Shown: positions 1 to 64,000 of the stretch, piece after piece
Position numbering within the stretch: the first letter of the stretch is position 1
How the letters are laid out: the number at the start of each line of letters is the position of its first letter
Program-made: the position numbers and the translations under genes
Notes under the pieces: generated by a model
Databases searched by the model: none
What the model saw: the letters and a program-made list of their open reading frames with translations, nothing else
Told to the model about the DNA's origin: nothing
Assembly: GCF_027595985.1 (NCBI RefSeq)
Contig: NC_073302.1
Coordinates: 279,837,116 to 279,901,115, forward strand
Direction: 5' to 3'
Length of the DNA stretch: 64,000 nt
DNA from: Sorex araneus
Taxonomy: Eukaryota; Chordata; Mammalia; Eulipotyphla; Soricidae

Positions 1-908
1 TCTCTCCATTCTAGTCTTACACTGCCTCTCATTCCCGTCTCCTTCTGTCTCTTCCGCTCATCTCTCCACACTCCATCATGCTTCCTGCTCTGTCTCCCAA
101 CAGTTCTAACTCTCTTGTCTCTCCATGCCTCGAATTCTCTGCCAATGGTACACTCAATCAGGTAGCAAAATAACACAAGAAATCCCTTTCTGACAGTCCC
201 TCAGGCTCAAGGGAGGAAACACCACCTAGAGTTACTCCTCTTCTCCTCAGACCGATAACTTAATTAACACGATTAACATCTTAATTCTACTTCTTAATAT
301 TAGTTATTTTGTATGTACACAGTAAGAGATACATTGAGGCTTGTAGGGCAGCTCTCCTGGGAACATCTTGCCACAGTGCTCAAGCCAGATTAATCATTCC
401 TAACCCTAGCAGGTTCTGAATCTAGTTATTCCTTTTTGGATCCTGACAGAATTTGTCCATGACCAAGCTCTTAACTTATAGTTAAGCATTATGGCATTTT
501 GGCCAGGCCCATCTTTATGCCAGGGTAGCACATTGCTCACCACTTGCCCTCGGTCCATCCAGTTCCTTGTCGGGATCCTACTTTTGGAGAGCTAGGCAGT
601 AAGGGCAACTGAGGCTTAAGTAGAGAGAATAGATGCCCAGGAGGTAAATATCATTGAGTCAATTAACTCACATGTTACAAAAGCATAGCATTAACTGTCT
701 CCTTGTACCCATACAAAAAGGACATTGCTCGGAATTAACTATACAAATGACTTAAGGACAAGAGAAAAATAATATTTGCTAGTTAACAGAGAGCAAAGAA
801 AGAAGTTACAAATGGACACAGAGTAATTGGAGCACTGTGATGGGAGTAAGCCAATAAATCTAAGTTTCCTGTATCAAGGCAGAAAAGACAAACCAATGTC
901 ATCCTACA
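1..908 (-). repeat. LTR-like repeat, copy 1 (cut by window start)
   Basis: This copy shares long stretches with 5,811-7,036 and 55,130-56,064, for example the segment around 'agctcttaacttatagttaa' near 465-485. Its right edge reads 'catcctaca', the complement of an LTR-style TGTAGGATG start, so the element would run on the minus strand. The left part lies outside the window. I infer an LTR from the TG edge and from TTTATT (AATAAA on the minus strand) in the other two copies. I cannot name the family. Confidence 0.5.
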
Positions 909-1340
909 TGGAAGATTATCAAAAAAACTAAAGACAGATCTTCCTTATGACACAGTGATTCTACTTCTTATCACGTATTGCAGGAATACAAAAACAATTT
1001 TTGAGTTTAAATGGTTCCTGTGTTCATTGTTTCAAAATACTTGCTTTGTGTTTTATATAATGAATATTGTCACACTTTATATAGGCAAATAAATTTTTAA
1101 CAAGGCCGTTTAATTTGTTACAAATTCTATAGTGTTTGCTATAAAATTTATAAGTAATCACTCACACTTGTAAATATATATATCAAATGTCTTTGTTCTT
1201 ATCTGCATGTATACAATAACTCAAGTTAAAAATTTTAGAAAAAGATATTTTCAGTAAGTCAAGTAATGATTTCAAGCATACTAATAGAAAATTAAGGTAG
1301 TCTAAACAGTTAAGACATTAATTCTTTTATTATTCAAATA
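909..1340. other. AT-rich intergenic DNA
   Basis: I see no gene, repeat or RNA signature here. Confidence 0.5.
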
Positions 1341-2018
1341 TTATCATCATGATCATCATGATCATCACCATCATCATCACATTGATCATCGATTTTTCTC
1401 GAGCTGTTTCAGTAATGTCTCCATTTGTCCTAGCCCTAAGATTTTAGAAGCCTCTCTTTACTCGTCCTTCCCAACGGTGCTGCATTAGAGGCTCTTTCAG
1501 GGTCAGGGGAATGAGACCCATCACTGTTACTTGTTTTGGCATATGATTATGCAATGGGGAGCTTGCCAGGCTCTCCCATGCGGGCAGGAAACTCTTGATA
1601 GCTTGCCAGGTTTTCCAAGAGGGAGAACTAGGCTATAAGATGTCTGGGAGCTTGGTATTATAGTGTCTGGATGTTAGCTGTTGATTGGATTACACAGCAC
1701 TGGGGGCAGTTTCTGGGTGTGACCACCTAGCTACTGGAAAATGGGGGATCTGGGCAGAAGAGGCCCAGTTCCCATCGGAGCAGGCTTGGAGATCTCAGCC
1801 CCAGAATCCCACATACCTGGTTTGTCTACAAGTTCCTTCATGTGTGAGGCTCAATGGAACGTGTGGAGAGCAGCCTTGAGCATGGCTGTGGCACTGTTCC
1901 AGAGGTCTTCGGCTGCCGGGCTCGGGGCAGGGAGGGAAACTCAACCCACCCGCCTGCCCCCTCCAAGGGGCCCTGGTGAGGACAGCCAGGCCTAGGGGCA
2001 AGAGACTCTGCCTGCAAA
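1341..2018 (-). repeat. Long-B element with ATC-rich tail
   Basis: On the minus strand this reads a GC-rich 5' part (about 2,012-1,700), a 'tagttctccctc'-type middle, then the shared RTE-like tail. It ends in an (ATG)n-type microsatellite at about 1,344-1,390. The 5' part recurs in the opposite orientation at 49,011-49,240 and in part at 56,095-56,285. The body resembles SINE-B in the region of 'gcttgccaggctct' but has no tRNA-like head. The short ORFs over it have no recognisable product. Confidence 0.6.
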
Positions 2019-2020
2019 GT

Positions 2021-2680
2021 ATAGCACTGTAGCACTGTCATCCCATTAACTTACTCCTCGGGTGCCAGTAGCATCTCCATTTGTCCCAGCCCTGAGATTT
2101 TAGCATCGTAAACTTGATGCCCTCTCTCCGTGGTGGATGCAGCACCCCAGCTGGATGTCCTTGGGCATGAGGGTGACGCGGTTGGTGTGGATTGTGCAGA
2201 GGTTGGTGTCCTCGAAGAACCCCACCGAGTAGGCCTTACACACCTCCTGCAGTGCCACGACGGCTGAGCTCTGGAAGCTCAGTTCAGTCTTCAAGTCCTG
2301 TGCGATCTCATTCACCAGCTGCTGGATTGGTAGTTTGTCTAGGATAAGCAGCTCGGTGGACTTCTGGTAGCGGCAGATCTTGTACAGCGCCACGGTGTAG
2401 GGCTGGTAGCACTGTGGCTTCTTCACGCCACTGGTGGCTGGTGCGCTCTTACGGGGCCGCCTTGGTGGCCAGCTGCTTGCCGGCTGCCTTCCTGCCAGTA
2501 GACTTGGCACTCTGTGTTTAGTACGAGCCCTTTTGTTCCTCCCAACTCAGCTGGAGACTCCTTGAGGGTTAGGGAAATGAGACCTATTTTTGTTACTGTT
2601 GTTGGCATACTTAGTATGTCACAGGTAGCTTGCCAGGCTCTGCCGTGCAGGCGGGATACCCTCGGGAGCTTGCTGGGCAA
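2021..2680 (-). repeat. Long-B element interrupted by a histone H3 pseudogene
   Basis: The tail (2,021-2,105, 'gcactgtagcactgtcatcc') and the body (2,532-2,680) flank about 415 bp of histone sequence. Compared with uninterrupted copies (1,341-1,690 and 15,762-16,013), the histone sequence replaces or splits the segment normally reading 'agcagcctctctttactcgt'. The 5' end in element orientation is truncated at about 2,680. Confidence 0.65.
2118..2531 (-). pseudogene. Histone H3 retropseudogene (H3.1/H3.2-like)
   Basis: The minus-strand translation is clearly core histone H3. Visible blocks include [21 protein letters not shown], the [17 protein letters not shown] helix region, [15 protein letters not shown] and MPKDIQL followed by a degraded GERA end. 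The FQSSAV-ALQ block is closer to replication-dependent H3.1/H3.2 than to H3.3. It is dead: the start codon position is AGG, the N-terminal tail carries a +2 and a +1 frameshift, one extra codon sits before GERA, and the stop is TCA. Many Arg/Lys positions are replaced. No introns and no poly(A) are visible. A missing poly(A) fits a replication-dependent histone mRNA, which normally ends in a stem-loop. It lies inside a long-B element in the same orientation. Confidence 0.9.
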
Positions 2681-2861
2681 GTACAAAATAATAAAAATCA
2701 TTATTATTAATTATTGTTAATACTTCCTGTATCAGTAGAGTGGCGATACATAATTGCAAAATACCTACATTTTATTATAAAGGATTTAAAATAATTACTT
2801 AACAAATATCCTATAACTATATTGTTGAAAATTTTATGAATTCAATGCATTTTCCATGTTG

Positions 2862-3033
2862 GGACCGGAGCGATAGCACAGCAGGTAGGGCGTTTGCCTT
2901 GCACGCGGCCGACCCGGGTTAGATCCCCGGCATCCCATATTGTCCCCCAATTACTGCCAGGAGTAATTTCTGAGTGTAAAGCCAGGAGTAACCCCTGAGC
3001 ATCGCTAGGTTGTGACCCCCCCCCCAAAAAAAA
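2862..3033 (+). mobile_element. SINE-A, full length, perfect TSD
   Basis: The tRNA-like head with A box TAGCACAGCAGG is followed by the 'catcccatat' body and a short A tail. The 19-bp direct repeat CAATGCATTTTCCATGTTG lies at 2,843-2,861 and 3,034-3,052. That is an exact L1-type target-site duplication and implies a fairly recent insertion. Confidence 0.93.
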
Positions 3034-3052
3034 CAATGCATTTTCCATGTTG

Positions 3053-3534
3053 ACATTATAGTTGTCATTTTGAACTATACATTTTACTCTTATTGATAGT
3101 ATTCTTAATGTATGTACTCAAAGCTGCTTCTGACCTATTTCCAGAGCTCATATGGATAATATAATTAGGTTAGTATTAAATATGGATATAAAATAAGTTT
3201 GGAAGTTGTTGCTGACCTATTACAGACTGAAAATTTCTGAACTATGATAATCCTCATAAATTTCAATAATATGCATAATTTGTAAATGAGTTTTAGGCTT
3301 ATTGAAATTATTACCCATCTAGTAAAGATAGTTTGAAACTAAAGTTATGCAATATTTTTATAGCACTATAAACAATTTCATAGCTCTTTTATATATAATA
3401 CAAATTGCTTAATGTGATCTTTAAATTATAATTATACTAATATTCAGATATGACATCAAAAATATGGATAGAGAATTTACTTACTTTTCTCTACATGAAG
3501 ATTAATTTAAAATAGATTAAGGGATGGGGGAGTG
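3053..3534. other. AT-rich intergenic DNA
   Basis: No feature recognised. Confidence 0.5.
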
Positions 3535-3685
3535 TTGGAGTGACTGTTCAGTGGGACTTGGTTTGTATGTGACAAACATGTGCCCAGTCCCCTGAATACC
3601 ATATGACCCTTTTAGGCTGCCAGGAGTTGACTGTTGGGACTAAGTCCTGAGCACAGTCAGGTGTGCTCCAAAGAAGCAAAAAATA
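3535..3685 (+). repeat. Diverged SINE-A-like copy
   Basis: It keeps the order head, 'cccctgaataccatatg', 'ctgccaggag', 'tcctgagcacagtcaggtgtg' seen in young SINE-A copies, with heavy divergence. No TSD was found. Confidence 0.6.
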
Positions 3686-4156
3686 AAATTAAATAAGAAT
3701 AAAATATATTAATTATCTCAATATCAGGCCTGAATCCATTAACTTTGTGGAGTAAAACATAGACTTTTCCATGACTCTGATTTCTGAGAAGTCTTCAATG
3801 TGATGGTACTATGCCAAATTTAGAGGATTCAGTACAGTCAAAGAAATGATTGATGCTGGGATTAAAAGAAATCCTGTTTAATGGGAAATAATATAGCAAA
3901 GTGTTATCTGTTAAGGTATTTAAAGTATTCATAAACTCAATAATAAAAAAAAACATGCAATCCCAACAGAAAATGGGAAGAAAAGCATGGAAAAGATTTC
4001 CCAGAAGTCATAAAGTTAGCTAGCTGACAAATGAAAAAAAAAATCATCATATCACTGATTATCGGGGAAAATGCAGAAAAATAAAAAGACAACGAAACGT
4101 AATCTCATACCATGAGAAGAGTAACATGAAACAACAACAACAAAAAAAGAAAACAG
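3686..4156. other. AT-rich intergenic DNA
   Basis: No gene or repeat recognised. A short CAACAACAACAA tract lies at the right end. Confidence 0.45.
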
Positions 4157-5310
4157 GACCCTCTGCGCCTAAATACTTTGATTGCAGAGAACTAACACAT
4201 TTTGGCATCCAACACAGCTCCTTACAGCAATGCACTGGGACTGAGAGCTGGGCTACAACTCCGCGCTGCCCGGGGATGGATCTTTCCTCTCCACCCTGTC
4301 TTTCTGCATGGAAAATGGTGGCAGCAGCAACATCCACATGGCAGGAGCCACCTTCTAAGACTCCTAACCCAGAGGTATACGGTTTTTACACTTGGGGCTC
4401 CTAGGGAATCATGGGAAGTGGGTGTAACCAGCACGCCCTCAGCCCAGATAAATCCGGAGCTGCTGAGAGCGAAACGGACCCTCTGCGCCTAAAGACTTTG
4501 ATTCCAGAGAACTAACACATTTTGGCATCCAGCGCAGCTTCTTACAGCAATGCACTGGGGCTGTGAGATGGGCTATGCAATTTCTGGCAAAATTTTCTCT
4601 GGACTTTATACAGAAATCCAAAACTTCGTGGCCGTGGACTTAAAATCTCTTATTTGTCAGCAATGTCAAATGGTTCCTTTTTAGCAGGTCTAACATGGGG
4701 TAGGGGGACTCCAAATAATAACAGTGATTTTTTTTTGTTGAAATATTAACGGTAGTCAAAGTAGCAGCCATTTCTCTGGACTGTGAGCTAAGCAACAGCC
4801 CCACACCGGCCGAGAAGAGGAAATATCCCTCTTTCCCAGTTGTTTTCCATTTTCAGGGAGAAACGTGGCGTGGTGTCCACCATACTATGAGGCACGGGAA
4901 CTGGGATCAGGGGGGGGGGAAAGGAAAAGGAAAAAGGGAAAAGAAAAGAATTATGTACTTGGAGCAGTGGGGCTACATATCTCTTCATTCTCAGCAATGG
5001 AAAACTAATTATCAAATGCTTCCTTGGTAGTAGGGCTGTCTTTCTTGGGGGGAAACTCCAACAACAATAGTGAGTTTTGTGTTGAAATATGGAATGTAAT
5101 CAAGGTAAAGAGAAAATGAAGTGAAATTCACCAGTTATATAGTTGGGGGGGGCGGGGGCGGGAAGTATACTGGGGTTTTTGGTGGTGGAATATGGTCACT
5201 GGTGAAGGAATGGGTGTTTGAATATTGTATAACTGAGACATAAGCCTGAGAACTTTGTAACTTTCCACATGGTGATTCAATAAAATAAATAAATAAATAA
5301 ATAAAAATAA
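4157..5310 (+). mobile_element. Composite retroposon with tandem 5' modules
   Basis: The 5' part carries a module of about 100 bp twice (4,157-4,254 and 4,469-4,572), spaced 312 bp. The middle ('actttatacagaaat', 'cacaccggccgagaag') matches the element at 26,676-27,917. The 3' end ('gagaactttgtaactttcc', 'tggtgattcaataaaat') ends in (AAAT)n and is shared with the elements at 26,676, 38,357 and 60,078 (antisense). No ORF of note. I could not define a TSD for this copy. Confidence 0.65.
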
Positions 5311-5327
5311 AAGGTGATCAGATTTCC

Positions 5328-5795
5328 CTGACCAAAAAATAAAATACAGTGTAGGTATGGATGCAGAGAAAAAGAAACCTTATTCACTGTTGGTAGGATT
5401 GTTATCTGATTCCTCATTTATGGAAAATGGTATAGTGACAACTCAGAAAATTAATTGAATTTCCATATGACTCAGCAATTCTGCCTCCTGAACATCTATT
5501 CCAAGAACAAAAAGATCACACTATGCTCATCAAAATATTATTCACAATAGTCAAGATCTGGAATCACTACCTGACAGCAAATGAGTAGGTAATGAAATTT
5601 TGGAGTATAGGCATTATGGAATAGTATACAGCTGTGAGTAAAGGGTAAATTATATAATTCACATCAACCCAGTGGGAACTGGAAGGTATTATACAAAATG
5701 AAGTGAATTTCAAAATATAATACAATATGGGATAATGCTGCTTGTTTGTGGAGTACAAAGGACCATAGTAAGTATGTAATTACACAAAAATAAAA
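5328..5795 (+). mobile_element. L1 ORF2 3' fragment, decayed
   Basis: Translated in pieces, this follows the C-terminal region of L1 ORF2: the segments around 'ttcactgttggtagg', 'tattcacaatagtcaagat' and 'attatggaatagtatacagc' correspond to well-known L1 blocks. All frames are broken. It abuts the LTR-like repeat on its right. Confidence 0.7.
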
Positions 5796-5810
5796 AGAAA
5801 AGGGCAAAGG

Positions 5811-7036
5811 CGACACTGCACCCGGGAGGTTGAAGGTGATGATGAGGCACACGAAGGAAGTAACGGATGCAAGATGGTTGGTCTCAATCGCAGTTTATTC
5901 TATTCTCATCTCCATTCTCCACTGATTCTCCTCCTGCTTCTTCCTCCCCCATGCTACTTCATTCGCTCTCTGGATCTCGTTTTCGATCTAGCTTCTCCAG
6001 CTCTGGCCCTGGGATTCACCCTGGGATTCGACAGCACTCGCCCCCAGCACCCTCTCACAGCCACATTAAATCCCCCGCATCCGGCTCGCTCCGGATGCAG
6101 CGGACTGGGGTTTATATATAGGTGTGGTTACAATCAATAGGGGGTAAAGTTCTATCCCTTAGGGGATGCTTTCACTAGGAGAGAATCTCCCTCAGCAGGA
6201 CATCTGCCCAAGAGAGGAATCCCATGGGTGTGTTTCTCTTCTCTTTGTTCAACTAACATATAAGTATTCATATTATGAATCATTTTGTATGGGCATAGCA
6301 AGAGACGCATTAAGCTTATAGAATTGCTCTCCCCGGGTCACCTCGATCTCAGACTACTGCGCTCAGGCCAGATTAGTCTTTCCTAGCCCTAGCAAGGCCC
6401 TAGTCTCGTCGTTGCTTTTGGATCATGACATGACATGCCCATGACCAAGCTCTTAACATATAGTTAAGCATTAGGCGCTTTGTCCAGGCCCATCTCGATG
6501 CCAGGGTAGCACATAACTCACTGCTTGCCCTGGGTCCGTCCCATCCCTCATCGGGACCCTGCTTTTGGGGGTGCTAGGAAGCAAGGGCAGCTGAGGCTTA
6601 AATCGAGAAAGCAGATGCCCAGGAGTAAATAATATTTGAAGCCAATTAAATCCCATGTTACCAAAGCATATTAATAAATGTCTTACTTTGTCCACACAAA
6701 AAGGATATTGTTTTAAAGTAAACTATTCAAAAGATGTAAGAGAGGAGAAAGACAATATTAACTTACAATACAATTACACTGTCCTAGCAATATCTGACCT
6801 TACAAATTAACAGAGTTTGATTAGAGGAAGAGCAGATAAACGGTCGAAGTGGTTACAGATAAACAAAGGAATGGGAATGACTCGGGAGCACTTTGATGGG
6901 CGTGACTGATATACTAAGCTCCTAGTGGCAAGGGGAGCAGGACATACCAATGTAGTCTAGAATTGTTTAGAGATTATTACTAGATAAACCCAAACTCTGT
7001 GGCAAGGGAGAAAGGACAAACCAATGATATCCAACA
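5811..7036 (-). repeat. LTR-like repeat, copy 2
   Basis: Homologous to 1-908 and 55,130-56,064. On the minus strand it starts TGTTGGATATC (from 7,036). A polyadenylation-like AATAAA is the complement of 'tttatt' at about 5,896, close to the 3' end, which is the order U3-R-U5 expected of a large LTR. This copy is longer than copy 3 because of extra sequence at about 6,750-6,990. The left edge and TSD are not certain. Confidence 0.55.
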
Positions 7037-7149
7037 GTAAGGACTTAGATAGTACTTAATGAAAACAGACCCTGAAATTTGAGAACAGAGTAGTCAACTG
7101 ATGCTGGGGAGGAAAAGGAAGCACTGGACACAAATAGAGAGGGTTTGTT

Positions 7150-7336
7150 TTATTTTTTGCTTCTTTTTTTTTGCATTTTGTGTCACACTCAGCAATGAAC
7201 AACAGTTACTCCTGGCTCATGCACTCAGGAATTACTCCTGGCAGTGCTGGGGGGCGGGGGCCATATGGGATGCTGGGAAGTGAACCTGGGTCGACCACGT
7301 GCAAGGCCCTACCCACTGGACTATGGATCCAGCCCT
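7150..7336 (-). mobile_element. SINE-A, antisense
   Basis: A poly(T) at about 7,166-7,174 leads into 'gtcacactcagcaatgaaca' and ends in the complement of the head ('ggactatggatccagccct'). About 180 bp. Confidence 0.85.
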
Positions 7337-9521
7337 AAGAGTTCTTAACACCTTTATATTTGGAGTGATGAAGGACCACTATGATATATAGTAAGAATAT
7401 GAATACCAATGTAAATCACATTATCTCAATTATGAAAATAAAGGCATCTTAATCTCAGAATGCTGAGTAATATGAACAGAAATTTCACTCATTTATACTT
7501 TTCAGGTTGTTTTTATATAAATAAGCCCAGAAAAATCTATGTTATTATTATCTTACAATAGCCATGATGTGTGTATGTGTGTATTTAAGACAAATCAATT
7601 TGGTTTTCTTGAAAAAATTAAGAAGAACAACAAAATTATAATTTTGAGTTATGTTACACTATAGAGCATATAAACGGTAAATGTCAAAATGTTAACCAAT
7701 AGTCTCTAGAGTTAGTGCACACAATGCCAGATTCCTTATACGAACTCCATAGTCTAATAATGGACAGTCTCTTAATGCAAATTTGTGAATCATAGTTCTA
7801 ACATGTATAAATCGCTGAACATATGTTCATCTTGAAACATCTCCCAAGATTCACCATCATTAGTTTATGGAACTGTGAAATAAATTCTCTGACTCACTTC
7901 AAAGTCTTTGAGCATAAAACTAAAATCATCTATAGTAATGAGAACAAAATATGTTTAAAAATTAGTGATAGGGAAAAGAAGTTACCTACATCATCAAGAT
8001 TAGGTACAGAAACATCTTATGGAATATCTGAATAAAGAAAAAACAAAGAAGAGGACTAGGAATTGGAGAGCACAGAAGAGAGAGTGTTCTTCCCCATGCA
8101 GTCAACTGGAATTCAATGAATGGCACCCACATGCTTCCTGGAGTGGCCAAGGAGTGATCAAACGAACAAACAAAACACATTTTGATCTTTTAAAGTCATT
8201 TGGTAAAAATGCATCATTAAAATATAAAAAGAGAAATGCAAAGAATGGAAGTGTGGATACTGAAAAGTGTGATATGAATCAAACAGGAAAAATTCAGAGC
8301 CTACATTTTTCCACTAATCAAGTCTATAGTTTTAAAAAATGAAAGAAAAAAGGAAAGACAAACAGGACTTCAGGAAATTACATTTAAGTTCCCCTTATTT
8401 TTTTTCATGCCTTCTTCCTAACTTCTTGCTGAAATAAAAGAATTTCAAATTTCCACAAGATATTCCTGGTATATGAGTTGCCTAGGCAATTGAGTTTCTT
8501 CGTTCTTTTTTTTTCTTTTATGTGAATGCCAATAAGAAAATTAGTGCTTTATTTTCATGTTTTTTATGATAGCAACCTCTTCACGTTTTAATCCAAAGAT
8601 CATGGTTATGAATTAATAATTACTGAATGATTGCTTAATGAGAAAAAACATGATTTGATGTGGTGAAGAAGAAAAGAATTAGCTATATTTTTTAATGATA
8701 AGAATAACTAATGACTATGGATCTTGAGTGCGGCATAATTGTCAAGGAAAAACAAAATTAGGAACAAGAACCAAAGAGTGCATATTGTATAAAATTAGAT
8801 ATTAATATAGATAACCTATAAATATATGTTGCATAGTAAAATGTATTAATTATGAGGCCATTTTATGAATATTTTTCTTACAAAAGAAGGATCAATTGTA
8901 AGGTTTTGATAGAAGGTCCTCTGAAACTTTTAATGCAAAAGAAATAACACTTTACAGTATGAATTTAAGTGTCAATACTTTTTACTAACTGCCCATGAGT
9001 ATACTTCATAAGCAAAGTAAAAAGATATTGGAAATAAAGAACAAAGTACAGATAAACAAGCAATTTACTAGTTAGAAATTGGATTCAGTTTGTGCATTTA
9101 AGCATACATCTAATAAGATCTAGTTGGGAAAATGACATCTCTGAAATCAATTACAAATGAGTAAACTAGAATTTTCTTCTCATATAATTTGCGATTGTTA
9201 ATTTCACATCCAACCTTGACTGATACATGCTATTAAGTTTTTGGTCAAAAAACACTTTAAAAGTTTCTCTAAAGGTAGCTTCTCTATGTGATTAATGTTT
9301 AAATCAATGGACGTTGAGTACACATATTACTCTCTATAAGATATGTGGACCTCATTAAATCAGTTGAAAGCCTTAAGTGAAAAGAATGGGCTCTCCAAAT
9401 AAAAGAGGATGTGTGTCTCCACGATGGCTCAACACCGTGAATGCAGTGATAACTCCTCTGGATATCCAGACACTCAGCCTGTTATGCAGATTTTGCGCCT
9501 GATAACTATTTCAGTTAAGTA
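7337..9521. other. AT-rich intergenic DNA without recognised features
   Basis: About 2.2 kb with no repeat family, gene or RNA that I recognise. A 107-codon open frame at 8,019-8,342 has no motif and codon use typical of AT-rich noncoding DNA. Confidence 0.5.
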
Positions 9522-9532
9522 ATCTTATACTG

Positions 9533-9774
9533 CTACAGTGATAGCAGAGCAGGTAGGGTGTTTGCCTTTCACGAGGCTGACCTGGGTTCAATTCCTTTGC
9601 CCCTCTCAGAGAGCCTGGCAAGCTACCAAGAGTATCTTGCCAGCACGGCAGAGCCTGTCAAGCTCTCCGTGACGTATTCGATATGCCAGAAACAGTAACA
9701 ATAAGTCTCACAATGGAGATGTTACTGGTGCCTGCTCGAGCAAATCGATGAACAACAGGATGACAGTGACAGTG
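9533..9774 (+). mobile_element. SINE-B, full length
   Basis: The tRNA-like head ('gatagcagagcaggtaggg') is followed by the SINE-B body and the RTE-like tail ('gctcgagcaaatcgatgaac'), ending in ACAGTG repeats instead of poly(A). Imperfect direct repeats, ATCTTATACTG (9,522-9,532) and ATTTTATACTG (9,775-9,785), fit a TSD. Confidence 0.9.
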
Positions 9775-9785
9775 ATTTTATACTG

Positions 9786-10694
9786 TAGAATAAACTCCTT
9801 TTTCTAAACACACACAGACACAGACAGACACACATACATATACACATATATATGCACACACCGTCTTATTCATGTTTGTAGAAAGCCCTATCAAATATGC
9901 CAAGGCTACTCATTTAATATATTATATATAAGAAAATGTTTATAAATAGTGATGTATATATTTAAGAATTTTTAAAAATATTCTGATTCCAAGGATTAAG
10001 AAATAATGTTTTAGTAATATTCACAATGAAATGCAATCATTCACATATAAAATGATGTATACAATTATACTTTTTTACTGAAGAATTTTCAAGTCAATAT
10101 TTTCATACAAAAAAACACAATCCTTATTAATGGAAAAAAATACATAATAGCATTACATTTTAACTATAGAATAAAAAATAAGGAAAGCAACTCACAAACA
10201 TAATCACCTAAACATGAATATACAAATATTATTATAATTAAAGATGACACCCTGCCTCATATTTTTTTGTCTATGAATGTAAATTATGTCAAGTAAATTT
10301 TTTTAATCTACTTCATGTGTCCCTCATTGTGAAAAACTTAATTATAAAAGGATAGAAATAGATTCGAAGCCGTTTATCTTTTATTTCTGTTCTGTGTGTG
10401 TGTGAGGGGCCTCCCAAACAATTCTCAGAAAAAATTGGAGGACACTTCAAAGGTTTGGCCAGGGATTTAGGCATAATCATTGCATTCTAGGTATAGAAAT
10501 GATGCTTCTCCCAGGTTCATGCTGCCTTAGGGGCTGCTCAGGCTGGTAGTGCTTGGAGTATTCTCTGATGCTGGACACCCACCTGGGCCTAGGGCGTGAA
10601 AGCACGTGCTTTAGCCTTCCAGCTCTCTCACCACCCCGTAGTTTAATGAGACACGGCTGCATATACGTGAGTTCTGCTATCATTTTGTGACCAA
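9786..10694. other. AT-rich DNA with a small CA/TA microsatellite
   Basis: An impure (CA)n/(TA)n tract lies at about 9,810-9,862. The stretch 10,440-10,690 is less AT-rich and has a 68-codon antisense frame without a recognisable domain. I cannot assign it. Confidence 0.4.
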
Positions 10695-10815
10695 CTAAAT
10701 ATTTATTTGGGGGACATTTTCAGCAACGCTCAGGGTTTGCGCCCTGCTGTTGCTTCAGGAATCTCTACGTGCAAGGCATGTACCTTCAAACCTGCACTAT
10801 GTCTCTAGCCAATAT
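10695..10815 (-). repeat. Diverged SINE-A-like fragment, antisense
   Basis: It keeps 'gggggacattttcagcaacg' and 'acgtgcaaggcatgtacctt', ending 'tctctagcc', the complement of a SINE head. Confidence 0.5.
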
Positions 10816-11780
10816 TATTATCAAAGAGATTATTTTTATATTAAACCTTGAGATGAGCTAAAGACAGGAAGCTCTCGGAGTCAGCAAGGCGGAAAGCTGA
10901 CTGCAGTGTTCTGGTGAGCTTTCGACTGGAAGTAACGCCTTAGCACATTTTCACCAGACGCCAAGGTCAACTTGTAGTTCTGGTCCCTTCTCTGGGGAGA
11001 TGAGCTAACTCTTCAGGAAGTATGCTAGTTAAAATAAAATTGATTAACTTGTTCATTGTATCTGGGTACCAGGGCCATAATAATGATAATGCCTATGATT
11101 CTGATGTAAGCAGTTACTAAGGAAAAATCCTCCACCACTCTTCTTGCACATGGTGTGGGAGAGAAAATATTGCTGATGCACCTCATCCGTGTCAACTCTT
11201 AAAAACATATTTGACAAATTAGGACTTTCTGAAACACTTAACTTGGGAGAAAGCAACTCTGCGAATGGATCCGTCATCACAGCAAGTTACAGAACTCGGT
11301 CCTGAAGATAGAAAGAAACGCAGTCATATCCACCTGTCCAAAATAGGAATTCTGATGTCTGGCACCAACATTAAAAATTGAAGAAAATATTCTGCTCCGA
11401 TATACATTGACTTTTGTTCTACATAGATCTGTCTGAAGATGAAATTTAATTTTCTTCTAAGATTAGTGTTTCATTTCCCTAAGTGTTCATGACAGGGTAG
11501 ATTATTTTAAAGTGCTCGCTCAGCACTCGTACTTATCAACACTTTGATACAGTGATGCAATTGCAAGAGACTCACCTCAATGCTTTAGTGATAGTGTTGT
11601 CGTTCAGAAGTTCAATCTGATTGTTGGGTATGTTGGCGCCACTTCAGGGATGGATGGGGACACTAGGGACAGAAGAGAGATGAACAATTCTCTATCACAG
11701 AAATAATCGTGCTTCATTTAATAAGTTTTTTTTTAACTGTCATCTGTTCTAGATGATTGAGAAGGCAGGATAAAAAGATA
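10816..11780. other. Non-repetitive sequence of more balanced composition
   Basis: The blocks 10,860-11,010 and 11,040-11,300 are less AT-rich and match nothing else in the window. A 75-codon minus-strand frame (11,280-11,053) is open but lacks a domain I recognise and has no clear splice context. Confidence 0.35.
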
Positions 11781-11828
11781 CTGTGTGTATGTGTGTGTGT
11801 GTGTGTGTGTGTTTGTGTGTGTGTATGT
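11781..11828. repeat. (GT)n microsatellite
   Basis: About 48 bp of GT repeats with a few interruptions. Confidence 0.95.
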
Positions 11829-11912
11829 GCTTGCATGAGTGCTCATTTGATCTAGACAAAAGTTGGTGAATCTGATAGCTTGAGAATGAGCACATAAAAT
11901 GCAAGTAATTCA

Positions 11913-12083
11913 GGGCTGGAGACAAACAGCAGGTAAGGTGCTTGCCTTCTGTGGGGCCAACAAGGGTTGGATTCTGGTACCCCATAGGGGCCCTGAGAAC
12001 TTCTAAGAATGATCCCTGAGTGCAAAGCCAGGAGCAAGTCTTGAGCACTGCTGAGTACGGCTCAATGCTGCTCTGCCCCCACT
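11913..12083 (+). repeat. Diverged SINE-A copy
   Basis: The head 'gggctggagacaaacagcag' is followed by 'gtaccccatagg' and 'tccctgagtgcaaagccagg'. The tail is not poly(A). Confidence 0.75.
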
Positions 12084-12383
12084 CCGAAATGAACTGCAAC
12101 TAATTCTGCAGCACAATTGTTCTGTGTGCCCACTCTTGTATTTGCTGTGATGTTATTTTTGACACTCAGATGTGTTAGCCAGCTTGCAATTTATGTATTA
12201 GTTATTTTTATCTTGCTGAAGAAAATAATTTTCAAGTAACTAAAAAATAGTATGTTTTATTACAGATATTATTGCAAGTACAACACTGATGTTTTAAAAT
12301 TTCCAGTTGTCTACATTTCTCTATGTTGAAGGAAGAAGTTTTCTAAGGTCCTATGACGTGTGATAGGTTCTATTAATTTGGAC
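12084..12383. other. AT-rich intergenic DNA
   Basis: No feature recognised. Confidence 0.5.
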
Positions 12384-12545
12384 TTATATTTATTTATTTA
12401 ATTTTTATTTTTATTATTGAATCACTGTGATTTAGACCCTTACAAAGGTGTTCATGATTAGTTTTCACTCATCCTCCCACCAATGTATATTAATTAAACA
12501 CTCATCCTCCCACCAATGTATATTAATTAAAATTAATTAAAATGA
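12384..12545 (-). mobile_element. L1-like 3' tail, antisense, with internal tandem duplication
   Basis: 'ttattattgaatcactgtga' and 'cctcccaccaatg' match the L1-type 3' ends at 54,525 and 60,078. A segment of about 33 bp starting 'actcatcctcccaccaatg' is present twice in tandem at about 12,467-12,532. Confidence 0.6.
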
Positions 12546-12556
12546 GCATATTTAGT

Positions 12557-12808
12557 TTGGGGTAGCACTGTCTGTAGCACTGTCGTCCCATTGTTCATCA
12601 ATTTGCTCGAGAGGGTACCAGTAATGTCTCTATTGTGAGACTTGTTGTTACTGTTTTTGTTATATTGAATACGCCAAGGGTAGCTTGCCATGCGGGCAGG
12701 ATACTCTCGGTAGCTTGCAGGGCTTTCTGAGAGGGACAGAGAAATCGAACCTGGGTCCGCCTTGTGCAAGGCAAACACCCTACTTGCTATGCTATTGCTC
12801 CAGTCCTA
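12557..12808 (-). mobile_element. SINE-B, antisense
   Basis: Starts with the complement of the repetitive tail ('tagcactgtctgtagcactg') and ends with the complement of the head ('tgctattgctccagtcc'). Full length, about 250 bp. Confidence 0.9.
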
Positions 12809-13667
12809 GTTTGGAATAAGAGTTTAAAAAAGAAAAAATATGAAAACCTATGCTTAAAACTCACTTTAAATATTTTTTTATATTTCTTAAAATTTGGTTT
12901 AAGAAAATTAAAATAATGTTTAGCACTAAGTTTCTTGTATTTTGAATATGTCTATTCATTTAAATTGTCACTTGAGTCTTAAATAACTTAAAATATAAAT
13001 GAGTTTTAATTTGATAAATATAATTTAAAGAAAACGAAGATAACAAAAAATAGTTAAATATATAAATGATTTAGTTAAAAATAAGAATTTAACAAAATTT
13101 AAATATACAATACCAAATATAAATAAGTATTGATAACTCATTTATATTTTTCAATTGCTAGTAAATATGTTTATTGTTATCTTTAAATACCTTAATATTT
13201 AAACAGTAACAATGTAATAGGCACACAATTGTATTATAAAGTCACAAAGAGCTTATGCTTAAAAAATATTGAAAATTTTTTGCATGTTCACATAAAATTG
13301 CTTGTACTTCCAATGAATTCTTTAGATTCTTGAATTTAATAGAAATTCCAGAAGAGGGAGATGTTTGCTCTCAAATGAAAAATATTCCTTCAGTGGGAAT
13401 GAACTGAATTTTCTATAACCGCTAAAATGAGCTTTATATATCTACTTTAATATATTGGGAGTTGCATATGATAAATCCCTGCTCTTGTTAAAATTTGAGC
13501 TTGCTCTATGATGAACTAGAGATACTATTATGGTATATTTTTTATAATTACTTTTTAAAATTAAGTTTCTAAAAATGTCTATTTTAAAATGTGTAAAATA
13601 TAATTTTATGTCATTTTTAATAAATGTTAATATTTGAAATGTGAAGAATTACACATCAAGAGCTATG
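12809..13667. other. Very AT-rich intergenic DNA
   Basis: No feature recognised. Confidence 0.5.
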
Positions 13668-13862
13668 CTTTTTTTTTTTTCTTTTTGGATCACACCCAGC
13701 GATGCACAGGGGTTAACTCCTGGTGCTGTACTCAGGAATAACTGAGTGATTGGGTTATTCCTGAGGAAAAACATAGGGGACTATGTGGGATGCTGGGAAT
13801 CGAACTCAGGTTGGCTGTATGCAAGGCAAACGCCCTACCCATTGTGTTATTGCTCCAGCCTC
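13668..13862 (-). mobile_element. SINE-A, antisense, with internal insertion
   Basis: Poly(T), then 'ggatcacacccagcgatgca', then the antisense head. It is about 20 bp longer than other copies because a segment around 'ggaataactgagtgattggg' is partly duplicated. Confidence 0.85.
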
Positions 13863-14718
13863 TGTACATTTTTATTACATGTAAATACTTGCTTTGTAAA
13901 AATTATTTAAAAAAAGATCATGAAATGATATATGATTTATTGACAGTCATATAATTGATCATGAATTGCTTCTCTTAAGCTGCTCGCTCATATATATAGT
14001 GTTTGTATATGTACATATATATTGTTTTGTTCACTTTTCTAAGTAGAAGATTTCCTTAGGAAAAAAAATCATCAAATATATTTTTTAAGTTTTTTTTTAA
14101 TTTAAGTAACATAAGTGTTTTGTATTTGTATATGCCTGATGTGCTTCATTATCCAAATCATCATCCAAACATCCTTTAGGCTTTCTTCTGAATTATAATA
14201 ATTCCTGACTTAAGACCATGAATAATTTTTCTTTTTCTTGATGAAAAGGGAAGAACAATAATAGATAAAATATCTGTTTTTTTTTTTTTTGCTTAATAGT
14301 AAAGATATTATCACAGCAAAACAGATGGTTTGCGCTTCTGTTTTCAATTATATTGATATGAAATCCATTTTTTTCACTCCCCTGATTCATTTTTTACTCT
14401 CTACCATAAAGTACAAAGTATGTAAAAAGTTGTGTTAATTTTCATATTATTTTATCACTTTTTCCTTTGGGAAACTTTTTTTTTTAATTCTCTGAGCTAT
14501 ATGGACAAATGCTCTGTATTTTTTCACAAGGTCTTTGGATTTGTTGACAATATTATAAGAAATGCTTAATTAAAAATGCCCAATTATAGCATGTCTTTTA
14601 TTGGCTTTTGCCTCAACCTCTTCTCTTGCTTTCCTCTCACAAAACTTGAGATTTTTAGGTGAATTATGGGTCAGGGTTTTTAAAAACAGATAAAAATATC
14701 TTGAAATAATGTCCAAAT
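13863..14718. other. Very AT-rich intergenic DNA
   Basis: No gene or repeat recognised. Several long T tracts. Confidence 0.5.
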
Positions 14719-14731
14719 TAAATTAATAGTA

Positions 14732-14907
14732 GGGCTGGAGCGATAGCACAGCGGGTAGGGCGTTTGCCTTGCACGCGGCCGACCCGGGTTCAAATCCCAG
14801 CATCCCATATGGTCCCCTGAGCACGGCCAGGGGTAATTCCTGAGTGAAGAGCCAGGAGTAACCCCTGTGCATCGCCAGGTGTGACCCAAAAAAAAAAAAA
14901 AAAAAAG
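14732..14907 (+). mobile_element. SINE-A, near-consensus, with TSD
   Basis: Head and body look close to consensus, and the A tail is about 20 nt. The TSD TAAATTAATAGTA lies at 14,719-14,731 and 14,908-14,920. The B box here reads GGTTCAAATCC. Confidence 0.95.
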
Positions 14908-14920
14908 TAAATTAATAGTA

Positions 14921-15761
14921 AACCTAACTTTTATCCTTGAAAAATGTTCTATGTGTGATGAATACTACCATGATTATAAACCTACAGCAATTTAGTACTA
15001 ATGATTTTCTAAATAATTTCTTAAAAGGGACATAAAATACACTTCCCTCCATTTTTTGGACACATGTCTGTGGTTAAGATTAAAACAATCCTATAAATAA
15101 AGTTTCTAATGGACATATTTTAACAGCAAGTTTGTGTATTATCAAGGCTACAGTAAATCTTAGGGGGTAAATAACAATTCTAAAAGTCTGACAGACTAAG
15201 GATTCTGGGAGACCTAGTATCATATGCCTTGTATGAGGTCCTCACTTCAGTTCTTGGCACTCCTTTCTAAAGTCACAATGTTTCACTAGAGCTTATTTCT
15301 ACCTGCTCCTTATTTGTATTTTATGCATTTTTATTTCCCATTGCACAATGCAGAGTCTACATCTTTCTCCAATCACACTTACTTATTGTTTAACACGCCC
15401 TTCCTATTCTTTATAGACATGGATCATTCATCAGTTCTTCAAAGAAAAGGTTTCATCCACACTTCATATTCACTAAGTACTACCAGTGTTCCCAGACATA
15501 GTCAAAGATTCAGCTTTACAACATTAACTTGGATACCCATATCTACTTAAGATATGTGAAGAATATAAAAGAAGAAATAAGAGGTAAGAATTTTTAACCT
15601 TGAAATGGAAATTCTATGCCTTTCATAAAAGTTATCTAAGAATTCTCACCTATATTCAAATTCACATACCTTAGAATGACACTTAAAAATTAAACATTGA
15701 ACAATAGAGTCACTATCTCTTACCATTACTTTACATTCCTTTAGTCCAATGCTCATAATAC
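14921..15761. other. Intergenic DNA, nothing recognised
   Basis: A 78-codon frame at 15,314-15,550 has no recognisable domain. At 15,190-15,260 there may be a scrap of an old SINE. Confidence 0.4.
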
Positions 15762-16013
15762 CTTATCACTGTCACTGTATCACTGTCATCCCATTGATCA
15801 TCAATTTGCTCAAGCAGGCACCAGTAATGTCTCCATCCGTCCTAGCTCTGAGATTTTAGCAGCCTCTCTTTACTTGTTATTCCCAGCAGTGCCCCACTGG
15901 AGGCTCTTTCAGGGTAAGGGGAATGAGACTCATCATTGTTAATGTATTTGGCATATCAAATACTTCATGGGGAGCTTACCAGGCTCTGCTGTGTGAGCAG
16001 GATGCTCTGGATT
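15762..16013 (-). repeat. Long-B element 3' portion, antisense
   Basis: It carries the long-B-specific segment ('gagattttagcagcctctct', 'ggaggctctttcagggtaag') between the RTE-like tail and the shared body. It stops before any head. Confidence 0.8.
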
Positions 16014-16049
16014 ACTATACCTTATAATCTAATTATACTTTCATGTTGT

Positions 16050-16212
16050 ATTATTTTGGGGGTGTTTGGGGGCAAATCTAGACTTCACAAGGGCTTAGTT
16101 CTGACTGTCTTTCCAGAGCACTGCCCTGAGGGACCATATGTGTTACTGGGGACTGAATCTGGGTCTCTGCATGCAAGGCAAGTGCCTTACTCACTGCACT
16201 CTTGAACCTCTG
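16050..16212 (-). repeat. Old SINE-A-like copy, antisense
   Basis: It keeps 'gagggaccatatg', 'ctgaatctgggtctctgcat' and 'caaggcaagtgccttactca' in the order of an antisense SINE-A. Confidence 0.65.
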
Positions 16213-17451
16213 TATAGTCTAGTCTTGTCCTGCCTTCATGTAGCATGCTTTGGAATATCAGTTTTATTTTTGCACTTGCATTTACTGTCTAGAACTGATA
16301 TGGAAGACTTCTTTTCTCCTAGAAACATTTATCTGTCTTGTAAAAGTTCCAAATATGCCTCTCACTTCTGAAATTCTGAAAGTTAAGTTTTTCTTTCTAA
16401 CTTGTGTTAATTCCTTTTATAGTATGCATTATGACATGTTTTACTACAGCAACTATATCTACAATAAATGTTACATGAAGATTCTTTCCCCACTAGGTTG
16501 TTAATGCAGGCACATGCTTCTTTGGAATGTATCTTGGAATAGGTACATAGGTTTGACCTTAAATAAGAAGTCAATTACAACTGTGTTTATGCTAGCTAAC
16601 TTGTTTCTCATTATACCTACCTTAACTTAAAATATCTACATATATGAACTTTTTTTAAATATTAAATCTTTTCTCCAAGACCATAATCACACCCCCTTAC
16701 TCCCATACCAACCAATTCAAATTACTATTCCTGTTTCCATTATTTTTTCTATCATATTCTTAGCCGAATATGTTTGTAACATTGGGAATCTTGGCATTCA
16801 AATAAAATCTTTTATTATTGGTGACTCACATTGTCTTTACTATTACTTTTAAGTCTTAGGAATAGGCAATCTAACTTTTTATGAGTCTTAAATAATTTCT
16901 AGGTCCTAACTGGACCTCAATTCTGTGCTTAATAAATATTGATGGATTATTAAAATGGTCAGAGGGAATGATTAGAGGATAATACATGACAAGTGATTTT
17001 AGAAGTGTTTCTACACACTTGAGAACAGAATTTCATCTGTCTTTTAAAAGTTTCAAATGCTAGGAGACAAAAATAGTGCCCTTGAACATAAGTGATAGAC
17101 AGCTGGCTGATAATGTGATGATGAATCACTTGACATTCTTTTCAATTTCTTCCTTCAAAAGTCTTAATAAGAATGTGTGCCATTAATCAGCGGCAAGGAG
17201 TCCTGCTTAGTTTGTGGGCGGAACTCAGAAGAAGTAGCCAAAAATAGTCAGAATATGCAAATAACAGTATTGCCAATCTACTAAAGGTATGAACTCATGT
17301 GGATAGTTTGGATTTATGATCCAGAGACATAATAAAGGAAGAATAAACTATAGTTTTCTAGAGCTATTCTGTAACATATGTGAAGGTACGGTATGGTATT
17401 TCTTACCCAGTGTCTGGAATCTTTTCTCCTTGTGCTTTCTCACAAAATAGT
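16213..17451. other. AT-rich flank of the provirus
   Basis: No gene or repeat recognised over about 1.2 kb upstream of the retroviral insertion. Confidence 0.45.
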
Positions 17452-17457
17452 CTTTGT

Positions 17458-17761
17458 TGTAGGGAGCCAGAGCACGTGGAGCAAAGATGGCGCCGACTCC
17501 GGCTGCCCTAGGTAATAAATAACCTCCAGAGCGCGGGCCCCGGCATCGCCCCCCATGGGGTGATTGGAAGGCAGCCAACTGGCGAGCAACACGTCAGAAG
17601 TGAGGGGTCTTCTCTATAAAAAGGGTATCGCTCTGAGGGTCGGGGCCTTCCTCCCCCATTTGTGTAAGTGTGGAGATCTCCAATAAACTGCTGCAGAAGG
17701 ACCCTCAACCGGTGTCGTCTCTCTTTGCTGGCAAAGGGAAACTGCGACAACGCGATTAACA
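17458..17761 (+). repeat. 5' LTR, 304 bp
   Basis: Starts TGTAGGGAGCC and ends CGATTAACA. A TATA box (TATAAA) lies at 17,615-17,620 and the poly(A) signal AATAAA at 17,692-17,697, so R is short. By eye it matches the 3' LTR base for base. The first 12 bases are shared with the solo LTRs at 28,070 (antisense) and 31,019. Confidence 0.97.
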
Positions 17762-17763
17762 AC

Positions 17764-17781
17764 TGGTGCCGAAACCCGGGA
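17764..17781 (+). promoter_or_regulatory. Primer-binding site, tRNA-Phe type
   Basis: TGGTGCCGAAACCCGGGA is complementary to the 3' end of mammalian tRNA-Phe with its CCA. It starts two bases after the LTR. tRNA-Phe priming is known from IAP-type class II elements, whereas many betaretroviruses use tRNA-Lys. Confidence 0.9.
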
Positions 17782-17784
17782 CGC

Positions 17785-17794
17785 CGGGTAAGTT
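17785..17794 (+). promoter_or_regulatory. Major splice donor candidate
   Basis: CGGGTAAGTT is a strong 5' splice site, a few bases after the primer site. It would serve a spliced env-type RNA with the acceptor at 23,558. Confidence 0.75.
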
Positions 17795-17853
17795 TCATTC
17801 GCACCTTGGGGAAGGCCCCTTCGTTCCGAAGGGAGGGTTCAGAACTGCAGGAG

Positions 17854-18024
17854 GGGTGACTCGGAGAGGCAGACTATAAGTCTGTCAGAAACCGAGGGGT
17901 GACTCGGAGAGGCAGACTATAAGTCTGTCAGAAACCGAGGGGTGACTCGGAGAGGCAGACTATAAGTCTGTCAGAAACCGAGGGGTGGCTCGGAGAGGCA
18001 GACTATAGTCTGTCAGAAACCGAG
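17854..18024 (+). repeat. Four tandem 43-bp leader repeats with hairpin palindromes
   Basis: Units lie at 17,854-17,896, 17,897-17,939, 17,940-17,982 and 17,983-18,024. Units 1-3 look identical. Unit 4 has one substitution (gggtggctc) and lacks one A. Each contains AGACTATAAGTCT, a 5-bp stem with a 3-base loop. In unit 4 the deletion makes AGACTATAGTCT, a perfect 12-bp palindrome. The position, downstream of the splice donor and before gag, is where retroviral packaging and dimer-initiation signals sit. That role is inferred. Confidence 0.93.
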
Positions 18025-18069
18025 CGGTCGGAAAGATTAAGCGCGCATGAAAGGGTACCCGGGATTAAG

Positions 18070-18087
18070 AAAAAAAAAAAAAAAAAA
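18070..18087 (+). repeat. Internal A tract of 18 bases
   Basis: A run of 18 As follows the leader repeats and precedes the gag remnant. It could mark an old junction or deletion where most of matrix was lost, but no second direct repeat was found to prove an insertion. Confidence 0.7.
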
Positions 18088-18096
18088 GATTGCCCG

Positions 18097-18765
18097 ATGG
18101 AGGCAAGGGCGAGGGAAGGGGGAGGGGAGAGTTCTCACCCACTCGCAACCAAGGAAAAAGGACCGCCCGGAGGGGGCGAGAATGAGGCGGGAGAGGAGGA
18201 GGCCACACCTCCCCCCACAGTTTACACAACTTGCTCTAGGCCGGGTGGGCCGAGGAAAATCTATCCCTGGGGGGATATGGCTGCAGCCAGCCTGAAACCC
18301 AAAGAGAGCTCTTCAGAAGACTCCCTTTCGAGCTCTGAAGAAGAGCAAATTCTAGACCAGGAAGCGGCACGCTACAAAGCGGCACACCGCTACGAAGCGG
18401 CACGCTATCGCCCCCCTGACCTCTGTAATCGAAACCGAAGCAGCAGAGCGCACTTACCGCGCCCCGTACCCTCGGCTCCCCCGCCCCCGCCGTACGCACG
18501 GGGAACGGAAGGAGCCCATGCATCCCAAACATCGTTACTTTCTGCTGAACTACATAAGCAGATGAGACCAGCCTTTCCTGTCTTTGAGGGAGATGGGAAT
18601 GGAAGAGTTCATGCTCAGGTAGAATTCAATCAGATTAAAGAGTTGGCAGAAGCGGTCAGAAAATATGGGGCAAATGCCAATTATACCATTTCCCTACTTG
18701 AAAGACTGGCCCGGGATAGGATGACCCCCCCCCCTTTTGCCTCTAGATTGCTAGCTTCTTATTAG
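18097..18765 (+). pseudogene. Gag fragment, betaretrovirus-like (linker region to capsid N-terminus)
   Basis: A 222-residue open frame. Residues 60-110 are Ser/Glu-rich and then Ala/Arg/Tyr-rich with a short internal repeat (AARYKAAHRY, YEAARY). Residues 125-133 read PSAPPPPPY and combine a PSAP (Tsg101-type) and a PPPY (Nedd4-type) late-domain motif, as found in the region before capsid in type D viruses. Residues 157-211 (PAFPVFEG...HAQVEFNQIKELAEAV...YTISLLERLARDRMTP) match the N-terminal capsid domain of betaretroviruses and IAP elements. Homology ends at a C10 tract (about 18,723-18,732) and a stop follows at 18,765. Most of matrix, the rest of capsid, nucleocapsid, protease and pol are absent. 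The ATG used is only the first in this frame; no typical myristoylated start is visible. It is not a functional Gag. Confidence 0.85.
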
Positions 18766-19765
18766 AAAGAGCCGGATGTACATTGTAGCAACCCCATTGT
18801 CAGGGGGACAAGACCAAAGGTAATGTGGACTCCCGTAGGGCAGGTTTAAGAATTTCTGTGTGAATGTACTGCGTTGGGTGCGCGCCGAAATGAAAGAGGA
18901 CCGGTCCGAATGAGTGCAAGAGTGTGATTTGCGCGAGTGCCTTTAGTGTGTGTGTATATTTGTTTCATTATATTTCTTTTAGTTATGCTTATTATTATCA
19001 GCAGAGAAGTCAGGAAAATGCAAGATCATGTGGTTGAGTGTTTAATAATATCAGGAATGAAAAAGAGTGTCACTAAGGTGGTCTATCCACCTCAGAAGTA
19101 GTCTTGATCTTAAAATTGTAACATCTGACAACTTAGGTTTCAACAACTTTGTCATGGATTGTTTTGCCGGCTTATATCAACAAAAGCGCTTTCTTGACCC
19201 GTTTTTAACAAGCAGGAAACTGGCTGGTCAGACAGAGAAACGGGGAGCAATGTTCCCAATCGGCCGACAGGGCTCAATTTGCCCTGGGGACTGCTCTTTC
19301 CTTTCTCTGTCTATCAGTTTTTCTCCCTGCCGTTTTTGAAGGGTCAGATCGATCGATCAACTGCAAATGTGTGCATGTGTAGTGGTGTTTTTTAGTCAGT
19401 TCATTGTCTGTCTGTCTGTCTGACTGTCTGTCTGTCTGTCTGTCTGTCTGTGGAACACTCGAGTGTTAGAGCTAGTTTGAAGTCATTAATTCTTAGAACT
19501 GAGCAAACAAAATCAAGGGAGTCAGAGTGATATGTAGTCCAGCAATTTAAAAGATTTAGGTATCTTTGGAACTTGTTAGATCAGGTTTAAAGAAAGATTT
19601 CTAATCAGAATGTGGCGACCACGAAATAACTGATATATGAAAACAGGCTCAAAGAGTAATGCTTAGGTTTAAAATATTATTTTCTAGAGTTGCAATATTG
19701 GTTGAAAAACTTATCGTACCTGTGTTTTATTAGATCTCTGAGATTTCCGGTAACAAAACTTTTTA
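18766..19765 (+). other. Proviral interior of unknown origin
   Basis: About 1 kb between the gag fragment and the nested ERV1 insert. It includes a CpG-containing stretch (about 18,860-18,945) and a GTCT/TCTG repeat (19,408-19,451), with no retroviral domain in any frame that I recognise. It may be captured host or other viral sequence replacing gag-pol. Confidence 0.5.
19408..19451 (+). repeat. (GTCT)n microsatellite inside the provirus
   Basis: About eleven tetranucleotide units with one TGAC interruption. Confidence 0.9.
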
Positions 19766-22047
19766 AAGCTACTTAGCTCAGGGTAATGAAGGGTTAATCT
19801 TAGATGTCAGTTTGAGAGATTTTTTTTTAAGATTTTCCCTGGATCTACCCATCCCCCTGCTTTTCCAGCTCAGCAGGCTCTGCCTCAGTCGGACTGGATA
19901 TGCAGACCCTCCCTCAACAATGAATTCTAATTACAGGTTTGCCCAGCAAATAAGACTTGCTAATCGGATTTCTTAACTCTTCCAGGTATCTGGTTCTTGC
20001 AACTTTGTGAATGAGAAAGGGTCTGGGAAAACAATTGATTCTTATGTTCGCATTAAAATCTGACAAACACACAAAAAAAGAAATAGTGTGAAACCCCTTG
20101 TAGGAGGAAAAGTCTATGCTTATATTTTAACAGATAACACCTACTATGTACTCTGGGTCCTGCTATGGCTTGGCTTCATCTGGAGTAAACTTCATTTTCC
20201 TGATAAAGACCCCAAACCACCTCAAACAGACCTCAGCTGGAAGTCACAAGGAAATCTGAGGAAGAAAGAACAGGCCGAATTGGCCTGAGGACTTAGTCTG
20301 GGTTTTACGGTACCAACCTTATCCTGAACCTAGAGAACTTTGTATGCAAGTGTGAGATCCTTAATGTTTTATGGTAATCTATGAGTGTTTTAATCTTTAT
20401 ATTTGTGTTTTCCTAGAAATCAGAATTCTAAGATGTCTCCTGGTTAATTTCTATGTGGAGTGAACCTTTGCCCAATGAATATGTTGTAAGAACTTTAGTT
20501 GTGAGCATCTTTAAATTTGTTGAATATCTATAGAACTGACCTAATGCTTTTGAAATAACACTGAAAGTAGTTTTGTCATGTTAAATGAAATGATTGGTAA
20601 TTTGTGCCCAAACTTGGAAGATCATGTTGTACTAAGTTCAGTAAAAATAAGAGTTTAGACTTGTGGGACTATAAAGAATATAGATGTATGTCTTAAGTCA
20701 GAAAGATAATGGATGCAGATATCATCAGTTGGAAAAAGGAAAGAAACTGATCACTGTTTTAAGAAACTCTTTAAATCACATGTAGAATTGTTCTAGTATG
20801 TTTTTGGTAGGATCTATGAAAAAGATATTGGATGGATTGTCTGGAACTCCTGTTACAGTGCTCTTAGATTATTGAATTCTTCAAAAGTTGTGGAAAATCA
20901 AGTGTTTTTTTTTTTAATGGGATTAAATGAATTAGACATGTTTAACTGTACACTGGACTCCCAGTACAGTGCTCTTATTAATGGGAAGTCAAGGTTTTCA
21001 ACATGGAATTGAATGGGTTAAACATGATGTAAATTGTACACTTTTCCTCTACAGATTTTAGCTTCTTTGACTAGGACCCACAACAAATGGGTGTGTTGCA
21101 TCTCACTGTGAGTAAAGTGAAATGTTTGCTTTTCTCTTCTTTTGTACCTTCAGTATGTTTTTGATGCTTCATGGCACTATGTTGGTTTGCATAAATCCAG
21201 ATAAAAGTCTTTCCTCTCTGTAATAGGGTCTACCCCTCATGCAGACAGGAAAATCAGTTATGAGACCCCAAAGCCCTCTTTCAGGGAAAGAGTCAAGGGA
21301 TTGTTCTAAATGACAGGAGCAGGTATTTAACAGGTACTGTTTCAAGTACCCTACAAACCTCAGGGAGACCCTAGAGGCCAGTTGGCTTAAGGAAAGAATG
21401 GAAATCATCACTGCTATGGAAAATGAGAAATCCGGCAATCTGTGTGACTGACACAATCTGGGCCTACTCAGCATCAAGGAAAACCCTGGAAACCAGGATC
21501 TCTCCCAGCCCTGAAAAAGGGAGAGGATGGACTCCTTTCTGCCAGGATGCATCTACGGAAAAGGCCACCTCCAGTTCAACCTGAAGGCTCGAGACCATCC
21601 AGTTTATCGTGGGACATTTATGGCCAGGCCTGGGTAACTCTGACGTGCCACATAGAATTAATGCCATTATTGGCGTGCCTCCTGTCTTTAGCCAACCCCC
21701 AGGACTTCTCAGTAAATAATGGGGTACCCCAAATGGAGAGTTCTCCAATCTTGCTGTATTTATGCAAAAGAACAAGTCAGATTTGTTAAGCCATCAGGCA
21801 AATTTTAAAATGAAGGTGGAGAGAAAACAATGTTTCTGTAACTTGCTTTTTAAAGAATCAGATTCAAATTCTACAGAGTAATCTAGTAAATGTATTCTAA
21901 TCTGGATCTAAAAGGTATCCCTTTTGGGTAATTCAGGTATAATGTGTTTTGCTGACTGTAAAGTAAGCAGCCTAGTCTTTGGGACTCAATGTTGAAGATG
22001 CTGTCACTAGTCTGACCAGGGTATTGGAAGCCAGAGCTTTAGTGGGG

Positions 22048-22554
22048 GGAACCTCAGCTCAAAGTGCAGAATTAATGCTTTCCCCCAACCTGTCAATTGG
22101 CTACAGTGCCAAGTGTGGACATTTAAACTGGTTCTAAGTATTCACTTTTAGTTCTATGAACACAGTCATTTGGAGAGAACTAGAATTTTAACAGCTCTTA
22201 ATTCTCGTTCCATCATGGGATTAATACCCCATCCAGAGAATACTCATCTAAGATACTCTGCAAAAGAGGAACAATAGGCATTGGAACAAGATTTTCAAAA
22301 GGAAATTGATAAAGGGTTACACTAAGCTTCCAACACTAGTGAAAGCCATCTTTCATGGGAAGGAACTCAGAACTGTGCTTTCTGTTTCATTAATGAATTG
22401 TGGGCCTCCTTTCCTAACACTTGTAACTTCAAGGAACTTGCCGAGGAAAGGATTGGCAGATTGACATGCAAATGATCAAACGCTCATATATTCAAGATAC
22501 GAACATCTACTGCTTCCAAATGACAGCTTCAGTGGATGGGTAGCTTTTCCAACC
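22048..22554 (+). pseudogene. ERV1 pol remnant (RNase H end and integrase core)
   Basis: The RNase H motif GTSAQSAEL and, about 400 bp later, integrase core motifs WQID and FSGWVAFPT lie in the order expected of gammaretroviral pol. They fall in different frames with many stops, and spacing is compressed by deletions. No catalytic triad survives as a readable unit. Confidence 0.75.
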
Positions 22555-23038
22555 TGAGAAGCGGTGTGGTGCTTCTAGGCCACTAGAAAAATCTGAACAT
22601 AGGAAGTCATTTTCTATCAACCAATGGGTGAAGCAGTTATTCCTTTCCATTGTTTTTATGACAGAAATAGGTGTAGGATTATGTTGTGTTGGTTTCTGCT
22701 GCTTTAATTTCTGTCTCACCATCCCAGGCAGAATGTTATCTAAAACTGTAGATCACTCTGCTCTTGCTAGATCAGAGGCAATATTCTACTCCAAGGTCTA
22801 ATCATTTCAAAGTGACATTCCTCAGTCTAATTGATCTGATCTCTTCTTTCAGATAACTTCAGGATCCCAACCAGTTCATTGCCTGGGGCCCACTAAAACT
22901 AAGGTAGCATGAGGTTTCACCCCTTGTGCAGGCAGGGCCAGCGCCCCTTTGTCAGCATGAAGCAGCTCCAGAAGATGGACCTTCAGCCATTTTCCCCTTA
23001 AAGATTTAAGGTGGTGAAATCTCTAGGGGGGAATATGA

Positions 23039-23430
23039 TGTAGGCAGGTAGATAGGGAAAGGCCCCTGGCAATGAAACTTAGATCATCAAAGTCTCCAGG
23101 GAGGAGAATCCTGAGACCCCTCCCCCCTGTGAAACCGCACCCGATAAGACCTTCAACAGACTCTGAGGATAGTAGACCCCTCCCCAGGAGGTTCCCCAAA
23201 GAAGGCTATCACCACTCTCAACCTCCCTGGTATACTTGAAAAGAAACCGCATGTGGGTGGGGGCAGGCTGTAAAGAACCTATAAAAAACAGCCCAATAGT
23301 CCATTCAAGGCTCTCTCTATCTTTGGAGGAGCCCGCGTTCTTTCTTGAGCACGTTACTCCTACTGCTTTCTCCTTTTCCACTTATCTCTTCCTCCTTCCC
23401 TAAGACCTTCTAAATAAAGTCTGTTACTTC
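23039..23430 (+). repeat. U3-R of the nested ERV1 element, ending at poly(A)
   Basis: Starts TGTAGGCAGG after a purine tract. It has CCTATAAAAAAC (TATA-like, about 23,278-23,289) and AATAAA at 23,413-23,418, and stops at the A tract 12 bases later. This is the 3' end of a transcript, not a full LTR. Confidence 0.65.
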
Positions 23431-23540
23431 AAAAAAAAAAAAAAAATTTAAGCTACTTAGCTCAGGGTCATAAGGAGTGAGAGTTTTTAAAGATTTCCGA
23501 GTCCGCAGAATGCTCCAGGGGGAACCCCTGAGAGGGATTC

Positions 23541-23560
23541 TCTCTTTTCTTCTTACAGAG
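23541..23560 (+). promoter_or_regulatory. Splice acceptor upstream of env
   Basis: The pyrimidine tract tctcttttcttcttacag is followed by AG, six bases before the env ATG at 23,564. It pairs with the donor at about 17,787 to give a subgenomic RNA. Confidence 0.8.
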
Positions 23561-23563
23561 AAC

Positions 23564-23869
23564 ATGCGGCTCGTCGTCCGGTGCCGACCCTGCGGGTTTG
23601 CAATGATGATCCTGCTGCTGACTGTGCAACCCACGGAGGCCGGATTGGGCCGACCGGCTCACCCTACACGCCTCCTACAACAGCTGTATGGGACCCTGTG
23701 CAACTGTCAGGGAGGACAATCTTCGGTGACCCCAACGAGCTACACGAAAACCGTGGACTGAGGGACTCTTACTATATATCTCGTCACTCGGCCCAGTGCT
23801 CGGGGCGGACTAACCCAGTTTTGGCAGTGCGTGCCCAAGCCTACTTTTATAAATAAGGGGGAATTTGCC
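23564..23869 (+). pseudogene. env surface-subunit N-terminal fragment, type-D/gamma-like, broken
   Basis: The ATG at 23,564 begins a hydrophobic signal peptide (FAMMILLLTV, about residues 12-21), then a short mature N-terminus with LLQQLYGTLCNCQGG. After 65 codons the frame hits TGA at 23,759. The same frame stays readable past that stop, with surface-subunit-like sequence, to a second TGA at 23,870. The remaining several hundred residues of the surface subunit are deleted. The fragment resembles the N-terminus of envelopes in the type D interference group. It is non-functional. Confidence 0.75.
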
Positions 23870-24195
23870 TGACACTTCAGGAGAAATGCTGTTTTTATGC
23901 CAACAAGTCGGGTATAGTGAGGGACCGGGTTAGAAAACACCAAGAAGAATTAGAAAAAAGGAGACATGAGTTTTATGAGCACCCGTTTTGGTCGGCGTGG
24001 GGGGGTGTGTTGCCCTATCTCCTCCCCCTTTTGGGGCCCCTTGTTGGAGCATTATTACTGATCTCCTTTGGTCCTTGGGCATTCCAACGCCTAACTCAGT
24101 TTATTAAAGATCAGGTGAATGCCGTGACCTCACGTAAGGTGGAAGTGTACTATCACCGCCTGGTGCAAGCCTACCCAGGGGAAGACTCTGAATGA
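23857..24195 (+). pseudogene. env transmembrane-subunit C-terminal fragment, gamma/type-D-like
   Basis: An open frame of 112 codons in another frame than the surface fragment, after a G run at 23,857-23,861. It starts at the CX6CC motif (C-LTLQEK-CC, 23,866-23,892), which in gamma-type envelopes binds the surface subunit. Then come a charged helix, a hydrophobic anchor (LPYLLPLLGPLVGALLLISF) and a cytoplasmic tail ending at TGA 24,193-24,195. The fusion peptide and the region before CX6CC are missing, so this is a remnant. CX6CC separates it from typical betaretroviral envelopes and supports a type-D-like recombinant ancestry. Confidence 0.88.
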
Positions 24196-24224
24196 TACTT
24201 GTACAACATTCTGTTCTGCACCTC

Positions 24225-24282
24225 CGTATAATACCGTGCCTTGTTTTTGATTGCGTATAATACCGTGCCTTGTTTTTGATTG
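24225..24282 (+). repeat. 29-bp tandem duplication after env
   Basis: Two identical 29-bp units starting CGTATAATACCGTGCC lie at 24,225-24,253 and 24,254-24,282, just past the env stop. Confidence 0.95.
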
Positions 24283-24741
24283 AATCTTAGCAGAGTGTAA
24301 GCTGGCGTAGGTGATGATGCCTAGTCTTTTTAGATCGTTTAGTCCCAACGGTTGCTCAGCCTAGGTGGTCTGTCCCCCCGCCGGAGGCATCGCCGCTTTA
24401 AATCAAGCTGCTCAGTGCTTTTTTTTATGCTGAGTGTAGCCCCTGCACACTCGGGATCTGTGGATCCATTGCACGAGTTTGGGTGCACCGGCAATGGTCT
24501 CAGGGAAGGGTGTCAGACTAGATGGTACTGCACTGGGTCTCTCTCCTCCCTGACCCAGGGCGAAGAGCCGCTTGCATAGGGCCGCCGTCGAAATTTTGCC
24601 CTGCCTGGAAAAGCGGACGGCGGGACAGGAGGAGCCTCATCGGATCCTGAAGAGGGACCCGTTGAGGCCACCTCAGTCCCTGATATTTTTACAGGCAGTG
24701 GTGTCCGTCGCCCCCTTTCTCGCAGAGACCGGCTCCTTAGT
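24283..24741 (+). other. Proviral 3' noncoding region, possible RNA-export element
   Basis: About 460 bp of GC-rich sequence between env and the polypurine tract. Type D viruses and IAPs carry constitutive RNA-transport elements in this position. Position is the only argument here; I could not establish a matching fold. The stretch 24,640-24,750 is open in one frame but unrecognised. Confidence 0.4.
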
Positions 24742-24759
24742 AAAGAGATAAGGGGGAGT
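24742..24759 (+). promoter_or_regulatory. Polypurine tract
   Basis: AAAGAGATAAGGGGGAGT directly precedes the TG of the 3' LTR, as needed for plus-strand priming. Confidence 0.9.
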
Positions 24760-25063
24760 TGTAGGGAGCCAGAGCACGTGGAGCAAAGATGGCGCCGACT
24801 CCGGCTGCCCTAGGTAATAAATAACCTCCAGAGCGCGGGCCCCGGCATCGCCCCCCATGGGGTGATTGGAAGGCAGCCAACTGGCGAGCAACACGTCAGA
24901 AGTGAGGGGTCTTCTCTATAAAAAGGGTATCGCTCTGAGGGTCGGGGCCTTCCTCCCCCATTTGTGTAAGTGTGGAGATCTCCAATAAACTGCTGCAGAA
25001 GGACCCTCAACCGGTGTCGTCTCTCTTTGCTGGCAAAGGGAAACTGCGACAACGCGATTAACA
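24760..25063 (+). repeat. 3' LTR, 304 bp
   Basis: Same length as the 5' LTR, and I find no mismatch between them. It ends AACA and is followed by the CTTTGT target duplication. Confidence 0.97.
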
Positions 25064-25069
25064 CTTTGT

Positions 25070-25745
25070 CTTCGATTTACCAGTGAAATTTAAGCTTTAA
25101 GACTAGTACATATCTTTTCCCAGCAGTAGATTTTCATTGCAAGCAAAGCTATCTGTGCTGAGAGCTTAGATAACAACCCCATGCTGAAAAGCTTCTTCAG
25201 TGCTGGAACAGCTCACAGGATATGGATTTTCGAAGGTTGTCAAAGCAAGGCAAACTTATAAAAAGATTTTTTGCATAACAAAATGGTCACACTTACAAAA
25301 GTAACATGCACTTAAAATTTTATTACTTTGAGACCTATGTTTTGAGCTTTTGTTTTAAAAAATTGAGGTTTTCAATATTTGAATATACCAATAAATATAA
25401 ATTCATTTTATTCATCCAATTAGAACATATATTGAAGAATATTGAGATAGGTGACTAATAAGAGGGTAGTAAAATTTCTTAAGTAATTACATTAAATAAT
25501 AATTATTTTTTCTTAGTGTATAGACAATGGAAATAAGAAAAGTAGGTGGTGAAATAACCACGCCAAATTAAAATGAAAAATAACGTAATAAATGATAGAT
25601 CATCTGTAATGGCAAAATTACTAATTATTGGACAGCAAAATGGAAATGATTTGGATTTGTGGAATGTAGACGGAAAAGGAAACTGGGAAATTCAAGATTT
25701 ATACCATATCATTAGAACTGATTGAAATAATGTTACATGGAATGA
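25070..25745. other. AT-rich flank of the provirus
   Basis: No feature recognised. Confidence 0.5.
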
Positions 25746-26402
25746 TGTATCAGTCGGTCGGAGGTGCAGAGGCAAGACACGAGAGAGGAATGTAGAGAGT
25801 ACTGAGGGACAAGGTGTTGATTTGAGATGAAGAGCAACTGCCAGAGGCCTCCTTTTATTCTCTTTTTTTATCAGTTGCATCCTAATGATTTCATCACAGA
25901 AAAAGACTCACTGGCGAGAGTACAAACAGTGATAGGATAAGTTATAAAAGAACATCAGGGCATATATTGTCTTATGAAAACTATGAAGTCAAAGCTATGT
26001 AGCAATGATTAAGATGTCAGAGAATGATATGGAGATGGACACGTAGGCTCTATAAATTATGTCCCCCACATTCTTGTGGTTGGTTATATATAGGGCAAAG
26101 AGAAGGGTCTTTGCTAAAGACCCTTGAAGGTCAAATTGGACTAAGGATATGTAAGAGAGAGGGAAACTGCTGCTTTGTACTGCCAAATATTGTATGACCA
26201 GGAGGGTATATGAGAGCATGCTGTACTTTTCCAGACCATCTGGACTCACAAGTTTTATCTTGCCCACTTTATTCAAAGTGGGCCTCAGTCCTGTTTCCTA
26301 CTTGCAAGGCAGCTTCCAGAGGCTCAATCTAATGCACTGGCTTAGCACCAACACTATAAGCCACATTACTACAACTCATAGAAATTTAAAAGGCTTACTG
26401 AC
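25746..26402 (-). repeat. Possible old LTR, antisense
   Basis: A TG start (tgtatcagtcgg), a complement AATAAA ('ttttattctc' at about 25,853) and an ACA right edge at about 26,402 loosely fit an antisense LTR. No TSD or second copy was seen, so this is only a suggestion. Confidence 0.25.
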
Positions 26403-26675
26403 ATAAGCATTTAGATTGAGAATAAATAGAATCTAAATAAACATTATAATTTCCTAAAAAGGCAGGAAATTTTTTTTGCTAACTACCACAATTTTCATAA
26501 ATGTATTTATTTATACCAATTGGATGATACCTCTAAAATGATCTAAAAATTAAGTACATTTACTTATACATTTTATAAAAATTTGGTACAAGATACATAT
26601 CATATTTCTTTAGAATTTTGACTATAGCATTTCATTTTTATGGTAAGAAGTTGCTTGTAAGATTGTATGTATTTT

Positions 26676-27917
26676 TTCTTTGGACCCTGCTGTGGAGCGA
26701 GCATGATGGAAGAGCCCAAGGAAGCGCCCTTGGACTCCAAACAGCCCACTGAACTAATTCCGGCATGGGACCAGAGACCCCACGGTGCGCTGAAACAGTG
26801 GGAACCGGGCATCCCCCAATTCTTTTAACCTCTCTCTCTCTCCACTCCTCCCTCCTGAGCACAGCACAGGATTCGCGGTTTTCCTGAGCGCAAAATGGAG
26901 ACACCGAGCCTCTCTCTAGGCTTCTCCATCTTATGAGCACCATAAAAGGGTAAAAGTTTGTAGTGATGTTATTTCTGGTTGTACTTTCCCTGGACTTTAT
27001 ACAGAAACCCAAAACTGCGCGGCCGCTGCCGCCGCCGCGCGACCTAATGTCATCTTAGCATCAGCAATATGTAATATGTCCATTTTTAATGGGTCGGACT
27101 TTTGTGGGAGATCCTAACAAGAATAGTAAGTCAGTTGCTGAAATATTGACGGCAATCAAAGTGGTAGCCATCTCTCTAGAGTGAACTAAGCTATATCCCC
27201 ACGCCGGCTGAGAAGAAATTTTCTTCTTTCTCGGGAAGAAACGCGGCGTGTCGTCAACTACAGTGTGATGTCCATTAAGCAAACAGACCTGGTGGCGTGG
27301 GAATGGGATATAAGGGGAAAAATTATGTACATGGAACAGTGGGACGCTGGTGGAATCTCGAGCCGGAGCCGATACCAGCGCAAGCCCTCCGTTCCAGAAA
27401 CTGCTTGCAGACACTCTACTAGTCTATCAACTAAGCCAGAGCCCCACGCCTGCCGATGACGGGAAATAACCATCCTTTTCGTTTTTTTTTTCCCTTGTCA
27501 GGCAGCATGGCGATTACTAAACAGGCGTGAACTCGGTGGCGCGGGGCAAGGGGGAAAAAGAAAAGTTATGTAACAAACAGCGGGACTTAATATCTCTATA
27601 TTCTTAGCAGTGGAGAACTATCAAATGCCTCCTTGGCAATAGGACTGCTTTTCTTTTTCGGGGGAAACCCCAACAACGGTAGTGAGTTATGTGTTGAAAC
27701 ATGGAATGTAATCGAGATAAGGCGTAAACGAAGTGAAACTTATCATGTACAAGGGTGGGGACTGGGGAGGTGGGAGGGGGCGGCAGGTATACTGGGGGGG
27801 TTGGTGATGGAAGATGGGCACTGGTGAAGGGAAGGGTGTTTGAGAATTGTATAACCGACATAATCCTGAGAACTATGTAACCCTCCACATGGTGATTCAA
27901 TAAAATTAAAAAAAAAA
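26676..27917 (+). mobile_element. Composite retroposon, complete, 17-bp TSD
   Basis: AAGATTGTATGTATTTT lies at 26,659-26,675 and 27,918-27,934. The 1,242-bp element begins near GGACCCTGCTGTGGAGC and has a CpG-rich patch (27,018-27,042, 'gcggccgctgccgccgccgc'). It repeats a 'ccacgcc-ggc-ga' module (about 27,196-27,215 and 27,443-27,460). It ends with the L1-like 3' terminus and an A tail. No long ORF. A TSD around the whole unit shows that all modules moved together as one RNA. Confidence 0.85.
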
Positions 27918-28063
27918 AAGATTGTATGTATTTTATCTATTGTGCCTTTAAATGTTTTGGGATATGTGCTCTTGTATATCTTAAACTGTTTACTCTCATC
28001 CTACGCATAAGTCTTTGTGATATTTCGTAATGAATTGATGCATGTGTATCACATATATCTCTA

Positions 28064-28409
28064 TCTATCTGTGGAAGTCGATGTGGAGGTCTCATTCTGT
28101 TCAGCAGGGAGAACCCTTCATAGGGTGCAGAAGGAACAGACGCAGAGCCCGGAGGAGGGAGAAAAGGCATTTATTCTATGGCAGTTACAGTATTTATACC
28201 TCCCTGTTGGGAGGAGATGGTGCCAGGACCCCCAACAGAAATGCAGGGTGTGGCATGGGATTTAGCTAGTAATAAACAAATGCTGATAGGATAAGATCAG
28301 TAAGATTAGGAGTGGCAACCTTTGCTAGGTGTGGCATGGGGTTAGCTAGTGATTAAACAAATAGTGACAGGATAAGATCAGTAAGGCAAAATGGCTCCCT
28401 ACATCTATC
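28064..28409 (-). mobile_element. Solo LTR, antisense, with duplicated U3 segment
   Basis: The LTR is 28,070-28,403 (334 bp) between TCTATC direct repeats (28,064-28,069 and 28,404-28,409), although these lie in a CTAT microsatellite. On the minus strand it starts TGTAGGGAGCCATTTT, has a TATAAATA box (complement near 28,192-28,199) and AATAAA (complement near 28,170), and ends TTCCACA. Two diverged copies of a segment of about 63 bp (28,243-28,306 and 28,324-28,385) lie in U3. It is class II-like by TSD length and shares its start with 17,458 and 31,019. Confidence 0.85.
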
Positions 28410-28480
28410 TATCTTTAACTATCATCTATCTATGTATCCACCTACCTACCTACCTAGCTACCTACACATCTACATATCAG
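28410..28480. repeat. CTAT/CTAC-rich microsatellite
   Basis: Impure tetranucleotide repeats continue the CTAT tract in which the solo LTR landed. Confidence 0.8.
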
Positions 28481-28537
28481 GGTGCCTTACCGTCACTTCT
28501 GGTGATAATCTTCCAACCAGGTTCAACAGTTCCATAT

Positions 28538-28797
28538 GAGGGTCTGTAGCGCTGTACCACTGTCATCCCTTTGTTCATTGATTTGCTCACGCGGGAACCA
28601 GTAATGTCTCCATTGTGAGACTTCTTGTTACTATTTTTGGCATATTGAATACAGCCATGGGGAGCTTGCCAGGCTCTGCCCTGTGGGCAGGATACTCTCA
28701 GATAATCTCGGGCTCTCCAAGAGGAACAGAGGAATTTAACCCAGGTCAGCTGCATGCAAGGAAAATGCCCTACCCACTGTGCTATGGCTCCAGTATA
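28538..28797 (-). mobile_element. SINE-B, antisense
   Basis: Tail complement 'tagcgctgtaccactgtcat', RTE-like segment, body, then antisense head 'tgctatggctccag'. Full length. Confidence 0.9.
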
Positions 28798-29084
28798 AGG
28801 GTCCGAGGATAGAAACAATAGAAATGTTTCAGGGACCTCCAGACCTAGACAGAGTGGATGTCATGAAACAATGCAGGGCCAGTGACCAAACATATGTGTC
28901 CCTACCCATTAAGCTATCCCAAACTCCTAATTTCTTAAATTTATCTCTATCCCTCACTGCCTTTACCTACAAAGCTCTGTGCTAAGTATATATCATGTAT
29001 TTTTTCTATTGCTATTTTAATTTCAATAATGACTTTTCTTTAATGTTTTTGTAGTTTTTTAAATTTATCATTTTTTAATTTTTT

Positions 29085-29300
29085 TTGTTTGTTTTTATTT
29101 TTTTATTTTTTATTTTATTTTTTTTTATTGAGTCACCATGTGGAAAGTTACAAAGTTTTCAGGTTTAAATCTCAGTTATACAATGCTCGAATACCCATCC
29201 CTTCACCAGTACTCATATTCTATTTTTTAATTTGTTATAGCCCCCTTTGTACTTTATCCTCTGTGAACATTAATTTGATTCTGCATTTTCATTTCCCAAC
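29085..29300 (-). mobile_element. L1-like 3' end, antisense
   Basis: A T-rich tract, then 'gagtcaccatgtggaaagtt' and 'acccatcccttcaccag', the same terminus as at 60,078. Confidence 0.75.
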
Positions 29301-29952
29301 TTTATGTTGATATTGCCCTTTTCATCATAGGCTTAATCAGGATTTATTTACATGAAATGTAATATAAAGAGATAAATATTTCCTTAAATTGTCTAGAAAA
29401 ATAAAAGTGGATTTGCCTATAGACTAGAAGATTATATTTACCATGACTAGACATGATTATTCTTTTGCCCTATCTATAAATTTTTTTACAACTGCACCAA
29501 AACTCTGCTTCCTTTTTTCTTTAAGGTCATTTATCTATTTTAATTTTAAATAAAACAGTGAACTCTATGCCTACTTATTGCCTATGAACACATTAGGAAC
29601 ACATTTCATCACCTAAGTTTCTGCTATAATTATCACCTTCAAGTCTGAGTATTTACTAAAGCAGGCTTATTAAGCTCCATAAACTTTCTTATAATACACA
29701 CAATACTACAAACTTAAGAGTATCTTATTTATACAAGAGACAAGGAAATTTCTTACCTTTTCACATAAACAGCACACAACCATCAATGGTATATATGCAT
29801 CTCTTATAAAAATTAAACTTATGAAAGTTATTATAAGTGCAATATGGATATTAAAAACTGTATCAGGTCTTACTTAGAGATCTTCAATGACCTTAATTGT
29901 ATATAAATGTAAATACATATATATACATATATATGTATATATATATATATAT
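29301..29952. other. AT-rich intergenic DNA
   Basis: No gene recognised. An (AT)n tract lies at about 29,918-29,952. Confidence 0.5.
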
Positions 29953-30200
29953 GGACTGGAGTGATAGCACAGCCGGTAGGGTGTTTGCTTTGTATGAGGC
30001 TGACCCAGGTTTGATTTTTCCGTTCCTCTCAGGGAGCCCAGCAAGCTACGAGTATCCCACCCTCACAGTAGAGCCTGGCAAGCGACCTGTGACATTTTCT
30101 ATATGCCAAAAAACAGAAACAAAAAGTCTCACAATGGAGACTTTACTGGTGACTGCTCGAGCAAGTCCATGGACAATGGGGCAACAGTGATACGGTACTA
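29953..30200 (+). mobile_element. SINE-B
   Basis: Head 'ggactggagtgatagcacag', SINE-B body, tail 'gctcgagcaagtccatggac', ending in ACAGTGATACGG. Moderately diverged. Confidence 0.88.
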
Positions 30201-30227
30201 TGTGTGTATATAAGTTAGATAACATTT

Positions 30228-30362
30228 GAGATGCTCAGGTGCTCAGGACTATTTCTGAGTCTGTGCTGAGAAGCGACCCCTGATAGAGCTTTGGGGGGAA
30301 TCATGTTGGAGACTTGATGCACGGTCAATGGCTTGAGCTCTGTGCCATCTCTCTGGTCCCAT
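30228..30362 (-). repeat. Old SINE-A-like fragment, antisense
   Basis: 'ggtgctcaggactatttctg' through 'gtgccatctctctggtccc' follows the antisense SINE-A order. Confidence 0.5.
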
Positions 30363-30380
30363 TGGCAGCATGTTCATTAC

Positions 30381-30382
<2 letters not shown>

Positions 30383-30439
<57 letters not shown>
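30383..30439. repeat. (GATA)n microsatellite
   Basis: About 14 perfect GATA units. Confidence 0.97.
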
Positions 30440-30440
<1 letters not shown>

Positions 30441-31012
30441 ACCTATAGATAGATACCAAATGATTTTGCTGTTTATCTGAAACCAATCTAATTAAACCAA
30501 TGTTTCAATCAAGATTTGAAAAAAAATAAACAGAAAAGGATCTTGCGAGTATTTTCTTCAGCAAAGGATAACTTCGTCGTTATTATTTTACATGTTGTAT
30601 TTAATTTCACTTAAACTAAATTCCTCTGTTATTTCTCTGAATATAGTGATTAAGGAAGATCACAGATGCATCAAGGAAATTATGCAAATATAGGCTGAGA
30701 GATGTAACTATAAAAGATTTTTGGGAAAATCTACTAAATCTTTGTTCAAAGCCTTAAACTTCTGTTCAAAATGTATTTTCTATTTAAGGATGATAGTTAC
30801 CTAGGGAAACCAAAAACTGGCACCAAGAAAAGAAAAAAAAAAAAAGCAATTCTACAAAGCATTTACTTCCAGACTGTTGTTAGAAGAAACTTTGTCTACC
30901 AAAATAAAGTTTCCTTTTAATAGATTACATGAGTTCTAAAACAGCTCCTTGTGTAAATTTTAATTTATTGTTTTGTTTGTTAGATTGTTAAAATAGACAT
31001 GCAAGTTCAGTA
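30440..31012. other. AT-rich intergenic DNA
   Basis: No feature recognised. Confidence 0.5.
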
Positions 31013-31403
31013 CATTTTTGTAGGGAGCCATTTTACAAGCCCAGCTCTTATCCTCTAGTCAAGCGGAGGCTTACTTGGGATTCCTGTAACAAGGTCACCC
31101 CTGCTGACCTTACTGATCTTATCAGTTTGCCATTCCTCTCTCACTAGCCAATGCCCATGCCTGATCTGCCCAATGCCCATGCCTGATCTGCATTTTACTA
31201 TTGTTCCTATGGGGGTCCAAGCATGCATACCGCCCCCTCCCACCAAGAGGTATAAGTATTGTAACTGCTGTGAATAAACTCTCTTTCTCTCCTCCTCCTT
31301 CTGGCTCTGCATCTCTTCCTTCGGTTGCGTCCCCTCCTTAGCCCCAAGAAAGGTCCTCCCTGCGGGACAGGATGATGCCCGCAGGGGGGACCCCACACAT
31401 TTT
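31013..31403 (+). mobile_element. Solo LTR with 6-bp TSD and 22-bp tandem repeat
   Basis: The LTR is 31,019-31,397 (379 bp), flanked by CATTTT at 31,013-31,018 and 31,398-31,403. It starts TGTAGGGAGCCATTTTAC and ends CCCCACA. A TATA-like GGTATAAG (about 31,250) and AATAAA (about 31,273) are present. A 22-bp unit is duplicated at 31,148-31,169 and 31,170-31,191. It shares its start and U3-R plan with the LTR at 28,070. No internal viral sequence remains. Confidence 0.9.
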
Positions 31404-32699
31404 TCCCTCTTAGTACTTGCATCTTTTCTTCCAGTACTCATCAATATCAACAAACCAAGAATAATTTTTACTGAGGAATGATATCCAAGAAATAAAAAAA
31501 TTGGGGACAGAGTATAAATGCATTTTAGAATTTTGTAGATGTTCTCAGATGATTTTCTAAGATTCATTTTAAACAGTTCACATCTTTCTCAGAAATATAA
31601 TAAATTCCTTTTGCTTACATTTCTGCTGACAATAAATGTAATTACTTAAATTTGTCATCCAGTATGTATAATGTATTATTTCATTTCTTTCTTTAATTTG
31701 TATTTCAAATGAATTTTAGCAGTATTTTATACATCTGCTGATAATTTGAATCTAGGTAAAGTGACATTTGTTTTCAGGCTTAACTACTTTTTTGGAAGGC
31801 AGAATTCTTAAATTATATTTTTTGTTAAGCGCTTTTTTTTGTTTTATTTTGTTTTCTGTTATTTTTGTTATTTTGTTATTTTTGTTATTTTTTGTTATTA
31901 TGAGGGTGTATTTAATAATGAGAACGTTCTATGTTTAATATATGTCAATTTTTTTTCAGCCCAGAATGTAGTACAATCTCATGTGCACAAATGCTTTGTA
32001 AGGGATTATATTGCAGGATATTAAATGTTTTTCTTTTAAAATTCTAAAAGATAATTTTTTGTTTTAAAATCCTATAATTTTTTTATTCAAAGATATATTT
32101 TCATATGTGTGATTCAACTTATTTTTTATTTTATTGACACTTTAATAATATTTATCAAAATTCCCTATGTCCCAGGACTATTCAGTCATAGACATTCCTC
32201 ATAGTTATAAGACTTGCCTAAATATATATTTTATATAGTGTGAGTTATCAAAGTATTAGCTTTCTTCAAAATGATGATTTTTAATACATTCATTAAATTT
32301 ATGAATGTGCTAACTTATCTTTTAATGTGTTTCAAATAAGTGTCTAATGTATTGCTCTTATCTGTTTCTACTGTTAATCACTCCACACTTTTCTACGTTA
32401 ACATTAATGAGTTGTCAATTTTATAGATATTTTCCAATACCTGCTTTAATTTTTCACTCATGCCTTCAAATTCATTCATTTTTATTTTTGTCTAATATGT
32501 TGAGTGTGTGCATATCTATCTATCTATATATATATATATTCTCACGAATGATTTAATATAATCAACATATTTTTTCTATTTTCCATATCATTTACTTTGG
32601 CTTTTTTATTTGATAATTTATTCATTCTAATAATTTTGAACTAATTTTGATATATTTTCTTTCTTAAGTGGAAGCAAACAAAGTTATATGTTTATTCAT
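31404..32699. other. AT-rich intergenic DNA
   Basis: No gene recognised. A T-rich simple tract (GTTATTTT repeats) lies at about 31,830-31,900. Confidence 0.5.
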
Positions 32700-32870
32700 T
32701 ATTTTTGCAGGGGGGAAATGACACCTGGTGATGCTCTGGGGGTAGTCCTGGTTCTGTACTCATGATATATTCCTGGTGATGCTCGGGAATACAATACAGG
32801 ATGATGGGGATGAAACCCAAATTGTGTGCATCCATCTGACCCACTGTACTATCACTCAGGCAACCCATAC
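32700..32870 (-). repeat. Old SINE-A-like copy, antisense
   Basis: 'gacacctggtgatgctctgg' to 'cccactgtactatcactcag' in antisense SINE order. Confidence 0.65.
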
Positions 32871-33089
32871 TTGATTTAACTCATAATTTTTCTAAATTAT
32901 AAATGTTACAAATTTCACTTTCAACCTTTATTGAAATGATACATGTGCATGTTTCTGATTGTCTTTTAACTCAATTCAGTGTCCTTTTTTTTTGAAATGT
33001 ACTCTTTGGCCCCTAAATTAAAATATTGCCCCTTTCTTGAGAGATATTCTATCTGTTAGTTATAATTTAGATATCTTAAGCCTTTTCTT

Positions 33090-33265
33090 GGGGGAGGTGG
33101 GAATACACTCAACAGTTCTCAGAGCTCCAGGTTCTTGCTCAGGGATCACTCTTGGAGGTTATGGATTCCTGAATATGCAAGCAAGGGTTCATATACAGTG
33201 ATAGGTACTGAATCCCAGTTGGCTGTATGTGAAGATGGCACCATGTCTTCTACGTTTTATCTAAC
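33090..33265 (-). repeat. Old SINE-A-like copy, antisense
   Basis: 'cagggatcactcttggaggt' and 'tgaatcccagttggctgta' are recognisable. Strongly diverged. Confidence 0.5.
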
Positions 33266-33569
33266 CCCCTCCTTGAAGCAATTTTTGTTAGAGGTATGTG
33301 CAAATATGCTTTCAGTCTCTGGTTGATACCAAAGAATGCTAATTATCAAGTTAATCCCCAAAAAAGCATTCCGTGCAGTTTTTCTGTAGATGTGTTTTAT
33401 CAATCAAGTTGACAAAGTTTTCCTTGATACAGAATTTGTTGAAAGATGTTTTATTATAAATTATTGATGAAAAGTGTTCTTTTTAGACTTATTTATCCAA
33501 ATCAAGGTTGGAGGACATCTGTTTTTGGTTGATGATATTTTCTTGGTTTTTGTTTGCTTATTTTCTTAT

Positions 33570-33716
33570 GTTTGTTTTGGGGTCACATTCAGTGGTTCTC
33601 AAGGATTACTGCACTCAGAGCAGAGACGGGGACCCACATGTGGTGCCAGGGATGGAAATCAGGGATGGAAACCAAGACAAACACCCTACCGACTATTATC
33701 TCTCCAGTCCTACCAG
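33570..33716 (-). repeat. SINE-A-like copy, antisense
   Basis: 'ggggtcacattcagtggttc' to 'accctaccgactattatctc' with 'tccagtcct' as the head complement. Confidence 0.7.
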
Positions 33717-33757
33717 TCGTAAGTTACTTATTCATTTATGCTTATTTACTTTATATA

Positions 33758-33925
33758 TTTTGGTTTTGGATCACACTCAGAAGTACTCAGGACTTACTCC
33801 TGCTCTGCCTTCAGGGGTCATTCCTGAAAGTCCTCAAAGGAGTATATGGGAGCCTGAGATTTGAACAAGTGATTTCTGCCTGCAAGGCAAGCTCCCTAAC
33901 TTCAATATTATTGCTTTTACCCCCT
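33758..33925 (-). repeat. SINE-A-like copy, antisense
   Basis: 'ttggatcacactcagaagta' to 'caaggcaagctccctaactt'. It lies 42 bp from the previous copy in the same orientation. Confidence 0.7.
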
Positions 33926-34253
33926 GTGCATTCACAATTTCGCATAGCAGAGTAGTATTCCAACATGCGTATGTACAACTTCTTTGCCACTCTTGGTCCT
34001 TCAAATAAAATCACTGGGCTGAAATTACAGATACTTGTTTTCATAAAGGCTGAAACAACTTTTATTCTCCAAAAACATGTTATGAGGGATCCTTTTATCC
34101 TCATGCCATTTTTAACTTAAGAACTTCAATGGCCATCATACAGAGACTATAGAACCAAGCTCCCGGAAGCTTATAGCTTATAGCTTATATGTCTTTTTAA
34201 AAATTTTTAATTTTTTTTTAATTTTTGTTTTCAACACATCAGATAAAGGTTTG

Positions 34254-34502
34254 ATGTCACTGTCACTGTTATCCCGTTGCTCATCGATTTGTTCGAGCGG
34301 GCACCCGTAACATCTCTCATTGAGAGACTTATTGTTACTGTTTTTGGCATATCCAATAAGCACGGGTAGCTTGCCAGGCTCTGCTGCGAGGGCTCTATAT
34401 TCTTGGTAGCTTGCTGGGCTCTCCGAGAGGGGCGGAGGAATCGAATTTGAGTTGGCCAAGTGAAAGGTGAACCTCCAACCACTGTGCTATCGCTCTAGCC
34501 CT
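34254..34502 (-). mobile_element. SINE-B, antisense
   Basis: Tail complement 'tcactgtcactgttatcccg', then RTE-like segment and body, ending 'gctatcgctctagccc'. Full length. Confidence 0.92.
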
Positions 34503-35800
34503 TACTTTTTAAAATTTTTTTAATTAGTAAATCACCATGAGTGTGCAGTAACAGATTTACACATTTTTGTACTTGTGTTTCCCTCATACAATCTTCGAGC
34601 ACCCATCCCTCCACCAGTGTCCATTCTCCACCACCAGTGAACCCAGTATCCCTCCAACCCCCCATTCCCATTCCCCCCGACCTCCGCCTCTGTGGCATGG
34701 CATTCCCCTTTGCTCTCTCTCTCTCTCCTTTTGGGCATTGTGGTCTGTAATAGGGGTATTGAGTGGCCATCATGTTCAGTCTATAGTCTACTTTCAGCAT
34801 GCATCTCCCCACCCCCACCCCCCTGCCCTGGGCAGGTCCTCCAACCACAATTTACTTGATAGTCCCTTCTCTATCTGAACTGCCTTTTCCCCCAGCATGT
34901 GAGGCCAGCTTCCAAGCCATGGAGCCTCCTGGTACTTATTTCTACTATTCTTGGGTGTTAGTCTCCTACTCTATTATTTTATATTCCACAGATGAGCGCA
35001 ATCTTTCTATATCTGTCTCTCTCTTTCTGACTCATTTCACTTAGCATGATACTTTCCATGTTGATCCACTTATATGCAAAATTCATGACTTCATCTTTTC
35101 TAACAGCTGCATAGTATTCCATTGTATAGCTGTACCAAAGCTTCTTTTGCCAGTCATCTGTTCTTGTGCACTCAGGTATTTTCCAGGTTCTGGGCATTGT
35201 AAACAGTTCTGCAATGAACATATAAGTGCAGATGTCATTTCTACTATACTTTTTTGCTTCTCTGGGATATATTCCCAGCAGTAGTATTGCTGAGTCAAAT
35301 GGGAGTTCAATTTCTAATTTTTTGAGAAGCATTCGTATAGTTTTCCAGAAGGGATGAACCAGTCAGCATTCCCACCAACAGTGTAGAAGGGTCCCTTTCT
35401 CCCCACATTCACTCCAACAGCGGTTGCTATTGTTCTTTTGGATGTGTGCCAGTCTCTGTGGTGTGAGGTGGTATCTCATAGTTGTTTTGATCTGCATCTC
35501 CCTGTTGATTAGTAATGAAGAACATTTTTTTCATGTGCCTTTTGGCCATTCGTATCTCTTCTTTGGGAAAGTTTCTGTTCATTTCTTTGCCCCATTTTCT
35601 GATGGGGTTGGATGTTTTCTTCTTGTAGAGTTCAACCAGTGCCTTGTATACCCTTGATATCAACCCCTTATAAGATGGGTATTGGGTGAATATCTTTCCC
35701 ATTCTGTAGATTGACTTTGTATTCTGGTCACTGTATCTTTTGTGGTGCAGAAGCTTCTTAGTTTAATATAGTCCCATTTCTTTATCTCTGTTTCATTTTA
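34503..35800 (-). mobile_element. L1, 5'-truncated, antisense (ORF2 C-terminus and 3' UTR)
   Basis: Minus-strand frames at 35,702-35,427 (with [18 protein letters not shown] and MNRNFPKEE) and 35,332-34,979 (with LLGIYPREAKKYSRNDICTY and LWYSYTMEYYAAVRKDEVMN) are the C-terminal part of mammalian L1 ORF2 protein. They are separated by frameshifts, so it is dead. The 3' UTR runs from 34,978 to about 34,503 and ends at a weak T-rich tract. Truncation at about 35,800 removes ORF1 and the reverse transcriptase domain. Confidence 0.93.
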
Positions 35801-35802
35801 TA

Positions 35803-36078
35803 TCCTAGTTCTCCCTCTCGGAGAACCTGCGAAGCTACTGAGAGTTTCCTGTCCTTATGGGAAAGCCAGCAAGCTCCCAGTGGGGTACTCATATGCCAAA
35901 GCCAGTAATAACAATGTCTCTCATTCCTCTGACCCTGAAAGAGCCTCCAGTGCGGCACCATTGGAAAGGACGAGTAAAGAGAGGCTTCTAAAAATCTCAG
36001 GACTAGGACGAATGAGACATTACTGAGACCCCTCAAGAAAATTGACGATCAACGGGATGATGATGATGATGAACCTCT
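35803..36078 (+). repeat. Long-B element 3' portion
   Basis: Starts 'tagttctccctctcggagaa', carries the long-B-specific segment ('gaaagagcctccagtgcggc', 'gagtaaagagaggcttctaa') and the RTE-like tail, and ends in (GATGAT)n. It sits directly against the truncated L1. Confidence 0.8.
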
Positions 36079-36179
36079 TATAACTTCTGGTGGTAAAATT
36101 GCAAGGCCTCTTCAGTTTTCCTTTCACAAAGAAGATTGTGCCAACTCATCAATCCAATTATAACTTCCTATGTATTTAT

Positions 36180-36885
36180 TACATCAGTGATCACTTCCTT
36201 GTAGAATAGTGAGATCCTGGTGGTGAATCCACAATACAGCTTGCGGAGTATTTTGATATACTGAGTTTGAACCCCTGTTTGGCCAAGGCTTCGATGACCG
36301 CCTCAGTCTCAACAGAATCAAAGGCCTTCTTTAAGTCGATGAACATTAGACAGAGCGGCATCTTGAACTCTCTAGAAACTTCAATGAGTTTGGTCACTGT
36401 GTGGATATGGTCAATCGTGCTGAATCCTCTTGGGAACCCAGCTTGCTCACATAGTTGTCCTTTGTCTAGTGTTCTGCCTATTCTATTCAAGATGACACAA
36501 GTGAAAATCTTGTACATGACAGACAACAGGCAGATTGGGTGATAGTTGCTGATGTCGTGGATGTCTTCCATCTTATACAACAGAATGGTCCTACTGGCTT
36601 TCCACTGGGATGGAAACTTGCATTCAGACAGGTAACATGTGAAGAGTCGGACTAGTGTATTGATGAGTACTGGCAGCAGATTCTTCAGTTGCTCGGGTCT
36701 GACCTTGTCCGGGCCAGGTGCTGTTTGCGTCTTTACCCCCAAAATGGCATGTTGGATTTCAGAAGGGAGAACATTGGGAACGACAAATCCATCCTGCGCA
36801 ATTTAGTATGTGGGCAGGTGGACACGGCTGTCAAAGAGATCAGAGTAGAAGTCGTGAATAATTTTCTCCATTGCCTTTCTGGCGG
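36180..36885 (-). pseudogene. RTE reverse transcriptase, N-terminal half (inverted)
   Basis: On the minus strand: ARKAMEKIIHDFYSDLFDS, a TAA stop, then LPSEIQHAILGVKTQTAPGPDKVRP, NYHPICLLSVMYKIFTCVIL, QAGFPRGFSTIDHIHTV and the catalytic motif-A block FIDLKKAFDSVETEAVIEAL. The main open frame is 36,742-36,191. After AKQGF the frame shifts, and the continuing sequence is readable to about 36,180. The style of these motifs is RTE clade, distinct from L1. Confidence 0.9.
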
Positions 36886-37856
36886 AAGTGATCATTGATG
36901 TAAAGAGAGGGGTGTGGCAAGGTGATAACATTTCACCGAAACTCTTCAGTGCCACCCTTGAGAACATCATGTGGCAACTGGAATGGGAAGGAATGGGAGT
37001 GAAGATAGACGGTCGGCAATTATACCACCTCCGCTTCGCTGATGACATCTTCTCATAACGCCAAACATTGGCCAAGCGGCAGAAATACTGGCTGACTTCG
37101 ACCACAAGTGTGGAAAGGTCGGATTGCAGCTGAATCTCAACAAGTCGATGTTCATGAAAAACAAACTAGTCCCTGAAGCTCCATTTGCTCTCAATGGAAC
37201 GAACATCTCCGAATGCAGCAGCTATGAGTACCTGGGTCAAGAACTCAACATGAGGCATGACTTGGTGCCAGAGCTGCACAAGAGGAAGAGAGCAGTGTGG
37301 ATTGCCTTCAAGAGCGTCGAAGAGGTGGTTAAGAGAACGAAGAAACTCCGACACCGGGCACATCTTTTCAATTCCACCATTCTTCCTGCACTAACATATG
37401 CCTCAGAGACCTGGGCCCTACGCAAACAGGATGAGAATGCTATTAGGGTTTCCCATAGAGGAATCGAAAGAGCTATGCTGGTAATATCATGTCTCACTCA
37501 AGTGTGAGAAGGAATCCAGAGTTCTGACCTTTGTAGACGGTCAAAAGTCAGGGATCCTGTCTCGTTTGCCAAGGCATCAAAAATCAGATGGGCCGGTCAT
37601 GTAATGCGATTCAGAGATGACCGTTGGACTAGAGCTGTTACAGACTGGATTCCATGGAACGTCAGAAGACCTCGTGGCCACCCACCAACTAGATGGTCAG
37701 ATTTCTTCATCAAATCTCTGAATGAATGATTTGAGGCTCTTTCTGTTCCTGGAGTGAGCAGGTATCACTGGGCTACACTAGCTCTCGACAGGGACAAATG
37801 GAGATGTTACTGGCACCCGCTCAAGCAAATCGAAGATCAGCGGGACTACAAGTGAT
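36886..37856 (+). pseudogene. RTE reverse transcriptase, C-terminal half
   Basis: It continues from motif A: DVKRGVWQGDNISPKLFSAT (motif B region), LRFADD (motif C, with both Asp codons kept), then a frame broken by TAA and frameshifts. The open stretch 37,124-37,507 reads LNLNKSMFMKNKLVPEAPFA, SSYEYLGQELNMRHDLVPEL and LPALTYASETWALRKQDENA. The C-terminal end is readable as LALDRDKWRCYWHPLKQIED ending at about 37,850. Those last codons are the region that SINE-B and long-B tails resemble. Confidence 0.9.
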
Positions 37857-37860
37857 TTTT

Positions 37861-38189
37861 TTTTTGCTACGAGTGTTATGTATTTATTGGTACTACCTCC
37901 AGTAAAAAGTATTTGTTCCAAGAAAGCTCTGATCTTCAGTATCTCCTTGTTATCCCAATTCTCAAGTTGGAATAATGGAATTTATTGTTCCATGTAATTA
38001 TATGATGAATTTAAGAATAGTTGGTTTTCGGTTAGTTCAACAGACATTTATTATATGTCAAAATATAAACTATAAGTTCTATTTTCTTATTATTTGTATA
38101 AATACTTGTTCTATTGTCTCCAAATTCATCTCTATAATTAATATTTTAAAACAAGTTTATTGATGTTATAGCATCTAAATTCATTTGTG
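37861..38189. other. AT-rich intergenic DNA
   Basis: No feature recognised. Confidence 0.5.
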
Positions 38190-38335
38190 TCAAGCTGTAA
38201 TGCAGTGTGTAGAGTGCTTAACTTTCAAACTGCTGACTTGAGTTCGATCTTCTATATACTATATGGTCTCTGAGCCCTCTAAAAATGATCCGGGAGCGCA
38301 GAAAAATATTGGATCAAAAACAAACAAACATCATA
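38190..38335 (+). repeat. Old SINE-A-like copy
   Basis: 'gctgacttgagttcgatctt' and 'actatatggtctctgagccc' in SINE-A order. The A-rich end is at about 38,330. Confidence 0.55.
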
Positions 38336-38356
38336 GTATTTAAATTCATAATGGTC

Positions 38357-39428
38357 GAGCCGGGGCCGGTGCTCGGCTCCGGCTGGCCGGGTTTTCGGCC
38401 CGGGTGCCCATGCCTCTGCAGAGCCGGTGGATGTGGAATGAGCGGGAACCAGAGACAGCTTTAGGAATTGGGGTTCCAGCAAGTGCTTGCACCCATGTAT
38501 GGAGACTGTGAACTAAGCTTTTGCCCCACGCCGGCTAACGGAGGAAATAACCTTCCTTCTTGGTCTCTCTCCCCTCCGGGAGAAGGCGTGGTGTCCGACA
38601 TTTTGTGGGTTCGTTGAGAAGGTATGAACTTTTGGCTCGAAAAAAAAGTGTGCTTTGAACTTGAAACAGCCGCGGGATACAGGGCCAGCCCCAGCCAGGG
38701 CTGGTGCTCGGCTCCGGCCGGCCCGGTTTTCGGCTCGGGTGCCCATACCTCTGCAGAGCCGGTGGATGTGGAACGAGCGGGAACCAGAGACAGCTTTAGA
38801 ATTTGGGGTTCCAGCAAGTGCTTGCACCCATCTATGGAGACTGTGAACTAACTTTGGCTACATGCTGTTCCAGGAAGGGAAATGATTCATTTTCAAACTT
38901 AAATCTTCGCGGACTTAATTACTATAATACAGAAATTGTAATAAATTTCTGTATTTTATCGCTGCGTGACATTTTATCTCTTCATTCTCATCAGTGAAAA
39001 ACTTATTATCAAATATTTCCCTGTTAATAGAGCTGTATTCTTAGGGGATAAATTCCAACAAAAATAGTGAGTCTGTTTTGAAACTCTAACAATAGTGAGT
39101 TATGTGTTGAAATCTGGAATGTAATCAAGGTAAAGAGAAAAGGAAGTGAAATTATCACTCACGTACAGAGTGGGTTGGGGGGTGAGGGGTGGGATGTATA
39201 CTGTTTTTTTTGTTTGTTTGTTTGTTTTGCTTTTGCTTTTGTTTTTGTTTTTATTGGTGGTGGAATATGGGCACTGGTGAAGGGATGGGTGTTTGAGCAT
39301 TGTGTAACTGAGATATAAGCCTGAGAACTTTGTAACTTTCCACTTGGTGATTCAATAAAATAAATTAAAAAGACAAACAAATAAACACACAAAAAAATAA
39401 ATAAATATCTCTAAGTATCTCAAAAAAA
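38357..39428 (+). mobile_element. Composite retroposon, complete, 16-bp TSD
   Basis: TAAATTCATAATGGTC lies at 38,341-38,356 and 39,429-39,444. A GC-rich module of about 155 bp ('ggtgctcggctccggc' to 'ctatggagactgtgaacta') is present twice, at about 38,365-38,517 and 38,697-38,848, like promoter monomers or a VNTR. It is followed by the shared L1-like 3' terminus and an A-rich tail. Short frames over the modules are open because of composition, not because of a known protein. Confidence 0.87.
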
Positions 39429-39444
39429 TAAATTCATAATGGTC

Positions 39445-40255
39445 TTTGGTTATCTTTATCTTTATAGTGTTCAGCAAAGTTTTATTCTATTGGAAAACAT
39501 CAGTCACTTTAATCAGTATATCAGTTTATGTATGTTCTATTTTAAAATTTTGTATAAGTATCAATATTAGATTCATTATAGTAAAGTTTTTAAGATAAAT
39601 ATATCTGGAAAATATTTAATTTATGTAATACAAAAAGTAGCATAAGTAGCATACACAACACATTATAAATCAAAGCTTTAAAAATTATAAGTAATGAGTA
39701 GGTATGGATCACTCACTACATGTTTGTATAATGAGAATATTATGGAATGCAGTGAAATTATTTATCTACTATTACACACACTTGTTTCTGCTCTATGATT
39801 TAAAGTTGAGTACATAAACAAAAACTAAGTCAAAAAAGTAAAATATTTACTGTTTTCCCCTTTTAGAGATATAATCTGATGTCTAACAATATGTAAGAGA
39901 TAATATTAATTATAATAATAGTTGGAGATCATGGAATGTTTGCAGAAAATATGAATAAAATAAAATCACATTTTATGTGATTTAACTACCACTTAAAATT
40001 TCTTGTATCTGCACTTATGAATTAAAGTGTACTTAAGCACAATTAAAAACTGTGCTAGGCAAACGAATTTGAACTTTGAAGTTTTCATAATTTAAAATGT
40101 AATACCTTTATCTAACACAAATTTTATAAGTGCATTTTAAATTCCCCATACATCAACAATTTATTAATGTCAATAATTAATCAACAGTTACTTATTTACA
40201 TCTTATAGCTTTATTAAATGAAATAATATGTTTAATAGTTTATATTACATGCTCC
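39445..40255. other. AT-rich intergenic DNA
   Basis: No feature recognised. Confidence 0.5.
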
Positions 40256-40345
40256 AATTTTGTTTTGTTTTTGGAGCAGGGTTAATTTATGGCTCTAAAC
40301 TCAGGGATTACTCCTTGCAATAATTGGGACACTTTGTAACCCAGG
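40256..40345 (-). repeat. Old SINE fragment, antisense
   Basis: 'ctctaaactcagggattact' and 'gacactttgtaacccagg' recall an antisense SINE-A. Confidence 0.4.
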
Positions 40346-40899
40346 TAATGACAAACATTTGAAACTAATCAGGAAATAGTTGATAAGAATTTCCAACCAG
40401 TTTTTGATAAGAATATCCAGAGTTAAGGATTATACACACTGAAATCCAAGAGACCCAAAGGGTCCCAGTGAAAATAAACTCAACTAGGAAATCTCCAAGA
40501 CATTTTATACTTAAAATGATAAATGTAGAGACAGAGTACTGAGAGCAGCAAGATTCTCTTTTTTAAAGGAGTTTATGCACAAAGGCAAGCCCATAATATC
40601 TATAGCAGATCTATCAAATATAACTCTGCAAACAGAAGTATATGAAGGGATATAGTATTAAACTCAACAAAATGAAAACACCTAACCAAGAACGCTTTGC
40701 ACAGTTAAGAGCATTATTTATTTGAAGTAATGATAGGGAGTTTCATGGAGAGGCAGCAGCTTAGGGAGTTAATAACCTTGAAACCAGTTTTGCAATAAAC
40801 ATTAAAATAACTTCTCTAAAGAACAGGAGGTATTCGATTACTAACATGTTGTATTGAATTGGTCATCACTAAGGGTGTATATGGTTACCTTTTACTAGA

Positions 40900-41375
40900 T
40901 TACATAGACAAAAACTACACATAACTCGCCAAGGGGTTTTATACATTTTCACTAATGTATTGCCTGAGAACCGATAACTGGATAAAGAAACAACAGTACA
41001 TCTATACATTGGAATACTAGACAGCTCTTAGGAAAAATGAAGTCGTGAAATTTGACTATAAATGGGTGGATGTGCAGACTATCAGGCTGAGTGAAATGAG
41101 TCATCAGGAGAGGGACAGGTATAGAATGGCTGCATTCATTTGTGGGATATTAAAAATAATATTATGAGACTAGTATCCAAGACATTATAAAACAGCGACC
41201 AGTAGGACTGATCAATGCTTGGAAATTACCACAAATGTGTGTGGAGTGGAGGGTAGTTAAGACAGTGGAGGTTCCAGTTTGACAGTAGCTGAAAATGGTC
41301 ACTCTCCACACAAGAATTGAGTGTTGAAAATAGGAACAGGGATAGCCCTGATTTAATTTTTAATAAATTGAAACT
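40900..41375 (+). mobile_element. L1 ORF2 end and 3' UTR, decayed
   Basis: 'aactggataaagaaacaaca', 'cattggaatactagacagc' and 'atgggtggatgtgcagacta' follow the end of L1 ORF2. Sequence from about 40,360 may be more of the same element but is too diverged to assign. Confidence 0.7.
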
Positions 41376-41523
41376 TACTTTCACGATCACAATCACAAAC
41401 ACAAAATCCCGTTAATCATTGATTTCTAGAGAAGGCTCAGTAACCTCTCCATTCGTCCTTTCCCTTACTTTGCATAGGCTTATTGTATAATATAAACTTA
41501 GTCAGAAAAAAAGATCAATTAGG

Positions 41524-41725
41524 GGTCAGAGTGATAGAAAAGGAGGTAGAAAGTTTGGATAAAATATGCCTGACCACGGATCCAAACCCAGTGCCCCATC
41601 TGAGATTCTGAACACCATCAGCAATATTTCTGAGCAGAGAGTTAGGACTATTTCTCTCTTAGGTTAGGCAGGACTTCCCAAGTACTGCCAGTTGTTTTTC
41701 TTCTACTGCCCCCACAAAAAGAAAA
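41524..41725 (+). repeat. Old SINE-A-like copy
   Basis: 'aggggtcagagtgatagaaa' head, then 'cagcaatatttctgagcaga'. No poly(A). Confidence 0.55.
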
Positions 41726-42599
41726 AAATGAATAAATACAGTACTATACTTGCAATGAAGAAAGTAAAATAGGTTGTGTGAATTATAGCGTTTGAAATGA
41801 TAGCATATTATAAAAGTATCTCTCCTCCTAATTGGCAAATGCAGTTAGGTAAAGCATCAAGTAAAAACATATAAAACAGAATCTTAAAATATATAGCCCC
41901 AGATTTCTATAGGTCCTACTATTTCCTGTAAGACCTATGTCTGGTTTGTAACCCATATATTCATGTTACTACTCTCTATTGATGAGGGCATGGGAACTTG
42001 TTTATAATGAATGTGAAATAAGTACGTGAACTCATTAGTAATGGGAATGAATTCAGAAGCACATATTAACAATAGATTTTACCACTTTAGTAAGCCACTG
42101 GACAGTGATTCCATTTAAAGAACACATTTACAGAAAATGAAGGGTAATGGGCCAACACTCATAGGATCAATAAACTAAATGTGTCTTCCTACTCACTTAG
42201 CTAGAGCTGGTGTGAAACTGGAACAGGGGTCTTTTGCAGAATTGTCTAACCACAGTTTTAAATAGCAAATTGCTGTACAGAATTTGTACTATAACACAAA
42301 TGGGAACTGATGAATAACTAGGTTGGGATTATATTCCCAAGAACGTATAATATACATCATAATACTATTCGACCAAGTAATATCTGATGATATATATGTA
42401 ACAGCAAGTAATTTTGCTTAGGAACCAATGCTTGTTGAACTGCTAAAAAATATCTAATTTGGGAAAGGAGTGATATTCTATAGATTACTTTGATTCTATT
42501 GTTGACTGTCTTTCACTGTGCAGAAACTCATTAAGTACCATGAATATAAATTTTTCCACTTGTCCTTGATTTTGTCCTTCTGTCCTTGTTTCAAGAAAT
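41726..42599. other. AT-rich intergenic DNA
   Basis: No clear feature. Parts of 42,050-42,400 may be ancient L1. Confidence 0.35.
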
Positions 42600-42958
42600 C
42601 CGTGTAACCCCATCAACGGCCAAGATCCAGAGACTATAAAACAAAGCTCCTGGAAGCACTGCAACCTTTTATTGTTTAGTTCTTCCTCTCGGAGAACCAG
42701 GCCAGCTACCAAGAGTATCCTGCCTGCAAGGCAGAACCTCACAAGCTCCCCGTGGTGTATCTGATATGCCAAAAGCAGTAACAATGATGGGTTTAATTTC
42801 CCTGATTCTGAAAGAGCCTCCAATCTGGCACCATAAGGAAGGACGAGTAAAGAGAGGCTGCTAAAATCTGAGGGCCAGGATGAATGGAAACGTTACTGGC
42901 ACCCGCTCGCTCAAATCGATGGACAACAGAATGACAGTGATACAGTATCAGTGATTCA
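42600..42958 (+). repeat. Long-B element
   Basis: 'cgtgtaaccccatcaacggc' and 'gagactataaaacaaagctc' belong to the long-B 5' half, followed by 'cttcctctcggagaaccagg', the long-B-specific middle and the RTE-like tail, ending in GACAGTGATACAG. This copy joins the 5' and 3' parts that are separate elsewhere. Confidence 0.8.
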
Positions 42959-43296
42959 AGAAAGCATTGCCAAGGTCATTGTCAAGGTACCCCAGATTAA
43001 CTTAAAGAGTTTTATGACTTAGGACTGTGTGCTTAACTCTCAAATAGTTTCTGCGTTGACATATGTGTTTGGTATTAGTTAATGGTCTTTGGAGTGTGGC
43101 TGTCCAGTGTCCAAATACCATTGTTTCAATAGAATATTATTTTTCTAATTTTTGAAACTATATCAATAGATTCATCTTTTTATTGCCTATATGCTGAATT
43201 GAAATTTAGATTTATTTGGCATTTTTTATTATCAAACATATTTGAGATATGGAGCTGTTCCTTTGTATGTAAGTTAATGCAAAGAAAATGAGATAC
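42959..43296. other. AT-rich intergenic DNA
   Basis: No feature recognised. Confidence 0.5.
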
Positions 43297-43306
43297 CTCC
43301 TTCATG

Positions 43307-43557
43307 TAGCACTGTAGCACTGTTGTCCCATTGTTCATCGATTTGCTCGAGCAGACACCAAGTGATGTCTCCATTGTAAGAATTGTTGCTACTGTTTGTT
43401 GCATATTGAATATGTCACAGGCAACTTGCCAGGTTCTACCATGCAGGAGGGATACTCTTGGTAGCTTGCCGGACTCTCTGAGAGGGATGGAGGAATCAAA
43501 CCCAGGTTGGCTGTGTTCAAGACAAATGCTCTATCCACTGTCCTATTGCTCCAGCCC
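43307..43557 (-). mobile_element. SINE-B, antisense, with TSD
   Basis: CTCCTTCATG lies at 43,297-43,306 and 43,560-43,569. Full-length body. The tail complement is 'tagcactgtagcactgttgt'. Confidence 0.93.
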
Positions 43558-43569
43558 ATCTCCTTCATG

Positions 43570-44321
43570 AATGTCAAAATAAAGTTATTATATATATCAA
43601 TATGTTTTAACTTGTGGGGACATATCGTACGAACAACTATTTATTTCTAAGACAACTAAATTATTTATAACCAACTAGATGATCACTAGATAAAAATTTG
43701 AGACTTTCCAAGAAGCAGGCACATTTTTGTTTAGTATTTTCCCATATTCACATTCTGTATCATCCCTAGATTTATGAGAATATGAGAGATAAAATAATTC
43801 ATTTTTCCCTCCCAATTCAATCAACTACCTCAAGTTCACTGTTAGCCACAGTCATCACAAATATACATGGCTAATGACAGGTTTTGTCTTGCATAATTTA
43901 ATAAGGTCTTATTATAAAATAAAGTATCAGCCGTGGATTGCATTTTAGATGGGAAAATATAAGCATTAAAGTTAAGGGAGGACTAAATGACAAACACGCA
44001 ACTCGAATTGTTACCTTGACAATGAAACATGGTGAATGGCATACAGAAAAGCTGCCCTATTGGAAGTTTTAGTACAAATATAGTGCGTAAACTGAAATAA
44101 AAACCAAACATGCAGAAGATGAATAGGCTTGCTAGGAAAGAGCAGCTTAATTAACGAGACGACTTCCTTTTTATTCATTGTGGAATGTTGCTGATAAGAA
44201 GTACCTGAGTTGTCTACTTGAGCATTCTATCTCTTAAAGATGTTGAGAGCTAGCATCAAATAAATACCAACATCAGGATTTTTGTTTTTGTTTTTAAAAT
44301 GGCGTTCTCTGTGTTTCAAAC
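43570..44321. other. AT-rich intergenic DNA
   Basis: No feature recognised. Confidence 0.5.
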
Positions 44322-44500
44322 AGGCTGAGGGATAGTGTAGAGGGTAGGTCAGTTGCTTTGCTTTTGGCAACCCGAGTTTGACCCGTGGCAACACATTTCT
44401 TCTCCTGAATCCTTCCAGGAGTGATCCCTGAGCACAGAGGCAGGAATCAGCCTAAGTATCTCTAGAAGTGTCCCCATCTTAATTTTTTTTTTACAAAAAT
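44322..44500 (+). repeat. Old SINE-A-like copy
   Basis: 'aggctgagggatagtgtaga' head and 'aggagtgatccctgagcaca' body. The tail is A-rich only at the end. Confidence 0.65.
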
Positions 44501-45234
44501 TAAAAACACAAAATGAGAAACAAAGTAATTTTATGTAAAGTAGTTTGCAGATAATTGTTATGCAAGATGCAATTGGACAGATGCTTACACTTTTAAATAT
44601 AATACTAGAATTTAAAATATATAATAAAATGAAACTTAAGTACCACTTCGAAAATGTGGAATCGATTTGATCATTATAAATGCGTAATAGGAAGCAAAAT
44701 GTGTGCTTGATGATATTTATTGAAGAGTTAGTGATCAGGCCAGCAACAGATAGGAATGAGAATATTTTAGTAAAAATGGGATCAAGCCCCAAGTTCTGTC
44801 TTTCATTAAAAATTGTTATTTCTGTAAAAAGCAACTACAGATCATGAGAAAGATCAGAGAAGTGAATGTCTGCCAGAATCAAACTACCACTTTAGGAAAA
44901 TTCTTATTCTCTTTAGTACAGTTGAAAAATAGAAAAGAATAGCGATAGAATTTTTATACTTCAGACACTATCTGCCTGAAGATAATATTTGTGCATATGT
45001 TGGCTCATATAGTCACTCAAGCAAAGAAATGAGTCATAGAGGGCATCTTGCGGCAAATAGCATATAATGCAGAAAACTACAGGAAAGAAACCCTTATACA
45101 TAATTGTATTAAAAGGATCTTTTAAGAAATGATTGTTATATTTTCTCCAATAGCCATAGATAAAATTAGAAGTGATATATTAGTTTTAAATGATGAATTT
45201 ATAGATGCTTTAAAAGTTTTAATAGATTATAGAA
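44501..45234. other. AT-rich intergenic DNA
   Basis: No feature recognised. A 161-codon antisense frame crosses it (44,834-44,349) but is composition-driven and partly overlaps the SINE. Confidence 0.4.
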
Positions 45235-45378
45235 AGTAAATGGTTTAAGACATTTGCCTTAAATGTGGTCAACCTAGTTTGATTCAAGAACCCCATGGTT
45301 CCACTAAGTACTTCTCTGTGGAGTGACACCCAGGCACAGAGCATGCAATAGTTCCCAAGCACCTCAATGTGCAATAAA
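45235..45378 (+). repeat. Old SINE-A-like copy
   Basis: 'cctagtttgattcaagaacc' and 'gtgacacccaggcacagagc' in SINE order. Confidence 0.5.
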
Positions 45379-45481
45379 AATTCATCCTACCGTGTTTATA
45401 ACATATAATTTATCTACAAATACAAGAAGCTATAGTAGAAGAATGAAGTGGTAAAATAATAAAATAAAGTACAGCCAGGTA

Positions 45482-46020
45482 AGTGAAATGAGCCAGAAAG
45501 AGAGGGACAGACATAGAAATATTGCACTCATCTGTGGAATATAATATAGCAGAGTAGGAAACTAATACCCAAGAATAGTAGTATATAATACGAGGACATT
45601 GGCTCCATGGCTTGGAAACTAGCCTCATACACTGGGGGAAAGTCATCCCAGATAGAGAAGGGAAAACCAAGTAAAATGTGATTGGAAATCCCGAGCGGGG
45701 AGGGAGATGCACGCTGAATGTAGACTAGAGACTAAGCATGATGGCCACTCAATACCCCTATTGCAAACCACAACATCCAAAAGGAGAGAGAGAGAGAACA
45801 AATTGGAATGCTCTGCCACAGAGGTGGAGTGGGGTGGGGGGGATAGGATAGGGAGGTGGGAGAGATGATTGCTTCATAAGTGGTAGAGAATGGACACTGG
45901 TGGAGGGATGGGCTCTCGAACATTGCATGAAGGAAAAACAAGCACGAAAATGTGTGAATCTGTAACTGCCCCCTCACTGTGACTCACTAATTAAAAAATA
46001 AATAAATTATTAAAAAAATT
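45482..46020 (+). mobile_element. L1 3' end, 5'-truncated, 15-bp TSD
   Basis: AAGTACAGCCAGGTA lies at 45,467-45,481 and 46,021-46,035. The 539-bp insert starts at the last codons of ORF2 ('agtgaaatgagccagaaaga') and runs through the 3' UTR to an A-rich tail. It is the sense counterpart of 34,503-35,044 and shows that this L1 lineage was recently active. Confidence 0.93.
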
Positions 46021-46182
46021 AAGTACAGCCAGGTATAAATGTCTAAAGTAAGACCTTAAAAAGTCCCATTAAACAACACAAAGTTTTGACACACAGCTAC
46101 ATTCTCTCTGTCTATACGACTCACTGAAATCTTTAGCTTTTGTAGAAAACCAATTATTTTTATTGATTGATTGATATTGATT

Positions 46183-46367
46183 TTTTTTGCCTGGCATCAC
46201 ACCCGATGATGATCATTGGTCACTTCTGGCTCTGCACTCAGGAATCACTCCTGGTGGTGCTTGGGAGACCATATGGAATGCTGGGTCATTGAAAGCCAAC
46301 TTGAATCCGCGTTGGCTGCATGCAAAGCAAATGCCCCACCCGTTGTCTATGGCTCCAGACCTGAAAG
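46183..46367 (-). mobile_element. SINE-A, antisense
   Basis: Poly(T), 'catcacacccgatgatgatc', then the antisense head 'tgtctatggctccagacct'. Confidence 0.8.
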
Positions 46368-46841
46368 TCAATTATTTTTTAAATTTAATTATTGAACATC
46401 TAAAGGGCCTTTATTGTGATGACACCTGAGATCCTGAACAATAACTTCTGCCTTAGTAGCTGCTTACAATTCTATACTCTTGAGAGATACTTCTTGATAC
46501 AGCAAAGATTCTCATAAACCTCTGAAAAACAAGATTGCACTATCTAAAAGTGCTTCTGGAGATGATACTTTTACTGTAAAAATGTTAGCCTGGTCTTTTC
46601 TGATCAATGACTAAAGGAATCAGATATTTTGGGAGCATTGTAGGGACTATTAACCGGATAGACAAGAGTCCTTTGGCTTCAAGGAAAAATATTTATATTA
46701 TAAGCTTTATAATATACATGATTGGTAAGTCTTCAGTTTTACCTCAATGACATAGAGTCATAAAAGTTCTAAGAAAGGTCTAATCCATGATACTGATAAG
46801 AGATTTATACAGGGTTTTAAAACAATTATTAGATCAAATAT
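46368..46841. other. AT-rich intergenic DNA
   Basis: No feature recognised. Confidence 0.5.
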
Positions 46842-46992
46842 AGGGCTGGAGATATAGTGTAGCAGGTAAGCTGCTTGCCTTGCATACGGATGACTGGGGT
46901 ATTCCATATTAGCCTTTCCAGGACTGAATCCCGAGCGGCCAGACAGGAGGAAGCCCTGAGCATTACTGGGTGTGGCACCCAAACAAACAAAA
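46842..46992 (+). repeat. SINE-A-like copy, internally shortened
   Basis: 'gggctggagatatagtgtag' head and 'ccctgagcattactgggtgt' end with (AAAC)n tail. The middle is diverged. Confidence 0.75.
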
Positions 46993-48027
46993 ATATACCA
47001 GCATGTTTCCTTAATATGGAGTTTGAAAATATGACATTAATCAATTATTACGGAATGAATTTAGAAACTTAGTGTATTGTCCATGTATTAGAAATTTGCT
47101 TAATAAAAATTAAATAATTCTTGGGTGGAAATACATAAGCACTATAATTGGATGATATTATGAAAGATTAAAGTGTAAAATAAGACAATTTAAATAGGAA
47201 CGAAGAGATTTTTGAAACTAAGATTATTCTTAAAGTTACAAAAAAATTATTAAAGTAAGTCTAAAAAGACTAACAAGCAGTGTGTTTCATCTTCAATGAA
47301 AATTGAATGATGTAATTAGTAATAAGACAATGGTAGTTCTGATATAAAATATAAGGGTGATACAATATTTTTGTTGTGATGGTCTTTTCACTTGGATAAT
47401 TTGAACCACAGTTGGTTTTAGAGCTATGTTATTATTCAGGCTAAGTAAATTTAAACTTGCAATAGCTCTATATCTTTATAGGAAAGATTGGTTATTGTGA
47501 CAAAGAAATCAATTTATTACTAATTCTACTATTGATTTACTATGTGTCCTTGAGCCAGGCAATTAACTTTTTCTGACTCTGTTTCTTAATTTATAAGGTG
47601 CAGGTGCCAATATTGTACAGGAATAGTAGAATAAATTTTATGTTTCCAATGAAAAAAAAAACCAGGTTACAGAGTGTGCTGTGTGATAGAAATCTTGTCA
47701 GCTATTTTTGAACATTAGCATTTAACTTCTAAGAAAGGTATCTAACCTAGACAGATTTCTAAGTCTATAAATTGGTATAAAATAAGTGTAGAAATTTAAA
47801 GATGAAAAAATGTATCTTCTTGTTTCCAACAAAGAACAAATGCATTTTAAATATGAATTATGGGTCACCAGAATTGCATGTGTTTTCCACAGGATAGCAA
47901 TGGTGATGCCAATTAATGCTTAAAATGGGTTAGAAATATTTTTTTATTGGGTTAGATATTTTTTTCTTTCCATATCATGACAAACTGCAACAGTTTACAC
48001 CAATAATTTTCTTGATGATTTTATTTG
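46993..48027. other. AT-rich intergenic DNA
   Basis: About 1 kb with no recognised feature. Confidence 0.5.
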
Positions 48028-48205
48028 TTTTGCTCTTGTTTTATGCCACACCTAGCTATACTCAGGACTTACTCCTGACTCTGAACTCAGGGATCACTCC
48101 AAGTGGGGCTCATGGGGACCATAGGGGTGCCAATATTTGAACTCAGATCTGCCATGTGCAATGCCAGTGCCCTATCAATATACTATCTCTCTTCTCCGCT
48201 AATTT
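48028..48205 (-). repeat. SINE-A-like copy, antisense
   Basis: 'tgccacacctagctatactc' to 'atactatctctcttct'. Diverged. Confidence 0.7.
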
Positions 48206-49010
48206 TTTTCTTTGTAGAAGATTATATCATAGATCTGAGCATACAGGGTTGTAGGTAGGGATTGGGTTTATTGAGCATATTGGGTGGATTGGCTTGATTG
48301 GGTTGACTGGAAGTAATATGGGTTCCTAGGTGGAGTCTCTGTAGCATATAGGTATTCATTAGTGGGTAACAGTGGACACCAAAACCATACCTCTCAGTCA
48401 ACAAAATGTGTGAGGATTGGATGGACCACAGTATATGGAGGCGTAGGTTAAAGCAGACCAAGGGAGACAGGGAGAAAGGAAGAAGGTAATGGGCATTTCA
48501 GTTTGGGAAGTTTATAGTAACTTCACCTACCAATATTACAAATTTTAACACTGTTGTAACTAAACTTAGAGAGAGAGAGAGAACAAGAGAATGAGAGAGA
48601 GGAAGAGAAAGATAGGGAGAGAGTGAATGGACTTCAAATTGGAAACATAAAAAATATACATAGAAATCTGACTTTGTGATCTGAGACATATCCTGGATAT
48701 ATGATGCTTATCTGTGTTTTCTTGTATAAATCTTAACTACCTATGTCCTTGAAATTTGAATTAAAAAAATCTCTGATTTGTCAAAGTCTGAACTGACAAT
48801 CTCATCCTGAATCTCAGTGTTACTGATTAATTTATTTTTATTTATTGTGATGACAAGTTTGCAAAACTCTAAAGATAGACTATATAACATACTTGATTTC
48901 TCTATATTTTACACTATAAACAAATTAACATTGAAATGTACATGTGTTGTTGTTTAAAACATTTGAGTGACTGTTAGTCTGCTGGTTCTCCAGTGAACAA
49001 TTTTTGGCAT
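48206..49010. other. Intergenic DNA with low-complexity tracts
   Basis: A GATTGG/TTGGGT-rich stretch lies at about 48,250-48,315 and a (GA)n tract at about 48,569-48,622. No gene recognised. Confidence 0.5.
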
Positions 49011-49240
49011 ATATATTTTCCAGTAGCTAGGGGTCACACCCAAGGACTGCTCCTGGCACCATGTAATCCCACCAATGGCCAATATCCAGAGATTTAAAAC
49101 CAACCTTCCAGAAGAGAGCAACGCAGAGAGTCTCTTGCCCTTGCGCCTGGCTGTCTTCCCCAGGACCCCTTGGAGGGGGTGGGCTCCAGTTTCCCTCCCC
49201 GCCCAAAGCAGAGGCACGCCCAACAATTTTCAAGGATCCC
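49011..49240 (+). repeat. Long-B 5' region fragments, rearranged
   Basis: 'ttttccagtagctaggggtc' and 'cagagagtctcttgccc...ggaccccttggagggggt' match the complement of 1,700-2,012, but their order is different: in the first copy the 'gagtctcttgccc' block comes first on the element strand. This copy is therefore rearranged, or two fragments lie side by side. Confidence 0.6.
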
Positions 49241-49459
49241 TAGTTTCTGGGAAAAGAATTCAGATCCTAGAGCACATCACCTACCTCCAACCCTATGTGT
49301 TTAGGACTCCCAGGTACCAGGTTGCATTTTGTTGTGCAAGACCTCTGTCTGTAATTCTTAGTCAAATGGACCAGCGGTTCAATGCAGGGCCCAGGCTGCA
49401 CTACTGCTTGGGGCAGATCTCCCCAGAGCCAGCCTGGCTTTACTTGAGGTCCTCCAGGT
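49241..49459. other. Unassigned GC-balanced sequence
   Basis: It may continue the preceding repeat. I recognise nothing in it. Confidence 0.35.
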
Positions 49460-49585
49460 GACAGTAGTGCTTTGGCAACCACCTGATATCAGAAATTATG
49501 CAAAAATGCAGTGTCAAGGTCTTAACCGGCCAGCTAAGTGCAAGGCCAGCACCTTACCAGCTGTACTATCTCTGCAGCTCTGGAA
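49460..49585 (-). repeat. Old SINE fragment, antisense
   Basis: 'gtgcaaggccagcaccttac' and 'gtactatctctgcagctct' are antisense SINE-head-like. Confidence 0.45.
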
Positions 49586-49859
49586 ATCAGGATATTTTAA
49601 TTACTCAATGAATAGCAGTTCTCCAGAAATAGCTGTGCCTGGAAATAAAGTGGAAATTATCAGAAATGTGTTTTCATAATTTTGTGACTGTCAAAAATAT
49701 ATAGGTTCTAACTCTTTCCTTAGTGGAAAAATCAAAGGATATTGTATGTGGTCCCCTGAATTCCTTTATCAGTGCTTCCTGAACAAAGAGCCCAGAGTAA
49801 GTCCTGTGAACACTACCAGCTGCAACCCATACCACTCCCCACCCCAAATTATTATTTTT

Positions 49860-50052
49860 TCTGTCCTATAGTGACAGCTCAGAGGCTGAATACACACTTT
49901 GCTTGCAGGAGACCTGCATTGCATCGAGATGCCATCTATTGCTCAAAACATTTCAGGAGCAACCCTGAAATATTTCTAGCAAGAGCTGGAAATATCCCCT
50001 GAGTACTGCTGGCTATGATTCAAAAATAAAAATAATAATAATAATAATAATA
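49860..50052 (+). repeat. Old SINE-A-like copy with (AAT)n tail
   Basis: 'aggagacctgcattgcatcg' and 'cccctgagtactgctggcta' are SINE-like. The tail is AAAAATAATAATAATA. Confidence 0.5.
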
Positions 50053-50908
50053 GATACAACATTAAATTAAATACCCTTATTATTTTAAAAATTTGGAATC
50101 CTCCATAGCTTCTAAATTTTGTTATGTACAATGAAATCATTGGCTACTGAGTAACAGTTTATACTATTTTAATTAGACAGGATGAATTATCATCAGATCT
50201 CTTAAGAGAATTTTTCCTGATAAGTAAAATCAGATGTTTGAGACAGGTTTGAGCCAGTTTATAATTCAACTTGTCTCAGTACTGCTTTGCACAGGGACAC
50301 TCAGGAAATAACTACAGCAAATCACAGGTTGCCATCTTCATCTTAGAATGGAAAATTTTTTGTTAGGAGACACTGTTAATACACTACAATACTTCTTACA
50401 TACTCAGTAAAGAAGTTCAAAACATATAATTTTTTCGTAAAGAAGAAAAACTGTGATGAAGGAAAAGAAAAGAAAAATGGAAATAGAAGTGTTAAGTATG
50501 AGACCAGAACATTTATACCTTAAATTACTTGATAATTGACTCTTTTTTCACATGTGACTTTTCCAATTAAATATAATATTAAACTGATGCTTTGACCCAG
50601 ATATTATGCTTTATCTCTGAGTCACTTGGATTTACATTCTTTATTATATTGTCTGAATATTCATATTAGTTATACTTTTTTTAAAAGTGTGCACCCCATT
50701 TCAAGTCACAAATAACATCATTTAAAATCCTTTAAAATCACAAAAAACTTGAATGATGACTCCTAATATATTGTTTTATTATAATTATTGTTGTTGTTAT
50801 TATTATTACTGTTATAATTATCTTATTTTTGTTCCATTTATACCACCAGAGATATTTGGACTACCTACGAACCTGATATTTCCTTTTTTTTCCCTTCTGC
50901 TTGCATTC
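50053..50908. other. AT-rich intergenic DNA
   Basis: No feature recognised. Confidence 0.5.
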
Positions 50909-50909
50909 A

Positions 50910-50994
<85 letters not shown>

Positions 50995-51005
50995 TTCCTT
51001 CATTT

Positions 51006-51093
<88 letters not shown>

Positions 51094-51280
51094 TTTCTTT
51101 CTTTCTTTCTCTCTCATTCTTTCTTTTTCTTTTCTTCCTTTCCCTTCCCCTTCCTTCCTTCCTTCCTTCCTTCCTTCCTTCCTTCCTTCCTTCCTTCCTT
51201 CCTTCCTTCCTTCCTTCCTTCCTTCCTTCCTTCCTTCCTTCCTTCCTTCCTTCCTTCCTTCCTTCCTTCCTTCCTTCCTG
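50909..51280. repeat. Large pyrimidine microsatellite, (CTTT)n then (TTCC)n
   Basis: (CTTT)n from about 50,909 to 51,110 with a CCTT/CATTTT interruption near 50,992-51,005. A mixed junction at about 51,104-51,145 follows, then about 135 bp of (TTCC)n. All long frames over it are periodic Ser/Phe/Leu or Lys/Arg/Glu/Gly artefacts. Confidence 0.98.
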
Positions 51281-51296
51281 TGAAACTATCAAGCAT

Positions 51297-51535
51297 AGTT
51301 CAAATGGCCAAGAGGCTGCTCCTGGGATACTTAGGCACCAGTGCTGGCAGCTTGGTGCATGGAAATAGCAGTGCCAGAGCCCTGAAATGATGAGAATTAC
51401 CCTGGCAATGCTGAGGGACCTCTAGGGCCATGTAAGGTGGTGCTCAAGGGACCACAGGGTACCAGGAACAAATAGGGGACAGCTGTATGCAAGGCACAAA
51501 TATTGATTCCAATACTATATCTCTGTTCCCAGCAT
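51297..51535 (-). repeat. Old SINE-like copy, antisense
   Basis: 'ggtgctcaagggaccacagg' and 'gctgtatgcaaggcacaaat' and 'tactatatctctgttccc' in antisense SINE order. About 240 bp, longer than usual. Confidence 0.5.
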
Positions 51536-51889
51536 TTATTTTTTCCTTAGTCTTTTCTCAAGCCTCAACTTTCTTCAGCACTTTCTCAAATTTAAAATGG
51601 ATGCAGCCCTTATGTTATATAAGATAAGTGGAGTTTTATCAAGTGAGTCCTGTTCCTCACTCTGGTTTCAGGGTTTCCTTTTATGCCCAAACAGGAATAA
51701 GCGTTTTTCAGTGTCCACTTAACCTTAAGTTCTGTTATGTCAATTGCAGCCTTTCTGTCTTCACAATTCTTTAGTAATGTATTAAATGATTCTCCACTCC
51801 AGGGGAAGATGATTATTTTTATAATAAGTAAATCATCACTCAAATCATCAAGTCAGTGTCCCTAACAAAAATGAAAAATGTGAGAACTA
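51536..51889. other. Intergenic DNA
   Basis: No feature recognised. Confidence 0.5.
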
Positions 51890-52115
51890 TATTTCCAGGG
51901 ACAGGGAACGTTTCCTACAGTGAGTGACTAGAGAAGTTTCTCTGTGTGCAGCGCGGGACACCCTGAGAAGCCTGAGCATCGTCGCCTTAGCCGCAAGTGG
52001 CTTCTCGGAGTTGTTTTGCAACTGCCTTTTGCCATTGGTGATGTCATTCTCTTCCCTTGATAGAGTGGCACGGAGAGGATCTAGTCTGCACGGTCTCTTG
52101 AAAAAAAAATAATAA
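51890..52115. other. Unassigned CpG-containing patch ending in A tract
   Basis: It contains several CpG sites in otherwise AT-rich DNA ('cagcgcgggacaccctgaga', 'agcatcgtcgccttagccgc') and ends in A9 at about 52,102. It could be a retroposed fragment, but no source and no TSD could be identified. Confidence 0.35.
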
Positions 52116-53042
52116 TATGCGTCGATCATCTTTAAATAGATAAAATTCCTGTGCACATATATAAAATAAATTGTAGTAAATTTCATGGGTCATTACAAGA
52201 AAGAAAACAAATCAAAAGAGAATAACTAATGATTAGAAAGTAGCTCACTTTAGAACTGACCTGTATAATGTATTACATTTTGATGAAATAAAATCTTCGC
52301 ATTTTTATATTTATAAGATACAAAAGATGATATGATCATAATGATATGGATGATTGATTACAAATAGCAAGAACCCTTTACACTACTTCCTTATATTGAG
52401 TTATTTGTCCTCACAACTTATCTACAGTGCTTGCATCATTAATTTTTAAAATAAAATCTCGAAAAAAGTTCATGTAAAATTAGGTGATGATGATTAGATG
52501 ATGGTCTATCAAAATTTCAAACTGTAAATAATAAATCTGCTTCATTTGTGTAACTTTATTCGTTGTTATTTAAACAAAAATTCAGTTGAAAGTTTATTAG
52601 AAACCGCGTCTCAGTATCCTCATGAAAATAAAAAAATGTATTTTTAGAAAGAAAGATAACTAAATGTTACACAAATGACTAAAGTATGCTTGTTTTAGGT
52701 AAGTGTGTTCACCAGGAATTGAGAAGAGAATTATGCTAATAAAAATAAGTCCATGTCCAGGCTTTATTTTGATGGAGAAATAGTAAATACAGAGATATAG
52801 TACTTGTTTCTGAGAGCAGATGTAACAAAGGCTGTGAAGGTTAATAACAACCCCCTAGCCCGCACCTGCAATAAGAGTTTGAAAACTAGGTTTCTGATAA
52901 TCAGAGATCAAGATGTTGTTGAAGTTGTTCTGTATCGCTCCTCTTCTGGCCAAGTAAAATTTTGTGCTGCTCTCTTTGTACCTGCTGAGTCTTTCTTTGG
53001 TCATACTAATTTATTTTATTTATATATTTATTCATTTTTTAA
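52116..53042. other. AT-rich intergenic DNA
   Basis: No gene recognised. 52,800-53,000 is slightly less AT-rich and has a 98-codon frame running into the next SINE; I see no domain. Confidence 0.45.
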
Positions 53043-53215
53043 TTTTTTGCGTTTTGGGGGTCACACCCGGCGATGCACAGGGATTACTCCTGGCTCATGA
53101 ACTCAGGAATTACTCCTGGTGGTGCTCAGAGGACCACATGGGATGTCGGCAATCAAACTTGGGTCAGGCACGTGCAAGGCAAACACCCTACCTTCTGTGC
53201 TAATGCTCAGGTACC
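53043..53215 (-). mobile_element. SINE-A, antisense
   Basis: 'gggggtcacacccggcgatg' to 'accttctgtgctaatgctca'. Nearly full length. Confidence 0.88.
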
Positions 53216-54290
53216 TACTAATTTATTTTTATAAAGATAATAACTACTACGCTAGATTTAGACCCACCTTGATACATTTATTTTCAATTCATGATCACTA
53301 TAAAGACCATCCATTCAAAAACAGTTGAATTTGGGGTACTATGATACAGGGACTTTAAAATATAAATGCTTTGGGAACTAACTGCAGTGTAGAATATAAT
53401 AAATGCCATAGATTAATACCAAGGTTTGGCCTGAGGTTGTGACTTTCTATACAGTTTAAACTGATAAAATAAAGGCTGGACCTTATGAGTCTCAATTTTT
53501 TTCATTTTTCGACATAGAGAGTATTAAATGTACATTGAAGAGTAAAATGTATAAATAGAGGAAGTCTCAAGGTACCAGAACACCTCTAATACTTGAATAC
53601 TGTGAGAAAATTTTCTAGAATGAAACAAGGACTTTTCACGGGATGAAATAGTTATCTTCATTTGGAGGCCTGAATGATGAAAACAGTAAAGGACTAAAGT
53701 CTCACCAAACATCAATATTCTTTCATTCTTTTGTGAGCTTTGCCCAGATCAAGTAAAGGTGCCAAAGTAATTACAGACATAGTTAAGTTGTTGTCAGAAT
53801 ATTTTTCTCTTAAATAGAACCATAGCCTTTTTACTGGAAGCTATGAATAGTTTATAACAGATGGCAAAAATAATTTAAGTTTACCAATCACCCAACCTTA
53901 TGATAAGGACATTTATTATTGATTATTTAAACAAGCTCACTGATATTAAAGGATGAAGGTAATACTTTTCAAACGATGCAATCAAAGAAATACTGAATTT
54001 TCTATTATTAGCACTAGAAGTGGAAAGAGGCTGATCACCAAATAATTCCATTGACTATAAAGTGGAAAATGAAAGGAAAAAAATGATTCCCTTGAAATTT
54101 TAGGAGGTTTACACCTCTGCAAATATGTGAGTTTAATCCAGTGATACCTTCTTAGACTTTATTTATTATTTACCTGAATCTGGTTATATTTATTTGTTAC
54201 ACAAACACTTATTTAGCCTAACCATGTTTAAAGCCTTCCGTTGAGGACTGATGTCCACCCATGTAAGAGTTTAGATTTCGTTTTTCAGTA
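53216..54290. other. AT-rich intergenic DNA
   Basis: No feature recognised. Confidence 0.5.
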
Positions 54291-54308
54291 AAGAGTTTAG
54301 TAGCACTT

Positions 54309-54481
54309 GGGGCTGGAGTGATAGCCCAGAGGGTAGGGCTTTTGCCTTGCATGTGGTCAATCTGAGTTCGATTCCCAGCATCCCATATGGTCCCCTGAAC
54401 ACTGCCAGGAGTAATTTCTGAGTGCATGAGCCAGGAGTAACCCCTGTGCATAGCAGGGTGTGATTCAAAAAAGAAAAAAAT
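54309..54481 (+). mobile_element. SINE-A with near-perfect TSD
   Basis: AAGAGTTTAGTAGCAC (54,291-54,306) and AAGAGTTAGTAGCAC (54,482-54,496) differ by one T. Head GGGGCTGGAGTGATAGCCCA, body and A-rich tail present. Confidence 0.92.
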
Positions 54482-54524
54482 AAGAGTTAGTAGCACACAT
54501 TACTAAAGTCACCAACAGCATTAG

Positions 54525-54960
54525 CTTTTTTATTTTTTTATTTTATTGAATCACCGTGAGATACAGTCACAAAGCTTTCATGTTGAGATTCAGCCATACA
54601 ATGATCAAATACCCCTCCTCCACCAATGCACATTTTGCACCACCATTGTCCCCGAAATCTCCTCCCCTCCCATCCCCATCCTCACCCTGCCTCTATGGCA
54701 GACAATTTTTCCAATACCCTCTCACTACTTTATGGGCATCATGCTTTGCCTGAAATAACAGTGTTCAAGCCTGCCTGCCAGGGGTAGATGTTCGATAATT
54801 TATTTTCCATTGCTGATTTTGAATATCATGAGAGTTTGCTCAGCCACTTTGTGGTCATGTGCTTCTGGAATCTTACATTGTAAATGGTTGGGCCCCAGAG
54901 ATGTCCCTGTAGGGCACTAATCCATTTGAGGATTTAATTGGGAGTCTCTGGAGCAGGACT
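54525..54960 (-). mobile_element. L1-like 3' end, antisense
   Basis: 'ttattgaatcaccgtgagat' and 'cccctcctccaccaatgcac' match the L1 3' UTR at 34,503. The right part (54,770-54,960) is weaker. Confidence 0.7.
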
Positions 54961-55129
54961 GTCAGTGCGCTAAGATGGCACCTGGGGTAAGCTTGTGGGT
55001 GTGACAGTCAAGCCTTGGAGCAGGTGGAGAACCGGTGTAAAATCTAAAGCTCACCAAGGGGCGAGTGCACTCGCAGGCTCTCCGGGCGGCTCTGTCTCAC
55101 CACCCGCGTTCGGTGCTCTGGAACCGCAG

Positions 55130-56064
55130 TGTGTGGACTGGATCAGGACGGCCAGTGGTCAAGGACAGGCGAAGGAAGAACGAGGACCAAGCTGGTTGCT
55201 GATTAGTTACCGTTTATTCAATCTTTCATCTTTCTCATCTCCCGCACTCCCAGCTCCAGCCTCTCTCTGGATCTACTGCCGCTTCTTCCTGGCTTCTCTC
55301 TCTCCTCCTACTTGTCTCTCCCACCTTGCCCTCTAGGCTACACCCAGCCAGGTAGCAAAATCAACATAAGAAAGCCCTTCCTGAGGGCAGGGCACTCCAA
55401 AGCCCTTCCTCACTCTTAAGGTTTTTTTCTTTTCCTTAGTCCAGGAACTTATTAACATCTTAATACTAGTTATTTTTGTATGGACATAGCAAGGGATACA
55501 TTGAGGCTTGCAAGGCAGCTCTCCTGGTAACATCTTGCCACAGGCTCAGACCACAGCACTCAGGCCAGATTAATCATTCCTCACCCTAGCAGGGTCCGAA
55601 TCTGGTTATCACTGTTTGGATCATAACAACATTTGTCCATGATCAAGCTCTTAACTTATAGTTAAGCATTAGGCACTTTGGCCAGGCCCATCTTGATGCC
55701 AGGGTAGCACACAACTCACCGCTTGCCCTGGGTCCTTCTTGTCCCACGTCGGGACCGTGCTTTGGGGGTGCTAAGAAGTAAGGGCAGCTGAGGCTTAGGT
55801 CAAGAGAACAGATGCCCTGGAGGAAAATATCATGTAGAGTCAAATGACTCCCAGGTTACAAAAGCATAACATTTGTTAAGTCTTCCTGTGTCCATACAAA
55901 AAGGACTTGCTCTGAATAAACTATGCAAAGGACTCAAAGAAAAGAGAAAACATTACTTACAAGTCAACAGAACACTAAGAAAGAAGCTACAAATAAACAA
56001 AGAGGAATAGGAGCACGGGAGTAACCCAATAAACCTAAACTACGTGAGGCTATGTTATCCTACA
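55130..56064 (-). repeat. LTR-like repeat, copy 3
   Basis: On the minus strand it starts TGTAGGATAAC (from 56,064) and has AATAAA (complement of 'tttatt' at about 55,213) near its 3' end. About 930 bp. It aligns with 1-908 and 5,811-7,036 in the same orientation. Left edge uncertain. Confidence 0.6.
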
Positions 56065-56094
56065 AACCAGGAAGGGATAGCCTGGCATTTCTGT

Positions 56095-56285
56095 CGCCAT
56101 GCAGCTTGGAGATTTAATCCTGGACACCTCATACCTGGGCCTTGCTTGTAGAAGTTCTTTGTGGCCAGGATTCCATTTGGAGTAAGTGGGGAGAATGCAC
56201 CTGCTCCATCTGGGTGCCCCGTGAAATTGGCTCAGTACTGGACCCTGAGGGATTCTCCAGTGCTATGATGTCTCCGGGACTCGCT
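56095..56285 (-). repeat. Long-B 5' region fragment
   Basis: 'gcagcttggagattt', 'ctcatacctgggccttgctt' and 'tagaagttctttgtggc' align with 1,785-1,870 in the same orientation. Confidence 0.5.
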
Positions 56286-56409
56286 GCTGTGCCCATCCCT
56301 TCTTGTAAGTTAAGTCTTCAATGCAACTGTTATTTTAAATAACATGCATGGTATTGTGTTATCAGTTATAAAAATGGATATAGAAGAATATCAAAAGGAT
56401 TCATTAAAG

Positions 56410-56560
56410 AAGAAAAAAGATTGTTGGGGTAGGATGATGGCTTAAGTGACAAATAATATCTGTAAGCCTCTGAGTTTAACTCAATTCTGATTGACAACCA
56501 CCCCAAGCACTGAAGGGAATAGTCCTGAAAGTTAAGAACCACCCAGCAGGTCCAAACAAG
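56410..56560 (+). repeat. Old SINE-like copy
   Basis: 'tgagtttaactcaattctga' and 'caccccaagcactgaaggga' suggest a very diverged SINE-A. Confidence 0.35.
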
Positions 56561-56807
56561 TGAACTAGTGAACTAGTCCCTTTGGCCCTCTGTTCTCAGA
56601 ATTATTATCTGTATTTCTTGTAAAAAAAGTTTTTCTGTCTCATGAAATACAATGAAAATATCCATGTTTATTAGAGATACAAATTCTAATGAGGAATAAC
56701 TTGAAGGAATTTATCTGTTCTTTCCAGAATACTCAGAGAGCAAATTTCTACTTCATTTCTACCATGAAACAAACAAACAAACAAATCCTATTATTAAGAA
56801 TAAAAGA

Positions 56808-56975
56808 TCTCAAGACTTGAGAGACAGTTGAGGTAGACAGATACTTGCCTTCTATATGGAATTCCAGTTAGATATATGACACCACATATGGTCCCCTGAG
56901 TATGTGTAAGAGTATCCTTGAGGACAGAGCCTGGATTAAGACTTATCATAGCAGAGTGTGACTCCAACCATTCCA
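56808..56975 (+). repeat. Old SINE-A-like copy
   Basis: 'cacatatggtcccctgagta' and 'gaggacagagcctggattaa' are clear SINE-A pieces. Confidence 0.65.
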
Positions 56976-57179
56976 AAATGGGTTTAAAAAACATTATTTT
57001 TCTAATGAAGAATAAATGGGCTAGAGCACAAAAAGATAACAAATAACAAAAGTAATTGTATTTTAAATTTATTATTTCTTCCCTGACTAGAAGCTGAGTA
57101 ACTGAAAATGTAAAAATGTAAAGTGAGATGCTTTAGTTTGATACAGGTATATTTAAGTTCTTAGTAAAGTAAGTAGAAA

Positions 57180-57365
57180 ATTCTGAGTCGCACTTTAAGT
57201 AGTTTGTTTGGGGTATGGTGGGGATGACAGGCATACAGCCAGGATTACTCAGGGATTATTTATAACTGCACTAAGAGATTGCTCCTGGCAAGCTTCAGGG
57301 ATGATATGGTTTGATTGCATGCAAGGCAAACATTTTATACAGTGTAGTATTGCTCTGACCCCAAT
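57180..57365 (-). repeat. Old SINE-A-like copy, antisense
   Basis: 'gattactcagggattattta' and 'tgcatgcaaggcaaacattt', ending 'attgctctgacccc'. Confidence 0.65.
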
Positions 57366-58330
57366 CAGTTTAAGAAACATAAGCCATTGATGAAATGAGG
57401 CAGAAATGAGGAAACAAGCAACATTTTGATAATCTGTTAGATTTTTTAATTGATATTTTCAATCAATTGACATCCCCTCCAAAAGTTCTGTTACCAATAT
57501 CTTTTTCCATAGAGTTGTCAAAAATTCAAAATGATAGAAAAAGTTATTCACGATACAGAAGACAATTATATTTTCTTAGTGCAGATCAATTTTACTTCTT
57601 GAAGAAGAGCTTACCATACCAGAATATGTCAATGACTTACAAATTGGACAAAATATGTTGACAATATTGAGATTGCACTAAAAGTAGCGACATGCATTAA
57701 GCTCTATAACTATCCTAGCACACTGCTTTAAGAAATATTCCATGTAGTTACTCAGGAAAAAGAAACAAGGAAGATCCCAAGAGTTCCCTTAAACTACAGA
57801 CTTAGGGATGGGGGTCAGAATGACTATGAAATCTGCACTCTACAAAACAAGAACCAGATGAAGAAAGATGTGAAGAGATGCAAAGTTGTGGAGAATTCAC
57901 AAAGGTAATTAGGTAAGCTCTAACCTAATTTTTAACATTGTGTAGAAAAATCCCACATGCTAAGAAAGGAAGCACAAAAAAGAATCGGAGGGGAAAATCT
58001 CTGGAGAATTCACAGTGCTGAAAATATTTTTGTTTTCACAAGTCCTAATGAAACAGTATTTACTTGTTTGATGTTGGGTAAACAAGGCAGAGGGCTTTTA
58101 ATCTTGTCTAGAATTAATCTCTAGAATAGATCTACTCCAGTTCTACATTAGAGAGCATAAAACCAAACTTGAAACCCTTATATATAATTTTAGAAAGCTA
58201 GATGTTGCAGAACAATGCTGAGTATCTGTAGAAATAATTAAGTATACAACGTTTAAGAAAGGGAAATTTATTATGGTTTTCATCTTTAAAAATTATCTGG
58301 TATATAAAGAAGGACACAATAATTAATAAA
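57366..58330. other. AT-rich intergenic DNA
   Basis: No feature recognised. Confidence 0.5.
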
Positions 58331-58343
58331 AATTATCAAACTG

Positions 58344-58904
58344 GTCTTTCGGCCAGAACCACCAGCGTACAGTGAAAGGGTAAAAAAGACCAACACAAAG
58401 GGAAAGCAGATGGGCATCCGCTATATGTTCTCGAGACCTTCCAGAAAACATGGAGTTGTTCCTTTGGCCACCTACATGCGTATATCCAAGAAAGGTGATA
58501 TCATAGACATAAAGGGAATGGGCACGGTCCAAAAAGGAATGCCCCACAAATATTATCATGGCAAAACTGGAAGAGTCAACAATGTTACCCAGTATGCTGT
58601 TGGCATTGTCGTTAACAAGATTCTTGCCAAGAGAATTAATGTCTGAATTGGGTTTATTAAGCACTCTAAAAGTCAAAACAGCTTCCTGAAACGGGTGAAG
58701 GAAAATTATCAAGAAAAGAAGGAAGACAAAGAGAAAGAGACTTGGGTTCAACTGAAGCGCCAGCCTGCTCCACCCAGAGAAGCCCACTTTGTAAGAACCA
58801 ATGGGAAGGTATCAGCTGCTGGAGCCCATACCCTATGAATTCATGGCATGAGAAGTGTTTGTTTAAAAATAAAGAGACTCCTGGACGATAAAAAATGAAA
58901 AAAT
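58344..58904 (+). pseudogene. RPL21: RPL21 processed pseudogene
   Basis: The plus strand encodes ribosomal protein eL21 without introns: [101 protein letters not shown] 5' UTR-like 'ctttcggccagaaccacc' precedes it. AATAAA at about 58,868 and an A-rich end follow, and the 13-bp TSD AATTATCAAACTG lies at 58,331-58,343 and 58,905-58,917. Lesions: start codon AAG (58,386-58,388), loss of about four codons before LAKRINV, TGA in place of an Arg codon after RINV (58,644-58,646), and a frameshift near 58,810. The original stop is at 58,849-58,851. It cannot make intact protein. Confidence 0.96.
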
Positions 58905-58917
58905 AATTATCAAACTG

Positions 58918-60064
58918 AGCAAAATATATAGATAAACACAAGTAGACCATAGAATAGATGGATGACACATTAAAATGTTTTAGAAAAAATATTCTATGTG
59001 TTAAAGAAACTAGAGAAAATATTGAATCCAGCAATATATAACCATATTAAATAGCTCTAAAATATGAAAAGTAAACTTATAACATGAAAGCTGCAACATC
59101 TGATAGTGAAGAATTCAACAGATGTGCTCGATGGTAGATTAGACATTCTGTCACTTAAAAGTAAAGCAATGCAAAATAGATTTTAAAAGAAGTAAAGAAA
59201 ATAGAAATTCAAAACATTGACCAGGCATGAGAGTAAAAAAAAAAATTGAGGTGAATTGATAACAATTGAATACTTAAAGATGAGGGCTGAGATAGAAAAT
59301 CACTGATTAATGGTCAGATATTCCAAATTTAAAGGCCTACAAAAATTAAAAAAAAAAACTATTAAGTTCTATGAAACCAATGCATCCAATATTTGGTGGA
59401 ATAAGAAAACAGGTCACATCATAACCAAGTTTAATCAATTTTAATATAATACAGAGAAGTTTGAAGGCAGTCAGAGGGAAAAAGACATTAATTTCACAGT
59501 AACACTGTTAAGAAAAAACAGTAATATTTTTCTTAGTAATAATACAATTTAGAAGACAAGCAACAACATAATTGAGTAACTGAAGTGGGTAGGTGGGCAA
59601 CCTCCCCAAATGGAATTTTGAAACAAAGCAAAACTATGTTTTAAAAGATCACATAAACACTTAATGTAACTACAAAAATTGAGACAATTTATCAACACAA
59701 TTATTGCGCAAAATGATGATGCTAAATTACTATCTGGAGCTATGCAGTGCTTATTTTGCTTATTATTTAACAGTCAAATGTGTGACGAATCTAGTACAAA
59801 ATTCTGATTATGAGAAGTGGAACAGTACTACTAACCTGTGTACTATGCAAAGTGGGATTGAGACAGGAGAGAGCAGGTACATGTATAAGATGTGTATGCT
59901 TGTTACTGACCATAAACTGGACCTGCAATTCTCTTGTGGAAGAATGTCTCCTTGTACAGACAAATTACTGTTTAAAACTTACCACACCATGTTAACACAT
60001 TGAGTATATTTCTGTATGCTTATAAAAACTCTGATGACTATTCTAACTCATCAGTGACATCACC
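58918..60064. other. AT-rich intergenic DNA with one odd open frame
   Basis: The only notable item is a 99-codon frame at 59,704-60,003 with six cysteines. No splice context or homologous family could be established. Confidence 0.4.
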
Positions 60065-60077
60065 TCCCCTTTTCATC

Positions 60078-60708
60078 TTTTTTTTTTAATTTATTTTATT
60101 GAATCACCATGTGGAAAGTTACAAAGTTCTCAGGATTATGTCTCAGTTATACAATGCTCAAACACCCATCCTTTCACCTGTGCCCATATTCCACCACCAA
60201 AAAACCCCAGTATACCTCCCACCCCCTACTCCCCACTCCCGCCTGCATAACTGATAAATTTCACTTCATTTTCTCTTTACCCTGATTACAATCCATATAT
60301 CAACACAAAACTCACTATTGTTGTTGGAGTTTCAACCCCCAACTCACTATTGTTGTTGGAGTTTACCCCCCACAAAATACGACCCTACTGACAAGGAAGC
60401 ATTTGATAATTAGTTTTCCATTGATGAGAATAAAGAGATATGAATAGGTTTAGGATTTCTGTATTTTATTAATTAAGTAATTAAGTCCAGGGGGATTTAT
60501 ATTGGAAATTGCATCATTTCCCTTCCTGGGGCAGCATGGTGCTGAGGCTTACTTCACAGTCTAGAGACATGGCTGCAAGCACTTGCTGGGACCAGAAGTA
60601 GTGTAGCTGGCTCTGGATCTTGGTCATTCAGCAGCAAAGTGGCCATGCAAAAGCATGGCCATCCGGGTCGAATCTCAGCAGAGCTCGAGCTGGTATTGAC
60701 CCAGGCTC
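60078..60708 (-). mobile_element. Composite retroposon, antisense, 12-bp TSD
   Basis: CCCCTTTTCATC lies at 60,066-60,077 and 60,709-60,720. On the minus strand the head is short (one module, 'cagcaagtgcttgcagccat', related to 38,357-38,517), then a shortened middle and the shared L1-like 3' terminus with poly(A). A segment of about 33 bp ('aactcactattgttgttgga') is duplicated in tandem near 60,308-60,372. Confidence 0.87.
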
Positions 60709-60938
60709 CCCCTTTTCATCATAAGTAGGATTTTCGGCAAGCCCAGCAGGATCTTAAAATGATGGCAGATGGATGCTCATAAATCAATTAGTCAATTGTG
60801 GCAAATACCAAAAATACAAAAATCAAGGGCTAAAACTTGTTGGAATCACATGTAGTCATGATGGACTTTCACCATTACATATACTTAACATAACATTATA
60901 ATAATTAAAATGCATTTATTTATAAAAATTACATTCTT

Positions 60939-61104
60939 GGGGGCTGGAGTCATAGCACAGATGGTAGGGCATTTGCCTTGCATGCGCCGACCCAGGTTCA
61001 ATTCCCAACATCCCACATGGTCCCCTGAGCATCGCCAGGGGTAAATCCTGAGTGCAAAGACAGGAGTAAACCCTATGCATCTCTTGGTGTGACCAAAAAA
61101 ACAA

Positions 61105-61153
<49 letters not shown>

Positions 61154-61162
61154 GGATTTTTT
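60939..61162 (+). mobile_element. SINE-A with (AAT)n tail and TSD
   Basis: AAAAATTACATTCT lies at 60,924-60,937 and 61,163-61,176. After the body the A tail has turned into about 44 bp of (AAT)n (61,107-61,150). Confidence 0.92.
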
Positions 61163-61176
61163 AAAAATTACATTCT

Positions 61177-63160
61177 CTTGAGCCATCAATTTTCTTGACT
61201 GCCATATCAACCCCAGAATGACCAAAAATGGTTAGAATCAAGGTGATGTCGTGATTCTAGAAATCCAAGTTCTATTATTCTCCATTTTCTCAGAAGTGTC
61301 ATATAGGTGTATTCCTCTCCTTATTTATTTCCTCGATTTCTAAACCTAAATGTCCAAGATATTTTAGTAGCAATATTGCTTTCTAATAAGCATACCTGCA
61401 CCATGATTTATCTTGGAATTAGTTTATTTTTGATAATAATGATTTACCAAATTGTTCATAATACACTTTCTCTGCATTAAATATTTCAACACCAATCCCA
61501 TATCCAATGTCTCCAGTTTTCCACCCAGCAGCCAAGCCTGTCCCTTAGCAGGCACAGACAAATTTACTTTCTCTTGCTTTTCACCACACAAAGGTAAATG
61601 GAATTATAAAAAAAAATTAATAAAAGTAAATGTGATGATTGTTATCACATATCACATATCCCACATACCATGACTTTTTTTTTAACACCATGACTTTTAA
61701 GTGTTACATATGACACACACATGACTCTTGATTTTAACAAATGGCTTGACCATATTTGACTCTATTTGTTTGCTCTTGATTTCATTAGTGCAATTAAATA
61801 ATCAGAACTATATGAAACTGGGCCAGAGAGCTAAGACTACTAGTACAACATTTTAATATCAGGAAAAGGATAATATTTAAATCCCTGGCTCTGCAGGTCC
61901 ATCCCATCCTCATCTATACTAGATATGTCCCCCATGACCCCTATTACCCAATGGAAATGGCTGGAAGTAGTAATATAGTACTAATATAGTAATGAATATA
62001 GTAATGAGAATGGCTCCTATACAAAAAATAAACATAAACATAAGTAATTTGTGATCTCTTTCCTTTTTATCCAAATCGAGAAACATGAACTCTCTAGAGT
62101 TCAAACAAACCAAAGTGGTTGTAGTCTGATAGTTTAAATAATGTGATAATAGCCATCCAGAGAATAACTATATTGTTATATTTTTCATATTGGACCTAAA
62201 AAAAATCTTAAGATATCTTTGCACTGTAAGAATTCCAGAATTTTGACAAAATATAACTGGACTTTGGCATCTATGTAGTCAATAGAGAGCTTTTTTCTTT
62301 ACCATACCATGAAATAAAAACAAAAATATGTGTATATATATTTACACACATATGTATGTAGTAAATATGTAAAAATATATAAAATACATGTGTGTATAAA
62401 TATACATATATGCATATAGATATTTGCCAAATTGACATTTAGGTCATTTATTCATCAAAATACAAAATTTTCTATGAAATGAAAGAAAAAAGTATTGATC
62501 AGATATTTGTATAATTCAATTTTTGTGAGACGTGGAATTGGTGGTGCCTACTTTTATCCTCTAGTTATCAGAATCTCAGCATTATAAGATTATAAACTAT
62601 TAATTATATCTTCAAAGTATAGGATTGGGGGCTATAAATAGAATTGGTGATAAAACCTTTTAGAGTACATGATAATTTATATAGTAAAATTACTTCAAAT
62701 TGAGGACAAATACAGCAAACACTTTCAAATAGAAATTTATTTCCATCTTTGCTGTGTGTTGCAACTTTTCAATAGAGAAACATTTGTAGTGAAGCTCAAA
62801 ATAGGAATATGACTTGAGGTACTCCAAATTCTTATTTGTTGATAGAGGGACTTATTTTATTGGACAGTTGTTCCTGATTCTTGTGAAGCTTCTGTTTTAG
62901 TTTTGGAAGCAGGATGAATTTGCAATCCATTTATAGAACATGTCTATTCAGGTGAAAGAATATAATTTTGACTATGCTTAGCAATTTAGATACTTAAACT
63001 AAATGTAAAAGTATTATTCTGACAATGTTAAGTTTGCTCAGGCTGAATCTGCCATTAGATACTACTATGGGGCTTTGGTTCTTTAAATTCAAAACTTCAC
63101 CAAATCTATATTATTTGGTCCTTTTCAAATATATATTCTTTACTATTTGACTTGATAAGC
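61177..63160. other. AT-rich intergenic DNA
   Basis: About 2 kb without recognised gene or repeat. A TA/CA-rich patch lies at about 62,325-62,425. Confidence 0.5.
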
Positions 63161-63398
63161 TGTATCACTGTATCACTGTCATTGATTTGCTCGAGCAGGT
63201 ACCAGGGATGTCTCCATTGTGAGACTTGTTGTTACTGTTTTTGGCATATCAATATGCCACAGGGAGCTTTCCAGGCTCTGCCATGCGGGAGAGATACTCT
63301 CCGAAGTTTGCAAGACTCTCTGAGAAGGATGGAGAAATCGAATCTGGGTCAGCCATATGAAAGGCAAATGCCCTACCCGCTGTGCTATCGCTCCACTC
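63161..63398 (-). mobile_element. SINE-B, antisense
   Basis: Tail complement 'gctgtatcactgtatcactg', a small deletion before 'cattgatttgctcgagcagg', body, and antisense head 'tgctatcgctccactcc'. Confidence 0.92.
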
Positions 63399-63501
63399 CG
63401 ACTTGATGAACTACAAAAGATAAATTACAATTCATGATTAAAATTGTTATGGATTCTCTAGATTGTAATTGACCTAAAATAAGTTTTAAAAGAATATGCA
63501 G

Positions 63502-63677
63502 GACTGGAATGATAGCACAGAGGGTAGGGCGTTAGCCTTGCATGAGGCTGACTCAGGTTCGATTCCCAGCATCCCACATGGTCCCCTGAGCACCGCAGGG
63601 AGTAAATCTTGAGTGCAGAGCCAGGAATAATCCCTGTGCATAACCAGGTGTGACCCAAGAAGCAAAAATATATACAT
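63502..63677 (+). mobile_element. SINE-A with short TSD
   Basis: Head 'gactggaatgatagcacag', body, A/T-rich tail. ATATGCAG lies at 63,494-63,501 and 63,678-63,685. Confidence 0.88.
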
Positions 63678-63685
63678 ATATGCAG

Positions 63686-64000
63686 AAATTTGAGTACTAC
63701 TTTAAATATAATATTATGGATTTCTTTCTGTCTTTTGTGACTATGTGCAAATATCTTTCTCATAGTAGTAAGGAAAGCAGCTAATTTTCATTATTTATTG
63801 CATCACCTTTACTGTAGGTTTGTTAGTGGACAAGTTATTTGTAAATATGCATTTTTTTGAATTTGTGAAAATATACTATTTCCATTTCTATAGATAAATT
63901 ATGTTCATTTAAGTTATTAAAAAATGCACCACTGGACATAGTAGAATATTATCACAATATATGCGATAATGTGTTAGACCTTTTGAAGATGAAAATGCAC
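63686..64000. other. AT-rich intergenic DNA to window end
   Basis: No feature recognised. Confidence 0.5.

What the first reader, a model, noticed from the sequence alone, without database searches (positions are those of the whole stretch)
17452..25069. Recently integrated, coding-dead chimeric retrovirus: a candidate non-autonomous ERV family
The two 304-bp LTRs appear identical and the TSD is perfect, so integration is young. Yet the interior has only fragments of gag and env, no betaretroviral pol, and about 4.7 kb of foreign or decayed sequence. A provirus that decayed in place would show LTR divergence. The simplest reading is that the defective chimera itself was transcribed, packaged and reverse transcribed with proteins from a helper, like ETn/MusD in mouse. 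The kept cis parts (promoter, tRNA-Phe primer site, splice sites, leader repeats, polypurine tract) fit this. LTR gene conversion is an alternative.
Basis: partly seen in the sequence, partly recalled or inferred. Interest (0 to 1): 0.88.

Follow-up and report, generated by a model that had tools for sequence, protein, structure and literature searches.

The report
Helper-dependent retrovirus family in a mammal
This is a young, gutted endogenous retrovirus that belongs to a whole family of such hitch-hikers, which sit beside a few gene-bearing relatives with the same control regions and probably spread by borrowing their proteins.

Summary
The two 304-bp LTRs are identical and flanked by a perfect 6-bp target duplication. 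The locus is not unique. Among the 40 best LTR matches are 15 further LTR pairs. All 15 have different, perfect 6-bp duplications; 13 have identical LTR pairs, 2 have one mismatch. The gag/foreign junction recurs in 14 of 15; in the 15th a nested provirus interrupts gag first. A primer-site/leader pattern finds 81 elements: 64 carry markers of the foreign interior, 9 a reverse transcriptase, 8 neither, none both. Two RT-bearing relatives have open gag and RT pieces where sampled. One RT-bearing provirus has an LTR identical over 349 bp to that of a defective copy; in another, gag reads on past the C-run where the defective copies leave it. The foreign segment is noncoding and ends like a polyadenylated ERV transcript (U3-R-like sequence, AATAAA, poly(A)). 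This is the anatomy of bovine D-type ERVK[2-1-LTR], koala recKoRV and mouse ETn: a new member of a known kind. Mobilisation in trans is inferred, not shown. Donor origin and insertional polymorphism remain unresolved.

The parts
17452..17457 (.). target-site duplication CTTTGT, left copy
17458..17761 (+). 5' LTR, 304 bp; TATA-like box 17614-17624, AATAAA 17682-17687
   Evidence: 304/304 identical to the 3' LTR
17764..17781 (+). primer binding site TGGTGCCGAAACCCGGGA (fit to tRNA-Phe recalled); splice-donor-like GTAAGT at 17788-17793
   Evidence: pattern 17762-17793 found at 81 places in the genome
17851..18028 (+). 4.2 copies of a 43-bp leader repeat; leader RNA 17762-18046 folds strongly (z -5.5; the repeats add to this, since shuffles destroy them)
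   Evidence: repeat present in 15 of 15 other 5' pieces
18029..18276 (+). pre-CA gag remnant; matrix (Gag_p10) is missing from this copy, present in the one sister copy scanned (L023); L015 has a similar extra stretch
18277..18730 (+). gag fragment ending early in CA (Gag_p24 N-terminus); leaves gag inside the C-run 18725-18734
18731..23446 (+). foreign, noncoding central segment ('X' up to about 19820, then 'INS'), ending in poly(A)
23025..23430 (+). donor 3' end: purine run 23025-23033, TG at 23036, TATA-like 23280-23289, AATAAA 23413-23418: reads like U3-R of another ERV
   Evidence: direct reading; the assignment is inference
23431..23446 (+). poly(A) run of 16; length differs between copies
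19766..19784 (+). 19-bp sequence AAGCTACTTAGCTCAGGGT, first copy
23450..23468 (+). same 19-bp sequence, directly after poly(A)-TTT
23557..23558 (+). splice-acceptor-like AG before the env ATG at 23564
   Evidence: direct reading
23564..23761 (+). env 5' fragment (leader and start of SU by reading; no Pfam match)
23917..24195 (+). env TM C-terminal fragment (TLV_coat 493-560)
24750..24758 (+). polypurine tract AAGGGGGAG
   Evidence: direct reading
24760..25063 (+). 3' LTR, 304 bp
25064..25069 (.). target-site duplication CTTTGT, right copy

Best explanation
The element is one copy of a non-autonomous class II (betaretrovirus-like) ERV family. Shown: it has LTRs, primer site, leader, a gag start and an env end, with the middle replaced by a noncoding segment; the same chimera sits at many sites, each sampled one with its own target duplication and (near-)identical LTRs; a smaller set of elements with the same leader carries gag, RT and (8 of 9) env matches. 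Inferred: the chimera arose when reverse transcriptase switched between a betaretroviral RNA and a polyadenylated RNA of another retroelement in one particle (exit from gag in a C-run, donor 3' end at its poly(A)). Since then LTR-driven chimeric RNA has been packaged, reverse transcribed and integrated by Gag-Pol from the RT-bearing relatives, and the two kinds have kept recombining.
For: Own LTRs 304/304 identical, TSD perfect. 15 other LTR pairs: 13 with 0 and 2 with 1 LTR difference, 15 of 15 perfect and mutually different 6-bp TSDs. Gag/X junction in 14 of 15; poly(A)/pre-env junction in 7 of 15, the other 8 carrying two kinds of deletion there. 81 leaders: 64 with chimera markers, 9 with RT, 8 neither, 0 both. 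RT search: 40 of 43 candidates scored, 10 copies at 95-100%, next 74%; 9 of the 10 lie 3.4-3.8 kb behind this leader. Open Gag_p24_C, zinc knuckle, RVT_1 and RVT_thumb pieces in two relatives. In one relative gag runs on from the same C-run where the chimera leaves it. An RT-bearing provirus has an LTR identical over 349 bp, and a leader/matrix piece 99.9% identical over 876 bp, to those of two defective copies; it is itself inserted in the gag of a defective copy whose outer LTRs are identical.
Against: No transcription, particle or mobilisation data. No RT-bearing copy was read whole, so full competence is not shown; 3 of the 8 env matches behind RT-bearing leaders contain stops and one is partial. 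A less related betaretrovirus could be the helper: 150 Gag_p24 matches, 148 without a stop, were listed of 1531 candidates. The 15 pairs come from the 40 LTRs most like the query, so youth is biased upward; LTRs of other copies are as low as 92.5% to the own one. X and INS markers are top-40 lists, so the 8 unclassified leaders may be of either kind. Env-side likeness to the sampled RT-bearing copy is weak.
Confidence: 0.9

Rival explanations
1. A single old provirus decayed in place and its LTRs were made identical by gene conversion.
For: LTR conversion exists (known); interior frames are broken.
Against: The broken interior recurs with the same gag junction at many sites with different TSDs; both LTRs of a copy share lineage variants.
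Confidence: 0.02
2. The copies spread as segmental duplications or by LINE-1 rather than by retroviral integration.
For: A poly(A) run lies inside the element.
Against: The own copy and 15 of 15 others have LTR ends and their own 6-bp TSD; the 12-base flanks printed differ between copies.
Confidence: 0.02
3. The central INS segment is a LINE-1-made retrocopy of an ERV transcript, inserted into an older, smaller defective element, with the 19-bp repeat as its target duplication.
For: 19-bp exact repeat, the second copy right after AATAAA-poly(A)-TTT.
Against: A ~75%-similar version in another copy runs across the supposed 5' boundary; 73 of 73 genome matches to the joined-flank pattern (up to 1 mismatch) were the pre-env form, none the empty site.
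Confidence: 0.3
4. The family is mobilised by unrelated betaretroviruses of the genome, not by the same-leader RT-bearing relatives.
For: Many open betaretroviral gags exist: 150 matches listed of 1531 candidates.
Against: LTR and leader alleles are shared between an RT-bearing and two defective copies of this family, best explained by co-packaging.
Confidence: 0.1

Closest known systems
Bovine ERVK[2-1-LTR] D-type (with C-type helper), PMC10924933 (passages and section 20 read)
   Same: ERVK clade; central segment swapped for an old piece of retroelement; flanking gag and env portions and LTRs kept; defective outnumber competent (85% to 15% there; 64 marker-bearing to 9 RT-bearing of 81 leaders here); recombination between the two.
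   Different: Other host (unnamed here) and other sequence (not compared); there de novo insertions were seen, here mobilisation is inferred; here the donor 3' end keeps a poly(A) run.
Koala recKoRV (KoRV helper, PhER donor), PMC5696478 (passages read)
   Same: LTR + truncated gag / several kb of a noncoding ERV-like element including its 3' LTR / truncated env + LTR.
   Different: KoRV is a gammaretrovirus (abstract start of PMC11703332 in the listing); donor PhER known there, donor unidentified here; here the donor end is U3-R-like plus poly(A).
Mouse ETn / MusD, PMC6466679 (passages read)
   Same: Class II; LTR-bearing, no coding capacity, mobilised by coding relatives.
   Different: ETn keeps gag and pol flanks (PMC10924933), here gag and env; MusD lost env, whereas 8 of 9 RT-bearing relatives here have an env match.

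Membership tests
Non-autonomous LTR retroelement mobilised in trans (ETn/D-type kind) | multi-copy chimera with shared internal junctions and different target duplications | tested here: met
Non-autonomous LTR retroelement mobilised in trans (ETn/D-type kind) | no pol of its own | tested here: met
   no Pfam domain in 19 of 19 open stretches of >=60 aa of the foreign segment; none of the 64 marker-bearing leaders is among the 9 with an RT match
Non-autonomous LTR retroelement mobilised in trans (ETn/D-type kind) | coding relative with the same LTR/leader in the same genome | tested here: met
   full coding competence not tested
Non-autonomous LTR retroelement mobilised in trans (ETn/D-type kind) | mobilisation depends on the relative's proteins | not testable with these tools
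   needs experiment
Class II ERV / betaretrovirus-like | betaretroviral gag and class II RT | tested here: met
   Gag_p24 in own copy, Gag_p10 in a sister copy; RT piece of a relative best matches PDB 7sr6 (that this is HERV-K RT is recalled)
recKoRV-like architecture | truncated gag - noncoding ERV donor with its 3' LTR - truncated env | tested here: inconclusive
   truncated gag and env met; the donor's LTR is assigned by reading only, its source family was not found
LINE-1 retrocopy inside the element | clean 5' boundary with target duplication and empty sites elsewhere | tested here: inconclusive
   19-bp repeat present, boundary not clean, no empty site among 73 matches
Currently mobile family | presence/absence polymorphism | not testable with these tools
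   one assembly only

The most novel reading that the evidence does not exclude
A third independent mammalian lineage, besides cattle and koala, has built the same gag-stub / old retroelement with its 3' end / env-stub element, and here the donor's poly(A) tail is preserved at the junction. That would show that the swap happened by template switching on a polyadenylated RNA inside a particle, and the defectives, still segregating, now outnumber and recombine with their few competent relatives.
Probability: 0.45. Interest if true: 0.7.

Novelty: new member of a known kind. Interest (0 to 1): 0.52.

Why it matters
Cattle, koala and mouse pairs suggested that competent ERVs repeatedly spawn parasites with the same anatomy, which may hasten the family's end (PMC10924933, passages read). 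A further pair in another genome, with young members on both sides, supports a general mechanism. Its poly(A)-marked junction bears directly on how such chimeras form.

Tried and rejected
Rejected: in-place decay, segmental duplication, LTR conversion as sole cause. My own first idea, a LINE-1 retrocopy inserted at the 19-bp repeat, was weakened and is kept only as a rival; beyond the 19 bp the two flanks are no more alike than shuffles. Selection on the gag piece: synonymous excess in the right frame only, P 0.08; TM tail P 0.065; neither significant (the same test, timed out). In one search the open-stretch listing had no landmark in 4 of 15 copies (L010, L018, L019, L020). Pfam found nothing in 19 of 19 open stretches of the foreign segment nor in the env 5' piece. 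The donor could not be found: DNA searches score only the 40 best candidates, and the donor-end pattern did not complete. Papers: five searches with shrew terms (listings only: 15 of 18 listed, 10 of 26, 10 of 10, 10 of 258, 2 of 2) showed no title or abstract start reporting such a family; PMC4102558 names Sorex araneus in a table (one passage).
Full report
Observation. The provirus runs from 17458 to 25063, with 304/304 identical LTRs and a perfect TSD CTTTGT. It has a primer site at 17764-17781, a GTAAGT donor, 43-bp leader repeats, a gag fragment with Gag_p24 positions 2-42, about 4.7 kb of foreign sequence, an env start (by reading) and an env TM end, and a polypurine tract. Zero differences in 304 bp does not by itself give a sharp date.

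Family. An LTR search scored 40 of 294 candidates. These are the own pair, 15 further pairs and 8 LTRs without partner among the 40. For the 15 pairs I read the 5' and 3' pieces separately. LTR differences: 0 in 13, 1 in 2. Target duplications: 15 of 15 perfect, all different from one another and from the own one. Pooled with the own pair this is 2 differences in 16 pairs of about 304 bp, but the copies were chosen for likeness to the query. The gag/X junction is present in 14 of 15, with a C-run of variable length; in the 15th a second provirus interrupts gag before it. X was scored in 40 of 1357 candidates. In the 30 X loci read, 14 are continuous as here; 16 carry about 530-610 bp more, followed in 5 by the same end and in 11 by a ~79%-similar end.

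Subfamilies and recombination. At the 3' side 7 of 15 copies have the same poly(A)/pre-env/env structure as the own one, 6 jump from the donor U3 to late env, and 2 have a third deletion. The own X is closest to that of 4 of the 6 'jump' copies (99.7-99.8%), while the own 3' half is like that of the 7 (env 99.4-99.8%) and not of the 6 (92.6%), which points to mosaics. At least one of the 7 (C12:7417390) also has a continuous X, i.e. the same overall layout. Twenty loci found with a diverged INS piece have LTRs 92.5-100% identical to the own LTR, so the family is not one single burst. A sister copy (L023) keeps matrix (Gag_p10); the own copy lacks that stretch.

RT-bearing relatives. The leader pattern occurs 81 times, 73 exact and 8 with one mismatch, with no match of the reversed control. 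Intersected with markers, 63 carry X, INS or the pre-env sequence within the set distances, and one more has its X displaced by the nested provirus, making 64. Pieces of two env-bearing elements without these markers are open for Gag_p24_C, a zinc knuckle (in one of them) and RT with a YMDD-type motif. The RT piece finds 10 copies at 95-100% and then nothing above 74%. Nine of the 10 lie 3.4-3.8 kb behind a leader of this family; the tenth has no leader in the list. Eight of the 9 have an env match behind them, of which 3 contain stops and one is partial. Eight leaders remain unclassified. Whether any RT-bearing copy is fully competent was not examined, and none is singled out here.

Link between the two kinds. 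In one RT-bearing copy gag is about 97% like the own fragment over the last 196 bases, up to ...GACCCCCC, and then reads on; the own copy leaves gag in the same C-run. On the env side likeness to that relative resumes around the splice acceptor (about 23513) and is weak. A nested RT-bearing provirus has a 349-bp LTR identical to the 3' LTR of a defective copy, and its leader/matrix is 99.9% identical over 876 bp to that of another. Such sharing is best explained by co-packaging of the RNAs (inference).

Donor. The foreign segment has no Pfam match in 19 of 19 open stretches of at least 60 aa. Its end reads like PPT, U3, TATA, R with AATAAA, then poly(A) whose length varies between copies. A 19-bp sequence occurs both at 19766-19784 and after the poly(A). 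If this were a LINE-1 target duplication, 19784 should be a clean boundary, but a ~75%-similar version runs across it, and no empty site was seen among 73 matches. Template switching at the donor's poly(A) is the reading I prefer, with modest confidence.

Comparison. Passages and one section of PMC10924933 describe bovine D-type elements as a swap of the central segment for an old piece of retroelement with gag and env portions kept, and name ETn/MusD and recKoRV as parallels. PMC5696478 passages describe recKoRV with the donor's 3' LTR included. The element here works like these (inference) and has their anatomy. It is a new member of that kind, not a new kind.

Noticed in passing
window 2103-2546 (-): Open stretch with a core-histone match (Pfam Histone, E 6e-28), probably a histone H3 retrocopy.
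   Followed up: partly
window 36194-36802 (-) and 37046-37504 (+): First stretch matches RVT_1 (E 3e-11) and looks like an old non-LTR retrotransposon remnant; the second has no Pfam match.
   Followed up: partly
window 51883-52094 (+): U3 small nucleolar RNA match, 39.8 bits against a gathering score of 34; may be a pseudogene.
   Followed up: no
G000, C1:257813455-257830455: An RT-bearing provirus of the same family is nested inside the gag of a defective copy whose own LTRs are identical.
   Followed up: partly
G000, whole genome: 150 Gag_p24 matches listed of 1531 candidates, 148 without a stop inside: the genome holds many betaretroviral gags with open frames.
   Followed up: no
L010 (C12:7417390 copy), 694-1544: An 87-bp unit (a multiple of 3) of the pre-CA gag region is tandemly repeated about eight times in one copy.
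   Followed up: no
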